From the NCBI GenBank assembly GCA_000632805.1, contig CP007444.1, positions 2,046,001 through 2,110,000 of the forward strand: a stretch of 64,000 nucleotides of DNA. The letters are read 5' to 3'. Positions 1 to 64,000 of the stretch are shown here, in pieces. A program made the position numbers and the translations under genes. This DNA comes from Dyella jiangningensis (GTDB lineage Bacteria; Pseudomonadota; Gammaproteobacteria; Xanthomonadales; Rhodanobacteraceae). The notes beneath the pieces were generated by a model that made no database searches, had not been told where the DNA came from, and saw only the letters and a list, made by a program, of their open reading frames with translations. Each line of letters starts with the position of its first letter. Positions within the stretch are counted from its first letter, which is position 1.

Positions 1-340
1 TGCCAACGAGTTGCGGCGGGAACTCTACTTGTACCCCCGGCCAAGCCGAAGCGAGTGCAAAGACATCGGAAAGGTCCGCCTCGCTCGACACTTTCAGTGC
101 AAAGTGGTGCAGGCCTAGATTTTTGCGGCGATCAAAGGCGACGTAACCGCCTTCCAGGTCGGCCTGCCACAGAGTCAATCGGATATAGCCATCCGAAACA
201 AACACGGCTGGATACGCCGGGGCTTCGCCAACCACGGACCAACCGAGGCATTCGACGAAGAACCGGCGCGATAATTCGATATCGCTTACGGTGAGGCCTA
301 AATGATCAATGCCCTTGGTCAACTTGACGGGATCTTGCAT
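1..340 (-). CDS. VOC (glyoxalase/bleomycin-resistance) family protein, C-terminus off the left edge
   Basis: Read on the reverse strand from an ATG at 340, an open frame of about 113 codons runs off the left edge, so the end is unknown. The protein starts MQDPVKLTKGIDHLGLTVSD, followed by SRRFFVECLGW. This is the classic N-terminal beta-alpha-beta of a vicinal-oxygen-chelate domain, with a conserved His (H13) as a likely metal ligand. A second 'LGLHHFALKV' segment near residue 84 matches the next strand. A GAGGAG Shine-Dalgarno lies 7 nt before the ATG. VOC proteins include glyoxalases, dioxygenases and resistance proteins; the substrate cannot be told from this fragment. The 262 bp between this gene and the next one contain no gene I can support. 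Confidence 0.85.
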   Translation of the reverse strand, partial: MQDPVKLTKGIDHLGLTVSDIELSRRFFVECLGWSVVGEAPAYPAVFVSDGYIRLTLWQADLEGGYVAFDRRKNLGLHHFALKVSSEADLSDVFALASAWPGVQVEFPPQLVG

Positions 341-602
341 GGCGTAACTCCTCAACGAGTGCCAATACGACGGCGGCTTGGACCCTGGTTGAAAATATGG
401 CTGCCACGCATCCATTTTCCTGTGTCACATCGAAAGGAAGGACGTCAAATCGCTTCGATGCGGATGTGTGCCGGGAATCATCGTGGACTGGCGAGATAGC
501 CGCCGCGTTTTAGTTGTTCGCAATCATAGATCCAGCCCTGGTCCAGCCTGGCAGCTACACGCCGCTCACGTAACCGCCACATTTGAGGCGTCCTTGGCTC
601 TT

Positions 603-1115
603 TCAGAGTACGAGTCTAGCCTCGCACTCCTCTCCCGCGCAGCGGAGAGAGAAGCCGCACTTCATTAGCAAGCGTCGCGCCGGCGTGTTCTCAAGAAGTG
701 TTGTGGCGCGCACGTCTGTCGCTGAAGAACGTCTCGCGACGTCTATCAGCCGGCTGACGAGTGCGCGGCCGATTCCGCGCCTGCGAGCCGCCACGTCGAC
801 ACTGATGGCCAATTCGGCAGTCGGGCTGCCGGGGGAAACGTATAGCTCCGCCACCGCCAGCGTCCTCCCTTCATATACAGCCAAACCGACCGCATGGGCT
901 TTGGACATGAGCTGCAACGCATATTGCCGAAGGTCATGCACTTCCATTCGGCGCATGAAGCGCAGCAGCCGATCGTCTTTCGGTAGCGCGAGGAAATGCC
1001 TGGCCACGTCGGAACAATCCAGTTCCGATAGCGTTCGATGATCAAGCAACTTCAGCTGGATGGCAGTGTCGTCACCGACGAAGGTCAAGCGACCGCGGAT
1101 TTGCTCGGCTTGCAT
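603..1115 (-). CDS. GNAT family N-acetyltransferase
   Basis: A protein of 170 aa when started at the internal Met at 1115 (MQAEQIRGRL). The frame stays open to 1193, but a TATAAA -10 element (on this strand) at 1147-1154 lies inside that extension, so I prefer the downstream start. GNAT motif A is clear as RRRGIGRALVSRLIDVA, followed by a motif B-like segment with LLENTPARRLLMKCGF. The family transfers an acetyl group from acetyl-CoA to an amine; the acceptor (antibiotic, amino acid, protein) is unknown. It is transcribed away from the small secreted protein at 1301, with overlapping promoter regions. Confidence 0.8.
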   Translation of the reverse strand: MQAEQIRGRLTFVGDDTAIQLKLLDHRTLSELDCSDVARHFLALPKDDRLLRFMRRMEVHDLRQYALQLMSKAHAVGLAVYEGRTLAVAELYVSPGSPTAELAISVDVAARRRGIGRALVSRLIDVARRSSATDVRATTLLENTPARRLLMKCGFSLRCAGEECEARLVL

Positions 1116-1146
1116 GTTTGACACCCACAGGCGGTGCGGTGGGCTT

Positions 1147-1154
1147 ATTTTATA
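1147..1154 (-). promoter_or_regulatory. Probable -10 element for the GNAT gene
   Basis: The minus strand reads ATTTTATA in plus orientation, so TATAAAAT in the direction of the acetyltransferase, 32 nt before the preferred ATG. The -35 at 17 bp spacing (TCAAGC) is weak. Only the -10 is convincing. Confidence 0.4.
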
Positions 1155-1173
1155 CAACATTGCACAAAAATGC

Positions 1174-1216
1174 TTGACTCCTGCTGCCGTCAAGAATATT
1201 GTACGCGTCGGTACAA
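1174..1216 (+). promoter_or_regulatory. Sigma70-like promoter overlapped by an 18-bp perfect dyad (repressor operator)
   Basis: A -35 TTGACT (1174-1179) and a -10 TATTGT (1197-1202) are separated by 17 bp, reading towards the gene at 1301. A perfect inverted repeat TTGTAC-N6-GTACAA (1199-1216) covers the -10 and the expected start of transcription. A dyad in that place usually blocks RNA polymerase when a dimeric repressor binds. The form resembles TetR-family operators. The same N6-spaced GTACAA arm recurs over the start of the tetR gene at 12473-12490. Confidence 0.5.
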
Positions 1217-1300
1217 AAACAGGTGCGCAGCTATCGGAGGCGCACCCAAGGCCAAAGGACCCTGAAGGCAGGCATCACCGAACCCACCGAGAGCATAGTC

Positions 1301-1636
1301 ATGAGCATCCGACGCTTCCCTACCCTAGTCCCCCGACCCCAGCGCGCGGTCGCAACCGCATTGGCCGTGGCGCTCGCCCTGGCCAGCCAGACACCTCTCG
1401 CCAGAGAGGCCCCTCAGCCCGGCACATCCCCTCAACTGGTAACAAGAGCCGGAACTCCAGAGACCTCGCCCAACCGCATCAATGGCCGCGTCGACTGGGA
1501 TGTGGATTACCCTTCTCAGATTGCCCCGCAGGCGGTGCAGCCACGACCCCCATCGACGCGCGGCGCAGCCGTTGACGCGACATCGACATCGCCTGTGGCT
1601 CAGAATCATGCAGGCACGCAGGTGCCCGCACCCTGA
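1301..1636 (+). CDS. Small secreted hypothetical protein
   Basis: I chose the ATG at 1301 (111 aa) because it yields a good Sec signal peptide: MSIRRF, arginines, then a hydrophobic stretch AVATALAVALALASQTPLA with a likely cut near residue 35. The open frame extends back to 1199, but that part overlaps the promoter and dyad. The mature part is rich in Pro, Ala and Thr, contains a DWDVDYPSQ motif, and shows no known domain. The frame could be fortuitous: the gene lacks a strong Shine-Dalgarno, and other frames are open here too. No function can be assigned. Confidence 0.45.
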   Translation: MSIRRFPTLVPRPQRAVATALAVALALASQTPLAREAPQPGTSPQLVTRAGTPETSPNRINGRVDWDVDYPSQIAPQAVQPRPPSTRGAAVDATSTSPVAQNHAGTQVPAP

Positions 1637-1712
1637 CGGTCCACGGCGCACCGTGTTCCCGTGCAGAGAGGCAAGCCGTACTTGACGACCATGCAAGCAA
1701 GAGGAGTCAGCC

Positions 1713-1961
1713 ATGATTTCCATCATTTATTTGGTTGCACCGCATGTCGTCGAAAGGGAGCGACGGGCTGAGGCGCCGGAGCTGATCGATCGTGATGGCG
1801 TCGTATTTTCGCTGCGCGGCGGGCCCAGGCAGCCGAAGCGTACCGACCGCGACTGGGACAGCGTGGCGGTGTACGCGCCCGACGAGTTGAGCGAGGAAGA
1901 GTTCCAGGAACTGTACGAACTCAATCGTCCCGGCGTCCCTGAATTGAATCTGCATTACTGA
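1713..1961 (+). CDS. Small hypothetical protein (82 aa), acidic
   Basis: The 82-aa frame starts with an ATG at 1713 behind a good Shine-Dalgarno (AGAGGAG, about 8 nt upstream). It begins MISIIYLVAPHVVERERR, contains a charged middle, and ends in an acidic segment DELSEEEFQELYELN that should be helical. It has no signal peptide and no recognised domain. It sits 48 nt before the ThDP-enzyme gene on the same strand, so it may be the first gene of that transcript. Function unknown. Confidence 0.6.
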   Translation: MISIIYLVAPHVVERERRAEAPELIDRDGVVFSLRGGPRQPKRTDRDWDSVAVYAPDELSEEEFQELYELNRPGVPELNLHY

Positions 1962-2009
1962 TCTCGATCCATCAGCAAAGGTGGCGCAGGCCACCCGAGG
2001 TAACGCGCC

Positions 2010-3665
2010 ATGACAAAGGGTTCCGATCTGCTGGTTGCGGCGCTGGAGAACGAGGGTGTCGAACGCATCTTCGGCATCCCCGGCGAAGAGAACCTGGACT
2101 TCGTCGAGTCATTGAGAGGATCCAGGATCGAGCTGGTGCTCACGCGGCACGAGCAGGCAGCAGCCTTTATGGCTGCGACACATGGCCGTCTCACCGGGCG
2201 CCCCGGGGTCTGTCTTTCCACGCTTGGACCCGGCGCGCTGAACTTCACGACCGGCGCGGCGTACGCGCACCTGGGTGCGATGCCCATGGTGATCATTACC
2301 GGGCAGAAGGCGATCAAGAGCGCGCGGCAAGCACGCTTCCAGATTGTCGACGTCGTGGGTGCAATGCGGCCGCTCACCAAGATGACGCGGCAGATAGTCT
2401 CCGCTTCGTCCATCCCCACGCTGGTGCGCGACGCTTTCCGCGTGGCGAGCGAAGAGCGTCCGGGGCCAGTGCACCTGGAGCTGCCCGAAGACATTGCGGT
2501 GGAAGAAGCCGACGCGCTGCTCGTACCGCCGCATAGTATCGAGATGCCGGTGGCGGCCCCGTCGGCGGTGGAGCACGTGACGGAGATGATCCTGAAGGCT
2601 ACCAACCCCATCATCATGGTGGGCGCGGCGGGCAATCGTCCCCGTCTGGTCGAGCCGTTGTCGGATTTCGTCCGCCGCCTTCAGGTGCCCTTCTTCAACA
2701 CACAGATGGGCAAGGGCGCCGTTACCGGCGGCTCCAATCTCTACCTGGGCACGGCGGCGCTTTCCGAACACGACTACATTCATCTCGCGATCGAGCGGGC
2801 GGACCTGGTGATTGCGATCGGTCACGACACGGTGGAGAAGCCGCCGTTCCTGATGGGCAAGGCTACGGGCGGCCCGAAGGTGATCCACATCGGCTACGAG
2901 TCGGCGCACGTCGAGCAGGTGTTCTATCCGGATGCCGAACTGGTGGGCGACATCGGCGCCAATGTATCCGCCCTGGCCGACCGGCTTGCCGGCCGGGTGA
3001 AGGTCGACCCCGAAATGCTCGCCTTGCGGCAACGCATCCTTGAGCGCATCAATGAAGGCGGCGACGCGGACGCCTTTCCGCTATTGCCGCAGCGCATCGT
3101 GCATGACGTGCGCAAGGCGATGCCGGACGACGGCATCGTGTGCCTCGACAATGGGATGTACAAGATCTGGTTTGCTCGCGGCTATCGCACGTACACCGCC
3201 AATACCTTGTTGCTCGACAACGCCCTGGCGACGATGGGGGCCGGCCTGCCCTCGGCCATCGCGGCCAAGATGCTGCATCCGCAGCGCCGGGTGCTGGCCA
3301 TATGCGGCGACGGCGGTTTCATGATGAACAGCCAGGAGCTGGAGACCGCCGTGCGGCTGGGGCTGGATCTGGTGGTGCTGATCATCGAAGACGGTGCCTA
3401 CGGCATGATCCGCTGGAAGCAGGCCGTCGACGGTTTCGAGGATTACGGCATGAGCTTCGGCAATCCGGATTTCGTCACTTATGCCAAAGCGTATGGCGCG
3501 CATGGACACCGCATCGAATCCACGGCATCGCTCCTGCGCACCCTCGAAGGCGCGTTCAACGCTGGCGGTGTGCACCTGGTTACCGTGCCCGTGGACTACC
3601 GCGAGAACATTCGCGTGTTGATCGACGAGCTGGCGAGCCTCCGCTCCAGCGTCGATGCCCGCTGA
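2010..3665 (+). CDS. Acetolactate synthase-like thiamine diphosphate enzyme (large subunit type)
   Basis: A 551-aa protein with the full three-domain layout of ThDP decarboxylases. The N-terminal Pyr domain has FGIPGEENLDFV and RHEQAAAFMA with the catalytic Glu at residue 48. The middle domain is Rossmann-like (about 190-330). The C-terminal PP domain has the ThDP/Mg motif GDGGFMMNSQEL at 433, ending about 30 residues on in EDGAYGMIRWKQ. Acetolactate synthases condense two pyruvates to acetolactate in branched-chain amino acid or acetoin metabolism. No regulatory small subunit lies nearby, which argues against the biosynthetic IlvBN pair. The partner gene, 61 nt downstream, is an aldehyde dehydrogenase of the succinate-semialdehyde type. 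The natural 2-oxoacid is therefore uncertain; a related decarboxylase activity is possible. Confidence 0.85.
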   Translation: MTKGSDLLVAALENEGVERIFGIPGEENLDFVESLRGSRIELVLTRHEQAAAFMAATHGRLTGRPGVCLSTLGPGALNFTTGAAYAHLGAMPMVIITGQKAIKSARQARFQIVDVVGAMRPLTKMTRQIVSASSIPTLVRDAFRVASEERPGPVHLELPEDIAVEEADALLVPPHSIEMPVAAPSAVEHVTEMILKATNPIIMVGAAGNRPRLVEPLSDFVRRLQVPFFNTQMGKGAVTGGSNLYLGTAALSEHDYIHLAIERADLVIAIGHDTVEKPPFLMGKATGGPKVIHIGYESAHVEQVFYPDAELVGDIGANVSALADRLAGRVKVDPEMLALRQRILERINEGGDADAFPLLPQRIVHDVRKAMPDDGIVCLDNGMYKIWFARGYRTYTANTLLLDNALATMGAGLPSAIAAKMLHPQRRVLAICGDGGFMMNSQELETAVRLGLDLVVLIIEDGAYGMIRWKQAVDGFEDYGMSFGNPDFVTYAKAYGAHGHRIESTASLLRTLEGAFNAGGVHLVTVPVDYRENIRVLIDELASLRSSVDAR

Positions 3666-3726
3666 TCCGGCGTTCGGACCTGCGAAGAATGCGGTTTGCT
3701 GCTTTCCATCCTTACCGGGGACCCCC

Positions 3727-5208
3727 ATGAACCAGCGACTCTCCTTGAATCATCCGGCGCTGCTGGCCCAAGCCAACTACATTGGCGGCAACTGGATAGT
3801 CGCCGGCAATGAAGGCACGCCGGTCGTGGATCCCTCCACGGGCGAAGTGATCGCCACGGTTCCCAATTTGGGTACTTCCGAGGCGCGCGCAGCAATCGAG
3901 GCCGCCCAGGCGGCGTTTCCTGCATGGCGCGACACCACAGCGACCCAGCGCGCCGTGCTGTTGCGCCGGCTTGCTGAACTGGTGGTCGAGCACGCAGACG
4001 ACCTGGCGCGCATTCTTACCTCAGAACAGGGCAAGCCGCTGCGCGAGGCACGTGGCGAGATCGGCATGTCCGCCGCGTATATCCAGTGGTTTGCCGAAGA
4101 AGGACGTCGCACTTATGGTGACGTCATTCCTTCACCGTGGAAGGACCATCGCATCCTGGTCACCAAGGAGCCGGTGGGAGTGGTGGCAGCCATCACCCCA
4201 TGGAATTTTCCCTCGTCAATGATTGCCCGGAAGCTCGGGCCCGCGCTCGCCGCAGGGTGCGCCATCGTCATCAAGCCCGCACCTCAAACGCCGCTTTCGG
4301 CGCTGGCCTGGGGCGTGCTTTGCGAAGAGGCCGGCATCCCCGCCGGCGTGGTGAACATCATCACGGGAGATGCCAAGGCCATCGGCGGCGAACTCACCCG
4401 GCACCCCGGCGTGCGCAAGATCACCTTCACTGGCTCAACGGCTGTCGGCAAGCTGCTGCTTCGCCAGGCAGCGGACACCGTCAAGAAGGTGTCGATGGAA
4501 CTGGGCGGCAACGCACCCTTCATCGTCTTCGACGATGCAGACATCGAAAGCGCGGTGCGTGGCGCGGTTGCCGCGAAGTACCGTAACTCGGGGCAGACCT
4601 GCGTATGCACCAATCGTGTACTCGTACACGACGGCATCTACGACGCGTTCGCCAAGCGGTTGGCGGAAGCAGTGGGCGATCTCAAGGTCGGCGACGGCTT
4701 CAACGCAGAGGTGGATAACGGCCCGCTGATCAATGCCGATGCGGTCGCCAAGGTCGAGGCACATATCCGTGATGCTTCATCCAAAGGGGCAAAGGTCATC
4801 ACGGGCGGCAAGCGCCACGCGCTGGGTGGGACCTTCTTTGAACCAACCGTGCTGATCGATGCGACGACGGATATGGCGGTTGCCAGCGAAGAGACCTTCG
4901 GCCCCATCGCGCCGCTGTTTCGATTCAAGGACGAGGCCGAAGCGATCCGAATCGCCAATGCCACCGAGTTCGGCCTGGCCTGTTACGTCTACACGCAGGA
5001 CTTGGGTCGCGCCTTCCGCCTGTCTTCTGCGCTGGAGTACGGAATGGTCGGCATCAACGAGGCGCTGATCACTACCGAGGTGGCACCTTTCGGTGGCGTG
5101 AAGGAATCCGGCCTGGGGCGCGAAGGCTCCTACCAGGGCATCGAGGACTATCTCGATACCAAGTATCTGTGCATCGGCGGACTGGGCATGAAGCCCTCCG
5201 GTGCGTGA
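3727..5208 (+). CDS. gabD: NAD(P)-dependent succinate-semialdehyde dehydrogenase (aldehyde dehydrogenase family)
   Basis: 493 aa from the ATG at 3727; the frame is open from 3655, but only this start gives a family-length N-terminus (MNQRLSLNHPALLAQANYIGG). The conserved ALDH features are present: PWNFPSSMIARKLGPALAAGC, FTGSTAVGK for the cofactor fold, the general base Glu258 in SMELGGN, and the nucleophile Cys292 in GQTCVC (a second Cys at 294, as is common in GabD). The C-terminus has PFGGVKESGLGREG. The family oxidises succinate semialdehyde to succinate, typically in GABA or 4-aminobutyrate degradation. Its placement just after the ThDP enzyme suggests that the two act on linked semialdehyde/2-oxoacid substrates. 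Substrate is inferred from family resemblance only. Confidence 0.87.
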   Translation: MNQRLSLNHPALLAQANYIGGNWIVAGNEGTPVVDPSTGEVIATVPNLGTSEARAAIEAAQAAFPAWRDTTATQRAVLLRRLAELVVEHADDLARILTSEQGKPLREARGEIGMSAAYIQWFAEEGRRTYGDVIPSPWKDHRILVTKEPVGVVAAITPWNFPSSMIARKLGPALAAGCAIVIKPAPQTPLSALAWGVLCEEAGIPAGVVNIITGDAKAIGGELTRHPGVRKITFTGSTAVGKLLLRQAADTVKKVSMELGGNAPFIVFDDADIESAVRGAVAAKYRNSGQTCVCTNRVLVHDGIYDAFAKRLAEAVGDLKVGDGFNAEVDNGPLINADAVAKVEAHIRDASSKGAKVITGGKRHALGGTFFEPTVLIDATTDMAVASEETFGPIAPLFRFKDEAEAIRIANATEFGLACYVYTQDLGRAFRLSSALEYGMVGINEALITTEVAPFGGVKESGLGREGSYQGIEDYLDTKYLCIGGLGMKPSGA

Positions 5209-5251
5209 GGCAACGTCGGAACGCGCGCACTCCGCATGTTCTCGCATGGAC

Positions 5252-7006
5252 CTAGAGGTCCAGCTGCAAATCTTCTCTGGGTGTCGAACAACAAATGAGG
5301 ACCTGGCCAGCCGCCGGAGAATCGAGAGGAGCGGTCGAATAGTCGACCGCACCGCCAATCACGGCGGTTTCGCAGTTGTGACACACACCGGTGCGGCATG
5401 ACCAGCGCACGGGCACATCGCAAGCTTCGGCAAGCTCCAGCAAGCTGCCGTAGCGGCCGCTCCAATGGACGGCAAGCCCGCTGCGGACGAAGGTGACCAC
5501 CGGCCCGTCGGCGGTTTCTCCTTCGGGGGGATGCGGTATCGCGTTTGAGGCCGAAGCGATACCCGGCCGCAGGGCGTCCTGTGTGCCGAACAGCTCGGTC
5601 AGGATGTTGGCCCTGGCATAACCGGCGGTGAGCAGCCCCTCGCGCGCGGCCGTCATGAAGCCAGCCGGCCCGCACAGATAGAACAGTGCATCGGAGGGAA
5701 TATGCAGCGCAGCGACCATCGCCGCATCGATCCGACCTTCCACGTCGAACTGCGTACCAAGGTGGTCCGCCGGGCTCGGTCTGCTGAAGCCAACCCATCG
5801 CCTCGCATGAGGCAGGTGAGCGAGCAATTCGTCGACTTCTCTGGCGAACACGTTCTCTTCGCCGCTCCTCGCGCCGTAGATCCAATAGACCGCCCTGGAG
5901 CTCATGTCGCTGCGGGCCGCCAGTTCATGCAGCATCGCCAGCACCGGCGTGATGCCGATTCCCGCACTCCAGAACACGAGCGGGCGGCAGCCATCGTCCA
6001 GGCAGAATGTTCCACGCGGCGCACTGATGGCCAGCACGTCGCCGTCCCGTACCTGGTCATGCAGGTATTGGCTGCCCTCGCCCGCATCACGTTTGACAGA
6101 GAACCGATACCGCCCCGTAGTGGAGCCGTCAGATATCGAATAGCTGCGCAGTATCGGTCGACGCGGCAAAGGCGGTGTCATCCTCACCACCATGAATTGG
6201 CCGCCGCGCGGCGCGGGCAGCGCCTCGCCATCCACTGCCTCGACCGTGAATGATCGGACGAAGGCGCTCTCCTGATGGGTCGCGCTCACGCGGACGTTGC
6301 GAAAACCATTCCACGCCGGAGGCGCCGAGGGAGCCCCCGTGAGACCAACATTGCCTTGCTGCTGCGGACCCGCTTCCAGCATGGCCGAAAACGCCTGACG
6401 CCAGCCCTCGCTGAGTGCGGGCATGTGCACGGCGCGTTCGAGTTGCTCGCGCGAATGACCCGGCAGGTACAACAGGCCGTCAACGACCGATACCGCCAAA
6501 CCATCGGCGGAGTGTTCTTTGACGATGGCGTCGCCTGCACCGACCATGCCTTCCTCGATCACACGGAAATAGAATCCCGGACGCCGATGGGAAACGAGCA
6601 ATGACGCCATCTGCGGATGGTTCATGCGTATGCCGACCCGATAACAGGTAACGCGGGGTTGGGTAACCTCAAGCAACGCGTCGCCGATGCGGTAGCGGTC
6701 TCCAATGCATACCTCGTCATCCGCCAGTCCGTCGACGGTGAAGTTCTCGCCGAACGATCCGAACTCCAGCGAAGACCGGTGCAGGAAGGCCTGCCAATAG
6801 CGATATGAGTCGAGCTGATAGACCATGACGGCGCGATGCTCGCCACCGTGCCCGCCGAGATCGCCCTGGCCGTCGCCATCGATGTTGAGGCGCCGGACCA
6901 TGACACGTCCCTTCACCGGCGTTTTCCATACCGCGGTGTGCACTACTCTGCCCTGCCAGGCGATGTCCTTCGGGAGACCCACGTTGATAGAGACGAGTGT
7001 CGCCAT
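5252..7006 (-). CDS. MOSC domain / FAD-NAD reductase / 2Fe-2S ferredoxin fusion protein
   Basis: 584 aa, started by an ATG at 7006 with GGAGGGCAGGGC upstream. Residues 1 to about 200 are a MOSC domain of the YiiM type (GDGQGDLGGHGGEHRAVMVYQ, GSFGENFTVDGL). Residues about 230-460 form a ferredoxin-reductase-like FAD and NAD module (ILRSYSISDGS, FWSAGIGITPVLAMLHEL, YLCGPAGFM). The C-terminus is a plant-type 2Fe-2S domain with Cys537, Cys542, Cys545 and a last ligand at 572 or 573. MOSC domains bind molybdenum cofactor-like sulfur carriers, and YiiM acts in detoxifying N-hydroxylated bases. In this fusion the electron-transfer chain is built in. It lies convergent to gabD, with 43 nt between their ends. 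Confidence 0.88.
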   Translation of the reverse strand: MATLVSINVGLPKDIAWQGRVVHTAVWKTPVKGRVMVRRLNIDGDGQGDLGGHGGEHRAVMVYQLDSYRYWQAFLHRSSLEFGSFGENFTVDGLADDEVCIGDRYRIGDALLEVTQPRVTCYRVGIRMNHPQMASLLVSHRRPGFYFRVIEEGMVGAGDAIVKEHSADGLAVSVVDGLLYLPGHSREQLERAVHMPALSEGWRQAFSAMLEAGPQQQGNVGLTGAPSAPPAWNGFRNVRVSATHQESAFVRSFTVEAVDGEALPAPRGGQFMVVRMTPPLPRRPILRSYSISDGSTTGRYRFSVKRDAGEGSQYLHDQVRDGDVLAISAPRGTFCLDDGCRPLVFWSAGIGITPVLAMLHELAARSDMSSRAVYWIYGARSGEENVFAREVDELLAHLPHARRWVGFSRPSPADHLGTQFDVEGRIDAAMVAALHIPSDALFYLCGPAGFMTAAREGLLTAGYARANILTELFGTQDALRPGIASASNAIPHPPEGETADGPVVTFVRSGLAVHWSGRYGSLLELAEACDVPVRWSCRTGVCHNCETAVIGGAVDYSTAPLDSPAAGQVLICCSTPREDLQLDL

Positions 7007-7051
7007 GCCCTGCCCTCCGCCGGTGCAGCAATAGGCCGGCGTCCGTCGATA

Positions 7052-7999
7052 TCAGCTCTGCTGTGCTCGCGGGATGAAGCCAGGCAAGCCTGTATCGACA
7101 ACCTGGTTCAACCGCACCCTCGTGGTGATGTCGTACCGCATCCTCTCCAGCGCTTCGTCCGACAGCGCCGAGATGTTGAAGTTTTCCCTGATGTGGTCCG
7201 GGCTCGTCGACGTCGTCAGGAGCGCGGCGCCACGCTGCACGGCCCACGCCAGCGCCACCTGTGCCGGCGTGCGATGCTCGCGTTGCGCAATATCCACGAT
7301 CACGGAATCGTTCAGCACGCGGGGTTCCATGCCATGTCCCAGTGGCGCAAAAGCCAGCAAGACGATGCCATGGCGTGTGCAGAAGTCCAGCAGCTCCCAC
7401 TCCGGTAGGTAGGGGTGGCATTCCACCTGCACCACGGCAGGCTTGATGCGTGCTGCCGCGTAGATGTCCTTGACCGCGTCCAGGCGCACGTCCGAAAGAC
7501 CGATAAAGCGACACTTGCCCGCGTCGACGAGGCGCTCCATCGCCTGCCAGGTATCAAGCAGGCTGACACCGTCGTCGTAGAGGGGGCGCCCATCCGCTCC
7601 CTTGGGATACTGGTCGTCGCCCGGCTGGAAGGCAAAAGGGGTATGGATCAGATAGCTGTCCACGTAGTCGAGCTGCAGGCGACGCAGGCTAGCATCCAGC
7701 GCGGGACCCACGCGTTCCGGGCGGTGATTGTTGTTCCACAGCTTGGTGGTGACGAACAGTTCCTCGCGTGTCAGCGTCCCTTCGACGAAGGCTTCCTGCA
7801 ACGCTTCGCCGACGACGTCTTCATTACGGTACGCCTCGGCAGCATCGATGTGCCGAAAGCCTACGCCGAGCGCCTCCTTGATGGCGCGCTTGGCCACAAC
7901 AGGGTCCGGGATCAGGGTCCCAAATCCGAGTGCGGGCAGCTCGCCCTTGTTGCCTGTAAGCGGCAGCTTGGTGTTCTGAAGGGCTCGGGGAGATGACAT
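7052..7999 (-). CDS. Aldo/keto reductase
   Basis: 315 aa from the ATG at 7999, which has AGGAG 8 nt upstream; the frame extends to 8035 without a better start. The aldo/keto reductase tetrad is visible: Asp and Tyr in DAAEAYRNEDVVGEAL, Lys in FVTTKLWNNN, and His in SYLIHTPF. The C-terminal cofactor segment TTSTSPDHIRENF matches the NADPH phosphate-binding loop. The enzyme should reduce aldehydes or ketones with NADPH in the cytosol; the substrate is unknown. It lies 45 nt upstream of the MOSC fusion on the same strand, so the two may share a transcript. Confidence 0.9.
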   Translation of the reverse strand: MSSPRALQNTKLPLTGNKGELPALGFGTLIPDPVVAKRAIKEALGVGFRHIDAAEAYRNEDVVGEALQEAFVEGTLTREELFVTTKLWNNNHRPERVGPALDASLRRLQLDYVDSYLIHTPFAFQPGDDQYPKGADGRPLYDDGVSLLDTWQAMERLVDAGKCRFIGLSDVRLDAVKDIYAAARIKPAVVQVECHPYLPEWELLDFCTRHGIVLLAFAPLGHGMEPRVLNDSVIVDIAQREHRTPAQVALAWAVQRGAALLTTSTSPDHIRENFNISALSDEALERMRYDITTRVRLNQVVDTGLPGFIPRAQQS

Positions 8000-8041
8000 G
8001 GCTATGCTCCTGATTCGGTGCAGTGCACGACACACGCCGAG

Positions 8042-8062
8042 CCCGCTGAAAAGCGTAGCGGG
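8042..8062 (-). terminator. Weak hairpin downstream of the efflux operon
   Basis: CCCGCT (8042-8047) pairs with AGCGGG (8057-8062) around a 9-nt loop, just past the end of the outer membrane factor gene in its direction. There is no clear T-run, so the assignment is weak. Confidence 0.3.
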
Positions 8063-8098
8063 TGTGCCGCAGACTGGAGGTGAAGATCGATGGCTGTG

Positions 8099-9601
8099 CT
8101 ACGGGCTATGGGCCGGCGTCTGGTCGAAGCCGACTCGCTCGAGGCGATTCCCTGCGGAGCGCGCAAACGCGTCGCCGCTGTTGCCGCCCAACGCAATAGA
8201 AAGCTGCAGCGTGTCGAGATGCCGGGCCGTCGTCGCGCGGATGTGATTGATCAAGGCGCGCTGGTAAGTCCGCTCGGCATCCAGCACCTGCAGAACGCCG
8301 ATCTCGCCAGCACGGTAGCCTTGCTGAGTCAGGCGGAGGCTGGTGCTGGCGGCGTCCAGGGCATGTTGCTGTGCTTCGTATTCCTCGCCGTCATGGCTGA
8401 TGGCCTGCAGCACGTCGGCAACTTGCCCCAGCGCCACGACCAATGTCTGCCGATAATCAGCCATGGACGCGTCATAGCCATCGATCGATGCACGCCGGTT
8501 CGCCTGCAGCGTTCCGCCATGGAAGATCGGCCCCGTCAGTCCGCCCACCAGTCCCCACAGCGTTCCACCACCCGGGCCGACCTGACTCAACGATGCCGAA
8601 AGCTGCAGATGAGGATACATGTCCGCCGTAGCGACGCCGATGGCAGCGCTGGCCGCGTGGAGCTGCGCCTCCGCCTCCAGGATGTCCGGGCGTTCGCGCG
8701 CGAGTTCGGACGGCAGGCTCATAGGCAGGTCGGCTGGCAGCACAAATTCGTCGAGATCGAAATCTGGCGGCACCCAGTCGGCGGGCCCCTTGCCCGCCAG
8801 CACCGAGAGCGCGTGACGCGCGGCGTCTCGCTGCTGTGCGAGAGGTGGAAGCAGAGTCTCGTCCTGAGCCAACTGGCTCGTTGCCAATGCCACATCAACT
8901 TGTGTTGCGCTCCCATAACGGTGCGCGGTCTGCACGAGCTCGAGGTTCTTGCGGTCGTTGGTCAGCAGTGTCTGAACTGCCTGGATTTGCGCCCTGGCAG
9001 AAGCAAGCAGTAGTGCCTGGCTGGCGACGTTGCCCGTCACGGTGAGATACGCGGCGTCGAAGCGATGCCGTTGAAGCTCGGCCAGTGCGGCCTGCTCTTC
9101 CACCTTGCGTCTGGTGCCGCCAAAGAGGTCGAAGTCGAAGCTCACCTGCGGGCCGACCGCGTAAAAGTTGGATGTCGCAAGCGCGCCGGCACGGTCGGCA
9201 CGTTGCCTGCCGCCCGCGGCGCCCACGTCCAGCTGCGGCAACAAGCTGCCTCGAGTCGCCGCCACCGCCTCATCCGCCTGGCGGATCGTGGCGTCGGCTG
9301 CTTCCAGATCGAGGTTGCCGGATATGGCCTGCCGCATCACCCGATCAAGCTTCGCGGAGCCAAAGATTTGCCACCAATCGCCGTCGGCCTTCTTATCGAA
9401 GTCGATATGCGAAGCGCCTTTCGAATCACCCTCGTGAGAAAGCCGCCGCTCGGCGTCGAGGTCGTAGTGCTGCGACGCAGGCGCAGCCGGTCGGGCGAAA
9501 TCAGGGCCGACCATGCAACCTGACAGAAGGGCCAGCACAGGTATTGCGAGAAGCGCCCATCGGGCAGTTCGTATGGAAAGAGAGAAGCTGGCCGTTGTCA
9601 T
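8099..9601 (-). CDS. Outer membrane factor lipoprotein of an RND/MFS efflux system (NodT/OprM type)
   Basis: 500 aa from the ATG at 9601, with GGCGGAG before it. An alternative ATG at 9619 overlaps the stop of the transporter gene (TGATG), so the true start could be six codons earlier. The N-terminus is a lipoprotein signal with lipobox LLSG-Cys29, followed by MVGPDFARPA, a hallmark of the NodT family. Two OEP repeats with long helices follow (for example QALLLASARAQIQAVQTLLTNDRKNLE and QQHALDAASTSLRLTQQGYRAGEI). It should form the TolC-like trimeric channel that completes the pump with the two genes upstream. Confidence 0.92.
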   Translation of the reverse strand: MTTASFSLSIRTARWALLAIPVLALLSGCMVGPDFARPAAPASQHYDLDAERRLSHEGDSKGASHIDFDKKADGDWWQIFGSAKLDRVMRQAISGNLDLEAADATIRQADEAVAATRGSLLPQLDVGAAGGRQRADRAGALATSNFYAVGPQVSFDFDLFGGTRRKVEEQAALAELQRHRFDAAYLTVTGNVASQALLLASARAQIQAVQTLLTNDRKNLELVQTAHRYGSATQVDVALATSQLAQDETLLPPLAQQRDAARHALSVLAGKGPADWVPPDFDLDEFVLPADLPMSLPSELARERPDILEAEAQLHAASAAIGVATADMYPHLQLSASLSQVGPGGGTLWGLVGGLTGPIFHGGTLQANRRASIDGYDASMADYRQTLVVALGQVADVLQAISHDGEEYEAQQHALDAASTSLRLTQQGYRAGEIGVLQVLDAERTYQRALINHIRATTARHLDTLQLSIALGGNSGDAFARSAGNRLERVGFDQTPAHSP

Positions 9602-9618
9602 TGTCGGCTCCGCCACCA

Positions 9619-11115
9619 TCAGTGGCTTGTGCGTGATTTGCGTAGAAAGAACGCCAGTGGGCTGGCGACGAGCATGGCAACAAGCAAGAGCTTGAACTGC
9701 CCGATGACGGCGACCACTGCCGCCTGACCGGTAACCGCCTCGTTGAGCAGCGCGAGCTGGCTTCCGGCGAGATGACCGGTTGTCCGAGCGACCGGACCGT
9801 ACGGCCGCAAATGCTTGGCAAGAGCCAAGTGCATGCTCTGCGTGTTGGCGTAGAAGAAGATCTGGACGATCGAAATCCCCAGCGTGCTGCCGAACAATCG
9901 GGCCAGGTTGAAGATGACGGTCGCTTCCGAGCGGCGCACCGGATCCAGTGTGGAAAAAGCCGCGCGGCTCAGCGCAGGCAACAACATGCCCAAGCCAGCT
10001 CCCTGCAACGCGCCGGCTGCCATCACCGGCGAGGCATCCATCACGGGCGAATAGCCGAGCATCAGCCAGGTTCCAATCGCCGAGAGCGCGGCGCCACCGA
10101 GCACGAAGATCCGGTTGTCGAGCCATGACGGCACGCGCCAGGTCAGGATCAGGCCGCCAACCAACGCCGCCCCCCGTGGCAAGGTCAGATACCCGGCCGT
10201 GTCCGCCGGATAGCCCAGAAGCTCCTCAAGCATCGGCGAGGTGAGCGCCAGCGTCGGCAGCAAGACGAAGCCGTAGATGAAGTACATCGCCGTGGCCACG
10301 CTGAAGTTGCGGTCCCGGAACACGGTTGTGTTGAGGTAGTGATTTTTCCTTGTGAGGGCATGCATGAGGTAGAGATAGCAGCCCAGGGATGCGGCAATTG
10401 CCTCGACGCGGATTTCAGTGGAGGCAAACCATTCGAGGCGCTCTCCACGATCAAGCAGCATCTGCAGGCCGGCGATGCCGACGGAAAAGGCCGCGAAGCC
10501 GAAAAAGTCGAACGGCGCGCTCTGCGGGGCTTTCTTCTCATGAAGACAGAGCGCCACGACAAGAAAGATGCCGATCGCAATCGGAAGGCTGAGATAGAAG
10601 ATCGAGTGCCATCCATGAAACTCACTCAACCAGCCACCGACGGCCGGGCCGCTGACGATGCCCAGCATGGCCGTCACGCTCCACGTCGGTCCGATATGCC
10701 CGTGCCTGAGCGGTGGCAGTTCGTCGAGCAGAATGGCCATGGATAAAGGGGCAAGCGTGCCGCTGGCTGCCCCCTGGATGATTCGGGCGCCCACGAACGA
10801 AAGTGGCGTCGTAGCCAACGTATCGAGCACCAAAGTCACCGCGAATAGCGCCAACGAAAGCAGGAAGATCCGCTTGCGCCCAAACCTGCCTGCAAGCCAG
10901 TGCGTCATCGGCATCACGAGGGCGCCCGCCGCGATGTAGGACGAAAATACCCAGCCGATTTCGTCATCGGTCATCGACAGGCCGCCCTGCACGTGAAGTA
11001 CCGCTGCGTTTGGTACCGAGATATTGAATGCCTGCATGTACGTCGCAAGCACGCCGGCCATGATGAGCGCACGGTGGCGCCACACTACTGCGCGCGGGCT
11101 CGTATCGGCGCTCAC
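9619..11115 (-). CDS. MFS multidrug transporter, DHA2/EmrB family (14 TM)
   Basis: 498 aa, starting at a GTG (11115) that overlaps the stop of the adaptor gene (GTGA). Many hydrophobic segments fit the 14-TM DHA2 type. The antiporter motif appears as GWLSEFHGWHSIFYLSLP in the TM5 area, and the TM2-3 loop motif as WLAGRFGRKRIF. It should export drugs or toxic amphiphiles across the inner membrane using the proton gradient. Together with the periplasmic adaptor and the outer membrane factor it forms an EmrAB-TolC type tripartite pump in one operon with tight overlaps. Confidence 0.93.
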   Translation of the reverse strand: MSADTSPRAVVWRHRALIMAGVLATYMQAFNISVPNAAVLHVQGGLSMTDDEIGWVFSSYIAAGALVMPMTHWLAGRFGRKRIFLLSLALFAVTLVLDTLATTPLSFVGARIIQGAASGTLAPLSMAILLDELPPLRHGHIGPTWSVTAMLGIVSGPAVGGWLSEFHGWHSIFYLSLPIAIGIFLVVALCLHEKKAPQSAPFDFFGFAAFSVGIAGLQMLLDRGERLEWFASTEIRVEAIAASLGCYLYLMHALTRKNHYLNTTVFRDRNFSVATAMYFIYGFVLLPTLALTSPMLEELLGYPADTAGYLTLPRGAALVGGLILTWRVPSWLDNRIFVLGGAALSAIGTWLMLGYSPVMDASPVMAAGALQGAGLGMLLPALSRAAFSTLDPVRRSEATVIFNLARLFGSTLGISIVQIFFYANTQSMHLALAKHLRPYGPVARTTGHLAGSQLALLNEAVTGQAAVVAVIGQFKLLLVAMLVASPLAFFLRKSRTSH

Positions 11116-12209
11116 CTGCCAGCCTCCGCCAAGGCTCCCGTCGGCGCGGTATCCACGCGCGCATAGACGCTGATGCCGGAGTACAGCGGCCGCTTGGGAT
11201 CGACCGCATCCAGTTCCAGCCGCACCGGAAGGCGCTGCACCACTTTCACCCAGTTGCCGGTCGCGTTCTCCGGTGGAAGCACCGCGAACTCCGAGCCGGT
11301 GCCAGGGCTCATGCTCACCACGTGCGCCTTGAATTCGTGCCCGGGATAGGCGTCGACCTCGATCGTTGCGGCTTGGCCGCGTTGCATGTGCGTCAACCCG
11401 GTCTCACGAAAATTCGCCTCTATCCAGACGTCGCGACTCGACATCATCGAGAACACCGGGGCACCGACGGTCACAAAATCGCCGACCTGCAGGTCATCGA
11501 CCCTGGTCACGATGCCATCGTCGGGAGCCAGGACATCGGTGTACGAAAGATCGAGCTTGGCGCGATCCAGCTGCGCCTTGGCCTCGCGCACGGCGGGATG
11601 CCGGTCGATATCGATGTCCGGATCGCCGGAAAGTCCGGCAACCGTGTTTGCCGCTTGCTGCTGCACCGAAGCGATATGCTGCCTTGCTATTTTCAGCTCG
11701 GTCTCCGCCTGCTCATACGCGGCACGCGATGCGAAATCGGAGGCAAGCAAGGCTTTCTTGCGGTCGAATTCCCGGCCGGCGAAGTCCGCAGAGTCCTTCG
11801 CCGACTGAAGCTCGGCCAACTGCTGGCGGTAGGTTGCCTTGAGCGCCTCGACCTGCAAACGCGCACTGCCCAGCCTCGCCCCGGCCTGCTCAACCGCAAT
11901 CCGATAGGGTTCGGGGTCGACGCGAAATAATAGCTGCCCCTTGCGCACGTTCTCGTTGTCCTTGACCGCGATCTGCACGACCTGACCGGAAACTCGCGCA
12001 TTGATCGAATCCTTCGCCGCACGGACAAATGCATCGTCGGTGGTGACGTAGCGTCGTCCCGCCAGATACATGGCCCCGCCTCCGATCAGGAGCAGCAAAG
12101 GCAATCCCAGCATCAGCGACTTGCGCCAACGAGCGCTCACGCTTCGGTTTGCGGCATCGCTGTCCGCACTTGGATGGATCACGATCTCATCGGGTTGTTT
12201 GACATTCAT
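11112..12209 (-). CDS. HlyD/EmrA family periplasmic adaptor
   Basis: 365 aa from the ATG at 12209. A single TM anchor lies at residues about 31-50 (KSLMLGLPLLLLIGGGAMYLAG). The biotinyl-lipoyl half follows (RVSGQVVQIAVKDNENVRKGQLLFRVDPEPY), then an alpha-helical hairpin (about 100-190), the second half-motif (VLAPDDGIVTRVDDLQVGDFV), and a beta-barrel ending near GISVYARVDTAP. It links the MFS transporter to the outer membrane factor. It is the first gene of the operon, and its 5' leader is about 220 nt if the promoter at 12438-12466 is used. The TetR gene is divergent. Confidence 0.92.
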   Translation of the reverse strand: MNVKQPDEIVIHPSADSDAANRSVSARWRKSLMLGLPLLLLIGGGAMYLAGRRYVTTDDAFVRAAKDSINARVSGQVVQIAVKDNENVRKGQLLFRVDPEPYRIAVEQAGARLGSARLQVEALKATYRQQLAELQSAKDSADFAGREFDRKKALLASDFASRAAYEQAETELKIARQHIASVQQQAANTVAGLSGDPDIDIDRHPAVREAKAQLDRAKLDLSYTDVLAPDDGIVTRVDDLQVGDFVTVGAPVFSMMSSRDVWIEANFRETGLTHMQRGQAATIEVDAYPGHEFKAHVVSMSPGTGSEFAVLPPENATGNWVKVVQRLPVRLELDAVDPKRPLYSGISVYARVDTAPTGALAEAGR

Positions 12210-12416
12210 GGAATCGAGAAGAGCCGGTGGAAAGGGTGAGGTGCCGCAATAGCCTCATGTCACGGGCAAAGTCCCCCCTTTGGCGACGCCATCTGGCATC
12301 ACCAACGGGTTGCTTCCGTTGCGTGTCGCGACGACCGACCCCGCCGGGCCCACGATCCGCGTCGCGTTCATTGACCTGCTTGTGCCGGGCATGCCCGGCG
12401 CGGTCTTCCGTATCGC

Positions 12417-12444
12417 TTGAATTTTGTTCCTTTGCGGATAATAT
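12417..12444 (+). promoter_or_regulatory. Weak promoter for tetR, overlapping the divergent efflux promoter
   Basis: TTGAAT (12417-12422) and TAATAT (12439-12444) are 16 bp apart on the plus strand. The -10 shares bases with the minus-strand -10, so both directions could be closed by one bound repressor. Confidence 0.35.
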
Positions 12445-12466
12445 TCCCGGCAACACCATGGGTCAA
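12438..12466 (-). promoter_or_regulatory. Sigma70-like promoter for the efflux operon
   Basis: On the minus strand TTGACC (12466-12461) and TATTAT (12443-12438) are spaced by exactly 17 bp and point at the adaptor gene. This is one of the best promoter matches in the window. Confidence 0.55.
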
Positions 12467-12472
12467 GTATTT

Positions 12473-12490
12473 TTATGCGCATCAGTACAA
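12473..12490. promoter_or_regulatory. Imperfect dyad over the tetR start codon
   Basis: TTATGC-N6-GTACAA covers the ATG of tetR (12475). It matches 10 of 12 arm positions of the perfect dyad TTGTAC-N6-GTACAA at 1199-1216, with the same spacing. This is a candidate TetR binding site; part of it is coding sequence, so chance is possible. Confidence 0.35.
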
Positions 12491-13104
12491 AAAAAGAGCA
12501 GCTCGTAAAACGTCCTCGTGGACGGCCTCGCGCATATGAGCCCGACGTCGCCCTGCGCCAGGCGGCGAACGCCTTCTGGAAAGCCGGCTATGCCGGCACG
12601 TCGCTTGACGATATCTCCGCTGCCACGGGGATGAATCGCCCTAGCCTGCGAGCGGCTTTTGGAGACAAGCACGATATCTACGTAAAAGCGCTGCGCGACT
12701 ACTGGTCACGAAAGTTCGCGGCGATACATGACGCATTCGCCGGCGACAAGGCACTCGGCGAGACGCTGATGCGTGTCTACGACGCGGCGCTATCGATCTA
12801 TTTCTCGGGTGACGAACAGGTGCTTGGCTGCTTTGTGGTGGCCACCGCCGTCACCGAAGCGCCAGGCGATGCCGAGATCCAGGACATCGTCGCCGGAGGC
12901 TTTCGTAAGCTGGATGCTGATTTCGAAGCACGCTTCAAGAAGGCGCTTCAAAGGGGTGAGCTGAAGCCCGGGGCTGACACCAAGGCACTTGCGACGCTAG
13001 CCAGCGCAACCATGCAGACCCTGGCCATTCGCGCTCGCTCTGGCACGCCTCGCGGTGAATTGCGAAAGCTCGCCCAGAAGGCAACCAACGTCTTGTGCTC
13101 ATGA
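12475..13104 (+). CDS. TetR/AcrR family transcriptional regulator
   Basis: 209 aa, ATG at 12475. After a basic N-terminus (KRPRGRPRAYEPD) the helix-turn-helix is clear: AFWKAGYAGTSLDDISAATG, then RPSLRAAFGDKHDIYVKAL. The ligand domain fills residues about 75-209 and resembles TetR_C of the type found beside efflux pumps. It is divergent from the three-gene efflux operon, with 265 bp between start codons, and most likely represses it. The inducer is unknown. Confidence 0.92.
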   Translation: MRISTKKEQLVKRPRGRPRAYEPDVALRQAANAFWKAGYAGTSLDDISAATGMNRPSLRAAFGDKHDIYVKALRDYWSRKFAAIHDAFAGDKALGETLMRVYDAALSIYFSGDEQVLGCFVVATAVTEAPGDAEIQDIVAGGFRKLDADFEARFKKALQRGELKPGADTKALATLASATMQTLAIRARSGTPRGELRKLAQKATNVLCS

Positions 13105-13183
13105 AGCGTGAGCAAGAACATGGGCAAGCGCACGGCCTGGGGTTGAGCCAGATTCCGGACTTCCGGCACCCCGCCGGTGCCTC

Positions 13184-13705
13184 ATGACGAACCGGCTGCC
13201 GGATATCATCGCCGAAGACCTTGACGTGCTCTTTTGCGGCATCAATCCCGGGTTGGCCGCTGCATTGGCGGGACACCATTTTCTCGGCAGAAGCAACCGG
13301 TTCTGGGCGGTGCTGCACCTCGCTGGCTTCACGCCCGCTGAGATTTCGCCCCATAGCGGTCATCTACTGCTGGAGTACGGCTGCGGCATAACTTCTGCGG
13401 TAGGCCGGGCAACCGCGAGCGCCGAGGAGCTGTCGCCGAGCGAGTTCGTTGCTGCCACGCACGAGTTGGAGCAAAAGATTGCGCGCTATAAGCCACGCTT
13501 TGTCGCCTTTCTTGGCAAGGCTGCGTACGCCGGGATGAAAGGCCAGCGCGTCATCGACTGGGGCCTCCAGCCAGATCGTATACACGGCACTACCGTATGG
13601 GTGCTGCCCAATCCAAGCGGAAGAAACCGATCGTTCCAACTCGATCGTTTGGTCAGCGCTTATCGTCATCTTTATCTGGAAGTGCTTGCCACGCTAGATG
13701 ACTAG
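13184..13705 (+). CDS. mug: G/U mismatch-specific DNA glycosylase (Mug/TDG)
   Basis: 173 aa. The two signature motifs of the Mug/TDG branch of uracil-DNA glycosylases are present: GINPG at residues 19-23 (the Asn polarises the water) and LPNPSGRNRSF towards the C-terminus, which inserts into the minor groove. HHFLGRSNRFWAVLHLAG also matches the family. The enzyme removes uracil or ethenocytosine mispaired with guanine and starts base-excision repair. The gene stands alone after tetR, separated by 79 nt. Confidence 0.93.
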   Translation: MTNRLPDIIAEDLDVLFCGINPGLAAALAGHHFLGRSNRFWAVLHLAGFTPAEISPHSGHLLLEYGCGITSAVGRATASAEELSPSEFVAATHELEQKIARYKPRFVAFLGKAAYAGMKGQRVIDWGLQPDRIHGTTVWVLPNPSGRNRSFQLDRLVSAYRHLYLEVLATLDD

Positions 13706-14098
13706 CATCGCCCTTCAAACAGCACGGGCGCCCAATTCATTCATGCGCCCTCCCCGCCCGAGTGCATCCCCCAGGCGCACCCACGCATTCGCGATAACGC
13801 GTCCTGATTAATTCGCTTCACCGTATTGCTTGTACAGCAAGTTGAGGCAGAGGCTCCCGGCACAATCACGCAATAAGAAGGGAAGAGCCTGCTCGTAGAG
13901 CACGTTCACGGATGTCCACTTCGATTGAAGACGGATCCACGCTTCTGCCGGAACAGCGGCCATGCTTAAGTAAATTTACGGGAAGGGATTCGGTATTCCT
14001 TCGCTATGCGGGTTTTCCTCCGACCTGTCTACTTGGGGCGACCGTCCACCTTCTTTAGCGCCGCGACGAGGGTCGCGAACGCCCTTTGGGAGAGACAC
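13706..14098. other. Intergenic region, no gene seen
   Basis: 393 bp between mug and the DUF1254 gene, less GC-rich than its surroundings around 13,965-14,030. I see a small hairpin-forming dyad TTGCT-TGTAC-AGCAA (13826-13840) and no credible ORF. The promoter of the DUF1254 pair probably lies here, but I could not pick a convincing -35/-10. Confidence 0.4.
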
Positions 14099-15559
14099 AT
14101 GAACGCGCTCCGACATTGGGCAATGACAGGGTGGCCCACCCTACTCGCGGTCCTCTTCGTAACATTCATGACCTGCAGTGCGAGCGTTTGCGCGGGAGCC
14201 GTCCCGTCAGCCGCCGACGCAAGAACTGATCTATCGCTTGAAGAGGCGCGCGCGATCGCCAAGGAGGCGACGATCTACGGCTTTCCGATGGTAGACAGCT
14301 ATCGCATCCAGTACTCGTATTTCGTGGATACCTCCAGCCCGGAATACAAGGCCGACTGGAACAGGATCTACAACAACGCCAGGGTCTATACGCCTGACGA
14401 CAAAGCCATCCAGACGCCCAACTCGGACACCCCGTATTCGTACGTAGGGGCCGATCTGCGTGCCGAACCCATCGTCCTCACCGTGCCGAAGATCGAGAAG
14501 GGGCGCTACTACTCCTTGCAGTTCATCGACATGTACACCTTCAACTTCTCCTACGTGGGAAGCCGTGCTACCGGAAACGACAGCGGGGCGTTCCTTTTGG
14601 CGGGCCCGGGCTGGAAAGGAGCCACACCCAAGGGCATCAAGGCGGTGATTCGATCGGAGACCGAATTCGCCTTCATCCTGTACCGAACGCAGCTATTCAG
14701 TCCGGAGGATATCGACAACGTCAAGCGCATCCAGGCCGGTTACAAGGTGCAGACGCTGTCGGCTTTTCTGGGAAAGGCTGCGCCACCCCCGGCCCCAAAG
14801 ATCGATTTCATCACGCCGATGTCCGCCGATGATGAGCGAACGTCGTTGCGGTTCTTCAACGAGCTGAACTTTCTCCTGCAGTTTTGCCCCACCGACCCGT
14901 CTGAGAGAAGCCTCATGTCCAGGCTGGCGAAGATAGGCGTGGGCGCTGGCAAGCCCTTCAATGAAGCCTCGCTTTCACCCGAATTGCGCGAGGCTCTGCA
15001 AAACGGCATGGCCGACGCATGGAAGGCGTTCGCCGACTTCAAGGCCACGCAACTGGACACCGGAAAGATCACCAGTGGAGATGGTTTCGGAACGCGCCAA
15101 TACCTCAAGAACGATTACATGCGGCGCATGGCGTCGGCAGCGCTGGGCATCTATGGAAACTCCAAACAGGAGGCGATCTATCCTGCCTATTTTCTCGATG
15201 CCGACCACCAGAAGATCGACGGCTCCCACCGGTACATCATGCGATTTTCGCCCGGAGCGCTTCCACCGGTTAACGCGTTCTGGTCATTGACCATGTACGA
15301 GCTTCCACAGAGTCTGCTGTTCGCCAACCCCATCAACCGCTACCTGATCAACTCCACCATGCTTCCGGAGCTGAAGCGCGACGGGGATGGCGGCATCACG
15401 ATTTATGTACAGAACAGCTCGCCCGGCAAGGACAAGGAAAGTAACTGGCTCCCTGCTCCCAAAGGCCCGTTCTTTCTGGCCATGCGCTTGTACTGGCCCA
15501 AAGAGCAAGCCCTGGATGGCCAATGGAAAGCGCCGGCGTTGCAGCGAATCAATCCCTGA
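14099..15559 (+). CDS. Secreted DUF1254/DUF1214 domain protein (long form)
   Basis: 486 aa from the ATG at 14099, which has GGGAGAG upstream; the open frame back to 14006 is not needed. The signal peptide covers residues 1 to about 37 (LLAVLFVTFMTCSASVCAGA). The DUF1254 part starts around EARAIAKEATIYGFPMVDSYR and includes NSDTPYSYVGADLRAEPIVLTVP. The DUF1214 part is C-terminal (GALPPVNAFWSLTMYELPQ, then NRYLINS). The biochemical role of this family is not established; members are periplasmic and often occur as pairs. The next gene, 14 nt on, is a shorter paralogue. Confidence 0.88.
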   Translation: MNALRHWAMTGWPTLLAVLFVTFMTCSASVCAGAVPSAADARTDLSLEEARAIAKEATIYGFPMVDSYRIQYSYFVDTSSPEYKADWNRIYNNARVYTPDDKAIQTPNSDTPYSYVGADLRAEPIVLTVPKIEKGRYYSLQFIDMYTFNFSYVGSRATGNDSGAFLLAGPGWKGATPKGIKAVIRSETEFAFILYRTQLFSPEDIDNVKRIQAGYKVQTLSAFLGKAAPPPAPKIDFITPMSADDERTSLRFFNELNFLLQFCPTDPSERSLMSRLAKIGVGAGKPFNEASLSPELREALQNGMADAWKAFADFKATQLDTGKITSGDGFGTRQYLKNDYMRRMASAALGIYGNSKQEAIYPAYFLDADHQKIDGSHRYIMRFSPGALPPVNAFWSLTMYELPQSLLFANPINRYLINSTMLPELKRDGDGGITIYVQNSSPGKDKESNWLPAPKGPFFLAMRLYWPKEQALDGQWKAPALQRINP

Positions 15560-15573
15560 ACCAGGACACGATC

Positions 15574-16599
15574 ATGCGCCTCCACGCTATGAGCTACGCA
15601 GTCACCGCCCTTCTCCTTGGCGCCGCATATGTCCATGCGGACCCATCGACCGGTGAAACAGTTCCAGTCACCGTGGACAACTTCCCTCGCGCCGAGTCAG
15701 ACATCTATTTCTCGTCCGTATTCAAGCGTGGCGGTGTCGGCACCTTTCATCATGAGCGTGAGCCTGCCTCCATCGACAAGCAGGATGTCATTCGCCTCAA
15801 TCGCGACACGCTTTACTCATCCGCCGTATTCGACCTGGATGCGGGCCCGGTGACGATCACCCTTCCCGATGCCGGCAAGCGCTTCATGTCGATGCAGGTC
15901 ATCAACGAAGACCACTACGTGCCGGATGTCTTTTATGGTGCGGGAAACTACACGCTCGACAAGTCGAAGATAGGGACGCGCTATGTGGTGGTCGCCGTTC
16001 GAACCCTGGTCGATCCCGGTAATCCAAAGGACCTTGAGGCCGCGCACGCGCTGCAGGACGCGATCAAGGTTCAGCAGGCAAGCAAGGGCACCTTCGAGGT
16101 TCCGCATTGGGACCCGGTGAGTCAAAAAAAGGTCCGCGACGCCCTGCTCGTTCTCGGCTCCACCCTTCCCAGCTTCAAGGACGCGTTTGGCAAGAAGGGC
16201 GAGGTCGATCCGATACGACATCTCATCGGGACGGCAACCGGATGGGGCGGCAATCCGGACAAGGATGCCATCTACCTGAATGTCACGCCGACCAGGAACG
16301 ATGGCAAAACGATTTACCACCTGTCGGTCAAGGACGTGCCGGTCGATGCTTTCTGGTCGATCAGCGTGTACAACGCCAAGGGGTACTTCGAAAAAAATTC
16401 CCTGAACGCGTATGCGCTCAACAACATCACCGCAAAGAAAGGCGCAGACGGCTCCATTACCGTGCAGTTCGGCGGCTGCGACGGCAAGGTGCCCAACTGC
16501 CTTCCCATCGTGCCGGGGTGGAATTACACGGTGCGTCTCTATCGACCCCGTCAGGACATCGTGACCGGCGCCTGGAAATTCCCGGCGGCACACGAGTAG
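15574..16599 (+). CDS. Secreted DUF1254/DUF1214 domain protein (short form)
   Basis: 341 aa from the ATG at 15574; earlier in-frame starts overlap the preceding gene. A signal peptide MRLHAMSYAVTALLLGAAYVHA is followed by NFPRAESDIYFSSVFKRGG and INRDT-like RLNRDTLYSSAVFDLDAGP, the family's N-terminal motif. The C-terminal DUF1214 signature is DVPVDAFWSISVYNAKGYF with a Cys pair near VQFGGCDGKVPNCLP. It is co-directional with the longer paralogue and clearly in the same operon. Function unknown; both proteins should sit in the periplasm. Confidence 0.88.
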   Translation: MRLHAMSYAVTALLLGAAYVHADPSTGETVPVTVDNFPRAESDIYFSSVFKRGGVGTFHHEREPASIDKQDVIRLNRDTLYSSAVFDLDAGPVTITLPDAGKRFMSMQVINEDHYVPDVFYGAGNYTLDKSKIGTRYVVVAVRTLVDPGNPKDLEAAHALQDAIKVQQASKGTFEVPHWDPVSQKKVRDALLVLGSTLPSFKDAFGKKGEVDPIRHLIGTATGWGGNPDKDAIYLNVTPTRNDGKTIYHLSVKDVPVDAFWSISVYNAKGYFEKNSLNAYALNNITAKKGADGSITVQFGGCDGKVPNCLPIVPGWNYTVRLYRPRQDIVTGAWKFPAAHE

Positions 16600-16676
16600 C
16601 TGTCTGAGTTTGCCGCGGAACTGCGGGCACCCTTTTGGGGCGCTCACAGCCACTTCAGCGGCCTATCGAGTCCGCA

Positions 16677-16702
16677 GGCCACGCGCGCGCAAGCGCGTGG
16701 CC
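16677..16702. terminator. 10-bp perfect hairpin between convergent genes
   Basis: GGCCACGCGC (16677-16686) and GCGCGTGGCC (16693-16702) pair perfectly around GCGCAA. It sits between the converging DUF1254 pair and the first BNR gene. No T-run follows on either side, so it is a hairpin that may act as a bidirectional terminator or an mRNA end. Confidence 0.5.
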
Positions 16703-16713
16703 TTGACCCCAAC

Positions 16714-19700
16714 TCACAAGGCGATCTGTTTTTGCCCGGCCGCCTTAAGCTGTGCGTTGATCGCTGCCAGGTCGGCATCCTTCAACTGCTTCCACGCATC
16801 CAGCGTGGTGGTCAGTGTCTGCGTCAGTGCAGCGTATGACGCCAGGGCGTCCTTGCTGGGGTCGGCATCGGCACCATCGACCGCCTGTTCGAGCTTACTC
16901 AGGTTCATCGAGAGCGCACGTAGGCTATCGGTGCGCCGAGGTGCTGCGCCCATGCTGTTGCGCGGGTCCGGATGCAGCTCGACGCCCGACAGGTCCTTGG
17001 TCTTGTCCAGCAGACTCGCGATCTGGGTATGCAGCGTGTTGTCAGCGTGAGCCTGCCGCGCGTCCAGCTCCTTGAGCAAGTGGGTGGCCTCGTTCGTGGC
17101 CGCTCCCGTTTGTTCGGCGGCTTGCTCTACCTTGCGTGCCAGCGCAAATTCGCGCTGCAAGGCGGCGTCGGAAACTTTCACGCGAGGATCGACAAGCAGC
17201 CGCAATGGCTGTCGATAGCGCTGACCATCGACATCGAGCTCAACAGTGTAGTTGCCGGGCGGCGCCCATACGCCCAGGTTGTCCTTCTCGGGGTCCGGCG
17301 TGGCGGCCGCCGGCTGCGGATAGTGCAGATCCCACACGAAGCGGTGCATACCAGCAGCCGTGGAAAGGCGTATTGGTTCGGGCACCCATTCCGGCGCGGC
17401 ATTGAGCTTGCGCGGATCAGGCGGAGTCACCGCGTCGGCGCTACTGAAGGCGCGCACCTTATTGCCCTGTGCGTCGAACACGGTCAGCGTCACGGCACCC
17501 TTGATGCCTTTGGGCAGTGCGTAGTCGATGACGGCACCATCGGGTGGGTTCGCCGCCATCGGCTCATCCTTCGGGAACGGTGTGCCGGTGAAGCCGGGCG
17601 GCCGCACGCGGATCGCGTCGGTCGGCTTGAACAAGGTGACCGCGCCGGCGTGCACGTCGCTGACCTGTTGCAGCGCCGTGACATTGTCCATGATCCAGAA
17701 ACCGCGACCGTGCGTGGCGATGACCAGGTCGCTGCCATGCACGTCGATGTCGCGCACCGCGGTCATCGGCAGGTTCTGCTGTAGCGGTTGCCAATGCGCT
17801 CCATCGTCGAAGGACACGTAGATGCCCTTTTCGGTACCGACGTACAACTGACCACGCTTGGCGGGGTCCTCACGCACGACGTTGACGAAGCTGCCGGCGG
17901 GAAGTCCGGCGTCAATGCGGGTCCAGCTGCTGCCGCCGTCACCGGTGCGGTAGATGTAGGGCGCATCGTCGTCCAGCCGATGGCGATCAACTGCCAGATA
18001 GGCAACCTTGGCGTCGTAGTGGGATGGTTCGATGCCGCCGACTTTTGACCATGGCGTCAGCGCGTCAGGTGTCACCTGGCGCCAATGTTCGCCGTCGTCG
18101 TCGCTACGCCAGACCAGCCCGTCGTCCGTGCCTACCCACAGCGCCTTGGCGCTGAGCGGTGAAGGCGCGATGGTGTAGATCACGCCACGGCGCGCATCGA
18201 TGTGATTGTCGTCAGCCGCCGTGACCGCGTCGAGATTGGAAGGTATGCCGGCGTCCTCGCGGGTCAAGTCGGGGCTGATCGGCGCCCAGTGATCGCCACC
18301 GTCGGCGGTGCGGAACAACCGCTGGTTGGCGAAGTACAACACCTTCGTATCACGCTTGGAGAACGTCAGCGGCAACGTCCACGCGCCACGATAGTGCGCG
18401 GCCGGATAGGCCAGTGTGGGATCGACGTCACGCGTCTGCCCGCTATGCGTGTCGAGCTTGTCGACATTGCCGCCGTAGACGATGTCCGGGTCGTCGGGAT
18501 CAGGAGCGATCATGCCGCTCTCGCCGCCGGGCGTGATCTCATGGAACTGCGCCATGGTGATCCCATCACCGCCGCCACGACTGGGTAGCGCCACGGCGCC
18601 GGAATCCTGTTGCGCACCGTAAACCCAGTACGGGAAACGGTTGTCCGTGCTGACGTGATAGATCTGCGCCGTTGGCTGGTTGAACCAGGTGCTCCAGGTC
18701 TTGCCGCCGTTGAGCGTGATCACGGCGCCCTGATCGACACCCAGGATCTGCCGGGACGGCTCGGTTGGGTCGATCCACATCTGGTGGAAGTCGTCGCCGG
18801 TTGGATCACCCTTCATGGCGATGAACTGTTTGCCACCATCGTCGGAGCGCAACACGATCGTATTCATCACGTAGACGCGATCGGCGTCCTTCGGATCCAC
18901 CGTCAGGCGCGAGAAGTACCAGCCGCGCTTCCAGATACGCTCGTCGTCGGAGAGGTGCTTCCAGTGCGCGCCGCCGTCGTCGGATCGGTACAGGCCGCCC
19001 TCGCCTTGCGTCGCATCGACCAGCGCGTACACGCGATTGGGCTGGCTCGGCGCCACTGCGATGCCGATACGGCCCGGATGCGCGGGAAAGCCATTGCCTT
19101 GCAGCTGGTCCCAGTGATCGCCGCCGTCGCGCGATACATAGAGGCCACTTCCCGGCCCGTTCGACGGGGGATACACGCTCCACGGCGGGCGCCGTGTTTG
19201 CCACAGCGCCGCGTAGATCGTGCCAGGGTCGCCGGGCCTGAAGGCCAGGTCGATCGCGCCGGTGTCGGCGTCCTTGAACAGCACCTTGTCCCAATGCTTG
19301 CCGCCGTCGGTCGTGCGGAATACGCCACGTTCGGCATTGGCGCCATAGGCGTGGCCAAGCGCGGCGGTGAACACCACGTTGGGGTTGCGCGGATCCACCA
19401 GCACACTGGCGATCTGCCGTGTGTCTTCCAGGCCAATATGGGTCCAGTGCTTGCCAGCATCCGTTGATTTGTACATGCCATCGCCATGGGCGATGTCCGA
19501 GCGCATGTCCGCTTCACCCGAGCCCACATAGATCGTGTTCGGGTCGGATGGCGCCAAGGCCAGCGCGCCAATCGAACCAGCCTGCTGCCCGTCGAAGATC
19601 GGCTGCCAGGTACGTCCCGCATCCTGGGTCGCCCATACGCCACCGTCGACCGCACCAAAATAGAAATGGCGGCTGTCACCGGGAATGCCGGCGACCGTCA

Positions 19701-19836
19701 GCACACGACCGCCGCGAAATGGCCCGATCAGGCGCCAGTGCAGATCCTGGTACAGCGAAGGATCAACGGCCGCATGCGCGCTGAGCGCTGTGGAGATGCC
19801 AAGGGCGAGAACTGCAAGGCGGCGACGCAAGAGCAT
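16714..19836 (-). CDS. Large secreted BNR/Asp-box beta-propeller protein (sortilin/sialidase-like)
   Basis: 1040 aa from the ATG at 19836 (a TTG at 19842 is also open, but the AAGGAA ribosome site fits the ATG). The signal peptide is LAVLALGISTALSAHA. Residues about 20-750 carry at least ten Asp-box motifs of the form S/T-x-D-x-G-x-x-W (such as STDAGKHW, SRDGGDHW, SDDGGAHW, SFDDGAHW), which form one or two beta-propellers. A beta-sandwich region follows (about 790-890). The C-terminus (about 900-1040) is a helical, coiled-coil-like domain. It starts with the family phrase WRLIGPFRGGRV. It is often called glycosyl hydrolase or VPS10, but no sialidase catalytic set is evident, so no enzyme activity is assigned. 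Confidence 0.82.
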   Translation of the reverse strand: MLLRRRLAVLALGISTALSAHAAVDPSLYQDLHWRLIGPFRGGRVLTVAGIPGDSRHFYFGAVDGGVWATQDAGRTWQPIFDGQQAGSIGALALAPSDPNTIYVGSGEADMRSDIAHGDGMYKSTDAGKHWTHIGLEDTRQIASVLVDPRNPNVVFTAALGHAYGANAERGVFRTTDGGKHWDKVLFKDADTGAIDLAFRPGDPGTIYAALWQTRRPPWSVYPPSNGPGSGLYVSRDGGDHWDQLQGNGFPAHPGRIGIAVAPSQPNRVYALVDATQGEGGLYRSDDGGAHWKHLSDDERIWKRGWYFSRLTVDPKDADRVYVMNTIVLRSDDGGKQFIAMKGDPTGDDFHQMWIDPTEPSRQILGVDQGAVITLNGGKTWSTWFNQPTAQIYHVSTDNRFPYWVYGAQQDSGAVALPSRGGGDGITMAQFHEITPGGESGMIAPDPDDPDIVYGGNVDKLDTHSGQTRDVDPTLAYPAAHYRGAWTLPLTFSKRDTKVLYFANQRLFRTADGGDHWAPISPDLTREDAGIPSNLDAVTAADDNHIDARRGVIYTIAPSPLSAKALWVGTDDGLVWRSDDDGEHWRQVTPDALTPWSKVGGIEPSHYDAKVAYLAVDRHRLDDDAPYIYRTGDGGSSWTRIDAGLPAGSFVNVVREDPAKRGQLYVGTEKGIYVSFDDGAHWQPLQQNLPMTAVRDIDVHGSDLVIATHGRGFWIMDNVTALQQVSDVHAGAVTLFKPTDAIRVRPPGFTGTPFPKDEPMAANPPDGAVIDYALPKGIKGAVTLTVFDAQGNKVRAFSSADAVTPPDPRKLNAAPEWVPEPIRLSTAAGMHRFVWDLHYPQPAAATPDPEKDNLGVWAPPGNYTVELDVDGQRYRQPLRLLVDPRVKVSDAALQREFALARKVEQAAEQTGAATNEATHLLKELDARQAHADNTLHTQIASLLDKTKDLSGVELHPDPRNSMGAAPRRTDSLRALSMNLSKLEQAVDGADADPSKDALASYAALTQTLTTTLDAWKQLKDADLAAINAQLKAAGQKQIAL

Positions 19837-19907
19837 GGGCAATTCCTTGGTACAAAGCGAGTCAAAGGGTTAAGGCGACGCTGACAACCATTGGCCAGAT
19901 CGCGAAT

Positions 19908-19935
19908 GAATCAGGGCGCCGAGGCGCCCCGATTC
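19908..19935 (-). terminator. GC-rich hairpin downstream of the second BNR gene
   Basis: GAATC-A-GGGCGC pairs with GCGCCC-C-GATTC (one A:C mismatch) around CGAG. It lies 33 nt past the stop of the gene at 19969-23196 in its direction and fits a terminator or 3'-end hairpin. A poly-U tract is lacking. Confidence 0.45.
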
Positions 19936-19968
19936 TTGCCATCTTTCGACTTTCACGGGGAGCCGTCT

Positions 19969-22900
19969 TTAATCGCGCTCCTGCTCCAGGCCCCGCATGG
20001 CCGCTTCCAGCGCTGCCTTGCCACCGCCCGCTGCACCTTCCTCCTCCGGCATCGTCTCCGGCACGGTAATTTCCTTGAGGTGCTTCGCCTTGAGCACGGC
20101 ATTGGTCTTGCTCAGGTCGTTGGCGGTGAAATCGGCATAGGCCTTCTGCACATCACCAAGCTCGCGTCTGAGCGCGTCGAGCGAAGCCAACTGGTAGTCC
20201 GACGGTCGGCCCTCATACGACATGATCGCTCCGTACAGTTCGTCAGTGTGTTCGCGCAGCCGCAACTCACCCGTGATCGCCCCGCCTTCGGTCGTCGCCA
20301 CGATCTTCTTGCGAATATCGTTCGCCTTGTCGCCGAGATCGGCGAGCTGTTTGCGGGTGGCATCCTCAGCGGGCAGCGTGGCGGCTTCGGCCTCAGCGTC
20401 GTGGCGCACCGAGTTGATCCGGGCCACCAGGTCGCTCATGTCACCAAACAGTTGCTTGACCCGGTTGGCGGCGTCGAACTGCGCCTGGCGATCGGCCACG
20501 CTGAACTTGTCGCGACGATCGAGACCGACCTCGAGCTTGCTCTCGAACACGTCCTTGCCCTTGGTCATGCGCACCGTATAAGTGCCCGGCGGCACGCGTG
20601 GACCCTGGATCGAGTTGCCGGCAATCTGCGCAGCAGGAGGCACGCGCGGCGCCTTGGTCTGCATCGACCATTGGACGCGATTGATGCCACGACGCACACT
20701 TGCCGGAATGGTGTCGACCAGGTTGCCCTTGCTATCCAGCACGTCGATCTTGAGCTTGCCAAACAGATGACGATCGCGCTGGTAGTAGGTGATGACTGCG
20801 CCCTCCGGGGGATTCTGGCCGACGAAACCGGCGTCTCCGCCCGGCCAGCCGCCAAACGCGTCGATGCGTTGCTGAATCGGCCGCGAGGGCAGGAACATCG
20901 CTTCGCTGCCGAGCGCCTTGGGATCGAGCGCGCGCAATGGCGTGATGTCATCGACGATCCAGATGCCACGGCCATGGGTGGCCAGCACCAGGTCGCCATC
21001 GCGCGGCTGGATGGCGATATCGCGCACGGCCACGGCCGGGAAGTCCCCGCCCTTGAACTGCGCCCAGCTGGCACCGCCATCGATCGAGATCCACAAACCG
21101 AACTCGGTGCCGGCAAACAACAGATTCGGCTTGAGCGGATCCTGCCGGATGACGTGCACGTAGCCGCGCAGGCCCTTGTTGTCCTGCCCCGTCACCAGAG
21201 GGGTCCACGAGTGGCCGTAGTCGGTGGTCTTGTAGATATACGGGTTCATGTCGCCGAAGCTGTGGCGATCGAACGCCGCATAGGCGGTGCCGGCCTCATG
21301 CGGACTCGCCTCCACCCATGACACCCAGGTGTCGGCAGGCTGGCCCTTGATACCGCCGCCGACCTTGGTCCAGCTCTTGCCACCATCGCGGGTGAGCTGC
21401 AGGTTGCCATCGTCCGTGCCGACCCAGATCAGGCCGGCCTGCTTCGGCGATTCACTGATCGAATAGATCGTCGTGTAGGTTTCCGCTGCGGAGTTGTCCA
21501 CGGTGACGCCGCCGGACTTCTCCTGCTCCTGCTTTTTCGGATCGTTGGTGGTCAGGTCCGGCGAGATGCGCTCCCAACTCTGCCCATGGTCGCGCGAGCG
21601 GAACAGGAACTGCGCGCCCATGTAGATCGTGCCCTTCTCGTTCGGGCTCAACGCGATCGGCGTATTCCAGTTCCAGCGCAGCTTCTCGTGGTAGTTCGCC
21701 TTGGGTTGGATATCGCGCGCTTCATGGGTATGTCGGTTGACGCGCGTGATGCTGCCGCCTTGCGTCTCCATATAGATGTAATCGGCATCGGCCGGGTCGG
21801 CGAACATCCAGAAACCATCGCCACCGCAATAGTTCGTCCATTGCTGGTTGGTGATGCCACCGGGATAGGCGGAATCGCCTGCCCAGCAGGCGTTGTCCTG
21901 TATACCGCCATAGACATGGTAGGGATCGGCGTCGTCCACGCTCACGTGGTAGAACTGCGATACCGGCAGGTTGTTGCCCTTCCACCATTTGTTGGCACCA
22001 TCCGTCGAATACCACAGTCCGCCGTCGTCGCCGACGATGGCATGCTGGGTATTGCGCGGGTCGATCCACAGCACATGCGAATCGCCATGGGCGCCGCCAC
22101 CGACGTTGGAGAAACTCTTGCCGCCGTCGAGACTCTGGATCAGCCTGAGATCGGGCTTGAACAAGCGATCCGGGTTGTTCGGATCAACGATCAGACTGGC
22201 GAAGTAGAACGGCCGCCATACCATCAACTGGCTCTTGTCACGCTGCTGCCAGGTCTTGCCGCCATCGTCGGAGCGGTACAGCGCCGAATCCGTCGACTCG
22301 ACCAGGGCGTACACGATGGCCGGATTCGAAGGCGCCACCGTCACCGCAATACGGCCAAACGGCTGCTTCGGAAAACCCTTGTTGGCGGCGGCGGTGACTT
22401 CGGTCCATGACTGGCCGCCATTGGCGGAACGGAACAGGCCGCTGCCGGACGGTGCGGTCGGTGATTCGCCGCCGGAACGGAAGGTCCAGCCCTTGCGACG
22501 GAAATCCCACAGGCCGGCGAAGATCACGCTCGGATCCTTCGGATCCATCGAGATCGAGGCGCAGCCTGTGGAGAGATTCTTGCCGGTAAGCACCAGCTTC
22601 CAGTGCTTGCCACCGTCGCTGGTCTTGTACAGGCCACGGTCGGACGAATCGCTCCACAGCTTGCCCGGAGCACAGGCATAGACGGTATTGCTGTCCCTGG
22701 GATCGACCAGGATCTTGGCGATACGTTCGGAGCCCTTCAGGCCCATGTTGGTCCACGTTTCGCCGCCATCGGTGGACTTGTAGATGCCGTCGCCGATCGA
22801 CACGGAGTTGCGCGTCCACGACTCGCCAGTACCGACCCAGATGGTTTCGTGGTTGGACGGATCGATCGCGATGTCACCGATCGACTGCACCGCCTGCTTG

Positions 22901-23196
22901 TCGAATACCGGCTTGAAGGTGGTACCCCCATCGCTGGATTTCCACACGCCACCGCTCGCCGCACCGACGTAGACGGTCAGCTTGCCGTCCTTCTCCGGCA
23001 TGGCCGCGAGCGCGGAGATACGTCCGCTCATGGCGGCCGAGCCGATGTTGCGTGCACCGAGGCCGGAGATCACGCCGGCGTCGAATTTGGCCGGTGTTTT
23101 CGCTGCGTCAGATGCTGCCGCCTGCGCAGCGAACGAAAACGACGAGAGAAGCGCGATGGCGGGCAGCACCGCGAGCTTGCACGAAAGATGTTTCAT
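19969..23196 (-). CDS. Large secreted BNR/Asp-box beta-propeller protein, VPS10-like
   Basis: 1075 aa; the ATG at 23196 overlaps the upstream gene by 4 nt (ATGA). The signal peptide is LAVLPAIALLSSFSFAAQAAA. It has eleven or so Asp-box repeats (STDGGETW, TSDGGKHW, SDDGGKTW, SRDHGQSW, TRDGGKSW, SIDGGASW), giving a double propeller over residues about 45-760. A beta-sandwich follows, then a helical tail ending in an acidic TMPEEEGAAGGGKAALEAAMRGLEQERD-type segment. It begins ISGLGARNIGSAAMSGRISA, a different opening from the other two paralogues. The LolA-like gene immediately upstream is translationally coupled. Binding of a peptide or carbohydrate is plausible from the fold; nothing more is claimed. 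Confidence 0.82.
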   Translation of the reverse strand: MKHLSCKLAVLPAIALLSSFSFAAQAAASDAAKTPAKFDAGVISGLGARNIGSAAMSGRISALAAMPEKDGKLTVYVGAASGGVWKSSDGGTTFKPVFDKQAVQSIGDIAIDPSNHETIWVGTGESWTRNSVSIGDGIYKSTDGGETWTNMGLKGSERIAKILVDPRDSNTVYACAPGKLWSDSSDRGLYKTSDGGKHWKLVLTGKNLSTGCASISMDPKDPSVIFAGLWDFRRKGWTFRSGGESPTAPSGSGLFRSANGGQSWTEVTAAANKGFPKQPFGRIAVTVAPSNPAIVYALVESTDSALYRSDDGGKTWQQRDKSQLMVWRPFYFASLIVDPNNPDRLFKPDLRLIQSLDGGKSFSNVGGGAHGDSHVLWIDPRNTQHAIVGDDGGLWYSTDGANKWWKGNNLPVSQFYHVSVDDADPYHVYGGIQDNACWAGDSAYPGGITNQQWTNYCGGDGFWMFADPADADYIYMETQGGSITRVNRHTHEARDIQPKANYHEKLRWNWNTPIALSPNEKGTIYMGAQFLFRSRDHGQSWERISPDLTTNDPKKQEQEKSGGVTVDNSAAETYTTIYSISESPKQAGLIWVGTDDGNLQLTRDGGKSWTKVGGGIKGQPADTWVSWVEASPHEAGTAYAAFDRHSFGDMNPYIYKTTDYGHSWTPLVTGQDNKGLRGYVHVIRQDPLKPNLLFAGTEFGLWISIDGGASWAQFKGGDFPAVAVRDIAIQPRDGDLVLATHGRGIWIVDDITPLRALDPKALGSEAMFLPSRPIQQRIDAFGGWPGGDAGFVGQNPPEGAVITYYQRDRHLFGKLKIDVLDSKGNLVDTIPASVRRGINRVQWSMQTKAPRVPPAAQIAGNSIQGPRVPPGTYTVRMTKGKDVFESKLEVGLDRRDKFSVADRQAQFDAANRVKQLFGDMSDLVARINSVRHDAEAEAATLPAEDATRKQLADLGDKANDIRKKIVATTEGGAITGELRLREHTDELYGAIMSYEGRPSDYQLASLDALRRELGDVQKAYADFTANDLSKTNAVLKAKHLKEITVPETMPEEEGAAGGGKAALEAAMRGLEQERD

Positions 23197-23963
23197 GGCT
23201 TCGCTCCTGCAGCGGCGTGCGCGGTTCCGGTAGCGTGCGGGAAGGCGAAGAGGGTGTCGTCCATCGGCACGTTGGCTACGGCCTTCTCGATCGTGATCTG
23301 CTGCTTGGCAAACGGTCCGGCCTCCTTCGTCGAGGAGGAAATGGAGAACGGGAAATACACCCCGTCGACCTGTTCATAGTCACCGTAGTCGGTCACAGTC
23401 TCGACGTGGGTGCCGCGCACGACCTGGTCGGCGATCGTACGTATCTCGAGGTAATGATCCGGATCGAGATAGACGTACTCGACATCACCGTTTTTCAGCG
23501 TGACCTTGAGCTTGTGCGCCTGGGTACCGTCGATGTCTTCGGTGCCGAGGTATTCCAGACTGTTGCCCTGGCCCTTCCAGTCCACCAGCGGGCCACCTAT
23601 CGGCGCGTCGTCGGACAGGCTCTTGGCGTCGTCACCGGACATCGCCTCGGGATCCCGGCGTCCTTCGAAGGGGGAGATCTGCCAGGCGCTCTTGCCGTCC
23701 CAGGCCTGGATCTGCGTCAGGCCCTGGAGGGTGGCCTCGGTGCGTACCGAATCGGGCGCCTTCTTGTATTGGGTGAGGGCCAGCTCGAACTGGCCACCGA
23801 CGCGCAGCTTGCCGTCGAGCTTGATCGACTTGATGGCGTGGATCTTGTCGAGCCCGCCACGGGCATCGACGTTCTTGGCCACCAAGTCATCGGCGGTCAA
23901 GGCGTGTGCCGACGTGGCCATGAGCAGCAGCCCGGCCACCAGGAACAACGATTGTGTAGGCAT
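23193..23963 (-). CDS. Periplasmic LolA-like / outer membrane lipoprotein-sorting-type protein
   Basis: 256 aa with signal peptide MPTQSLFLVAGLLLMATSAHA and a good GGGAGG ribosome site. The sequence LTADDLVAKNVDARGGLDKIHAIKSIKLDGKL is typical of LolA-fold proteins annotated as outer membrane lipoprotein-sorting protein. YVYLDPDHYLEIRT and VDGVYFPFSISSS match the family's half-barrel strands. The C-terminus is a short low-complexity tail (ATGTAHAAAGAKP). It overlaps the BNR gene by 4 nt, so the two proteins are made together. A role as a carrier or chaperone for an apolar ligand or for the BNR partner is inference. It is not the housekeeping LolA, which is shorter and located elsewhere. Confidence 0.78.
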   Translation of the reverse strand: MPTQSLFLVAGLLLMATSAHALTADDLVAKNVDARGGLDKIHAIKSIKLDGKLRVGGQFELALTQYKKAPDSVRTEATLQGLTQIQAWDGKSAWQISPFEGRRDPEAMSGDDAKSLSDDAPIGGPLVDWKGQGNSLEYLGTEDIDGTQAHKLKVTLKNGDVEYVYLDPDHYLEIRTIADQVVRGTHVETVTDYGDYEQVDGVYFPFSISSSTKEAGPFAKQQITIEKAVANVPMDDTLFAFPHATGTAHAAAGAKP

Positions 23964-24207
23964 GAAACCAAACCTCCCGCTGATGAAGCCTGCGCAAACT
24001 GCTCACATCCGGTCGCAGCGCGACCGGCCAAGAAGACGGATGCAAGGCTGGCGCCGATCCCCTGGCGACGCCGCTGGCTCCCGACACTACACAGGTCGCC
24101 GTAGTCGCACGATGGGACAGAAGTCATGGAGCTAAACGCTTGGCCTATGGCGGTGCCCCTGCCAATGCAAGATAAAGAGTGCTTTGCCTCGTCATCCTGG
24201 GTAGCCC

Positions 24208-26397
24208 TTGTCGATTCCTAATCACACCGTCCGACCGTTGGTCCTGGCCCTGTCCCTGGCTTCCATGACCGCATTGGCGCAACAGGCGCCCGATACGCCA
24301 GTCGACCATGCCAAGAGCTCGCCGAAGCCGGCGACCAATCTTCCGACCGTCGAAGTCAAAGGCCAGGCCTGGCGCCAGACCCTCAAGGCTAAGCTCGAGC
24401 ACATGCTGGCCGAAGTCGACGGCACCCTGATCACCGTGACCAAGAAGACCACGGTCACGCATCTGGACCAGCAGCCCACGGTGATAGGCAACAACCTCGA
24501 TCAGCTCTTGGCACGCAGTCCCGGCATCCAGGTATCCCAGCAGCCCACCCCGACCCAGTTCAACCTGAGCTATCGGGGCCTTGGCAATCCGCAAGAATCC
24601 GAATACGTGCTGGTGATGCAGGACGGCATTCCGCTGGAAAGCGACTGGATCGGCTTTCCCACTCTGTATGCCATGCCGCTGACCCAAGGCCTCGCCGACG
24701 TGGAGCTGATCCGTGGCGGCTCCAGCCTGTTGTACGGGCCCGAGCCTGCACCCGTGCTCAATTTGGTGTCGCGCCGTCCGGCTGCCGACGCGCCATTGTC
24801 GTTCACCACCGAACAAGTGGTGGGCAACCGCGGCTTGTACTCCACCTTCAATGCGCTCGAAGGCAGTAGCGGACGCTGGAGCTACCGCGTCGACGCCGGC
24901 TATGTCCGCAGCGACGGCACCCGCCCCAACGCGGATTCGCAGATGCGCCAGGCGGATCTCTACCTCGCCTACCGCCCGACCGCGCAACAGCAGTGGTGGC
25001 TGGACCTGCACGTGATCGATGCGGCGTCCGGCGATGCCGGGCGGCTGAGCTACCCGCAATGGCAGGCCAACCCGCGGGCGACGCCTACGCCATACAACCG
25101 GGACTGGGTCGATCGCGACCAATTGGTGCTGGGACATAGTCGCGAGTTCGGCGATGGCTGGCTGTTTACCGGCAAGCTGTGGTTCGCCTACCAGGACCTC
25201 GCCAGTCGCGCGGCCAACGGGGCGCTGCCGCCTCAGCCGCCACCGCCCACCACTACACTCCAGGACGAACAATTCCGCAGCACCGGCCTGGATCTGCGTC
25301 TGCGCAAACGCTGGGGCCAGGGCAATGCCTTCACCATCGGCTCCACCTTGTTCGACGGCGACGATCCGTTCCGGCAGTGGACCAGCACCGACCTCTATGT
25401 CGACCGCGACGACCGCAGCGGCACGCCACGCCTGGTGCAGGCGCGCAGCTCGCATTACGCCTCGGTGTTCGCCGAGAACGTGTTCCGTCTGCCGCACCGC
25501 TTCCATATCGTCCCCTCGGTGCGACTGGAACACGAGCGGGTCGCAGTGGAAGAAACCGTCAAACCGCCCTTCCTCCGCCGCCCGCTGATCAACGAGGCGG
25601 ATGCGCGCACGGTGCCGCTGTTCGGGCTGGGCATCGGCAACGACTTTGGCCACGGCAACGAGACCTATTTCAACGTGTCGCAGGGCTGGCGGCCGCTGCG
25701 CTACTTCGACATGGCCTCGCCGTTCGCCAATATCGTGCCGGGGCATGCGCCTGATCCGTCCAAGTCGCTGTCCTGGGAGGCCGGCGTCCACGGCGTGCCG
25801 GTAACTGGCCTCTACTACGACGCGAGCGTGTTCTGGATCGACTTCAAGAACCGCATCGAGGCGCAGCACATCAACGCTACCGACGTGATCGAGGTGAACA
25901 CCGGCAACACCCGCAGCCGCGGCTTTGAAGGGCAGCTCAACTACGACTTCTTCGCGCGGACCTCGCTGGCTGATCGCGACGAGCACCTGGAGGGCTTCCT
26001 CAATGCCAGCCTGTTGAATGCCCGTTTCACCGCCAGTGCCATACCGGGGCAAGTCGGCAAGATACCGGCCTATGCGCCGCGTTATCTGCTGAAGGCAGGC
26101 GTGACCTGGCGCGTCGAACAACGCGTCAAGCTCAGCCTGACGGCGGTGTCGTCGGCCTCGCAGTACTGGCAGGATTCCAACCAGTCGCTAGGCAGCGGCA
26201 ATACCTATCTGCCGGCACGGATTCCCGCCTACACCGTGCTGGATCTCGCGAGCGACTGGCAGCTCAATCGCACCGTCAAGCTGTTGGCGGGCGTCAGCAA
26301 TCTCAACGATCGCCAGTATTACAGCCGGGTATGGCAGACGGGACTGGAGCCGGCAGCAGGACGCACCTGGTATACCGGCGTGAAGCTCACCCTGTGA
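24208..26397 (+). CDS. TonB-dependent receptor
   Basis: 729 aa. The start used here is a TTG at 24208 (MSIPNHTVRPLVLALSLASMTALAQQ), which produces a normal signal peptide; GGGTAG lies a few bases upstream. I see no better ATG. The plug domain follows (NLPTVEVKG; NNLDQLLARSPGIQVSQQP; RGLGNPQESEYVLVMQDGIPL; VELIRGGSSLLYGP) and then a 22-strand barrel with a typical C-terminal segment (YYSRVWQTGLEPAAGRTWYTGVKLTL). It is most like FecA/siderophore-type receptors of ordinary length. It is divergent from the LolA-like/BNR operon and 79 nt before the third BNR gene, with which it probably forms an operon. Substrate unknown. Confidence 0.88.
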   Translation: MSIPNHTVRPLVLALSLASMTALAQQAPDTPVDHAKSSPKPATNLPTVEVKGQAWRQTLKAKLEHMLAEVDGTLITVTKKTTVTHLDQQPTVIGNNLDQLLARSPGIQVSQQPTPTQFNLSYRGLGNPQESEYVLVMQDGIPLESDWIGFPTLYAMPLTQGLADVELIRGGSSLLYGPEPAPVLNLVSRRPAADAPLSFTTEQVVGNRGLYSTFNALEGSSGRWSYRVDAGYVRSDGTRPNADSQMRQADLYLAYRPTAQQQWWLDLHVIDAASGDAGRLSYPQWQANPRATPTPYNRDWVDRDQLVLGHSREFGDGWLFTGKLWFAYQDLASRAANGALPPQPPPPTTTLQDEQFRSTGLDLRLRKRWGQGNAFTIGSTLFDGDDPFRQWTSTDLYVDRDDRSGTPRLVQARSSHYASVFAENVFRLPHRFHIVPSVRLEHERVAVEETVKPPFLRRPLINEADARTVPLFGLGIGNDFGHGNETYFNVSQGWRPLRYFDMASPFANIVPGHAPDPSKSLSWEAGVHGVPVTGLYYDASVFWIDFKNRIEAQHINATDVIEVNTGNTRSRGFEGQLNYDFFARTSLADRDEHLEGFLNASLLNARFTASAIPGQVGKIPAYAPRYLLKAGVTWRVEQRVKLSLTAVSSASQYWQDSNQSLGSGNTYLPARIPAYTVLDLASDWQLNRTVKLLAGVSNLNDRQYYSRVWQTGLEPAAGRTWYTGVKLTL

Positions 26398-26476
26398 GGG
26401 ACGACGTGGCACGCCACCGCTCGCCCGCCCTACCCTTCCCATGACGATGTCTCCACTCCGCCGCGAGAGCCGCCTC

Positions 26477-29400
26477 ATGTTGAAACGCCATGCGCTTTGT
26501 CCCGTCATCGTGATCGCCGGCCTTCTGCTGGTCGGCGCTCATCAGGCCCGGGCGGCTGACACCACTGGACCGGTTTCAAGCGTGCTCGATTCGCTTGAAT
26601 GGCGGCAGGTAGGACCGTTTCGAGGCGGCTGGGCGACCCAGGCGACCGGTGTGTCAACGCAGCCCAATACGTTTTACATGGGCACGGCCGGAGGCGGCGT
26701 GTGGAAGACCGGCGATGCGGGGCGCACCTGGCAACCGCTATTCGACCAGCAACCGGCCTCGCCCGTCGGCGCGCTGGCCGTCGCGCTGTCCGATCCAAAC
26801 GTCATTTACGTGGGTACCGGCGAAGTGGCTGCCCGTTACGACGTCGGTGCAGGCAACGGCGTGTATCGCTCCGTGGATGGCGGCAAACGCTGGCAGCACA
26901 TGGGGCTGGATGCGACTCGCCACATCGGCGCCATCCTGGTCGATCCCCAGCATCCCGATACCGTGCTGGTAGGAGCCCTCGGCCACTACTACGGGCCGAA
27001 CCAGGAACGTGGCGTGTTCCGCTCCACCGATGGGGGCAAGACCTGGAAGCAGACACTCTTCATCGATGCGGATACCGGTGTGGTCGATCTGGCCGCCGAT
27101 CCCGATCACCCCAACGTCATCTATGCCGCCGCCTGGCAAGTGCGCAACTATCCGTGGCTGTCGTATTTCCAGCCCAACGCCGGGCCGGGCAGCGGACTCT
27201 ACCGCTCCAGCGATGGCGGTATCAGCTGGAAGCGCATCAGTGGACATGGCTGGCCCAGCGATACGCTTGCACGCATTGGCATCGCGACGGCGAGTCATGG
27301 CCGCGTCTATGCCGTGGTCAACGATACAACGACGAAAAGCGCGAGCGGCCTGTACCGATCGGATGACGACGGCGCGACGTGGCACGCGGCCAGTCACGAA
27401 AGCTGGCTCGCCAACGACTACTTCAGCCGCATCACCGTCGATCCCGACAACCGCGACCGCATCTATTCCGCCGGACAGTCGATCCGCCGTTCCGATGACG
27501 GCGGTCAACACTGGACGGTCTTCAAGGGCGCGCCCGGTGGCGACGATTACCACTATTTGTGGATCGACCCGAAAAATACGCAGCGGATGATTACCGCCAG
27601 CGATCAGGGCGCGGTGGTCAGCCTCAATGGCGGCAAGAGCTGGAGCAGCTGGTACAACCAGCCTACCGGCCAGTTCTACCACCTCAGCGCCGATCAGCAG
27701 TTTCCCTACTGGATTTATTCCGGCCAGCAGGACTCGGGCACCGTCGGTATCGCCAGTCGCAGCGACTATGGCTCGATCTCCTACCGCGATTGGCGTCCGG
27801 TCGGCGGCGACGAGCGGGACTACGACCTGCCGTATCCGGGCGACCCCAACATCGTGTTCGGCTCCGGCCTCGGTGGGCGCGTGTCGCGCTGGGATCGGCG
27901 CACGGGCGCCGTGCAAAACGTCACGCCATGGCCGGTCAACAGCTACGGCGAGCGACCGACCGACTTCAAGTACCACTACACCTGGATCACCCCGATCGCG
28001 TTCTCGGCCCAGGCTCCCTATGCCTTGTACCTGGGTGCGCAAGTGCTGTTCCGCAGTACCGACCAGGGCCAGCACTGGGATGTGATCAGTCCCGAGTTGA
28101 ATGCCAGGAAGGATGGCGCAACGCATTGCGACGGATCACCCACCACGGCACAAGCACGCGACTGCGGTTATGGCGTGATCTATAGCATCGCGCCATCGCC
28201 TCGGAGCAACGATGAAATCTGGATAGGTACCGACGACGGTCTCGTCCAGCTCACGCGGGACGGCGGCAAGAGCTGGCACAACGTCACCCCGAAAGGCTTG
28301 CCTGAGTGGGCCCAGGTCAGCTCACTGGATGTCTCGTCGCTGCAAGCAGGCACCGCCTATGCCGCCGTGGACAATCACCGCCAGGACGATTTCAATCCGC
28401 ACGCCTGGCGCACGCAGGACTACGGCGCCAGTTGGACCGACATCGCCGCGGGACTGCCGGCAGGCAGCTTCGTCAGCGTCGTGCGCGCGGATCCCACGCG
28501 CGCCGGGTTGCTCTACGCGGGCACCGACCGCGGCGCCTTTGTTTCGTTCGACGACGGCACGCACTGGCAATCGCTGCAACGCAACCTGCCGACCGCCTGG
28601 GTCCGTGACCTGCTCGTGCACGGCAACGACTTGATCGCCGCCACTCAAGGCCGCGCGATCTGGATTCTCGACGACGTGACGCCCTTGCGGCAGGCGACCG
28701 CCGACACCGAGCGCGCCGCGGCGCACCTCTATACACCGGCAACGGCACTGCGTGTGCGCGCAAACCAGAACAAGGACACGCCACTGCCTCCTGAAACGCC
28801 GGTCGGCAAGAATCCACCTAGCGGCGCGGTGATCGACTACCGGCTCGCCGCCAACGCCAAGGGCCCCGTCACACTCGACATCCTCGACAGCGACGGCAAA
28901 CTCGTGCGCCGGTTCTCCAGTGCCGACAAGCCACCGACGCTCGACGCCGAACGGTACTTCGCCGACGACTGGGTGAAGCCGCAGGCCGCGCTGTCCACGA
29001 AGGCCGGCACCCATCGCTTTGTGTGGGACCTGCGCTATCCGCGCCCGCAGGCGATCGAATACGGCTACAGCATTGCCGCGACCTGGGATTCGGACACGCC
29101 GGTAACACCAGAAGGGCCGCTGGTCTTGCCGGGCAACTATCAACTGGTGCTCCACGTGGATGGCAAGTCGTATCGCGCGCCCCTGGTCATCGCGCTGGAC
29201 CCGCGCGAGCAGGTCAGCCAGGACGAACTGGTCGCCGGGCTCACCTACTCGCGCAACATAGCGGCTTTGCTTCAACGCGTATGGCAAGGCTACGGTGAAG
29301 TGGAAGCCGTGCGCGATCAGCTGGAAGCGCTGGATCACAAGCTCGGCAAGAACGCCGCGCACCAGGCGCTGCTCGACAGCGCGAATTTGCTGCACTCGAA

Positions 29401-29707
29401 AACCTCGCCACTGGTGGAGGGCGCGGGCGAAGCGTCCCTCAACCTGCACGCGATCAGCGACGCACTCGCCGCGATCGCCACCGATGTCGAAGGCGCCGAC
29501 CATGCGCCCACCGACGGGCAGCAGCAGGCGCTCGCGCATTACCAGGCCAGCGTCGACCAGGCGCTCGCTCAATGGAACGCCATACGCACGACCGATCTGC
29601 CGAAGCTCAACAAGCAACTGCACGAGGCAGGCATCGCGGCGATCACCGTACCCGGTGATCGCGCGGCTGGTCCCGAGCGAACGCTTCAGTCTAGTCAGTC
29701 GGATTGA
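26477..29707 (+). CDS. Large secreted BNR/Asp-box beta-propeller protein
   Basis: 1076 aa from the ATG at 26477. An ATG at 26441 (12 codons earlier) is open too, but the inner start yields the cleaner signal peptide MLKRHALCPVIVIAGLLLVGAHQARA. At least eleven Asp boxes (SVDGGKRW, STDGGKTW, SSDGGISW, SDDDGATW, SDDGGQHW, STDQGQHW, SFDDGTHW) fill residues about 40-740. The opening phrase WRQVGPFRGGWATQ resembles that of the first BNR protein, so these two are closer to each other than to the VPS10-like one. A beta-sandwich with a helical tail makes up the C-terminus. It is co-directional with the TonB receptor. An enzymatic role is not shown by the sequence. Confidence 0.82.
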   Translation: MLKRHALCPVIVIAGLLLVGAHQARAADTTGPVSSVLDSLEWRQVGPFRGGWATQATGVSTQPNTFYMGTAGGGVWKTGDAGRTWQPLFDQQPASPVGALAVALSDPNVIYVGTGEVAARYDVGAGNGVYRSVDGGKRWQHMGLDATRHIGAILVDPQHPDTVLVGALGHYYGPNQERGVFRSTDGGKTWKQTLFIDADTGVVDLAADPDHPNVIYAAAWQVRNYPWLSYFQPNAGPGSGLYRSSDGGISWKRISGHGWPSDTLARIGIATASHGRVYAVVNDTTTKSASGLYRSDDDGATWHAASHESWLANDYFSRITVDPDNRDRIYSAGQSIRRSDDGGQHWTVFKGAPGGDDYHYLWIDPKNTQRMITASDQGAVVSLNGGKSWSSWYNQPTGQFYHLSADQQFPYWIYSGQQDSGTVGIASRSDYGSISYRDWRPVGGDERDYDLPYPGDPNIVFGSGLGGRVSRWDRRTGAVQNVTPWPVNSYGERPTDFKYHYTWITPIAFSAQAPYALYLGAQVLFRSTDQGQHWDVISPELNARKDGATHCDGSPTTAQARDCGYGVIYSIAPSPRSNDEIWIGTDDGLVQLTRDGGKSWHNVTPKGLPEWAQVSSLDVSSLQAGTAYAAVDNHRQDDFNPHAWRTQDYGASWTDIAAGLPAGSFVSVVRADPTRAGLLYAGTDRGAFVSFDDGTHWQSLQRNLPTAWVRDLLVHGNDLIAATQGRAIWILDDVTPLRQATADTERAAAHLYTPATALRVRANQNKDTPLPPETPVGKNPPSGAVIDYRLAANAKGPVTLDILDSDGKLVRRFSSADKPPTLDAERYFADDWVKPQAALSTKAGTHRFVWDLRYPRPQAIEYGYSIAATWDSDTPVTPEGPLVLPGNYQLVLHVDGKSYRAPLVIALDPREQVSQDELVAGLTYSRNIAALLQRVWQGYGEVEAVRDQLEALDHKLGKNAAHQALLDSANLLHSKTSPLVEGAGEASLNLHAISDALAAIATDVEGADHAPTDGQQQALAHYQASVDQALAQWNAIRTTDLPKLNKQLHEAGIAAITVPGDRAAGPERTLQSSQSD

Positions 29708-29843
29708 GACCCGGAATGCAACACGGCAGGAGCCGACACGTATCGGCTATCCGGATCTCAAACCTCCAGGAACGCGGGCATGTCTTTGGCCAATCCGGCA
29801 CCGGGCCTATGCGGGAAAACCAGCATGAGGACGTTGGCCTGCA

Positions 29844-30755
29844 TCAAGCGTCTGCCGCCTGCAACGTTTGGCGGGCAAAGTGGGTGGGCGGCAGTCCAAC
29901 GTGGCGGGTGAATGCAACGCTGAAGGTGCTCGCCGAGCTATAGCCCACGCGCTCGGCGACGTCGGCGATAGCCATGTTCCGGGTGCGCAGCAGCTTCTTG
30001 GCCAGCGCCATGCGCCAGGAGAGCAGGTATTCCATCGGCGTCATGCCGACGGCGCGATTGAAACGCTCGAAGAACACCGAGCGCGATAACGCTGCTTCCT
30101 TGGCAAGTTGCGCCACCGTCCAGGCTCGCGTCGGCGCTTCGTGCATGCGTCGGATGGCGGCGGCGAGACGCGGATCAGCCAGTCCGCGCAGCAAGCCGGG
30201 CGACGCCGCGGTGCCTTCCGAGGATCGCAGGGTTTCGATCAGAAGCACTTCCAGCAGGCGAGCCAGAATCAGATCGCGCGCCGGTCGCTGCGCACGTGAT
30301 TCTTCGTTCACCAGCTGCACCAGCGTGGCGAGGCGCGGCTCTCCGCTCACATGCACCAACTGTGGCAACAGCGACACCAATACAGCGGCGTCCGGAGAAC
30401 CAAACTCGCAGTAGCCGATCACCATGCGCACTTCCGGTGGGCCGTCGGGCGTGCCAAGACGGAATTCCCCGGGTGCCAGGAGGATGGGCGACGTATCCGC
30501 ATCGTCGTCGGGCGGATCGAGACTCGACGTCGCGAAGTTCTGTGCAGCAGGGATGAGTACGAAGTCGTTGCGCTGGAGGACCAGTGGTTCGCGGCCTTCC
30601 ACGGTCAAGCGGCCGGAACCTTCAAGGATCACGCAATAGAACGGCCTGCCGGCCTCAGTGCGCCGCACCCGCCAACGCCCGGCGCCACTGACCATCTTGG
30701 AGAAGCCGGCCTGGGGCTGGAGCAAGCTGACGACTTCTGAGAGCGGATCGATCAT
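29844..30755 (-). CDS. AraC family transcriptional regulator
   Basis: 303 aa, ATG at 30755. Residues about 15-130 are a cupin-like sensor (RPFYCVILEGSGRLTVEGREPLVLQRNDFVLIPA). The two helix-turn-helix motifs are C-terminal: WTVAQLAKEAALSRSVFFERFNRAVGMTPMEYLLSWRM, split across positions about 215-255, then MAIADVAERVGYSSASTFSVAFTRHVGLPP. It is divergent from an SDR gene (start 30859) with about 100 bp between them, and this type of AraC commonly activates its divergent oxidoreductase neighbour. The ligand is unknown. Confidence 0.93.
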   Translation of the reverse strand: MIDPLSEVVSLLQPQAGFSKMVSGAGRWRVRRTEAGRPFYCVILEGSGRLTVEGREPLVLQRNDFVLIPAAQNFATSSLDPPDDDADTSPILLAPGEFRLGTPDGPPEVRMVIGYCEFGSPDAAVLVSLLPQLVHVSGEPRLATLVQLVNEESRAQRPARDLILARLLEVLLIETLRSSEGTAASPGLLRGLADPRLAAAIRRMHEAPTRAWTVAQLAKEAALSRSVFFERFNRAVGMTPMEYLLSWRMALAKKLLRTRNMAIADVAERVGYSSASTFSVAFTRHVGLPPTHFARQTLQAADA

Positions 30756-30858
30756 ATCCGGACTATAGCCAATGCAAAGTGGATTTTGAGCGGTAGTGAG
30801 TCCAGCCCTCGGCGTCTATCGTGGGCACACCACCTCACCACTTCGTCCAGGAACGTCC

Positions 30859-31602
30859 ATGAAGACCATTCTGATCACCGGTTGCTCGTCCGGCTTTGGC
30901 CTCGAGATCGCCAAGCATTTCCTCAATCACGGCTGGAACGTCATCGCCACCATGCGAGCACCCCGCGAAGACGCGCTGCCCCGCTCGGATCGCCTGCGCG
31001 TGCTCCCACTCGACGTGACTGATCCCCAGAGCATTTCCCGACTCATTGCCGACGCCGGCCCTGTCGATGCACTCGTCAACAACGCGGGCGTCGGCATGCT
31101 CAATGCGCTGGAAGGCACGTCCATGCAAGCCGCGCGAGAGGTGTTCGAGACCAATACGCTGGGCACCATTGCCATGACCCAGGCGGTGATTCCCCAATTT
31201 CGCGAGCGCAAGAGCGGCGTGATCGTCAATGTGACTTCCACTGTCACGCTGAGGCCGCTCCACCTCCTGTCCGTGTACACCGCCAGCAAGGCGGCGGTAA
31301 ATGCGCTCACCGAATCATTGGCATTGGAACTGGAGCCTTTCCACATCCGCGTACGCCTGGTACTGCCGGGGCGGGCACCGGAAACGCGCTTCGGTGATAA
31401 CGCCCGGTCCCGCATGCAGGGCGGTTTCCACGAGGCGTATACCGACCTGGCGCAGCAGGTCTTCTCCCGCTGGGCGCAATCGACGGATCTGGTGACGCGC
31501 TCGACCGACGTGGCCGACGCGGTATGGCAGGCGGTCAACGACCCCGCCAGCCCCATGCGCATTCCTGCGGGTGCCGACGCGTTGGCGCTGGCTGCCGCCT
31601 GA
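30859..31602 (+). CDS. Short-chain dehydrogenase/reductase (classical SDR)
   Basis: 247 aa from the ATG at 30859; the longer frame starting at 30796 adds a promoter-like, non-family N-terminus. Nucleotide motif TGCSSGFGLEIA at residues 7-18, NNAG at about 74, and the catalytic YTASK with an upstream Ser. The C-terminus ends in a normal substrate loop (PETRFGDNARSRMQGG). Typical of NADP-dependent carbonyl or alcohol dehydrogenases in the cytosol. Divergent from the AraC regulator, which probably controls it. Confidence 0.92.
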   Translation: MKTILITGCSSGFGLEIAKHFLNHGWNVIATMRAPREDALPRSDRLRVLPLDVTDPQSISRLIADAGPVDALVNNAGVGMLNALEGTSMQAAREVFETNTLGTIAMTQAVIPQFRERKSGVIVNVTSTVTLRPLHLLSVYTASKAAVNALTESLALELEPFHIRVRLVLPGRAPETRFGDNARSRMQGGFHEAYTDLAQQVFSRWAQSTDLVTRSTDVADAVWQAVNDPASPMRIPAGADALALAAA

Positions 31603-31758
31603 GACCTGCGGGGAGCACCAAAGACGATCGTCCCCATCGAATGGGAATCGCCGCCATCCGGGTCGACACAAACCCGCCGCATGCAAGCCCGGGTGGCCCT
31701 GCGCCCGATGGCCGGCGAGATGGCGTTGGCGGCGTCCTCCGTGAACACCAACGCTCAT

Positions 31759-32685
31759 TCATGGCGCGCGAACCACCTGATCAATCCGGTCAATCAGCCA
31801 ACGCAGCCCGATATCCTCGCGGTGTGATGTTTTCCAAAGTGCGCTGATCTGATGAATCGGAGTCTCGAACGGCAGTGGGCTGATGCTTAAATCCAGGCTG
31901 CGGCTCCAGATGCGGGCGATGTAGTCAGGCACGGTGACGAGCACCGGGTTGTCGCGCGCGATGAACGGCTGCGTGGCAAAGTGCGGGTTCGAAAAGATCA
32001 CGCGCCGACGTTCACCCAGCGCCTCGAGCTGCTCATCGATAAACCCGCGAAGCTCCCCTTTGAACGACGTGAGCAAATGCGGGTGGTCGAGATAGTCGCG
32101 CATGCTCAATGCTTCGTGCGGTATCCGTATCAGCTGCGGGTTGTACAGGCAGACAAACCGCCAATCCAGCAGCGCCCGATGCTGCTGCCACTGGGGATGG
32201 TGATTGAAGACACCCAGGGCGATCTCGATGTCGTTGCGCTCGAACATCGACGACACGCGATGGCAGTCCGTATCCACGGTGATCAGTTGTATGCCTGGTG
32301 CTTCCGAGCCGAGCACTTTCAGCAACGACGGAAAAAGCGTCACGGCGATGGCTTCGGAAACGCCCACGCGAAACGTCCTGCTGGCGTGCCTCGCATCAAA
32401 CGGCTGATGAACCCGCATCGCGTGATGCAAGCCCATCAGGAGCGAGTCGATCTGTTGCGAGAGCTCAAGCGCGCGAGGCGTGGGCTCCATGCCCTGGCGT
32501 CCACGCACGAACAGCTCATCGCCAAATGCCGCCCTGAGCCGCTTTAGCGCACCGCTTACCGCGGGCTGGCCAAGAAAAAGTCGCTCCGCCGCGCGCGTGA
32601 CGTGGCGTTCCTGCATCAGCGCCCGGAAGACCAGCAGCAAGTTCAGATCGAACTGGCGAAGATCATGTTCGATGATGGAGGTCAT
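31759..32685 (-). CDS. LysR family transcriptional regulator
   Basis: 308 aa from the ATG at 32685 (MTSIIEHDLRQFDLN); the 49 codons upstream in frame are not LysR-like. The winged HTH is FRALMQERHVTRAAERLFLGQPAVSGALKRLRAAFGDELFVR, shown here by its halves at residues about 15-35 and 36-60. The effector domain follows from RTFRVGVSEAIAVTLFPSLL. This NodD/NahR-like group often responds to aromatic compounds. It is divergent from the atypical SDR (start 32772) with 86 bp between, so that SDR is the likely target. Two GTGATA repeats (16 bp apart centre region) lie in the gap. Confidence 0.93.
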   Translation of the reverse strand: MTSIIEHDLRQFDLNLLLVFRALMQERHVTRAAERLFLGQPAVSGALKRLRAAFGDELFVRGRQGMEPTPRALELSQQIDSLLMGLHHAMRVHQPFDARHASRTFRVGVSEAIAVTLFPSLLKVLGSEAPGIQLITVDTDCHRVSSMFERNDIEIALGVFNHHPQWQQHRALLDWRFVCLYNPQLIRIPHEALSMRDYLDHPHLLTSFKGELRGFIDEQLEALGERRRVIFSNPHFATQPFIARDNPVLVTVPDYIARIWSRSLDLSISPLPFETPIHQISALWKTSHREDIGLRWLIDRIDQVVRAP

Positions 32686-32771
32686 TGTGATAAACGATTT
32701 GAGTGATAGTCGCCGTAGCATGCACCATTTCGCCCATCGCCGCCGAAGCGGCAGGAACGCGAGAGGGTGCG

Positions 32772-33491
32772 ATGGGCAACAGCGCAGGCAGGGTCGTTGT
32801 ATTTGGTGGCTCGTCGGGCATCGGCCTGGCAACGGTCAGGCGTCTGGTCGATGCGGGCCATGAGGTCATCGCCACCGGTCGCGATGCGGACAAGTTGTGC
32901 GCGTCATTGGTCGACATCCAGGGGCCCGTTCGACATGAGGCGTTTGATGGAACCCAGCGTGAGTCATTGGACCGGTTCTTCAGCAGCGTCGGCACCATCG
33001 ACCATCTCGTGATCGCCCTTAGCGGCGGCGATGGTGGCGGCCACTTTCAGGAACTCGATCTGCTGGCCCTGCGCCGAGGTTTCGAGGCCAAGTTCTGGCC
33101 ACACGTGCAAGCGGTGCAGGCTGCCTTGCCGACGTTGCGCAAAGGAGGCAGCGTGACGTTCCTGACGTCGATCTCGGCGCGAATCGCCAACCCGGGCACC
33201 AGTGGACTGGCCGCGATCAATGGGGCCATCGAGGCGATGGTTCCCGTGCTTGCCCGCGAACTTGCGCCCACGCGGGTCAATGCCGTCTCGCCCGGCGTGG
33301 TGGAAACCCCCTGGTGGAACGCCATGCCTGAGGAGGCTCGACGTCAGTTCTTTGCCAACCATGCCAGCGAGCTGCCCGTGGGGCGCATTGGGCAGCCTGA
33401 TGACGTGGCCCAGGCCGTGGCCTACCTCGTGGGTAACGGTTACACCACCGGAAGCGTTCTCGAATGCGATGGCGGTCTACACCTGCTCTAG
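32772..33491 (+). CDS. SDR family oxidoreductase, catalytic Tyr/Lys missing
   Basis: 239 aa from the ATG at 32772, with GAGAGGG upstream; the frame reaches back to 32703 but overlaps the LysR promoter. FGGSSGIGLATVRRL gives the cofactor fold and IALSGGDGG replaces the usual NNAG. Where classical SDRs have YxxxK, this protein has ISARIANPGTSGLAAINGAI, so both catalytic residues are gone. SPGVVETPWWNAM and GYTTGSVLECDGGLHLL are normal. Such SDRs are known (Lin1944-like) and their function is undetermined; it may reduce by another mechanism or act as a binding protein. It pairs with the divergent LysR. Confidence 0.86.
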   Translation: MGNSAGRVVVFGGSSGIGLATVRRLVDAGHEVIATGRDADKLCASLVDIQGPVRHEAFDGTQRESLDRFFSSVGTIDHLVIALSGGDGGGHFQELDLLALRRGFEAKFWPHVQAVQAALPTLRKGGSVTFLTSISARIANPGTSGLAAINGAIEAMVPVLARELAPTRVNAVSPGVVETPWWNAMPEEARRQFFANHASELPVGRIGQPDDVAQAVAYLVGNGYTTGSVLECDGGLHLL

Positions 33492-33615
33492 CGCGGAGCG
33501 CACATCCCGGGGCCTCACTCCGGCCTTGATGCCGTCGACTGATACCTTTCTCAAGTGCGTACGCGCCCTTCGAAAACTCCACGAAAATCGCAGTCCCCAG
33601 TCAAAAGGAAATGCA

Positions 33616-34026
33616 GTGAGCAAGCAGATTTTCATCAACCTTCCGGTGAGCGACCTGAAGCGATCAAAAGCCTTTTACGAGGCCATCGATGCGGTCAACA
33701 ACCCCGCCTTCAGCGACGACACCGCGGCGTGCATGGTGCTCTCCGATACGATCTTCGTGATGCTGCTGACGCACGACAAGTGGCGTCAATTCACGACCAA
33801 GCGCATCCTTGACGCACACGTGGACGCACAGGTGCTTCTTTGCCTGTCCGCCGGCAGTCGCGAGGAGGTGAACCGCCTCGTCGAAAGCGCGAGCGTGGCG
33901 GGAGGCAAGCCGGACCCGACGCCGGTGCAGGATCACGGTTTCATGTATGGCCGAAGCTTCGAGGATCCGGATGGCCATATCTGGGAGGTCATGTGGATGG
34001 ATCCCAGCGCCCTGCCCCACGGCTAA
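33616..34026 (+). CDS. VOC family protein
   Basis: 136 aa from a GTG at 33616 preceded by AAGGAA; the upstream frame is shared with the 3' part of the SDR and is not translated. The N-terminus reads SKQIFINLPVSDLKRSKAFYEAIDAV, a clear VOC fold, and the C-terminus has SFEDPDGHIWEVMWMDPSA with a Glu that could bind metal. Members like this are often called glyoxalase-like or lactoylglutathione lyase-related, but no known substrate is implied. It lies 124 nt after the atypical SDR and may be cotranscribed with it. Confidence 0.87.
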   Translation: MSKQIFINLPVSDLKRSKAFYEAIDAVNNPAFSDDTAACMVLSDTIFVMLLTHDKWRQFTTKRILDAHVDAQVLLCLSAGSREEVNRLVESASVAGGKPDPTPVQDHGFMYGRSFEDPDGHIWEVMWMDPSALPHG

Positions 34027-34116
34027 GGCCGCTGCCACCGGAATGAAGTTCGGCCGCGCCCGCCGGTTCTTCCACGACCCGACCGGCATGGCTTTCCACC
34101 AGGCAAGACGAGCAGC

Positions 34117-34143
34117 CACCCGGCGAATAGCGGCCGCCGGGTG
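34117..34143. terminator. 9-bp perfect hairpin between converging genes
   Basis: CACCCGGCG (34117-34125) and CGCCGGGTG (34135-34143) with a 9-nt loop lie between the VOC gene and the end of the response regulator gene. Strong stem, no T-run. Probable shared 3'-end structure. Confidence 0.5.
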
Positions 34144-34171
34144 TCTGCACCGTGTAGCGGCGCAGCTTCCC

Positions 34172-34822
34172 TCATATCTGGATAATGCCGCGTTTTACCG
34201 CTGTCACCACGGCGTGGGTGCGATCGTTGGCGTCGAGCTTGGAAAAGATGCTTTTCAGGTGTGCCTTGACGGTGTCCGCGCTGACGTTCAGTTCGGTGGC
34301 GATTCTCTTGTTGCCGTAACCCAGGGCAACGGCGCGCAAGACTTCCAGCTCACGCTGGGACAGCATGTCGCCACCGATATGTGCTGCCACGTCGGATGCC
34401 GCCTCGGGTGAAAGTACGCGGCGCCCGGCGTACACGGCGCGGATCGCATCACGCAGTTCCTTCCGTAGCGACGCCTTGAGCAGGAAGCCGCTGGCGCCCT
34501 TTCGCATCGCGTTGGTGACCTGGGCATCGCCGCGATACGTCGTCAGAATGAGGACGCTGGCGTCCGGGAACTCTGCCCGTATGGCGCACATCGCGTCGAC
34601 ACCGCTCATGTCGGGCAACTGCAGATCCATCAGTGTCACGTCCGGCCGATGCTCGCGAAAGGCTTCGATGGCCGACCTGCCGTCCGTGGCATTCGCCACG
34701 ACGCGCATGTCGGACTCGCCGGAAAGCGCGAAAGCGACACCGTCCCGCAGAAGCGGGTGATCGTCGACGACGAGCACCGAGATGATCCTGGGTTCGTTGG
34801 CTGCCATCGGGGTGTTACACAT
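34172..34822 (-). CDS. NarL/FixJ family response regulator
   Basis: 216 aa from the ATG at 34822, which overlaps the last codons of the kinase gene (stop TAA at 34815). The inner ATG at 34807 is an alternative. The receiver has DDHPLLRDG and the phosphoacceptor Asp66 in LMDLQLPDMSG, the Thr in LILTTYRG and the Lys in FLLKAS. The LuxR/GerE output domain is MLSQRELEVLRAVALGYGNKRIATELNVSADTVKAHLKSIF, about residues 140-185. Its partner is the propeller-type kinase just upstream. The pair should act as one two-component system; the likely target is the divergent operon starting at 38114. Confidence 0.93.
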   Translation of the reverse strand: MCNTPMAANEPRIISVLVVDDHPLLRDGVAFALSGESDMRVVANATDGRSAIEAFREHRPDVTLMDLQLPDMSGVDAMCAIRAEFPDASVLILTTYRGDAQVTNAMRKGASGFLLKASLRKELRDAIRAVYAGRRVLSPEAASDVAAHIGGDMLSQRELEVLRAVALGYGNKRIATELNVSADTVKAHLKSIFSKLDANDRTHAVVTAVKRGIIQI

Positions 34823-37800
34823 CCTCGTGATCCAATGTTTTTGCGTTCGAGCCACGGCTGGCGACCATCATACGGAGAAGAGCCTTGAACCGGCCCCATC
34901 CTCCCTTGGGACGGCGAAATGCGATGGAAGCCGGCACGGACAACTCGACGGCCGTCCCCGCGCCCGGGCGGCTGGACAGCGTCAGCCGTGCTCGCAGGCT
35001 CGCGGCACGCTCGTGCATGCCCTTCAAACCCCAGTGTCCGGCCGAACCTTCCGTGGCAACCGCATCCACATCGAAGCCAATGCCATCGTCAACGACGCTG
35101 AGCGCAAGCCACTTTCGCTCATAACCGACGCTGACATCGATGCGACCGGGTTGCGCGTGACGGAATGCATTCGCCATGGACTCCCGCACAATCTGCAGTA
35201 CTTCGTCGCCGACGGCGGGATGAAGGGGCCGTGGCGTGCCTTCCACCGTGAGCCTGAAGACGACGCGCCCATCGTGGCCCATCGCCTCTCCCATCTGGCG
35301 AAGCGCGCTCTCCAGGTTGATCCCCTGCTCCATCGCTCGCAAGTTCGTCACGCGGTCCCGGCCTTCGATGATGACCTCGTCCGCGTGATCGAGAGCCTTT
35401 TCCATGAGTTCGCGGGCGGGCTCCGAGGGAGGTATGCGCTCCATGGCGAACTGAAAGCGGAGCATCAAGCCCTGCACGGCCTGCAAGAGCGTGTCGTGCA
35501 GTTCGCGCGCGATGCGCTCACGCTCGGCATGCCTTTCCTCGAAGAGGGTGCGCAGTTGAGACTTGACGTGCGCCATGCGCAACGCGAAGAGCATCCAGAG
35601 CACCAGCGCAGCTGCGGCAACGACGAGGAGCATGAACCAGTTGGTCTGGTAGAACGCAGGGAGCACCGTGAAATTCAATGTTGCGCCCGCTTTCCACGTG
35701 TCGTCACCGCTGTCCGCGACGACGTGGAAACCATACGTACCCGGCGGCAGGTCGGTATAGAACGCCTGGCGCCGCTGCCCTGCTTCCACCCAATCCTGAT
35801 CATGGCCGTCGAGGCGGTAGCGGAAGCGAACGTGTTGAGGCACGGCAAGGCCGATCGCGGTGTAATCGAGTTGTATGTCACGGGTCAATGCCGGCAGCGC
35901 GAGTTCGCCAGTGACCCCATACGCGTTGCGGTCCGCCGTCAAACTCTCGATGTGCACGGGCAACGCGCGGTCGCTCGCCATGCCCTTGCGCGGATCCAGT
36001 GTCTGAAGGTCGACGCCGTTGGCGAACCACAACGTGCCGTCCGGCGCGCGCGCGATCCTCTTCTGGAACGGCGCGCGCCCGGGACGCACGCCGTCCAGGG
36101 CGCCCAGAACGCGGGCCTCGACCGGATGGGCCGGGTCGTGTAGCGCGTGCTCGACGTCCGAAAGCGAGAGCTTGACCAGTCCGCAGCCGGCAAAGAGCCA
36201 TAACGCACCGTCTTCACCATCGGTCACGCCGTTCACCGGGTCACACGGAAGTCCGTCCTTGGAGGACAGCACGCGCGACACCCCGCTCTTGTAGGCGATC
36301 AGCCCCTTGCTCGTCGCCCCGAGCACCAAGCCATCACCCGTGATGGCAACGTCGGTGACCTGCGTGTCCAGGCCCGTCTGTATCCGCTCGCCGTTCGGTC
36401 GAGCCAGCTCGCCGTTCTGAAGCCCAAGCCACACGGCGCCCGTGCGGTCCGACGCCATGGATCGCACTGGCAGGTACTTGGGCGCGGCGAACTCGTCGAC
36501 AACCTTGTCGGCCTCAATGCGTACGAGTCTGGACGGATGACCGCGCAGCGTCGCCCATATGGCACCGCCCGCGTCTTGCGCCAGCGCAAATACCATCCCT
36601 CGCAGCGGCTTGCCGCCGCGGTCGAGAACGGCGGAAAACTTCCCGTCGGCGTAGATCCAGAGGCTCTCGTCAAGGCCGACCCAAAGGCGCCCTGCCTTGT
36701 CTTCAAAGAGTGACGTGACCTGGGTGCCCGGCAGCTCCTTGCCGGCGCGAAGCGAACGGAACTCACCATGGTCGAGAACATCCAGGCTGTTGGCAGTACC
36801 TGCCCAGATCCTGCCTTCCCTGTCGGCGAGTACGGAGTCCACTTCGTCGACAGCCAAGCCCTCGCGAGTCGTGTAGCTCCACACCCTGAAGTCACGGAAC
36901 CGATCGATGCCTCCCGAGGTCGTCACCCACATGTTTCCCTCCTTGTCTTCAAAGAAGGAATAGATGCCGTCACCGGTCAGGCCGTCTTTACTGCCAAAGT
37001 GATCGACCCAGCCCGACGCGATCCGGTAGATGCCGTGGTCGATGGTTCCTATCCACAGCGCACCCTCGCGATCGCGGAACAGGGCTTGGACGGCGATCGA
37101 ACTTCCGTCCATGTCGGGCGCGCGAAACGGTCGCCATTGTTCACCCTCCAGGCGTTGAAGCCCCAGGCCTGGGCCGGTCATGGGCAGCCCCGCCCAGATC
37201 TCGTTGCCGGGCTCGCGCGCAAGAACGAGCATGCCAGGCGTGCCTGCCTTGATTTTTGCTTCGATGGGAAATGATTTGGATGGCGTGTGTTCGCGCCATT
37301 GCACCAGCGACGTGTCCGACCCCATCCAGAACGTGCCGCGGCCGTCGGTAACCACGCGGTCGCAACACGCCGCCGTGACGTCCAGGCCGTCTTCCTTCCC
37401 ATGGCACGAGAGCCCGCGATCGGACACCTCGCACATCGGCTTGTGCTGGTTGCCTCGCGCAAGCAACCAGATCTTTCCACGCCCGTCCTCGACCAATGCG
37501 GCCGCGCTGCCTTCGACCCCCGCGTAGTCGGTCAGCTTGCCGTCTTTCCATCGGCTCAGGCCACCCGACGTGCCGATCCACAGGCTGCCGTCCGTGGAGC
37601 CGAGGAGTGCGGTGACAAAAGGATTGTGCAATCGGCTGCTTGTCAGGGTGTCGAGCGGAACGAAGCGCGCACCGTCGTATCGAACAACGCCCGCCTGCGT
37701 ACCGATCCACAAGTAGCCGTCGGTCGTCTGGGCCATCGGAAAGGCGGGTGCGGGCAGCTGTCCATCCTGCAATCGCCACGCCGTGTGACCGTATTGCGAC

Positions 37801-37964
37801 AGCAGGCGGCTGGCGTCGACGGCGCGGGCAAGCCCGCTGACCCCAAACATCAACGCCAGAAACAGAGTGACTGCGCCCCGAAACCAGCAAGAGACATGGG
37901 GGCGCGAGCCGAGCGTTCTTTCAAATCGGTGCGCCACACCTTCTCTCTCAATTTTGGCCAACAT
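34815..37964 (-). CDS. Propeller-type sensor histidine kinase (Reg_prop, Y_Y_Y, HisKA_3, HATPase)
   Basis: 1049 aa from the ATG at 37964; the frame opens at 38072, but the region before lacks a signal. The N-terminus has a signal/TM segment (VTLFLALMFGVSGLARA). Residues about 70-690 hold repeated two-component propeller blades (DGYLWIGTQAGVVRYDG, DREGALWIGTIDHGIYR, DREGRIWAGTANSLDVLD, GRLWVGLDESLWIYADG), followed by a Y_Y_Y domain (LDYTAIGLAVPQHVRFRYRL). A single TM lies at about 773-795. The kinase core has RELHDTLLQAVQG with His823 and an N-box (RESMANAFRHA). No receiver is attached. It senses something in the periplasm and phosphorylates the adjacent regulator. Confidence 0.92.
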   Translation of the reverse strand: MLAKIEREGVAHRFERTLGSRPHVSCWFRGAVTLFLALMFGVSGLARAVDASRLLSQYGHTAWRLQDGQLPAPAFPMAQTTDGYLWIGTQAGVVRYDGARFVPLDTLTSSRLHNPFVTALLGSTDGSLWIGTSGGLSRWKDGKLTDYAGVEGSAAALVEDGRGKIWLLARGNQHKPMCEVSDRGLSCHGKEDGLDVTAACCDRVVTDGRGTFWMGSDTSLVQWREHTPSKSFPIEAKIKAGTPGMLVLAREPGNEIWAGLPMTGPGLGLQRLEGEQWRPFRAPDMDGSSIAVQALFRDREGALWIGTIDHGIYRIASGWVDHFGSKDGLTGDGIYSFFEDKEGNMWVTTSGGIDRFRDFRVWSYTTREGLAVDEVDSVLADREGRIWAGTANSLDVLDHGEFRSLRAGKELPGTQVTSLFEDKAGRLWVGLDESLWIYADGKFSAVLDRGGKPLRGMVFALAQDAGGAIWATLRGHPSRLVRIEADKVVDEFAAPKYLPVRSMASDRTGAVWLGLQNGELARPNGERIQTGLDTQVTDVAITGDGLVLGATSKGLIAYKSGVSRVLSSKDGLPCDPVNGVTDGEDGALWLFAGCGLVKLSLSDVEHALHDPAHPVEARVLGALDGVRPGRAPFQKRIARAPDGTLWFANGVDLQTLDPRKGMASDRALPVHIESLTADRNAYGVTGELALPALTRDIQLDYTAIGLAVPQHVRFRYRLDGHDQDWVEAGQRRQAFYTDLPPGTYGFHVVADSGDDTWKAGATLNFTVLPAFYQTNWFMLLVVAAAALVLWMLFALRMAHVKSQLRTLFEERHAERERIARELHDTLLQAVQGLMLRFQFAMERIPPSEPARELMEKALDHADEVIIEGRDRVTNLRAMEQGINLESALRQMGEAMGHDGRVVFRLTVEGTPRPLHPAVGDEVLQIVRESMANAFRHAQPGRIDVSVGYERKWLALSVVDDGIGFDVDAVATEGSAGHWGLKGMHERAASLRARLTLSSRPGAGTAVELSVPASIAFRRPKGGWGRFKALLRMMVASRGSNAKTLDHEDV

Positions 37965-38113
37965 GGCGGCGATCTTCACCCAAGATGGTCCGATTGCAAA
38001 TCTTTCCGGACTATCCGCCGGCTCCGCCGCCTCATGCCATGACCCGAAAGGGTGATCGCGTCTTTCCTCCAAGTGGGGAAGATGCCTGGAAAGAAGCCGC
38101 CTAGGCTGTCGGC

Positions 38114-38500
38114 ATGCAACGCATATTCTCCATGTTTCCCGTCGGACTGCCCGGTGCCGGCCTGGTTTGCCTGCGCCTCACCGCAGCGCTTTCGCTATGC
38201 CTGACGACCCAGTGGGTACGAGCGGGATTTCCGGCGATCGCATGGCTGCTGGAGATCCTCTGCTTCCTGATGGTCGTTGGTTTCGCCACGCCGGTGCTCG
38301 CGACGCTTTGCGCGCTGGTGGGGATCTACGCGCTGATCAGCTCGGGCGGCACGGCATGGAACTGCGCGGGGATATCGATCCCTGTAGCCCTGGCGCTTGC
38401 ACTGCTTGGGCCGGGCGGCTACTCGGTCGATGCCCGGCTGTTCGGACGGCGAAGCGTCGTGATCAACGATCCGAGCGAGCCACCGGAACGAAAACACTGA
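38114..38500 (+). CDS. DoxX-like small membrane protein
   Basis: 128 aa. Four hydrophobic segments lie at about 12-30, 40-58, 61-76 and 85-101, and the ending ALALLGPGGYSVDARLFGRR is the usual C-terminus of DoxX-type proteins. It is divergent from the sensor kinase with about 150 bp between the two starts. It is the first gene of a co-directional run of six genes. DoxX-like proteins are often linked to redox or thiol systems; a specific role here is not shown. Confidence 0.75.
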   Translation: MQRIFSMFPVGLPGAGLVCLRLTAALSLCLTTQWVRAGFPAIAWLLEILCFLMVVGFATPVLATLCALVGIYALISSGGTAWNCAGISIPVALALALLGPGGYSVDARLFGRRSVVINDPSEPPERKH

Positions 38501-38586
38501 ACGACGCCTCGCACGCGCGGTGCCGCAAGCGACCCCTGACCTATGCACGCAGTGACCTCACCCACTTCAGAAAGGCAGGATCACCC

Positions 38587-39147
38587 ATGAAGCGCAAGAC
38601 GAAACTGTTGATTGCCGGATCGCTGTTGGCGGCCGGAACGCTGGCCGGAGCCGCCTTCGCCGTATCGGCTCAGGACAAATACGCACTGAAGGTGCCGGGA
38701 GGCCTTGCCTTCTCCGAATTCAAGGGATACGAGAACTGGCAGGTTGTTTCCGTCAGTGAAGATGGCGGGCTGCTCGCGGTGGTGATGGCCAACACCACCA
38801 TGATCGACGCGTTCAAGTCCGGCATACCGGGCAACGGCAAGCCGTTCCCCGACGGCTCGAAGATGGCCAAGGTCCACTGGAACACCAAGAAGCTGGAAAC
38901 CTTTCCCGCCGCGACCGTGCCCGCCACGCAACACGACGTCGACTTCATGGTGAAGGACAGCAAGCGATTTGCGGACAGTGGCGGGTGGGGCTACGCCGTG
39001 TTCGACCGCGACGCCGCAACCGACACGTTCACGCCCGGCACCAGGGCGAGCAATCCGCCGCAGGACAACGATGCGAAATGCGGATACGCCTGCCACACCA
39101 TCGTGAAGGGGCGTGACTACGTTTTCACCGAGTACGCCAAACGGTAA
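38587..39147 (+). CDS. Cytochrome P460 family protein with a CX3CH heme motif
   Basis: 186 aa from the ATG at 38587; the longer frame from 38167 has no signal. Signal peptide KLLIAGSLLAAGTLAGAAFA. The fold is cytochrome P460: GYENWQVVSVSEDGGLLAVV, PFPDGSKMAKVHWNTKKLE and FADSGGWGYAVFDRD. The heme-attachment site is CGYACH (Cys-x3-Cys-His) rather than the usual CxxCH, confirmed at codon level. Its neighbour at 40296 has the canonical CFACH. P460 cytochromes hold a Lys cross-linked heme in the periplasm and can oxidise hydroxylamine or detoxify NO. Here the physiological role is unknown. Confidence 0.85.
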   Translation: MKRKTKLLIAGSLLAAGTLAGAAFAVSAQDKYALKVPGGLAFSEFKGYENWQVVSVSEDGGLLAVVMANTTMIDAFKSGIPGNGKPFPDGSKMAKVHWNTKKLETFPAATVPATQHDVDFMVKDSKRFADSGGWGYAVFDRDAATDTFTPGTRASNPPQDNDAKCGYACHTIVKGRDYVFTEYAKR

Positions 39148-39242
39148 TCGCACGGGTCGCGGTGTGTGCCGCGACATGGGCCGGGAGCCAGTCGCGCCTT
39201 TCCCGACGTTGTCCCTGATTGACTGCTCATCGGAGAGCCAAC

Positions 39243-40274
39243 ATGCATGTGAAAACGAACTTCTCGGGCCGCGGCCTCCTGCGCGCCGCCCTCGCCACCG
39301 TACTGGTCTCCCAGATGGGCCTGCCTGGCCATGCGCTTGCGCAGTCAACGGCCGCCGCGACGATGGCCAGGCCCGATGCCTGGGGCCCGCTCAAGCATGT
39401 TCACGCCGGCGTGCTCGATGTCGCCTATGCGGAAATGGGGCCGGCGGATGGCCCCGTGGTCATCCTGCTGCATGGCTGGCCCTACGACATCCACAGCTAT
39501 GAACAAGTGGCGCCCGCACTGGCAGCCAAGGGGTACCGGGTGCTGTTGCCGTATGCGCGCGGTTATGGCGATACGCGTTTCCTGTCCGCCAGCACCCCGC
39601 GCAATGCCGAGCCAGCCGCCCTCGCGCAGGACGTCGTCGACTTCATGGATGCGCTGCATATCAAGCGCGCCGTGTTTGGCGGCTTCGACTGGGGCGCCCG
39701 TTCCGCCGATATCGTCGCGGCGCTTTGGCCGGAGCGCGTGAAAGCGTTGGTCAGCGTCAGCGGCTACCTGATCGGAACGCAGGCGGCCGGCAAGGCGCCG
39801 CTGCCGCCCAAGGCCGAATACCAATGGTGGTATCAGTTCTACTTCGCCACCGATCGTGGCCAGGAAGGCTACGCAAGGAACCATCACGATTTCGCCAAGC
39901 TGATCTGGCAATTGGCGTCGCCCAAGTGGGACCTCGACGATGCGACCTTTGAGCGTAGCGCCGCGGCTTTCGACAACCCGGATCACGTCGCGATCACCAT
40001 CCATAACTACCGCTGGCGCCTGGACCTGGCCAAAGGCGAAGCCAGGTATGCCCCGCTGGAAGCGCGCCTTGCGCAGCTGCCAAAGATCTCGGTGCCGACC
40101 ATCACCATGGAAGGCGATGCCAACGGCGCACCGCACCCGGCACCGGAAGCGTACGCCAGGCAGTTCACGGGCAAATACCAGTTTCGCCTGATCGAGGGAG
40201 GCATCGGCCACAACCTGCCGCAAGAAGCGCCGCAGGCGTTTACGCAGGCCGTGATCGACGCGGATCACCTCTGA
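39243..40274 (+). CDS. Secreted alpha/beta hydrolase, Asp-nucleophile type (epoxide hydrolase-like)
   Basis: 343 aa from the ATG at 39243 with GGAGAG upstream. An N-terminal export signal spans residues about 1-34 (RGLLRAALATVLVSQMGLPGHALA). The oxyanion segment is LLHGWPYDIHSYEQVAP. The nucleophile elbow reads GGFDWGARSADIV, so an Asp (not Ser) sits in the G-x-D-x-G position, as in epoxide hydrolases and haloalkane dehalogenases. A histidine follows in EGGIGHNLPQEAP. The protein should act in the periplasm on an epoxide, halide or similar. It lies between the two P460 genes, in the same direction. Confidence 0.85.
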   Translation: MHVKTNFSGRGLLRAALATVLVSQMGLPGHALAQSTAAATMARPDAWGPLKHVHAGVLDVAYAEMGPADGPVVILLHGWPYDIHSYEQVAPALAAKGYRVLLPYARGYGDTRFLSASTPRNAEPAALAQDVVDFMDALHIKRAVFGGFDWGARSADIVAALWPERVKALVSVSGYLIGTQAAGKAPLPPKAEYQWWYQFYFATDRGQEGYARNHHDFAKLIWQLASPKWDLDDATFERSAAAFDNPDHVAITIHNYRWRLDLAKGEARYAPLEARLAQLPKISVPTITMEGDANGAPHPAPEAYARQFTGKYQFRLIEGGIGHNLPQEAPQAFTQAVIDADHL

Positions 40275-40295
40275 CCGGCCGCGGAGAATACTCCC

Positions 40296-40805
40296 ATGAG
40301 AGCCATGCACGCTTCGCTGCTCGCCACGGCTGCCGGTTCACTCGCCATAGCCGCCCTGGCGCTCGCCACGGAACCTGCCGACAAGGGCCTGGTGTCGCCG
40401 ATCTATGGCGTCTCCCTGCCCCACGGTTATCGCCAGTGGGAGGTGATCGCCCCAGCGATGGAAGGGGCGCCGCTTGATGAGTTGCGCGTGGTGGTTGGCA
40501 ATGCGACCGCGGCCAGGGCCTACCGAAGCCACACGTTGCCGTTCCCGGACGGCAGCGTGCTGGTGAAGCTGGCGTGGAAGCAAAAACCATCGCCGGAGTT
40601 CGCGCCGGCAACGATTCCGGGTGCTGCCACCACGGTGCAGGTGATGGTCAAGGATGCCACGCGATATGCGGCGACGGGCGGCTGGGGCTTTGGCCGCTTC
40701 ATCGACGGCAAGCCCGCGGATGAAGCGCAGCACCGCTCTTGTTTTGCGTGTCATCAGGCCAGGGTGAATGGCCATGATTTCGTATTCACCCGTCTCGCGC
40801 CGTAG
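40296..40805 (+). CDS. Cytochrome P460 family protein with a canonical CXXCH motif
   Basis: 169 aa, ATG at 40296, 21 nt after the hydrolase. Signal peptide ATAAGSLAIAALALA. The P460 pattern is retained: GYRQWEVIAPAMEGAPLDELRVVVGN, PFPDGSVLVKLAWKQKPS, RYAATGGWGFGRFIDGKP, and heme site CFACH followed by GHDFVFT. It is shorter than the paralogue at 38587 and only moderately similar. Periplasmic c-type heme protein; role unknown, possibly electron transfer or NO/hydroxylamine chemistry. Confidence 0.86.
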   Translation: MRAMHASLLATAAGSLAIAALALATEPADKGLVSPIYGVSLPHGYRQWEVIAPAMEGAPLDELRVVVGNATAARAYRSHTLPFPDGSVLVKLAWKQKPSPEFAPATIPGAATTVQVMVKDATRYAATGGWGFGRFIDGKPADEAQHRSCFACHQARVNGHDFVFTRLAP

Positions 40806-40831
40806 CTCGCGCCGCGTGCACAGGAGCACTC

Positions 40832-41662
40832 ATGTCTCAACGATGGTTGATTACCGGATGTTCGCGCGGTCTCGGTCGCGCCCTGGCAGAAGCGGTATTG
40901 CAGGCAGGACATCGCCTCATAGCGACCGCGCGTGATCCCCTGTCATTGGAAGGGCTCGTGCGGCAGTACGGTGACGCCGTGCGGGCGGTGGCGCTGGACG
41001 TGGTCGACGAGTCCGCCGCGAAAGCAGCCGTCCAGACGGCGATGGAAGCCTTCGGCGGACTCGACGTACTCGTGAACAACGCCGGCTATGGCAACGTCAA
41101 CGCCATCGAGGACACATCGATCGAGGAGTTTCGTCGCCAGATCGACACCAACCTGTTCGGCACGATCATTGTGACCAAGGCGGCCATACCCCTCATGCGG
41201 GAACAGCGCAGCGGCCACATCATCCAGTTTTCTTCGGTAGGTGGGCGCGTCGGCGCTCCGGGACGGGCGCCCTATTCCGCGGCCAAGTGGGCCGTCGAGG
41301 GTTTCTCGGAAGTGCTGGCACGCGAAATGGCGCTGGTCGATGTGAAGGTCACGGTGATCGAGCCGGGCGGCTTTCGCACCGATTTCGCCGGCGCATCGAC
41401 GGTGCTGGAGGATGGACGCGCCGAATACGACGCTGTCGTCGGCGCAGCGGCGCGCATGCAGCGCGACTACAACGGGCGGCAACCCGGCGATCCCGTGCGT
41501 GCCGCGCAAGCCATCCTCAAGGTGGCGGCCCTGGCGCATCCGCCATTACGACTCGCGTTGGGCAGCGATGCCGTGGCTGCGATTGCCGGCGCGGACCAGG
41601 CCCGTCTCGCCGAACTGGAGCGGTGGCGTGAACTGAGTATTTCCACCGATTTTCCCGCCTAG
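40832..41662 (+). CDS. Short-chain dehydrogenase/reductase (classical SDR)
   Basis: 276 aa. TGCSRGLGRALAEAV at residues 7-21, NNAGYGN at about 85, and catalytic YSAAK with ISFSSVGGR-like Ser upstream (QFSSVGGRVGAPGRAPYSAAK). The start at 40832 follows the P460 gene by 26 nt, so it is in the same transcript. Unlike the surrounding proteins it has no signal peptide and is cytosolic. It probably handles the carbonyl or alcohol product of the hydrolase step, but this is inference. Confidence 0.93.
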   Translation: MSQRWLITGCSRGLGRALAEAVLQAGHRLIATARDPLSLEGLVRQYGDAVRAVALDVVDESAAKAAVQTAMEAFGGLDVLVNNAGYGNVNAIEDTSIEEFRRQIDTNLFGTIIVTKAAIPLMREQRSGHIIQFSSVGGRVGAPGRAPYSAAKWAVEGFSEVLAREMALVDVKVTVIEPGGFRTDFAGASTVLEDGRAEYDAVVGAAARMQRDYNGRQPGDPVRAAQAILKVAALAHPPLRLALGSDAVAAIAGADQARLAELERWRELSISTDFPA

Positions 41663-41750
41663 CGGCGCGCACTCAGCTGTGGCGCGCTCAGAGGTTTTGT
41701 GTTCGTTCCGGCCGGCCTCCCTGCCCGGCTGCCACTTCAAGGAGATCAAA

Positions 41751-42539
41751 ATGAGGAAGATTTTCGTCGCGCTCGTCATGGGCGTCGCCACGACACTGGC
41801 CATGAGCGCGTCCGCGCAGATGTCAAAGCCTGCGCAAAAGCCGGTCATCGTCCTGGTACATGGCGCCTTTGCCGACGCATCAAGCTGGAATGGCGTCGTG
41901 AATGTGCTGAAGAAGGACGGCTATTTTGTCATCGCCGCGGCCAACCCGTTGCGTGGCGCAAAGAGCGACGGCGCGTACATCGGCAGCCTGGTGTCCGATC
42001 TCAAAACGCCTGTGGTGCTCGTTGGCCATTCGTATGGCGGCAACGTCATTACCGAGGCCGCCAACGGCCGCTCCAACGTAAAAGCGCTGGTGTACGTCAG
42101 TGCGTTCGCACCCGAAACGGGCGAGACGTTGGGAGAATTGACGGGCAAGTTCCCCGGCAGCACGCTTGGGCAGGCGCTCGCACCTGCGGCCGATCTCGCC
42201 GACGGCGGCAAGGATCTGTACATCCAGCAGGATAAATTCCACGCGCAGTTCGCCGCGGATGTACCGACCGCCGAAGCCACGCTGATGGCCGCCACGCAGC
42301 GCCCGCTGCTGCAGGCGGCGCTCGACGAAAAGGCAGGCGCGGCGGCGTGGAAAACCCTCCCGTCCTGGTGGATCTACGGCGACGCCGACAAGAACATCCC
42401 GCCGCAGGCGATGGCTTTCATGGCAAAGCGCGCGGCAGCCAAGGATGTCGAGGTGGTCAAGGGTGCATCGCACGTCGTGATGGTGTCGCACCCGGATGCA
42501 GTGGCGCGCCTGATCGAAAAGGCCGCTGCGGCGAACTGA
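41751..42539 (+). CDS. Secreted alpha/beta hydrolase, Ser-nucleophile type
   Basis: 262 aa from the ATG at 41751, behind a strong AAGGAG 7 nt upstream. Signal peptide KIFVALVMGVATTLAMSASA. VIVLVHGAFADASSWNGVV and the Ser nucleophile elbow VGHSYGGNVITEAA are typical; the acid and His lie in the C-terminus (IPPQAMAFMAKR and GASHVVMVSHPDAV). This type resembles carboxylesterase/EstA-like proteins of Xanthomonadales. It ends the six-gene run; a strong hairpin follows at 42566-42595. Confidence 0.9.
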   Translation: MRKIFVALVMGVATTLAMSASAQMSKPAQKPVIVLVHGAFADASSWNGVVNVLKKDGYFVIAAANPLRGAKSDGAYIGSLVSDLKTPVVLVGHSYGGNVITEAANGRSNVKALVYVSAFAPETGETLGELTGKFPGSTLGQALAPAADLADGGKDLYIQQDKFHAQFAADVPTAEATLMAATQRPLLQAALDEKAGAAAWKTLPSWWIYGDADKNIPPQAMAFMAKRAAAKDVEVVKGASHVVMVSHPDAVARLIEKAAAAN

Positions 42540-42565
42540 GATCGCGGCGCCGCGAAGGCGGCCTG

Positions 42566-42595
42566 GTCCGGGGCGCGAACGAGGGCGCCCCGGAC
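42566..42595 (+). terminator. 11-bp perfect GC hairpin after the hydrolase operon
   Basis: GTCCGGGGCGC (42566-42576) and GCGCCCCGGAC (42585-42595) pair fully around an 8-nt loop, 27 nt past the stop. No poly-T follows. A smaller palindrome CGCGGCGCCGCG (42543-42554) sits just before. Likely an mRNA-end or terminator hairpin. Confidence 0.5.
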
Positions 42596-42804
42596 GATCG
42601 CTTGCCTCATGACGATGACTGGCGCGGCGAAATCCTGCTTCCGAAACGACCGGCTGTGTCTCGTCGCGCCGGTGCCCCTCGAACACAGACAGCGTCGCAG
42701 GGACAGCCAAGGTGCCTCCGGGTTCCCAATCGATGCACCCGTGACATGCCACCACCCAGTTGCAATGCGAAATCCGCCTTGCGGCGAATGCCTGCGAGAG
42801 GGTC

Positions 42805-43176
42805 ATGCAGTCCGAACTCACTCACCCGATTGCCTATGCGCTCACGATCAGTCGGGCTCTCTGGGAGTTCGCCAACGACTCCGTGAACCACGGCGAATTG
42901 CCGAAGCCCGTGGCCACTGCCATGTCGGGCGGGGCCAGCATGGCGGTCGTACGTCTAAGGCAGTTCCTCGCCGCCAGTCGTTGCCCGTCAGGTGAGAGCA
43001 CCCACGCGCTGAAGCGAGTCATGGTCGACCTGGAGGCCATGTCCCGCCTTGCCGAGACCGTGGTCACGCAAGACATGACTTCGCAGACGACGGCGCGCAT
43101 CGCGATGGCGGTGCGATGCACGGCGTTTCAGGTGGCGGCGCGACTCAAGCAGATCGATCAAGCACTGGATCTCTAG
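42805..43176 (+). CDS. Hypothetical helical protein (123 aa)
   Basis: Started from the ATG at 42805 (MQSELTHPIAYALTISRALWEFAND), with GAGAGGG upstream; the frame opens at 42760. The protein should be mostly helical, has a short charged middle and no signal or TM. No family is recognised. It stands between the hydrolase hairpin and the hsp20 leader. It could be a small regulatory protein, but nothing in the sequence says so. Confidence 0.6.
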   Translation: MQSELTHPIAYALTISRALWEFANDSVNHGELPKPVATAMSGGASMAVVRLRQFLAASRCPSGESTHALKRVMVDLEAMSRLAETVVTQDMTSQTTARIAMAVRCTAFQVAARLKQIDQALDL

Positions 43177-43298
43177 AGCCGGCCCCGCAAGCGCAACATT
43201 TCCGGGCATCGCACACTGCGCGACCTGGATTGCGGGCAGGCATTTCACCGGTCATTTCGGTTGAGAAACAAATGCTAAACAGCCTGTTTCCAACCCTC

Positions 43299-43326
43299 TT
43301 GCCAAAGCCATCGAGCTGATTATCTT
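43299..43326 (+). promoter_or_regulatory. Sigma70-like promoter of hsp20
   Basis: TTGCCA (43299-43304) and TATCTT (43321-43326), 16 bp apart. The predicted start of transcription (about 43333) falls just before the first hairpin of the leader. No good sigma32-type box was seen. Confidence 0.35.
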
Positions 43327-43334
43327 TGCGCTCC

Positions 43335-43416
43335 GCCGATCGCTTCGGGATCGGCGCAGGCTGCGCCAAGCGTGGCCGCAGTCCACTCCCATGTTGCTTT
43401 CCAGAGGATATGGCAA
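43335..43416 (+). promoter_or_regulatory. ROSE-like RNA thermometer candidate in the hsp20 leader
   Basis: Leader hairpin I: GCCGATC (43335-43341) with GATCGGC (43349-43355). Hairpin II: GGCGCA (43353-43358) with TGCGCC (43362-43367). The last hairpin pairs TTGC (43394-43397) with GCAA (43413-43416), and CC (43401-43402) with GG (43406-43407), covering the AGAGGA ribosome site and the A of the ATG. A UUGCU segment facing the Shine-Dalgarno is the hallmark of ROSE elements known from Hsp20 mRNAs. Not folded by computer. Confidence 0.4.
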
Positions 43417-43883
43417 TGCGCACTGTGCTCGACTTTTCGCCCCTTCATCGTTCAAGCATCGGGTTCGATCGTGTCTTCGATCTCCTCGAGACTGCTGCCC
43501 GCACACCGCAGCCCGACAATTGGCCGCCGTTCGATTCGGTAAAGGTCGGCGAGGACCAATACCGCATCACCATGGCGGTGGCGGGATTCACCCGCGACGA
43601 TCTTGAGATTCAAATCCAGAACGACCTGCTTACCGTCAGCGGCGAGCGGAAGACCGATCACGTCGGTGAGATCCTGCACCGCGGCATCGCCAACCGGCCG
43701 TTCACGCGGCGGTTCGAGCTCGCCGAGCATATGCGCGTGCTCAGTGCCACCCTTCGCGACGGACTGCTGGTGATCGATCTCAAGCGCGAGCTGCCGGAGT
43801 CGTTGAAGCCACGGATGATTCCCATCGGCGCCGCCGACGCTTCGGTGAGCGAGCCGCGGCTGTTGCAGGGCCAGGCCGCGTAA
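43416..43883 (+). CDS. Hsp20 family small heat-shock protein
   Basis: 155 aa from the ATG at 43416; AGAGGA lies 8 nt upstream. A second ATG at 43410 adds two residues but fits the ribosome site less well. MRTVLDFSPLHRSSIGFDRVFDLLE is the IbpA-type N-terminus. The alpha-crystallin domain covers residues about 38-130 (PPFDSVKVGEDQYRITMAVAGF, DDLEIQIQNDLLTVSGER, MRVLSATLRDGLLVIDLKREL). It should form oligomers that hold unfolded proteins under heat stress. A thermometer-like leader precedes it and a strong terminator follows. Confidence 0.94.
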   Translation: MRTVLDFSPLHRSSIGFDRVFDLLETAARTPQPDNWPPFDSVKVGEDQYRITMAVAGFTRDDLEIQIQNDLLTVSGERKTDHVGEILHRGIANRPFTRRFELAEHMRVLSATLRDGLLVIDLKRELPESLKPRMIPIGAADASVSEPRLLQGQAA

Positions 43884-43917
43884 GCCTGCGACAGCCCGTC
43901 TCAGCTTTCTTCTGGCC

Positions 43918-43947
43918 AGGGCGGCGGCCCCGTCGCCGCCCTGTTTT
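43918..43947 (+). terminator. Rho-independent terminator after hsp20
   Basis: AGGGCGGCG (43918-43926) and CGCCGCCCT (43934-43942) pair perfectly around 7 nt, followed by GTTTT. Good intrinsic terminator 35 nt past the stop codon. Confidence 0.75.
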
Positions 43948-44141
43948 CGCCTGTTTCCTTCCCGCGTCCACCGGGAGGCAGCGCCGTGGCGCACACACAC
44001 CGGCAACGCGCTGTTGCCTCCACGCCTCTAAAGGCGCCGTGCCTTTCTGCCGATACGGCAGCGAGGATGTCCTCACGCTTTTCCTTGCGGCTCGAAGATG
44101 AGGAGAATCAGCGCATAGCGCCATCGTCGTTCGGAGGGATC

Positions 44142-45323
44142 ATGGAATGGATCGCGGGCTTGATGCATGCAGGCACACTGCTGCTGGTCAATGCGTTGCT
44201 GGCCGCGCTGTCCTCCGCCCTCTTCTTTGCCCTGTACGTGGGTCACTCCAGGGTCAAGCGACTCCGTGGCGTACTATTGTGGGCGCTGAGCTACGCGGCC
44301 TTCGCGATTGGCTTCGGGATGCTTTTCCTGCCGGCTTTCCAGGTCGATTTTCCCGGCCTGGGGCTGCTTGGCAATCTACTGATCGATGCAGGCGCCGTGC
44401 TGGCGTTGCTTGCGGTCAACGTCTACCTGGAACTGCCCCGCCGCAAACTATGGGTGCTGTTTCCGGTAGTAGTCATCGCCTTGGCTGAAACCGCCCTGGT
44501 GCTGGCCGAAGGAGAAAACCTCCGCCACATGGTCATTCTGGGTGGCGCATTGACGAGCCTGCTCACCGTCGCCACGGGCGTCGCGTTCTGGCAATGCACG
44601 GATGAGGCACAGCGGCCGGTCGCGCGACTGGCTGCCGTCTTTCATTTCCTGTGGGCGGCCATGCTGCTGGTGCGGATGGCATGGTGGATCGGTCAGCCTG
44701 CCGGCTTCGCGGGACAAGATCCGACGTCGACCTTTGGCCTGCTCTCGCGCATCTTGCTTACCTGGGTGATCACGCCAAGCCTGTTGTGGATGCTTACTCG
44801 CCAGCTGGACGCGGAACTGATTCTGCATGCCAGCCAGGATCCGTTGACCGGCGTCGCGAATCGGCGGGTCATGTGGAACGAGGGGCAGCAGCGCATCGCT
44901 GCATCCCACCCACGCGGCGCCTCGGTGGCTGCGCTCATGATCGACGTGGACCACTTCAAGTCGATCAACGATCGATGGGGGCACGACGCAGGCGACCATG
45001 TGCTTGTCACCATCACCGCGACGCTGAGGCGGCATATCCGCGAGAAGGACGTCCTCGCTCGCGTGGGTGGCGAGGAGTTCATGGTGCTGCTGCATCAGGC
45101 CGAAGCCTCCGCGACCAACGAAGCGGCGGAACGACTGCGGCAGGCCGTGGAGAAGGACACGATCATCCTTCCGTCCGGCGCGGTTCTGCGTTGCACGATC
45201 AGCATTGGGTATTGCGTATCCACGCGCAGGGAGCAGACCTGGCGCGAGGTGGTCATCGCGGCTGACCAGGCCCTCTATGCCGCCAAGCAGGCGGGCCGCA
45301 ATCGCGTCGTGGGCAGCCAGTGA
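44142..45323 (+). CDS. Membrane-bound diguanylate cyclase (GGDEF)
   Basis: 393 aa from the ATG at 44142, with GGAGGG before it; the open frame from 43986 is not used. The N-terminus has six or seven TM segments up to about residue 215 (for example LLLVNALLAALSSALFFAL and ILLTWVITPSLLWML). The GGDEF domain follows: DPLTGVANRRVMWNEG, the active GGEEF at 309-313 and an I-site RxxD (R300-D303), which gives feedback inhibition by c-di-GMP. No EAL or receiver domain. It should make c-di-GMP in response to an unknown membrane signal. Confidence 0.95.
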   Translation: MEWIAGLMHAGTLLLVNALLAALSSALFFALYVGHSRVKRLRGVLLWALSYAAFAIGFGMLFLPAFQVDFPGLGLLGNLLIDAGAVLALLAVNVYLELPRRKLWVLFPVVVIALAETALVLAEGENLRHMVILGGALTSLLTVATGVAFWQCTDEAQRPVARLAAVFHFLWAAMLLVRMAWWIGQPAGFAGQDPTSTFGLLSRILLTWVITPSLLWMLTRQLDAELILHASQDPLTGVANRRVMWNEGQQRIAASHPRGASVAALMIDVDHFKSINDRWGHDAGDHVLVTITATLRRHIREKDVLARVGGEEFMVLLHQAEASATNEAAERLRQAVEKDTIILPSGAVLRCTISIGYCVSTRREQTWREVVIAADQALYAAKQAGRNRVVGSQ

Positions 45324-45364
45324 TTGAACCTGTGACAGCGCGGCACCCCGCCTTTCCCCATCGA

Positions 45365-46297
45365 TCACGCGCCACGCTGCGCCTGTGCTTCCATGGCAGT
45401 CGGTGAACCACCGACGTAGGCAGCCAATTCGTCTGGCGTGCCTTTCGGAAAGGCCTCCCGAAGATAGTCAAGGAACGCTGATACTCGGGCGCTGAGCAAC
45501 CGGCGCGTGGGATAAAGCGCCCAAAGCGCGATCTCGGGACCCTGCACTTCTCCCCACTGCACCAGTGTGCCGGCGGAGAGGTCGGGACTGACCAGCGATA
45601 GCGGAAGACGCGCGGCGCCGGCACCCATGCGTACCGCATCGCGGACCATCACCAGCGATGACAGGCTGAGCACCGGCGTAGCGATCATCGTCGATGCCCC
45701 CGACCGGGTCGTCACCGACCAGGTCTCCGACCGCCCCATGATTCCGCGCGTCACGGCGGGCACCGGCGCCCCATCCTTCGGCTGCGCCAGCGCGGGGCTT
45801 GCCACGACTACCAGCCGGTCACGAAGAAAGATGCGCCCTACGAGGGTCGCATCGGGCTCCGGATTGACGCGGATGACCAGATCACAGGCTTCCTCGATCA
45901 TGTCCACCGCGCGATCTTCCGCGGTGATTTCCAGTCGCACCTGGGGATATCGCAACGCGAATCCCGCGGCGAGCCTCCCCATGGCCGTCTGCGAGAACAG
46001 CAGCGGCGCACTGATGCGCAATCGACCACGGGCGACGTGCCCACCGGAGGCGATCGCAGTCGCCGTTTCCTCGAGCTCGGTCAGCAGGAGACCGGTGCGT
46101 TCGTACAGGGCTCGCCCCTCCTCCGTGAGCTTGAGTGACCGCGCCCCTCGTTCGAACAGGCGAAGGTCGAGGCTGGTTTCCAGCTCGGCCACGCGCCGGG
46201 ACAGCGTGGCCTTCGGTCGGCCAGCCTCGCGGGCGGCCCTGCCAAATCCGCCGTAGCGGGCAACCAGATTGAAATCGGCCAGTGCGAGCAGATCCAT
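45365..46297 (-). CDS. LysR family transcriptional regulator
   Basis: 310 aa from the ATG at 46297 (a GTG at 46306 is also in frame). MDLLALADFNLVARYGGFGRAAREAGRPKATLSRRVAELETSLDLRLFER, by halves, is the typical winged HTH of the group next to NmrA and quinone oxidoreductase genes. The effector domain starts at about GRLRISAPLLFSQ. It is divergent from the NmrA-type gene at 46400, with a dyad in the 102-bp gap. It most likely controls that gene. Confidence 0.94.
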   Translation of the reverse strand: MDLLALADFNLVARYGGFGRAAREAGRPKATLSRRVAELETSLDLRLFERGARSLKLTEEGRALYERTGLLLTELEETATAIASGGHVARGRLRISAPLLFSQTAMGRLAAGFALRYPQVRLEITAEDRAVDMIEEACDLVIRVNPEPDATLVGRIFLRDRLVVVASPALAQPKDGAPVPAVTRGIMGRSETWSVTTRSGASTMIATPVLSLSSLVMVRDAVRMGAGAARLPLSLVSPDLSAGTLVQWGEVQGPEIALWALYPTRRLLSARVSAFLDYLREAFPKGTPDELAAYVGGSPTAMEAQAQRGA

Positions 46298-46327
46298 GTG
46301 TTCCACCAGTGAGACGGTAAGTCCTAG

Positions 46328-46348
46328 TTTAGAGGCTATGCCTATTAA
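46328..46348. promoter_or_regulatory. Candidate LysR-type binding dyad
   Basis: The core AGGC-TAT-GCCT is flanked by TTTAG on the left and ATTAA on the right, so the dyad extends imperfectly over 21 bp. It lies in the LysR/NmrA intergenic gap, about 31 bp from the LysR start. Typical length and place for a LysR site. Confidence 0.4.
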
Positions 46349-46399
46349 TTTGGATCAATAACATGCCGGGTGTGTTCCCAACCCACTCGGAGTATTGCC

Positions 46400-47269
46400 A
46401 TGACCATCCTCGTTACAGGTGCCACCGGCCGCGTCGGCCGCCATGTCGTCGACCAGCTCGTCACGCGCGGCGCCGCCGTGCGGGTACTTACCCGCGACCC
46501 GTCGAAAACCTCCTTCCCTGCCGGTGTCGACGTTGTCCAGGGAGACCTGCTTGATATCGACGCGGTGCGGGCCGCCTTCGACGGCATCAGCACGCTGTTT
46601 CTGCTCAACGCCGTGGCCGGCGACGAATTCACCCAGGCCATCCTCACGCTCAACGTGGCGCGCGAGGCGGGGGTGAAGCGCGTGGTCTATCTCTCGGTGA
46701 TCCACGCCGACCGCTTCGTCAACGTACCGCACTTCGCGGTGAAGTTCGGCGCCGAACACATGCTGCGGCAGATGGGTTTCAGCGCCACGATCCTGCGACC
46801 GAGCTACTTCATCGACAACGAGCACATGATCAAGGATGTGGTGGCCAGCCACGGCGTCTATCCAATGCCGATCGGCAGCAAAGGCATCGCCATGGTCGAC
46901 GCGCGCGACATTGCCGAAGTCGCCGCCATCGAATTGATCCGCCGCGACCAGGCCGCCGATACGTTGCCTGTCGAAACGATCAACCTCGTCGGCCCCGATA
47001 CGCTGACGGGCACGGAAGTGGCGGCGATCTGGTCGGACGTGCTGGGACGTCCCGTGGTGTACGGCGGCGACGACCCGACGGCTTTCGAGCAGAACCTCGC
47101 CAGTTTCATGCCGAGGTGGATGGCCTACGAGATGCGCCTGATGGCCGAGCGCTATGTCACCGACGGCATGGTTCCCGAAGCTGGCGACGTCGAACGCCTG
47201 ACCGGACTACTGGGCCGGCCGCTGCACTCTTATCGCGGGTTCGTGAACGAAATGGTCGCCGAGTCCTGA
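46400..47269 (+). CDS. NmrA-like NAD(P)-binding protein
   Basis: 289 aa from the ATG at 46400. The Rossmann motif VTGATGRVGRHVVDQLV is at residues 5-21, followed by VRVLTRDPSKTSFPAGVDVVQGDL and STLFLLNAVAGDEF. This is the NmrA/atypical SDR family (NAD(P)H-sensing or quinone reductase-like, QorB-type). The substrate is unknown. It is divergent from the LysR regulator. A 10-bp hairpin (47356-47382) lies 87 nt after the stop. Confidence 0.92.
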   Translation: MTILVTGATGRVGRHVVDQLVTRGAAVRVLTRDPSKTSFPAGVDVVQGDLLDIDAVRAAFDGISTLFLLNAVAGDEFTQAILTLNVAREAGVKRVVYLSVIHADRFVNVPHFAVKFGAEHMLRQMGFSATILRPSYFIDNEHMIKDVVASHGVYPMPIGSKGIAMVDARDIAEVAAIELIRRDQAADTLPVETINLVGPDTLTGTEVAAIWSDVLGRPVVYGGDDPTAFEQNLASFMPRWMAYEMRLMAERYVTDGMVPEAGDVERLTGLLGRPLHSYRGFVNEMVAES

Positions 47270-47613
47270 GAGGGCTTCGGAGGTAACCGTTCAACCCTCG
47301 TCACCGTTGACCTGACCTTACGGGTGCCGCGCACGACCCGCGGCGTGTCAAAGCAGAGGCGGCGATGCCCTGTCGCCGCCTCACCTCGCGTGTAACGGTT
47401 TTCCCGGAGCACGATCGGCAAATCCGTCAGCGATGAAGCGAACCGGACGGCGGCGGCCTTCTCGGCAACCATGCATGGAACGTTGCGACCGCAGCCACCG
47501 CCTCACCCAAGGTTCGAGGCGTACCCATCCACAGGCCTGTCACCCGATGGTCGGCACATTGCGAGAAGCCTGCCGCATGGATTTCCCGGCGGTGGAATTG
47601 GGTAGCGATCAGG
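47270..47613. other. Intergenic region with one strong hairpin
   Basis: 344 bp between the NmrA gene and the PEP-mutase-family gene. GAGGCGGCGA (47356-47365) pairs with TCGCCGCCTC (47373-47382) around 7 nt, a probable 3'-end structure. I see no ORF that looks real and no clear promoter. Confidence 0.45.
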
Positions 47614-48048
47614 GTGTTCGGCGTGGATGAGCAGCAGACAGGGCGTGAGAGGCGGAACGACACGACGTGGCGTGAACTGCTGTCGTCGACACGGCCTCTC
47701 GTTCTGCCGGCGGCACACGATGCGCTCACGGCGCGACTGGTGGAGCGCGCTGGATTCAAGGCGTATCAGGTAGGTGGCTTCGCGCTTGATGGGAGCCATT
47801 ACGGTTTTCCGGATATCGACCTGACGCACTTCGGTGAGAAGTCGGCCGTGATCAGACAGACCATCGGCGCGTCCTCGCTGCCGGTGCTGGTGGATGGCGA
47901 CAACGGCTACGGCGACGTCAAGAATGTCACGCGGACGGTGCGCGGCTACGAAGCGATGGGCGCGTCGGCCATCTTCATCGAAGACCAGGTATCACCCAAG
48001 AGCTGCGGACAGGAAGGAAAAAAGAAGTCATCCCGGCCGAAGAAATGA
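47614..48048 (+). CDS. PEP mutase/isocitrate lyase family protein, N-terminal part (split by frameshift)
   Basis: The frame opens at a GTG (47614; a second GTG at 47623 is also possible). It carries the first half of the family: RPLVLPAAHDALTARLVERAGFKAYQVGGFALDG, by halves, the metal-binding VDGDNGYGD and the loop SPKSCGQEG, which matches the KKCGH-type catalytic motif with Gln in place of His. The reading frame then changes at a run of six A (48018-48023) and ends 7 codons later at TGA 48046. The second half continues in the -1 frame at 48024. Together they make a complete member of about 298 aa. The family cleaves or rearranges C-C or P-C bonds in 2-oxoacids. Confidence 0.8.
   Translation: MFGVDEQQTGRERRNDTTWRELLSSTRPLVLPAAHDALTARLVERAGFKAYQVGGFALDGSHYGFPDIDLTHFGEKSAVIRQTIGASSLPVLVDGDNGYGDVKNVTRTVRGYEAMGASAIFIEDQVSPKSCGQEGKKKSSRPKK
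48018..48024 (+). other. In-frame slippery heptamer A AAA AAG
   Basis: The heptamer is in the zero frame (GGA AAA AAG) at the exact point where the two halves must join by -1. A stem GCCGA/TCGGC (48036-48040 and 48049-48053) lies 11 nt downstream and AGGAAGG directly upstream. It could be a programmed frameshift site, or a one-base deletion in a homopolymer. Confidence 0.5.
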
Positions 48049-48509
48049 TCGGCAAGGTGAAGGCCGCGGTAGCCGCCTGCCGAGTGCCGGGTACGTTCAT
48101 CCTGATCCGCACCGATGCGCGCAGCGCCGTCGGCCTCGATGAAGCCATTCGTCGCGGTGAACTCTATCGGGATGCCGGGGCGCACGGTTTGTACATCGAA
48201 GGCCTGGAAAGCGCCGCGGAATTGGAAAAGGTCGGCAAGGCCCTTGCCGGCACGCCGCTGGCCACGACCATGATGGAAGGCGGCGGCAAACTGCCTTGGC
48301 TGTCTCCGCAGGAAATCGGCGGCTACGGCTTTTCGATGATCCTTTATCCGACGACGGTGCTCTTCCGCATGACGCGCGCGATCGAACGTGCACTGGCGGA
48401 TCTGCATGCCGGGCGCCCCATGTCGGAGCTGGATGCCGTAGACCATGCAACCTTCGATGACATCGTGGGCAAAGAGGCCTGGGCCCGCATCGAGGACGAG
48501 TTCAAATAG
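48045..48509 (+). CDS. PEP mutase/isocitrate lyase family protein, C-terminal part (split by frameshift)
   Basis: Open from an ATG at 48045 that overlaps the first half's stop (ATGA), but the true continuation begins upstream at 48024: EVIPAEEMIGKVKAAVAACR. The rest is normal for the family: FILIRTDARSAVGLDEAIRRG, YIEGLESAAELEKVGKAL, TTMMEGGGKLPWLSPQEIGG, LYPTTVLFRMTRAIERAL. It ends WARIEDEFK, the usual end. Base use is the same as in the first half, so there is no sign of long decay. Confidence 0.8.
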   Translation: MIGKVKAAVAACRVPGTFILIRTDARSAVGLDEAIRRGELYRDAGAHGLYIEGLESAAELEKVGKALAGTPLATTMMEGGGKLPWLSPQEIGGYGFSMILYPTTVLFRMTRAIERALADLHAGRPMSELDAVDHATFDDIVGKEAWARIEDEFK

Positions 48510-48540
48510 CGGCCAAGGCCCCTTGAGCGCAGCCGCAAAC

Positions 48541-49458
48541 TCACAGGTCGATCGACCAGGTCTGCCCGACCAGGTCTTTGCCAAAGCTGTGATGTGCCTC
48601 TTCCTCGATGAGCTGGAATCCGGCTCTCTCGTAAATGCGGCGTGCATCGACCAGCACGCTGTTGGTCCAGAGCACCATCTTCCGGTAGCCGGCCTGTCGG
48701 GCAAACCTCAGGCATTCGTCCACGAGTCGACGACCGATGCCCAGGCCGCGTGCGTTGGCGTCCACGTATAAGAGGCGCAGTTTCGCGGTGGTCTCGTTGT
48801 GGCGCACAACGAAGATCGAGCCCACGATCTGGCCGTCCATCTCGGCGATCCAGCATCGATCGGATCGTGCGTCGAACTGTTGCACGTACTTGGCAACGAT
48901 CTCGGCCACCAAGGCTTCGAATTCAGCGTTCCAGCCGTACTCGTCGGCGTAGAGCAGGCCCTGGCGGTGGACGATCCAGCCCATGTCGCCGGGCTGCGGA
49001 TCGCGCAGCAGATAGCCCGAAGGGTGTTTTTCTCCGAGGAAACCCTGGATCTGCGCCATGGCGTGGACCAGCTGGTCCTGCTCCGGCTCGGACAAGCGGC
49101 GCAGCATGCCCATGACCTGTTCGCGGGACGCATCGTTGAGCGGCTGAAAGGTCTGCCGCCCTTTCTCGGTGAGTTTCAGCCGCGCCACGCGGGCGTCATC
49201 GGTTGAGCGGCTCTTGGTCACCAGGCCCTGCTTCTCGAAACCACCAATCACCCTGCTGACATAGCCCGCATTGAGGCCGAGCATCCGGCAAAGGTCGGCG
49301 CTGGTCAGCGCTGGCTTGTGGGCGAGCTCATAAAGCATCCGCACCTCGGTAAGCGAGTAGTCGCTCTCAAGCAGGTGCTCGTGAAGTACTCCTATACAAT
49401 GTGTATAGAAGCGATTGAATTGGCGTACTTTTTCCGCCTTTTCCTCCAGACTCCCCAT
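48541..49458 (-). CDS. MarR-type regulator fused to a GNAT acetyltransferase
   Basis: 305 aa from the ATG at 49458. Residues 1 to about 140 form the MarR winged helix (LTEVRMLYELAHKPALTSADLCRMLGLNAGYVSRVIGGFEKQGLV, by halves). Residues about 155-305 are a GNAT domain with motif A ARGLGIGRRLVDECLRFARQ and LVDARRIYERAGFQLIEEE. Such two-domain proteins are known as bifunctional HTH/GNAT proteins. Acetyl-CoA may be a signal or a co-substrate; the target is unknown. A 36-bp dyad lies directly upstream of its start. Confidence 0.92.
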   Translation of the reverse strand: MGSLEEKAEKVRQFNRFYTHCIGVLHEHLLESDYSLTEVRMLYELAHKPALTSADLCRMLGLNAGYVSRVIGGFEKQGLVTKSRSTDDARVARLKLTEKGRQTFQPLNDASREQVMGMLRRLSEPEQDQLVHAMAQIQGFLGEKHPSGYLLRDPQPGDMGWIVHRQGLLYADEYGWNAEFEALVAEIVAKYVQQFDARSDRCWIAEMDGQIVGSIFVVRHNETTAKLRLLYVDANARGLGIGRRLVDECLRFARQAGYRKMVLWTNSVLVDARRIYERAGFQLIEEEAHHSFGKDLVGQTWSIDL

Positions 49459-49478
49459 GGCGGCGCCCTGCCCTATTA

Positions 49479-49514
49479 GTTGCCTCAGGCATATTTATAA
49501 TTGCCTTTAGCAAC
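49479..49514. promoter_or_regulatory. 36-bp dyad upstream of the MarR-GNAT gene
   Basis: Left arm GTTGC-N3-AGGCA (49479-49491), AT-rich centre TATTTATAAT, right arm TGCCT-N3-GCAAC (49502-49514). The arms match at 10 of 13 positions. It starts 20 nt before the start codon and is a good candidate for autoregulation by a MarR dimer. Confidence 0.5.
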
Positions 49515-49556
49515 CATGTAAACGCGCGGCGATGCGGCCCGGCCACAGGCGAATGC

Positions 49557-49979
49557 TCAGTGCACCGGGGTCAAGACGGGCTTGTTCTGGTCCTTCAGCA
49601 GGAACACCACGAATTTCGCCGGCTGCGTGCGGCTGGCGTTGCGTCCGACCGTGTGGACATCCTCCGGCCCCTCATAGAAGGTCTGCCCGGGCCCGATCGT
49701 CACTTCCTTGCCGCCATTCAGCGCCATCACGACGGAGCCTTCGAGTACGTATACGAATGCATTGGCATCGTGGCGATGGACCGGGTCGACCGAGCCGGGC
49801 GGATACGTGACGAGGATCATCTTGCCCTCCTTGCCGGGGTAGTCCTTGAGGGCCTTGGTCATCAAGTCCGCCACTTGTGCGTGGGGCGCCTCCGAAGCGC
49901 CTTGGGCCAGGGCATGTTGCGTGATGACCGCCGGGCACGCGATCAGGCACAGCAGGCCAAACGTCTTGATCATGCGCAT
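49557..49979 (-). CDS. Secreted cupin domain protein
   Basis: 140 aa with signal peptide MRMIKTFGLLCLIACPAVITQHALA. The cupin metal-binding motif is HRHDANAFVYVLEGSVVMAL, with a second motif in FYEGPEDVHTVGRNAS, both typical of single-domain cupins. It may bind a metal or a small ligand in the periplasm. The AhpD-like gene lies 74 bp upstream in the same orientation. Confidence 0.88.
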   Translation of the reverse strand: MRMIKTFGLLCLIACPAVITQHALAQGASEAPHAQVADLMTKALKDYPGKEGKMILVTYPPGSVDPVHRHDANAFVYVLEGSVVMALNGGKEVTIGPGQTFYEGPEDVHTVGRNASRTQPAKFVVFLLKDQNKPVLTPVH

Positions 49980-50053
49980 GGGTGTCTCCGTATGAATGAC
50001 CTGCAGGCAGATGCAGCGGGTCGAGGTGGGCGCGCGACAGCGCCGGCAAGCGA

Positions 50054-50533
50054 TCAGCTCAAGCCGGCCTTGTCGAGCCCGTAGGCTTTGTCGAGGGCAC
50101 CAGGAACGCCCCTGAAGGCGACGTTGATCCGGTTCCAGGCGTTGACCGTCATCACCGCATAGGTGAGGTCGGTGAGCTCCTTTTCGGAGAACTGTTCGCG
50201 CACGAGCTCGTAAACGTCGTCGGGAACGCCGTGGGGTGGCAGTCGCGTCAGCGTTTCAGTCCACAGCAGCGCGGCCCGTTCGCGGTCGTTGAACAGCGTG
50301 GATTCGCGCCACGCCGGCACGTGATACAGGCGCAAGGGCCGCTCGCCGTCGATCACGGCCTCTTTGACGTGCATGTCAAGGCAGAAGGCGCATCCGTTGA
50401 GTTGCGAGGCGAGAATATCGACGAGATGGCGCGTGGTCTTTTCGATGCTGGACTGGTTTACCGCCATGTTCACGGCGGCGAGTTTCCTGAAGAGTTCCGG
50501 AGATTGCTGCTGGTAGTCGATTCGCTGGGACAT
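50054..50533 (-). CDS. Carboxymuconolactone decarboxylase/AhpD family protein
   Basis: 159 aa from the ATG at 50533; the frame extends to 50566 but the inner start is preferred. LNGCAFCLDMHVKEAVIDG contains the CxxC and His of the AhpD-type peroxidase/CMD active site. The rest (LLWTETLTRLPPHGVPDDVYELVREQFSEKELTDLTYAVMT, by halves) matches the family. These proteins reduce peroxides or act in aromatic degradation. Adjacent to the cupin gene on the same strand. Confidence 0.92.
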   Translation of the reverse strand: MSQRIDYQQQSPELFRKLAAVNMAVNQSSIEKTTRHLVDILASQLNGCAFCLDMHVKEAVIDGERPLRLYHVPAWRESTLFNDRERAALLWTETLTRLPPHGVPDDVYELVREQFSEKELTDLTYAVMTVNAWNRINVAFRGVPGALDKAYGLDKAGLS

Positions 50534-51067
50534 GGTCGACATCCTCGGTCGGCAAGTGGCCATCACCTCAGATCAGCCGAGGTACCCGCCAGCACCTCGT
50601 GGCGCGGCGAAACCATCCTAAGTTCGGCGCGAAGCTCCCAGTAGATGCATCGGCGGGATCGCGGTGTTGCCTTGAAAACACCAGTCTTCCAATGCTGTCA
50701 CAAACAGCGTCACCGAAACGTCTATCAAGACAGAGGCAGCCGCACCACGACGACAAGCCGGGCGAGTTGTCCGGGTATCGCCATCGACCTATTGCCTGAT
50801 CGCCTCGATGAGGACTTCAGTAGGAGGCGAAGGAGATCCCCGGAAGCCATGGTTTGGCGGGAGCCGTTCATCTGAACGTGGCGGTGAACCGCATGAAGCG
50901 GCTGCAGGTGTCGGAAAAGAGGGAAATCGTCGTGAAAAAGCGCCCGCTCTCCCCGATGGCTGCGCCACGAGCGCTGCCATTCACATCGCAGTCCATCACG
51001 GTTCGAGATGGCTGCGCGCTCATCGAACACACGCGGCGCCCAGGCGACCGCCAACGCGGAGACTCTC
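50534..51067. other. Intergenic region between divergent genes, no gene seen
   Basis: 534 bp. Several frames are open on both strands, but their products are Arg-rich and repetitive in the way antisense frames are. I see no ribosome site that would start one. Promoters of the AhpD-like and NmrA-like genes must be here; none stands out. Confidence 0.4.
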
Positions 51068-51844
51068 ATGAAAATCGTTGTCATCGGTGGTACCGGACTC
51101 ATCGGCAGCAAAGTCGTCGAACGCCTGCGCAGGCAAGGGCACGACGTGCTTGCCGCGGCGCCGTCATCGGGCGTGAATGCCCTCACCGGCGAAGGGCTCG
51201 ACGAGGCGATGCGCGGCGCGGACATCGTGGTGGACGTGGCCAACTCCCCATCGTTCGAAGACCGGGCCGTCATGGATTTTTTCGAAACATCGGGACACAA
51301 CCTGGCAATGGCCGAAAAAAAGGCCGGCGTGAAGCACCATGTGGCCCTCTCCGTCGTGGGCACGGGGCGCGACGCCTTCGCGGCGAGCGGTTACATCCGC
51401 GCCAAGATGGTCCAGGAAGAGTTGATACGTGCCACCGGCATTCCCTACACCATTGTCCACTCCACCCAATTCTTCGAGTTTCTCAATGGCATTGCCGGAG
51501 ATGGTGGGCAGGCGCAGGACATCCCTATTTCCACGGGCCTGATGCAGCCCATCGCCGCGGAGGACGTTGCGGACGCCGTCGCTGATTACACGCTGGGCGC
51601 ACCAGTGAATGGCGTTGTGGAAATCGCCGGGCCCGAGTCGGCCCCCATGGCGGAGTGGGTTCGTCGTTTCCTCGCCGCGACCGGCGATGCGCGCAAGGTC
51701 GTCGCGGATCCGAAGGCGCCCTACTTCGGCGCCGTGCTGGAGCCCGACACGCTGTTGCCAGGCCAGGGGGCGCGACTGGGCAAGCTGGATTTCAAGGCAT
51801 GGTTCGACCGCTCGACATTCGCCACCAAAGGAGCGACGAACTGA
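51068..51844 (+). CDS. NmrA-like NAD(P)-binding protein
   Basis: 258 aa from the ATG at 51068 with GGAGA 6 nt upstream; the longer frame from 51008 is not used. Rossmann motif VVIGGTGLIGSKVVERLR at residues 4-21, then LTGEGLDEAMRGADIVVDVANS and the HHVALSVVG segment. An atypical SDR (extended/NmrA-like). Substrate unknown. It is a second gene of this type, about 4.7 kb from the one at 46400, and they share only family-level similarity. Confidence 0.92.
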   Translation: MKIVVIGGTGLIGSKVVERLRRQGHDVLAAAPSSGVNALTGEGLDEAMRGADIVVDVANSPSFEDRAVMDFFETSGHNLAMAEKKAGVKHHVALSVVGTGRDAFAASGYIRAKMVQEELIRATGIPYTIVHSTQFFEFLNGIAGDGGQAQDIPISTGLMQPIAAEDVADAVADYTLGAPVNGVVEIAGPESAPMAEWVRRFLAATGDARKVVADPKAPYFGAVLEPDTLLPGQGARLGKLDFKAWFDRSTFATKGATN

Positions 51845-52038
51845 AGCTCTGGACATCGCCGAAATTGCTTTAGCGTCATTCGCGTGTGCCTCGCCGAGCT
51901 CACTTGCACCGAGGCATCGATGGTGCGTCCACATCGCGGGCCCACTGTCGTGTCGAACGCTGTGCTCTCTCTTCTTTGCGTGACCTGAACCGGTCACGCC
52001 ATTGCCCGCGCGTGCCCGGCGACCTCCGGTCGGGCTTG

Positions 52039-52062
52039 CTTGTCGTCGACGATGACGACAAG
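52039..52062. promoter_or_regulatory. 9-bp perfect hairpin upstream of a LysR gene
   Basis: CTTGTCGTC (52039-52047) and GACGACAAG (52054-52062), 6-nt loop, 35 nt before the ATG at 52097. It could be an operator or an mRNA hairpin. Evidence is only the symmetry. Confidence 0.3.
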
Positions 52063-52096
52063 GCACGCCGGGCCGGTATCACCAGGTGTAATCCGT

Positions 52097-53089
52097 ATGT
52101 TTCCCACCTCTCATGACAAGCCGCCAAGCATCGCCGCGGATTACCTGGCGTCCAGCTTTACGGCCAGTTATGCCGGTGTCGTCGCCTTCATCGCCGTGGC
52201 AGCCGAAGGAAGTTTTGCGCGAGCCGCCGATCGGCTGGGTGTCGGCCGGTCCGCGATCAGTCGCAGCATCCAAAAACTGGAGGCGCAGCTCAACGCCAGG
52301 CTTTTCCTGCGCACGACGCGCAGCACGACGCTCACCAGGGAAGGCGAACTGTTTTACGAAAACTGCCATCCGGGCGTCCAGCGCATCGTCCAGGCGTTGG
52401 AGGACATGCGCGACCTGCGGTCCGGACCACCCCGCGGGCACCTTCGCATCAGCGCGTCAATGGGCTTCGGTCGCGGCGTCGTCGCGCCGCTGCTGGCCGA
52501 TTTTCGAGCGCGATACCCGGGGATATCCCTGGACCTGCTGCTGGACGATCGTCCGGCGGATTTCATGCGGGATCGCGTGGATGTCGCGATCAGGGACGGA
52601 CGCCTCGAAGACAGCCAGATCGTGGCAAGGCGCCTGCTTCCCATGCCGATGCTCGTCTGTGCATCGCCCGCCTATGTGCGCAGATACGGCAAGCCTCAAG
52701 GCGTGGAAGACCTTTCGACGCATGCCTGCATCAGTTTCCGCAGCGCCTCAGGACGCATTGTCCCCTGGGAGTTCAAGGTCGATAGCCAGAACCGCAGGGT
52801 TTCTCCGCCTTCGGCATGCACGTTCAATGATACCGGGCTCGTACTCCAGAGCGTGCTGGATGGATTCGGCATTGCGCAACTTGCCGGCCATCAGGTTACC
52901 GGGCATCTGCGCGATGGACGACTGGTGACTTGCCTTGAGCCTTACGCGCCGGACGATCGCGGGCATTACCTGTGCTACCTGAGCAGGCGACATTTGCCGG
53001 CACGCATCCGAGTATTCGTCGACTATCTCACCGATGCGGTACGTGCGCTGGACTTAGGGCATGTACTGGGCATGTCCGTGCCGGCGTAG
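52097..53089 (+). CDS. LysR family transcriptional regulator
   Basis: 330 aa from the ATG at 52097; the frame reaches back to 52040. It has a longer N-terminus (about 20 residues) before the HTH: FIAVAAEGSFARAADRLGVGRSAISRSIQKLEAQLNARLFLRTTRS, by halves. The effector domain is of the CrgA type (PRGHLRISASMGFGRGVVAPLLADF). The C-terminus HYLCYLSRRHLPARIRVFVDYL is typical. No divergent partner; the NmrA-like gene at 51068 upstream is the likely target. Confidence 0.93.
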   Translation: MFPTSHDKPPSIAADYLASSFTASYAGVVAFIAVAAEGSFARAADRLGVGRSAISRSIQKLEAQLNARLFLRTTRSTTLTREGELFYENCHPGVQRIVQALEDMRDLRSGPPRGHLRISASMGFGRGVVAPLLADFRARYPGISLDLLLDDRPADFMRDRVDVAIRDGRLEDSQIVARRLLPMPMLVCASPAYVRRYGKPQGVEDLSTHACISFRSASGRIVPWEFKVDSQNRRVSPPSACTFNDTGLVLQSVLDGFGIAQLAGHQVTGHLRDGRLVTCLEPYAPDDRGHYLCYLSRRHLPARIRVFVDYLTDAVRALDLGHVLGMSVPA

Positions 53090-53242
53090 GCTGCATGGAA
53101 GTCGATGCGCTCTGGGCCGAACAACAAGCGCATCGCGCCTTCCAATGCAGATGCGGTCAAGGCGGCACGTGGCTGGGTGGCGCGATACTCGCATGCGATG
53201 CCATCCCGGCCGCAACCCATCGCCAGGCCGCAAAGCCGACGC

Positions 53243-53977
53243 TTACGCTTCGTTCGTCCCCTGGGCGCTTGCGAGTTCCCGCCATTTCGCGACATTGACG
53301 CCCTTGATAAGCAGCCACAGGCAATACGACGTTTCCCCAATGAGCGCGGGAAGCAGGATGGCGGGCGTGATCTGGTCAGCGAAGGTCGGCGCCAGCAACG
53401 CCGAGAAACAGGCGATCAGATAGCTCACGCCGGCAAGCTGCATCAGGAAGCCGATGAGCTTGGGCAGGAAACCGGATCGAATGGTCAGGTAGCCATCGAC
53501 CAGACACCCGACGCCAAAAAAGATCAGCGCGATATTGAACGCGATGTCATGCAGGACCAGCAAATGGTGCGCCAGGGCCTGCGCCTGTACGGTTTCGAGC
53601 GCTCCTGGATGGTTGGCGCTCGCCAGGATGGGCATGACCGCCAGGAGAAACAGTTTGCTGACCGCCTCGACAGAAAGGGATACCAGCATGAAGAACACGG
53701 AAAGGAGGACGAGCTGCCGGTTCACCGGCCTGAGCAGCAGATAGAAGATCCAGGTCTGGGCCACGGCAAAAATCGGCACGAGAAGGTTGCCGGCAACGCC
53801 GAGGTTCCAAAGTCCCGGTGAAGCCATGATGTTGTGGGCCGTTGCTGCGGCATCACCAGCCACCACCAGGCTATTCATCACGAAGCCTTCGGCGAAACCG
53901 CCAAACAGGATGATGAGCAGGTACAGCAGCCCGCCGGCTCGTGCATACATCTGTGGCGAGGTCTCAATTGTTTTCAT
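53243..53977 (-). CDS. DUF4386 family membrane protein
   Basis: 244 aa from the ATG at 53977; AAGGAAG lies upstream. Six or seven TM helices: GGLLYLLIILFGGFAEGFV, NLLVPIFAVAQTWIFYLLL, LLSVFFMLVSLSVEAVSKLF, LHDIAFNIALIFFGVGCLVDG and more. It matches DUF4386, a family of unknown function. It converges with the LysR gene at 52097. Confidence 0.87.
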   Translation of the reverse strand: MKTIETSPQMYARAGGLLYLLIILFGGFAEGFVMNSLVVAGDAAATAHNIMASPGLWNLGVAGNLLVPIFAVAQTWIFYLLLRPVNRQLVLLSVFFMLVSLSVEAVSKLFLLAVMPILASANHPGALETVQAQALAHHLLVLHDIAFNIALIFFGVGCLVDGYLTIRSGFLPKLIGFLMQLAGVSYLIACFSALLAPTFADQITPAILLPALIGETSYCLWLLIKGVNVAKWRELASAQGTNEA

Positions 53978-54206
53978 CGCACTACTTCCTTGATTGGCAA
54001 ATCTGATAACTCCACGCGCAGCGGTGCGCCGACCTTCCGGATGCGAGGCGCACGCCGGGACGGAGTCGGCAAGGCCAGTTGCTGTGCATTGCAAGACAAC
54101 GGCCCAGTCTTCCAGCTGCAACTCCCGATGGTTCACCGCCCCTCGATCACATCTTGCCCGGGACCTGTCGTCGCGCCCGGACCGCCCTGCCGAAAACGCC
54201 GCCGCG

Positions 54207-55109
54207 TTATGCCGCATCAGACAGCATGGCCTGGGCCCTCTGGCGCATGACATCGAGGAAGCGCGACTGCACGCCATTGAGGGGGCTGTCAGGCCGGTAG
54301 ACCGCATACAGCACGACGTCCATTTCGAGTTTCAGCGGGCGTGTCTGCACCGGTTCCCTGCTGCATTGCGCGGTGAAAGGATCGACCAGGGCCAACCCGC
54401 CGCCACGGGCCACCAGCGAGCAGGCCAGTTGATAGGTCTGCACCCACACCCGCGTCTGCGGCGCGGGATCGACCTTGGCGAGATGGTTCTGCAGCATGGC
54501 GCCTAGCGCATCCTGCACGGTGATGCCGATCATCGGCTGCCCGGCCAGCGCCTTGATCGGCAAGGGCCGGTCGAGTTCACGGGCCGGCCACCAGCCGGGT
54601 GGCGCAATCACCTTGATATTCCCCCGACACAGCGGCTCTTGCACCAGTCCGTGGTGGTTGATGTCCTGCAGGGTGAGGCCGATGTCGGCTTCGCGGAGCA
54701 TCAGCGATTCGCACATGACGGCGGAGTGCTGGGTGAACAGCTCGACGATGGTTTCGGGATAGACCTCGCCCAGGCGGGCAATGGCGTCGGGCACGAGCAC
54801 CTGGGCCAGCGCGGGCGTGCAGGTGACGCGCAAGGGATGGCTCTCGGGCCGGGTGATGTTCAGCGCCAGGCGGCGCAGGTCGTACAGGTCACGCATGAGC
54901 TTGTCGATCTGGTGACGCATCAGCAGCGCCTGGGGCGTCGGCTGCAGCCGGCCGCGTACACGACTGAAAAGAGGGAAGCCGAGATGGTTTTCGGCCTGCT
55001 GCAATGCCTTGCTGGCAGCCGGTTGCGACACATTGAGAAGGCTGGCAGCGCCGGTGAGGCTACCGGTGCTCAGGACAGCATGAAACAGCTCGATGTAACG
55101 CAGACGCAT
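54207..55109 (-). CDS. LysR family transcriptional regulator (likely DgcR-type)
   Basis: 300 aa, MRLRYIELFHAVLSTGSLTGAASLLNVSQPAASKALQQAENHLGFPLFSR, by halves, is the HTH. LysR regulators that sit divergent to dgcN/dgcA genes are known to respond to D-glutamate in some marine bacteria. Here the protein is divergent from a DgcN-like gene, with about 263 bp between. The dyad at 55227-55241 lies in that gap. Its own effector is not proven. Confidence 0.92.
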   Translation of the reverse strand: MRLRYIELFHAVLSTGSLTGAASLLNVSQPAASKALQQAENHLGFPLFSRVRGRLQPTPQALLMRHQIDKLMRDLYDLRRLALNITRPESHPLRVTCTPALAQVLVPDAIARLGEVYPETIVELFTQHSAVMCESLMLREADIGLTLQDINHHGLVQEPLCRGNIKVIAPPGWWPARELDRPLPIKALAGQPMIGITVQDALGAMLQNHLAKVDPAPQTRVWVQTYQLACSLVARGGGLALVDPFTAQCSREPVQTRPLKLEMDVVLYAVYRPDSPLNGVQSRFLDVMRQRAQAMLSDAA

Positions 55110-55226
55110 AGCCCGCTCCCCATCTCGTCCAACGCGGCAGTCGCCCCGCTTTCAGTGCAGCACATTACCGAGGGGCGAACAAATCCGGCGGTGCCAAAAG
55201 GCATGCACATCCACGTGCCCGCATCC

Positions 55227-55241
55227 ACAACCGGTGGTTAT
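55227..55241. promoter_or_regulatory. LysR-type dyad in the LysR/dgcN gap
   Basis: ACAACCGGTGGTTAT, with the inner dyad AACC-GGT-GGTT. A similar 15-mer, ATAACCGACAGTTAT, lies at 57805-57819 before the Oar-like receptor gene (11 of 15 identical). Such sites fit the T-N11-A pattern. Confidence 0.4.
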
Positions 55242-55372
55242 GCCTCGTATGCATCTTTTCATTGGTTGCCCGTACGCACGCCTCACTATGCTCGCCCCCG
55301 ACAGCGCGGATGACTCGCGCACGGGACTTTTCACGACGCATGGAACGATCTGCCCGCAAGAAGGAGCTGCCG

Positions 55373-56410
55373 ATGTCCGCCCTAGGCGAAGACGCCGCCC
55401 CGTGGGGACCGCCGTACCTGTTGTACCTGGGCAGCGCCACCGACGATCTGTCGATCAAGACGGCGCGAGGTCTGGCCTACTGGCGGCCGCAGTGGTGCCT
55501 TGGCCAGTACCGAAGCGCGGATTGCGCCGTGACGCTGGGGTTGCCCGACATCGATCTGGCTCAAGGTCGCGCGTACGGCGCCCGTACGATGGTGATCGGC
55601 GTGGCGAACGCCGGTGGCGTCATGAGCGCCGAGATGGTGACCGATGTCATCGCTGCGCTGGAGGCTGGGCTTCACGTGGTGTCCGGCCTGCACCACAAGC
55701 TGAGCGAGCACCCCGACATTGTCGCCGCCGCGCGCAGCCGTGGTTGTACGTTGTTCGACGCTCGCCTGCCCAGGCCCGGCACGCCGGTAGGCACGGGCAA
55801 ACCGCGCGCAGGGCGGCGGTTGCTGACGGTGGGCACCGATTGTTCGGTGGGCAAGATGTATACCGCGCTCGCTCTGGAGCGCTCGTTGCGCGAGCGCGGG
55901 CATCCTGCGGATTTCCGTGCCACGGGACAGACCGGCATCCTCGTGGCGGGCGCGGGCATACCGATCGATGCGGTAGTGGCGGACTTCATCTCCGGCGCGG
56001 CCGAGTCGATTTCGCCCGACCGAACCGATGCCGGATGGGATCTCATCGAAGGCCAGGGCTCGTTGTTCCATCCATCCTTTGCGGGCGTGTCGCTTGGCCT
56101 GCTGCATGGCTCGCAACCCGATGCGCTGGTTTTGTGCCATGAGCCCACGCGGCGCCACATGCGCGGGCTCGTCGATTATCCGATTCCCGACCTCATGACA
56201 TGCATGGAGGCCAATCTTGCGGCCGCGCGGCTCACCAACCCGGCGGTGAAGCCCGTAGGCGTGGCACTCAACACGTCCCATCTATCGGAGCACGAGGCAC
56301 GTGGCGCCTGCGATCGTGTTGGCGCCCTGTTCGGCCTGCCCTGCCAGGATCCGGTATCCATGGGCGTCGAAGCCATCGTCGACCATCTCCTCGCCAGCTT
56401 CGCGAACTGA
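55373..56410 (+). CDS. dgcN: DUF1611 protein, DgcN-like (D-glutamate N-acetyltransferase family)
   Basis: 345 aa from the ATG at 55373 with AAGGAG upstream; the long open frame from 55262 is not used. PPYLLYLGSATDDLSIKTARGLAYWRPQ is the family start. A P-loop-like VGTDCSVGKMYTALALERSL is in the middle and AGAGIPIDAVVADFISGAAE follows. DgcN transfers an acetyl group to D-glutamate in the pathway with DgcA, which then makes N-acetyl-L-glutamate. The glutamate transporter gltS follows directly and a LysR is divergent, which supports this reading. No dgcA is in this window, so the assignment is by context and family. Confidence 0.8.
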   Translation: MSALGEDAAPWGPPYLLYLGSATDDLSIKTARGLAYWRPQWCLGQYRSADCAVTLGLPDIDLAQGRAYGARTMVIGVANAGGVMSAEMVTDVIAALEAGLHVVSGLHHKLSEHPDIVAAARSRGCTLFDARLPRPGTPVGTGKPRAGRRLLTVGTDCSVGKMYTALALERSLRERGHPADFRATGQTGILVAGAGIPIDAVVADFISGAAESISPDRTDAGWDLIEGQGSLFHPSFAGVSLGLLHGSQPDALVLCHEPTRRHMRGLVDYPIPDLMTCMEANLAAARLTNPAVKPVGVALNTSHLSEHEARGACDRVGALFGLPCQDPVSMGVEAIVDHLLASFAN

Positions 56411-56444
56411 GCATATAGACTCACCCTCGCTGTCGACCTGGGTA

Positions 56445-57656
56445 ATGCGCGTGCTGACACTCGATTCGATACAGACCCTGGCCTGCGGTGGCCTGCTGCT
56501 GCTCGCCGGCTACGCCATACGGCGACGGGTGCCGTTGCTCGCCCGCTTCAGCATCCCGGCGCCCGTGATCGGCGGACTGCTGGTCGCGCTGCTGATGCTG
56601 GTGTGCCGCCACTGGAACATCACGCCGATACGATTCGATACCGGCTTTGAACAGCCGCTGATGATTGCCTTCTTCACCGGCATCGGATTCAACGCAAGCA
56701 CCACGCTGCTGAAGATCGGCGGCAGACAGATCCTGCTGTTCCTTGGCCTGGCGAGCGGGCTGGCCATCGTGCAGAACCTGCTCGGCGTAGGACTGGCCAA
56801 GGCGTTTGGCCTTCCGCCGCTGTTTGGCGTGGTGACCGGCTCGGCGACGCTGGCAGGCGGCCCTGCCACCGGCCTGGCGTTTGCGCCGCTGTTTGCCAGC
56901 GCGGGCGTGCAAGGCGCCAAGAGCGTCGCCCTGGCTAATGCCATGGCAGGCATCGTATGCGGATCCATCCTTGGCGCGCCGCTCGCGGCTTTCCTCATCG
57001 AGCGGCTCGGGCTGTATCCCGCGGGAGCCGCACGCGCGGAGGCCGAGTCAAAGGCTGCGTCGGTTGCGCCGCCGACGAAGCGCCGCCTGGTCGAACCGGC
57101 CCATGCCGGGCTCAAGAGCCTCGTACTCATGCTGATCGCCATGGGCATCGGCGCATGGATCAGCACGGGGCTCGGTCTGCTGGGCCTCACCCTGCCCGCT
57201 TACATCGGCGCGATGCTGGCAGGCGCGGTGATCCGCAACATCGATGACCATCTCGGCTGGTTTGGCCTTTCGACGTGCAGCATGGAGATGATTGGCAACA
57301 TCAGCCTGTCGCTGTTCCTCGTCATGGCGCTGATGGACCTGCACCTGTGGGACCTGTCGGGCATGGCCACGCCCTTGCTGGTCAACCTGGCGCTGCAGAC
57401 CGTGCTGGTGCTGGCCTTGTGCTGCTGGCCGCTGCTTCAGCTGATGGGCCGTGACTACGACGCAGCCGTCATGGCCAGCGGCTTCACCGGCTTCATGCTC
57501 GGCACCACGGCCAATGCGATGGCTTGCATGAGTTCGCTCACCGAGCGCTTCGGCCCTGCGCCTCGCGCGTTTCTCGTGGCACCCGTGGTGGGCGCGTTCC
57601 TTATCGATTTCACCAATGCCGTGATCATCACGGTGTTCGTCAACGTCTGGAAATAG
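56445..57656 (+). CDS. gltS: Sodium/glutamate symporter
   Basis: 403 aa from the ATG at 56445 (the open frame from 56301 overlaps the previous gene). Ten or more TM helices in the GltS pattern: IPAPVIGGLLVALLMLVCRHW, FFTGIGFNASTTLLKIGGRQ, GSATLAGGPATGLAFAPLF, and FTGFMLGTTANAMACMSSL near the end. It takes up glutamate (L or D) with sodium. It follows the dgcN-like gene by 34 nt, so they form an operon. Confidence 0.92.
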   Translation: MRVLTLDSIQTLACGGLLLLAGYAIRRRVPLLARFSIPAPVIGGLLVALLMLVCRHWNITPIRFDTGFEQPLMIAFFTGIGFNASTTLLKIGGRQILLFLGLASGLAIVQNLLGVGLAKAFGLPPLFGVVTGSATLAGGPATGLAFAPLFASAGVQGAKSVALANAMAGIVCGSILGAPLAAFLIERLGLYPAGAARAEAESKAASVAPPTKRRLVEPAHAGLKSLVLMLIAMGIGAWISTGLGLLGLTLPAYIGAMLAGAVIRNIDDHLGWFGLSTCSMEMIGNISLSLFLVMALMDLHLWDLSGMATPLLVNLALQTVLVLALCCWPLLQLMGRDYDAAVMASGFTGFMLGTTANAMACMSSLTERFGPAPRAFLVAPVVGAFLIDFTNAVIITVFVNVWK

Positions 57657-58135
57657 CCAGAAGTCGACAAGGCATTCTCCGCCGAACGCCGCGCACTGAC
57701 TTGCACAGTGGCGGCCATCTCAGCTTGCACACCGGTGTGAGCGCACGCCTTCTGTCGGTGAAGACGCAACGAGCTTCATTGCCGATCCTTCGCGCGACGC
57801 CTCCATAACCGACAGTTATGGTGAGCCGATGTTTTTTCATTGGCGGCTCGCGCCCGCCGAAGACTACGCTCGCTCACGCACTTGTGGGCTGGTTGGGGAG
57901 AGCCGCTCGCAGCGCTTGCCAACACACACGGAATGGGTCATGGGGCCGATTCCCGTCGCGATGTCGTGCCGCGCTGCCGCCTGTTGCCCGGTCATGCCTG
58001 AGTTTCGTCTGCCGAGCCGCTGGGCTTTGCATGACCTGTGATTGCCGCGGAGCTTCATGCGTTCCATGTCGAATGCATCGCTTGCGGAACGAAAGCGCAG
58101 TACGGGCGTTTCAACAGAGTGGAGTGCACATCGTC
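57657..58135. other. Intergenic region before the Oar-like receptor, with dyads
   Basis: 479 bp. Two features: a palindrome CACACCGGTGTG (57728-57739) and the dyad CCATAAC-N5-GTTATGG (57803-57821). The second resembles the LysR dyad before dgcN. A frame open from 57818 runs into the receptor but has no ribosome site, so I do not count it as coding. Confidence 0.5.
57803..57821. promoter_or_regulatory. LysR-type dyad before the Oar-like receptor
   Basis: CCATAAC-CGACA-GTTATGG, 7-bp perfect arms, containing T-N11-A (TAAC-N5-GTTA). It is 11/15 identical to the dyad in the LysR/dgcN gap and about 315 bp before the receptor start. It suggests joint control. Confidence 0.4.
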
Positions 58136-61100
58136 ATGAAGGGCAATTCTTTGCGCGCGCTGCATCCCCTGCATGTCCTCAAGGGCAAGGCACTGCCGCT
58201 TGCCATCGGCTCGATCCTGTTTGGTTTCACCGGCAGTGTCTGGGCGCAGGCGACCAGCGGCACGATCTACGGCACGGTACCCGCCGTCGCCGGCGAAGCC
58301 GTCCAGATCACCGGTGGCTCGGGCTTCAATCGCACGATCGATGTCGGAACGTCTGGCAAATACTCGGTCACGTTGCCGGTAGGCACGTACACGGTGTCAC
58401 TGCTGCAGGATGGCAAGGTCGTCGATACGCGCAGCGGCGTGAGCCCGGCGGCGGCGGGCGCGGTAGCCGTGGATTTCATCGCGCCGACCGCGACAACGGG
58501 TGCCAGGACGCTCGGCACGATCAATGTCACCGGCAATTCGCTGCCTCCCATCGACGTGAGCACCACCAACCAGGTAACCACGATCACCGCGAAGCAGTTG
58601 CAGCAGCTGCCCATACAGCGCACCGCCGAAGACATCGCCCTGTTGGCGCCGGGCGTCAACCTGGGCTCGCCCGAGATCGGCTCGGGCCCCCTGGGTACGC
58701 CGAACCTCGTGTTCGGCGGTGCCTCGACAGCGGAAAATGCGTACTACCTCGATGGCATGAACACCACCGAGCTGCTCAACAACCAGGGCGGCATCTCCCT
58801 GCCCTACGGCGCCATCGAGCAGCAGCAGACCTTCATCAGCGGCTACGACGCCCGCTACGGCCGCTCCATCGGCGGCGTGATCAACCAGATCGGCAAGAGC
58901 GGCGACAACGATTGGCACTTCGGTGCGCGCGCACTGTGGCAACCGGGCAGCCTGCGTACCGATCCAGACAACTATTACTACGCGAACAAGCTGGTCACCA
59001 GCCAAGGCAATCGCCCCGGCGACCTGGCCGTCTATCGCAACAACAACGACAGCAGCGAGAGGATCTACGACGCCTACGTCAGCGGCCCGCTCATCAAGGA
59101 CAAGCTGTTCTTCTACATCGGTCTCGAGCAGGACGACTCGAACTACCGCACCACGTCGGAGTTCAGCAGCACCGCGACCACCGAAACGTGGAAGGTGCAC
59201 GACCCGAAGTTCTATACCAAGTTCAACTGGAACATCAACGACAGCAACGTCCTCAGCGCGAGCTACCTGCAGAACTCGCACAAGACCTATGGCACCATCT
59301 ACGACTTCGACTACGACACCCTCAAGCAGGGTGACTTCAACAGTCTCGACCAGCTCAAGCGCACCACGTTCAAGGTTTGGGTGGCCAACTACACCTCCTA
59401 CCTCACCGACAACCTGACGCTCAACGCCATGGTGGGCAAGATGCATGGCTCGTACTACACGAGCCAGCCCGGTTATGAAGGGTTCGATCCGTTGCTGCCG
59501 CATATCGCCAGCAGTTCCGTGCAGGACCCGGCGTTCGCGCCGCCCGGTGGCATTTCCAATTCGCAGATCAACTCCACGATCACCGATCCCAACCACAAGG
59601 AATCGGTGACGAACTACCGCCTCGACCTCGACTACAAGCTGGGCGACCATGACTTCCAGGTCGGTATCGACAACATCAACTCGACCGACTTGAACGACGG
59701 CTCGGTGAACCCGGGCCCGGGATACCAGTGGATCTACGGGCAGAGCGACCCCGGCTCGCCGGTGTTCGGCGTAGACCCCAACGTGCCGCCGTACGTTGCG
59801 CCGTCGACCCAGTGCCATCCCGACTCCACGGGAACAGTCCGCTGCTATTACGTGCAACAGCACACCGACATCAGCGTGGCGTCCGTGCGGGTCACGCAGC
59901 GCGCGCAGTACGTGATGGACAACTGGCAGGTCACGCCCAACCTGCTGCTGAACCTGGGCGTGCGCAACGACCAGTTCACCAACTACGACGCCTCAGGCGT
60001 GCCGTATATCCGGCTGACCAAGCCGCAGTGGGCGCCGCGACTGGGTTTCAGCTGGGACGTGCATGGCGACTCCAGCCTGAAGGTGTTCGGCAATGCGGGC
60101 CGCTACTACCTTGCGCTGCCTGAGCAGGTCGCGCTGTCTATCGCCGCGCCGGTGACGAACGCTGGCGTGTACGGCACCTATACCGGCATCGATCCGACCA
60201 CAGGAGCGCCGATCGGATTCACGCCCCTGCCCCAGAACCCTTCCACGGGCGTGTCGATCGACAGCGAGTACGGTCAGGCGAAGGATCCACGCGTCTCCGC
60301 ATCGCGCAACATCAAGGCCGAATATTCGGACAACTACGTGCTGGGCATGCAGCAACAGTTCCAGATGCTCGGGACGCAGTGGGTGTTCGGTGCCACGGGC
60401 ACCTACCAGCGCATGAACCGCATCATCGACGACTTCGACGACATCCAGATCGAATGCGCGGCCGGTCGTGCGCAGGGCTATGCCTATATGACGCCCGACA
60501 CGTGCAGCCAGTGGGCACAAAGCCTGGTGCTGATCAATCCGGGCGAAACCAGCAACCTCTGGATGCAGTCACCGAACGGCGCACTCGTGCCGGTCACGCT
60601 CACGGCCAAGGACCAACGCTTTCCGAAGGGGCCCACGCGCCGCTACTACTCGCTCGATCTCTCGCTGGAGCACGCATGGGACGGCAAGTGGTTCGCCAAG
60701 TTCGATTACATGTTCTCCCGCACCTGGGGCAACGACGAAGGCCCGGTCAGCACGTATTCGCAGCAGGGCGGCTCGTACGAATCGCTCACCACCGGCTGGG
60801 ACTTCCCCGAGCGCATGGAGTATTCCTCCGGCGTGCTGCCCAACGACCGCAGGCACCAGTTCAAGATCTACGGCGCCTATCAGGTCGCCCCGGACTGGAC
60901 GGTGGGCGCCAACCTCTACATCGCCTCGGGCACGCCGGTGCTTTGCCGCGGCGGTTACGGCCCGAACCAGCTGGCGCTGCATGGCTCGCACACCTACTAC
61001 TGGTGCGGCGGCGAGCCCGTGCCACCTGGTTCGCTGGGGCGGCTGCCATGGACTCATCAGGTCAACCTCAACCTGGATTGGAAGCCGGGCTGGGCAGACC

Positions 61101-61267
61101 ACAAGCTGGATTTCAACCTGGCCGTCTTCAATCTGCTCGATCAACAGACACCCGTCTTCTACAACGACTTCTTCGGCACGACGTCCAGCCCCAATCCCGA
61201 CTTCGGGCGCGTGCAGGACACGCTCGCGCCGCGCTACGTCCGGTTCTCCGTGGCCTACGATTTCTGA
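58136..61267 (+). CDS. Oar-like TonB-dependent receptor with N-terminal carboxypeptidase-regulatory domain
   Basis: 1043 aa from the ATG at 58136 (signal peptide MKGNSLRALHPLHVLKGKAL, then ILFGFTGSVWA). A CarboxypepD_reg-like domain (about 38-120: TSGTIYGTVPAVAGEAVQITG, GKYSVTLPVGTYTVSLLQDG) precedes the plug (QLQQLPIQRTAEDIALLAPG, YYLDGMNTTELLNNQGG). The barrel follows and ends in VRFSVAYDF, with the C-terminal Phe needed for outer membrane insertion. This layout is the OmpA-related Oar family of Xanthomonadales, often taking up peptides or glycans. It is followed by a strong terminator. Confidence 0.92.
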   Translation: MKGNSLRALHPLHVLKGKALPLAIGSILFGFTGSVWAQATSGTIYGTVPAVAGEAVQITGGSGFNRTIDVGTSGKYSVTLPVGTYTVSLLQDGKVVDTRSGVSPAAAGAVAVDFIAPTATTGARTLGTINVTGNSLPPIDVSTTNQVTTITAKQLQQLPIQRTAEDIALLAPGVNLGSPEIGSGPLGTPNLVFGGASTAENAYYLDGMNTTELLNNQGGISLPYGAIEQQQTFISGYDARYGRSIGGVINQIGKSGDNDWHFGARALWQPGSLRTDPDNYYYANKLVTSQGNRPGDLAVYRNNNDSSERIYDAYVSGPLIKDKLFFYIGLEQDDSNYRTTSEFSSTATTETWKVHDPKFYTKFNWNINDSNVLSASYLQNSHKTYGTIYDFDYDTLKQGDFNSLDQLKRTTFKVWVANYTSYLTDNLTLNAMVGKMHGSYYTSQPGYEGFDPLLPHIASSSVQDPAFAPPGGISNSQINSTITDPNHKESVTNYRLDLDYKLGDHDFQVGIDNINSTDLNDGSVNPGPGYQWIYGQSDPGSPVFGVDPNVPPYVAPSTQCHPDSTGTVRCYYVQQHTDISVASVRVTQRAQYVMDNWQVTPNLLLNLGVRNDQFTNYDASGVPYIRLTKPQWAPRLGFSWDVHGDSSLKVFGNAGRYYLALPEQVALSIAAPVTNAGVYGTYTGIDPTTGAPIGFTPLPQNPSTGVSIDSEYGQAKDPRVSASRNIKAEYSDNYVLGMQQQFQMLGTQWVFGATGTYQRMNRIIDDFDDIQIECAAGRAQGYAYMTPDTCSQWAQSLVLINPGETSNLWMQSPNGALVPVTLTAKDQRFPKGPTRRYYSLDLSLEHAWDGKWFAKFDYMFSRTWGNDEGPVSTYSQQGGSYESLTTGWDFPERMEYSSGVLPNDRRHQFKIYGAYQVAPDWTVGANLYIASGTPVLCRGGYGPNQLALHGSHTYYWCGGEPVPPGSLGRLPWTHQVNLNLDWKPGWADHKLDFNLAVFNLLDQQTPVFYNDFFGTTSSPNPDFGRVQDTLAPRYVRFSVAYDF

Positions 61268-61289
61268 CCTCCCGCAGGCTTCCTCCCCG

Positions 61290-61316
61290 CGCCGGGCTTT
61301 TGCCCGGCGTTTTTTT
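61290..61316 (+). terminator. Rho-independent terminator after the Oar-like receptor
   Basis: CGCCGGGC (61290-61297), loop TTTT, GCCCGGCG (61302-61309), then seven T (61310-61316). This is the best intrinsic terminator in the window. It separates the receptor from the sulfotransferase. Confidence 0.9.
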
Positions 61317-61370
61317 GCAGCCCCCGCCCGCCTCGTATAGTCTGCTGACTCGATCATCGCCGGTGACGAC

Positions 61371-62975
61371 ATGACGGAAACTCGGCCGCACGACACGCCG
61401 CAACAGCCGCCTTCAGCCGCAACCGAGCGCTTGCTGGCAAAGGCGCGCGAGGCATGGGCCCGCCATGATTTCGACGCGGCCGAGCGTTCGTTGATCGGCG
61501 CGCTCGCCCTGGCGCCGAACGAGCCTGCGACCCTTCGCATGCTGGGCATGGTCGCCCAGCGCCGCGGCAATCACGAGCAGGCCATCGACTGTTTCCGTCG
61601 CGTGCTCTCGATATGGCCCGACGACTCCGACCTTCATGTGTGCCTTGGCATTGCGCTGTTCGAACGTGGCGAGGTGGACCAGGCACTCGTGCATCTGCGT
61701 CAGGCCTGCGAGCTGCAGCCGCGATCTTCGGCAGCGTGGTTCAATTTCGGCGAGGCGTTGTCGCGGGCGACGCGCGCGCGTGAGGCCGTCGACGCCCTGC
61801 AACGAGCGCTGCAGCTCGACCCTGCACACGTATCGGCTCGCCTGTCGCTGTCCAAGGCACAGGCGAGCCTCGGTGAGATCGACGCAGCGGTGGCCGGCTT
61901 CAGGGAGGTGTTACGCCTTGATCCCGGCCATGCCGAGGGATGGTTTGGCCTGTCGAATCTCAATACCGTCCGCTTCGATGCCGCGGACGTGGCTGGCCTT
62001 CGTCGCGCACTGGCGCGCGATGGGCTGCCTGCGCGTCACCGTGAACTGCTCGGGTTCACGCTGGCCAAGGCGCAGGAGGACCACGGCGATTACGACGAGG
62101 CATTCGAAACGTTTCGATGGGCCAACGCGTCGCGCCGCAAACGCGTGAAGTGGGATGCCGCGGGCGAACGGCGGCGCGTCGACGCCATCCTGCGTATTTT
62201 CGCCAACGAGATGCCTGCGCCGGTCGATCCGGGGCTGGGCCGCGAAGTCACGTTCATCGTGAGCATCCCGCGCTCGGGCTCCACGTTGGTCGAACAGATT
62301 CTCGCCTCGCATCCCGAGGTCGAGGGCGCCAACGAGATCAAGGACATGTCGCAGGTGATCGACGGCGAAACACGTCGTCGCCGTTCGGCGTTTCCGCTTT
62401 GGGCCACGGACGCCACACCCGAGGATTGGCATCGCCTGGGCAATGAGTACCTCGCGCGTACCGCGCTCTGGCGCAGGGCCAAGCCGCGCCTCACCGACAA
62501 GAGCCTGGTGACCTGGTATCTGGTGGGCGCCGCATTGGCGATGCTGCCGGCGGCACGCGTGGTGATCGTGCGCCGCGATCCGCTGGAAACCTGCCTGGCG
62601 TGTTTCAGGCAGTGCTTCACCGAACAGACCGGCTTTACCTGCGATCTCGACGAGATGGCCGATTACTGCATCGACTTCTCGCGCCTCAGCCGTTTCTGGC
62701 TGGAACGATATCCCGACCGCGTACTCGACCTTCCCTACGAGTCGCTGGTGGCCGAACCGGAACCTGTCATCCGCAACCTGCTCGACTTCTGCGGCCTGCC
62801 ATTCGACCCGGCATGCCTCGATTTCCACAAGACGTCACGAACCGTGCTCAGTGCGCCCAGCGCCGCGCAGGTGCGACAGCCGCTGCGTCGCGATACGGCG
62901 CGAAGCGCGCGTTACGGTACAAAGCTCGATGGGCTGCGCCAACGTCTACGGGACGCGGGATTGATTGCCGATTGA
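61371..62975 (+). CDS. TPR-repeat sulfotransferase
   Basis: 534 aa. Residues about 20-225 are TPR repeats (AREAWARHDFDAAERSLIGALAL, GNHEQAIDCFRRVLSIWPD, GEVDQALVHLRQACELQP, REAVDALQRALQLDP). The sulfotransferase domain begins with the PAPS-binding loop FIVSIPRSGSTLVEQIL (about 300) and goes on to RVVIVRRDPLETCLACF and VLDLPYESLVAEPEPV. It transfers sulfate to an unknown acceptor. The pair with an Oar-like receptor is common in Xanthomonadales, though a terminator lies between them here. Confidence 0.92.
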   Translation: MTETRPHDTPQQPPSAATERLLAKAREAWARHDFDAAERSLIGALALAPNEPATLRMLGMVAQRRGNHEQAIDCFRRVLSIWPDDSDLHVCLGIALFERGEVDQALVHLRQACELQPRSSAAWFNFGEALSRATRAREAVDALQRALQLDPAHVSARLSLSKAQASLGEIDAAVAGFREVLRLDPGHAEGWFGLSNLNTVRFDAADVAGLRRALARDGLPARHRELLGFTLAKAQEDHGDYDEAFETFRWANASRRKRVKWDAAGERRRVDAILRIFANEMPAPVDPGLGREVTFIVSIPRSGSTLVEQILASHPEVEGANEIKDMSQVIDGETRRRRSAFPLWATDATPEDWHRLGNEYLARTALWRRAKPRLTDKSLVTWYLVGAALAMLPAARVVIVRRDPLETCLACFRQCFTEQTGFTCDLDEMADYCIDFSRLSRFWLERYPDRVLDLPYESLVAEPEPVIRNLLDFCGLPFDPACLDFHKTSRTVLSAPSAAQVRQPLRRDTARSARYGTKLDGLRQRLRDAGLIAD

Positions 62976-63259
62976 ACGAGCGGCGTCCTGTGTTCGCCCG
63001 AAACCACCAGCATCGACGTCAGCGCACTTCGCGTTGCCAGCACTCCGTTGTCATGACGCGTATCGCCATGCGCGAAAGCAAAGCGGACGCCAGCAATGGA
63101 TTTTCGTGAAGGAAGGTGCTCGCATGGTGCGCCCTCCGCATCCTTTTGCAACGCAGCAAGCTATCTGCCCGGCGAGCGAGTTACAGTGCGTGTCGTTATT
63201 GATGACGACGACCCAAAGGACAGGCCCCTCTCGGCATGGCCTTTTTTTGGGAATTCTAT

Positions 63260-63273
63260 TTAGATCGATCTAA
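63260..63273. promoter_or_regulatory. 14-bp palindrome, candidate operator of the GH76 gene
   Basis: TTAGATCGATCTAA has a central CG, as in LacI-type operators of sugar genes, and lies about 210 bp before the GH76 start. Only the symmetry supports this. Confidence 0.4.
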
Positions 63274-63353
63274 TTCGCATATTTCTCGCTATGAACGGCG
63301 GGCACCAAGCGTGCCCATCGGGGACACAAGGCTTTCTTCTGTGCATGGACATG

Positions 63354-63367
63354 GCCGTCTAGACGGC
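63354..63367. promoter_or_regulatory. Second 14-bp palindrome before the GH76 gene
   Basis: GCCGTCTAGACGGC, perfect, with a central CTAG. About 113 bp before the start. It may be a second operator or a hairpin. Confidence 0.3.
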
Positions 63368-63479
63368 TCCACGCATGACGGTTCAGGCCGGTTCACCGCC
63401 CACACTCCGGCCTTGGACTGACGGGGCGACGACGCCTCACACATCCCCTCGTGGGTTTCCGAAAGGAGCGCTTCTGATC

Positions 63480-64000
63480 ATGAATCTCGAAGCCTTACGC
63501 ATACGAGTCCGCACCCTGCTTGCCACGGCCAGCCTGATGCTCGTGGCCGCGACCTGCCCTGTCATGGCGAACGGGCAGACCTACCCCGACAGCCCCTGGG
63601 CCGATGGCTCGACGGCCGTTGCACGCGCCCGCGTGACGGCGGACGTATTGATGGCGTCATACGACCCCAACAAGGCCTGGTTTCCGTCGAGCTGGTGGAA
63701 CTCGGCCGTCGCCCTGCAGACGATCGGCGATTACATGCAGCGAACCGGCGATCGACGCTATCTCGCCCAGCTGGACAACACCTTTGAAAAGGACAAGGGT
63801 GTCTTTCCCGGCGGCGTGCTGTCCGGCGATCCGCTGCTGGGCAACTTCACCAGCCGCGCCATCGACGACTCCGAATGGTGGGGCCTGGCCTGGGTGCAGG
63901 CCTATGACCTGACCCGCAATCCGAAATACCTCGACATGGCGGTCACCATCGCCAACTACGTCGATGGCTACTGGGATACCAGCACATGTGGCGGTGGCGT
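63480..64000 (+). CDS. Glycoside hydrolase family 76 (endo-alpha-1,6-mannanase-like), C-terminus off the right edge
   Basis: About 173 codons from the ATG at 63480 are in the window. The signal peptide (LLATASLMLVAATCPVMANG) is followed by GH76-like motifs: PNKAWFPSSWWNSAVALQTIGDYMQ by halves and RAIDDSEWWGLAWVQAYDL with the paired catalytic Asp129 and Asp130. GH76 enzymes cut alpha-1,6-mannan of fungal or mycobacterial cell walls. AAGGAG lies upstream. The gene continues beyond the window, where more glycan genes may follow. Confidence 0.85.
   Translation, partial: MNLEALRIRVRTLLATASLMLVAATCPVMANGQTYPDSPWADGSTAVARARVTADVLMASYDPNKAWFPSSWWNSAVALQTIGDYMQRTGDRRYLAQLDNTFEKDKGVFPGGVLSGDPLLGNFTSRAIDDSEWWGLAWVQAYDLTRNPKYLDMAVTIANYVDGYWDTSTCGGG

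Follow-up and report, generated by a model that had tools for sequence, protein, structure and literature searches.

Does a gene that changes frame exactly at a slippery heptamer make use of that heptamer, or has it lost a base there? The question is raised by a gene of the PEP-mutase/isocitrate-lyase (ICL) superfamily in a 64,000-nucleotide stretch of Dyella jiangningensis DNA, which we call the window (2046001-2110000 of one 5.4-Mb contig; 63% GC). Here the heptamer A AAA AAG is located in zero-frame phase right at the transition between the two halves of the gene. The programmed -1 frameshift of E. coli dnaX uses the identical heptamer in the identical phase, and a preliminary description of the locus placed programmed frameshifting at the head of its possible readings.

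A gene divided between two frames

The N-terminal half of the gene occupies 47623-48048 of the forward strand in the zero frame, starting at GTG 47614 or GTG 47623 and ending with TGA 48046-48048, while the C-terminal half lies in the other frame of the same strand at 48045-48509. In the list of open reading frames (ORFs) the two appear as 47614-48048 (144 aa) and 48045-48509 (154 aa), in frames one base apart. Each half separately exceeds the curated cut-off of the PF13714 PEP_mutase profile (31.5 bits), with 85 bits for the first and 51.6 bits for the second, and they match adjoining segments of this 240-position profile, 2-108 and 123-238 respectively. NCBIfam equivalog scoring of the halves apart (methylisocitrate lyase, CPEP mutase and others) gave 101.8 and 77.7 bits, to be set beside a prpB cut-off of 354.4. 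The gene split is genuine: the family sequence runs on in the -1 frame, and the read-through protein aligns without a gap, across all 295 residues, to the ortholog of a congener (genome G006). A join of the two halves by a -1 shift at 48018-48024, as originally described, is therefore borne out by the ORFs, the PF13714 matches and this alignment.

Direct reading of the letters agrees with the earlier account of the junction itself. The zero frame reads GGA AAA AAG at 48016-48024, with six A and then G at 48018-48024; seven sense codons follow before the TGA, which overlaps an ATG at 48045-48047. The break had also been placed right after an SPKSCGQ loop, and in alignment this segment falls on the PKRCGH of many relatives, which puts a Cys-bearing loop directly before the break. 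We take this PK-x-CG loop to be a motif of the PEP-mutase/ICL superfamily. When the intact G006 protein was compared with solved structures (phmmer), the closest by sequence were the petal death protein 1zlp (E 4.8e-47) and 4iqd, named carboxyvinyl-carboxyphosphonate phosphorylmutase (E 9.5e-42); unlike the gene in the window, both are single chains covering both halves. The intact gene would encode an enzyme of this superfamily. Further, distant members of the family are found at three other places in the same genome.

Intact relatives and the probable loss of one base

Relatives were collected by searching with the C-terminal half in 61 genomes, the window's own included, and with the N-terminal half in GTDB contigs (40 loci), in genome collections that hold one genome per species. 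Because these searches used one half alone, the collection was not biased against loci with a break at the junction. Among the 20 genomes of the genus that were covered (19 besides the window's own), G006 alone has a close ortholog. This gene (locus L003, 1501-2385, minus strand) is one open frame of 319 aa with 94% amino acid identity to that of the window, and it is flanked by the same neighbours, an NmrA-like NAD(P)-binding protein (46370-47269, plus strand, in the window) and a MarR-GNAT fusion (48541-49458, minus strand). The two copies differ in that the G006 frame is continuous and has no A AAA AAG. At the run, G006 has one base more than the window, and the six-A run, a seven-A run and the heptamer are all missing there. 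Of the suggestion that a deletion or sequencing error had removed one A from seven, the one-base loss is supported by the intact relatives, whereas the predicted seven A's do not occur in G006, so that the lost base cannot be named from these two sequences. Across 233 family genomes searched (E 1e-60), close orthologs occur in three, namely the window's genome, G006 and one whose DNA is identical to that of Fulvimonas sp. R45 locus L032 (100% over 3846 bases); the gene is therefore accessory, with a patchy distribution. In another part of the window, 16654-29707 matches G006 at 93.4% identity over 13 kb, with other matching parts at 80-86%. Within that segment are three long ORFs, 1042-1088 aa in length, whose repeated DGGxxW motifs look to us like BNR/VPS10-type repeats, and also what we take to be a TonB-receptor-like ORF.

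A wider comparison gives the same picture of the junction. All 76 relative loci (75 of them distinct, as L160 repeats L032) cross it in one frame, a crossing being a best match that spans residue 120 or earlier through residue 150 or later of the read-through protein. The comparison took in every locus gathered to that stage other than that of the window, the survey stretches of 20 kb and L072, which duplicates the G006 place. Many are distant family members; nine (eight distinct) are at least 55% identical. The match in L071 does contain a stop, late and far from the junction. The frame transition is thus shared by none of the 75 distinct relatives, the nearest congener included.

Compared with G006 by the Nei-Gojobori method, the N-terminal half has dN 0.027, dS 0.404 and an omega of 0.068, and the C-terminal half dN 0.028, dS 0.351 and an omega of 0.080. 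The halves look equally constrained and decay is not visible, which argues that the break is either recent or present in the assembly alone. Most of this constraint is probably older than the break, and signals its recency rather than present use of the gene. A deletion, if real, would have to be young, and an assembly error would be expected to leave an identical picture.

The quality of the assembly bears on this choice, and we compared 800 kb of the window's genome (G000) with an equal 800 kb from G006, running the GC3-filtered ORFs of each against the other; this covers 15% of the window's genome and the orthologs within it. The 517 G006 ORFs yielded 289 confident orthologs on G000, eight of them flagged: the split gene, three interior breaks on the G006 side, for which a longer G000 ORF was found in the reverse list, three breaks that lie 5' of the common likely start, and one length difference of 6 and 5 bases near the C terminus (G006 B3:135116-136756). 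With the alignments read, the split gene is the one clean interior one-base break in G000 among the 289 orthologs. In the reverse direction, 498 G000 ORFs gave 293 confident orthologs and 12 flags, comprising three clean interior one-base breaks in G006, two differences involving two bases, and the rest near the 5' end. The G006 breaks fall in long genes that are intact in G000 (L135 6601-9808, L128 13717-15739 and L136 15767-17460), and the G006 assembly may be the more error-prone of the two. An earlier, coarser survey (400 kb per genome, no GC3 filter) had flagged five of 53 confident orthologs from 286 ORFs, and seven of 66 from 308 in reverse. Three of its five first-direction flags are absent from the filtered survey and were not counted as breaks: B0:86015-88135 and L099:5153-7648 have GC3 below GC1, lie opposite ORFs of normal coding GC and look like shadow ORFs, and B0:89584-90285, a less certain case, overlaps an ORF on the other strand whose coding signal is stronger (GC3 0.82 against 0.75). 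The contamination figure of this complete, single-contig genome is high (8.39), and split genes offered no explanation for it in the 800 kb sampled.

Taken together, we consider it highly likely that the split reflects a one-base loss in an ordinary accessory enzyme gene, arising either by real mutation or from a base-calling error left in the assembly. A generally noisy assembly was rejected as the cause, as sampled G000 is not rich in errors. Its cleanness argues against error and tips the balance slightly towards a real mutation. Residual errors, on the other hand, would fall in just such a short A run, and we place the two close to even, with mutation a little ahead. In this model, a base lost at a short purine/A run would put the C-terminal half out of frame, the loss being either of very recent date or a homopolymer error that the assembly retains. 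The product would be a fragment of 141-144 residues that lacks the second half of the domain and is very probably inactive, and spontaneous slippage at the leftover heptamer would supply at most a little full-length protein. The singleton frameshift genes of Antonov et al. 2013 (PMC3711429) are likewise confirmed by intact homologs and unshared. In that paper such homolog-confirmed frameshifts absent from relatives are taken to be sequencing errors or recent indels, the expectation for them being an error and not a genuine indel.

The heptamer, its surroundings and the alternative readings

Two observations sit uneasily with a simple loss: the missing base yields exactly an in-phase A AAA AAG, and the sequence after it folds better than its shuffles. 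The heptamer alone is unremarkable in this genome. It occurs in phase in four of the 498 GC3-filtered ORFs from the 800 kb, the split gene included; in the remaining three the frame runs on for 158-176 codons. The accessible part of PMC9307594 counts 68 E. coli genes that contain A AAA AAG, which makes the motif alone a weak predictor. Among the 76 relative loci, AAAAAAG appears in the aligned stretch of three (L037, L061 and L071); in L037, an Ignavibacteria relative with 59% identity, it lies at the homologous site (3391-3397) but in a different phase, and the frame is unbroken. Separately, a further NmrA-like gene of the window (51008-51844, about 2.5 kb downstream) has an in-phase A AAA AAG in an open frame.

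The fold concerns the 41 nt downstream of the heptamer, predicted at -14.2 kcal/mol (z -2.66, 3/200 shuffles) and containing a 5-bp stem with an 8-nt loop that begins 11 nt past the heptamer (48036-48053, plus strand). The stem noted in the preliminary description is thus recovered in this short stretch, but it gives way to other pairings in stretches of 71, 86 and 121 nt, whose z values are -1.16, -1.11 and -1.84. The intact G006 copy is predicted to form the identical stem within a weaker fold (-7.8, z -0.80). The stem is therefore tied to the coding sequence, and the outer pairs of the predicted fold are what is particular to the window.

A deletion confined to a single lineage could have left both an in-phase A AAA AAG and a locally stable hairpin, and so created a newborn recoding site, where the full-length enzyme supplied by slippage would suffice to keep the broken gene. 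If true, this would capture an early stage in the passage from accidental slippage to programmed frameshifting; we consider it improbable. Also very improbable is an adventitious rescue by corrective frameshifting, in which the deletion is real and fixed, and spontaneous -1 slippage of the ribosome at the heptamer, or slippage of RNA polymerase on the A run, yields a meaningful amount of full-length enzyme. PMC4066793 lists A_AA.A_AA.G among the motifs that in E. coli shift above 0.10% even without a stimulator, and PMC5009743 describes corrective frameshifting as a class. The known corrective cases given there are mostly mitochondrial, however, and the bacterial cases of transcript slippage come from the reduced genomes of endosymbionts, at long poly(A) runs, whereas the run here is six A in a GC-rich window. 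Moreover, nothing points to selection for slippage, a sign of which was looked for at this locus and not found.

Programmed -1 frameshifting of the dnaX kind, with a stem-aided slip producing the full-length enzyme alongside a short N-terminal product, is very unlikely. The in-phase heptamer, the local 41-nt fold and the constraint on both halves would suit it, and A AAA AAG, when accompanied by stimulators, ranks among the most efficient slip motifs of E. coli (PMC4066793). An AGGA at 48011-48014 might be added as an upstream element, but it is very near the heptamer, with four bases between it and the heptamer's second base (the accessible text of PMC4066793 uses SD spacings of 6-17 nt, counted from the SD start or end), and it is present in G006 as well. 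The stem is likewise already in intact G006, the longer folds are nearer to chance, and the in-phase heptamers of three other ORFs in the genome leave their frames open. In contrast to dnaX, we found no stimulator in the window that clearly belongs to the broken copy alone. Above all, the reading fails on the intact frame of the sole congener with the gene and of all 75 distinct loci aligned, a finding that the preliminary description had itself set as its refutation.

Phase variation, also raised in the preliminary description, would have slipped-strand mispairing at the homopolymer toggle the gene on and off. The break is indeed located in an A run, and PMC3711429 notes that phase variation, although it chiefly concerns surface proteins, has links to genes of metabolism as well; yet six A fall short of the 7-nt tract minimum used in that paper, and the congener has no such run, which leaves this idea unsupported and scarcely credible. 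Least probable of all is a pair of cooperating subunits made separately by ATGA re-initiation and then reassembled, for the overlap of TGA and ATG is a by-product of coding, as G006 and Fulvimonas, whose copies are intact, have the same Met codon in the alignment, and none of the 75 distinct relatives is split there.

In itself the split matters little. Should the break be confined to the assembly, annotation as a single intact enzyme would be right for the gene. The locus provides a clean case of how the loss of one base in a Lys-Lys stretch can mimic a dnaX-type site, and it shows how a close relative bears on a question of frameshifting.
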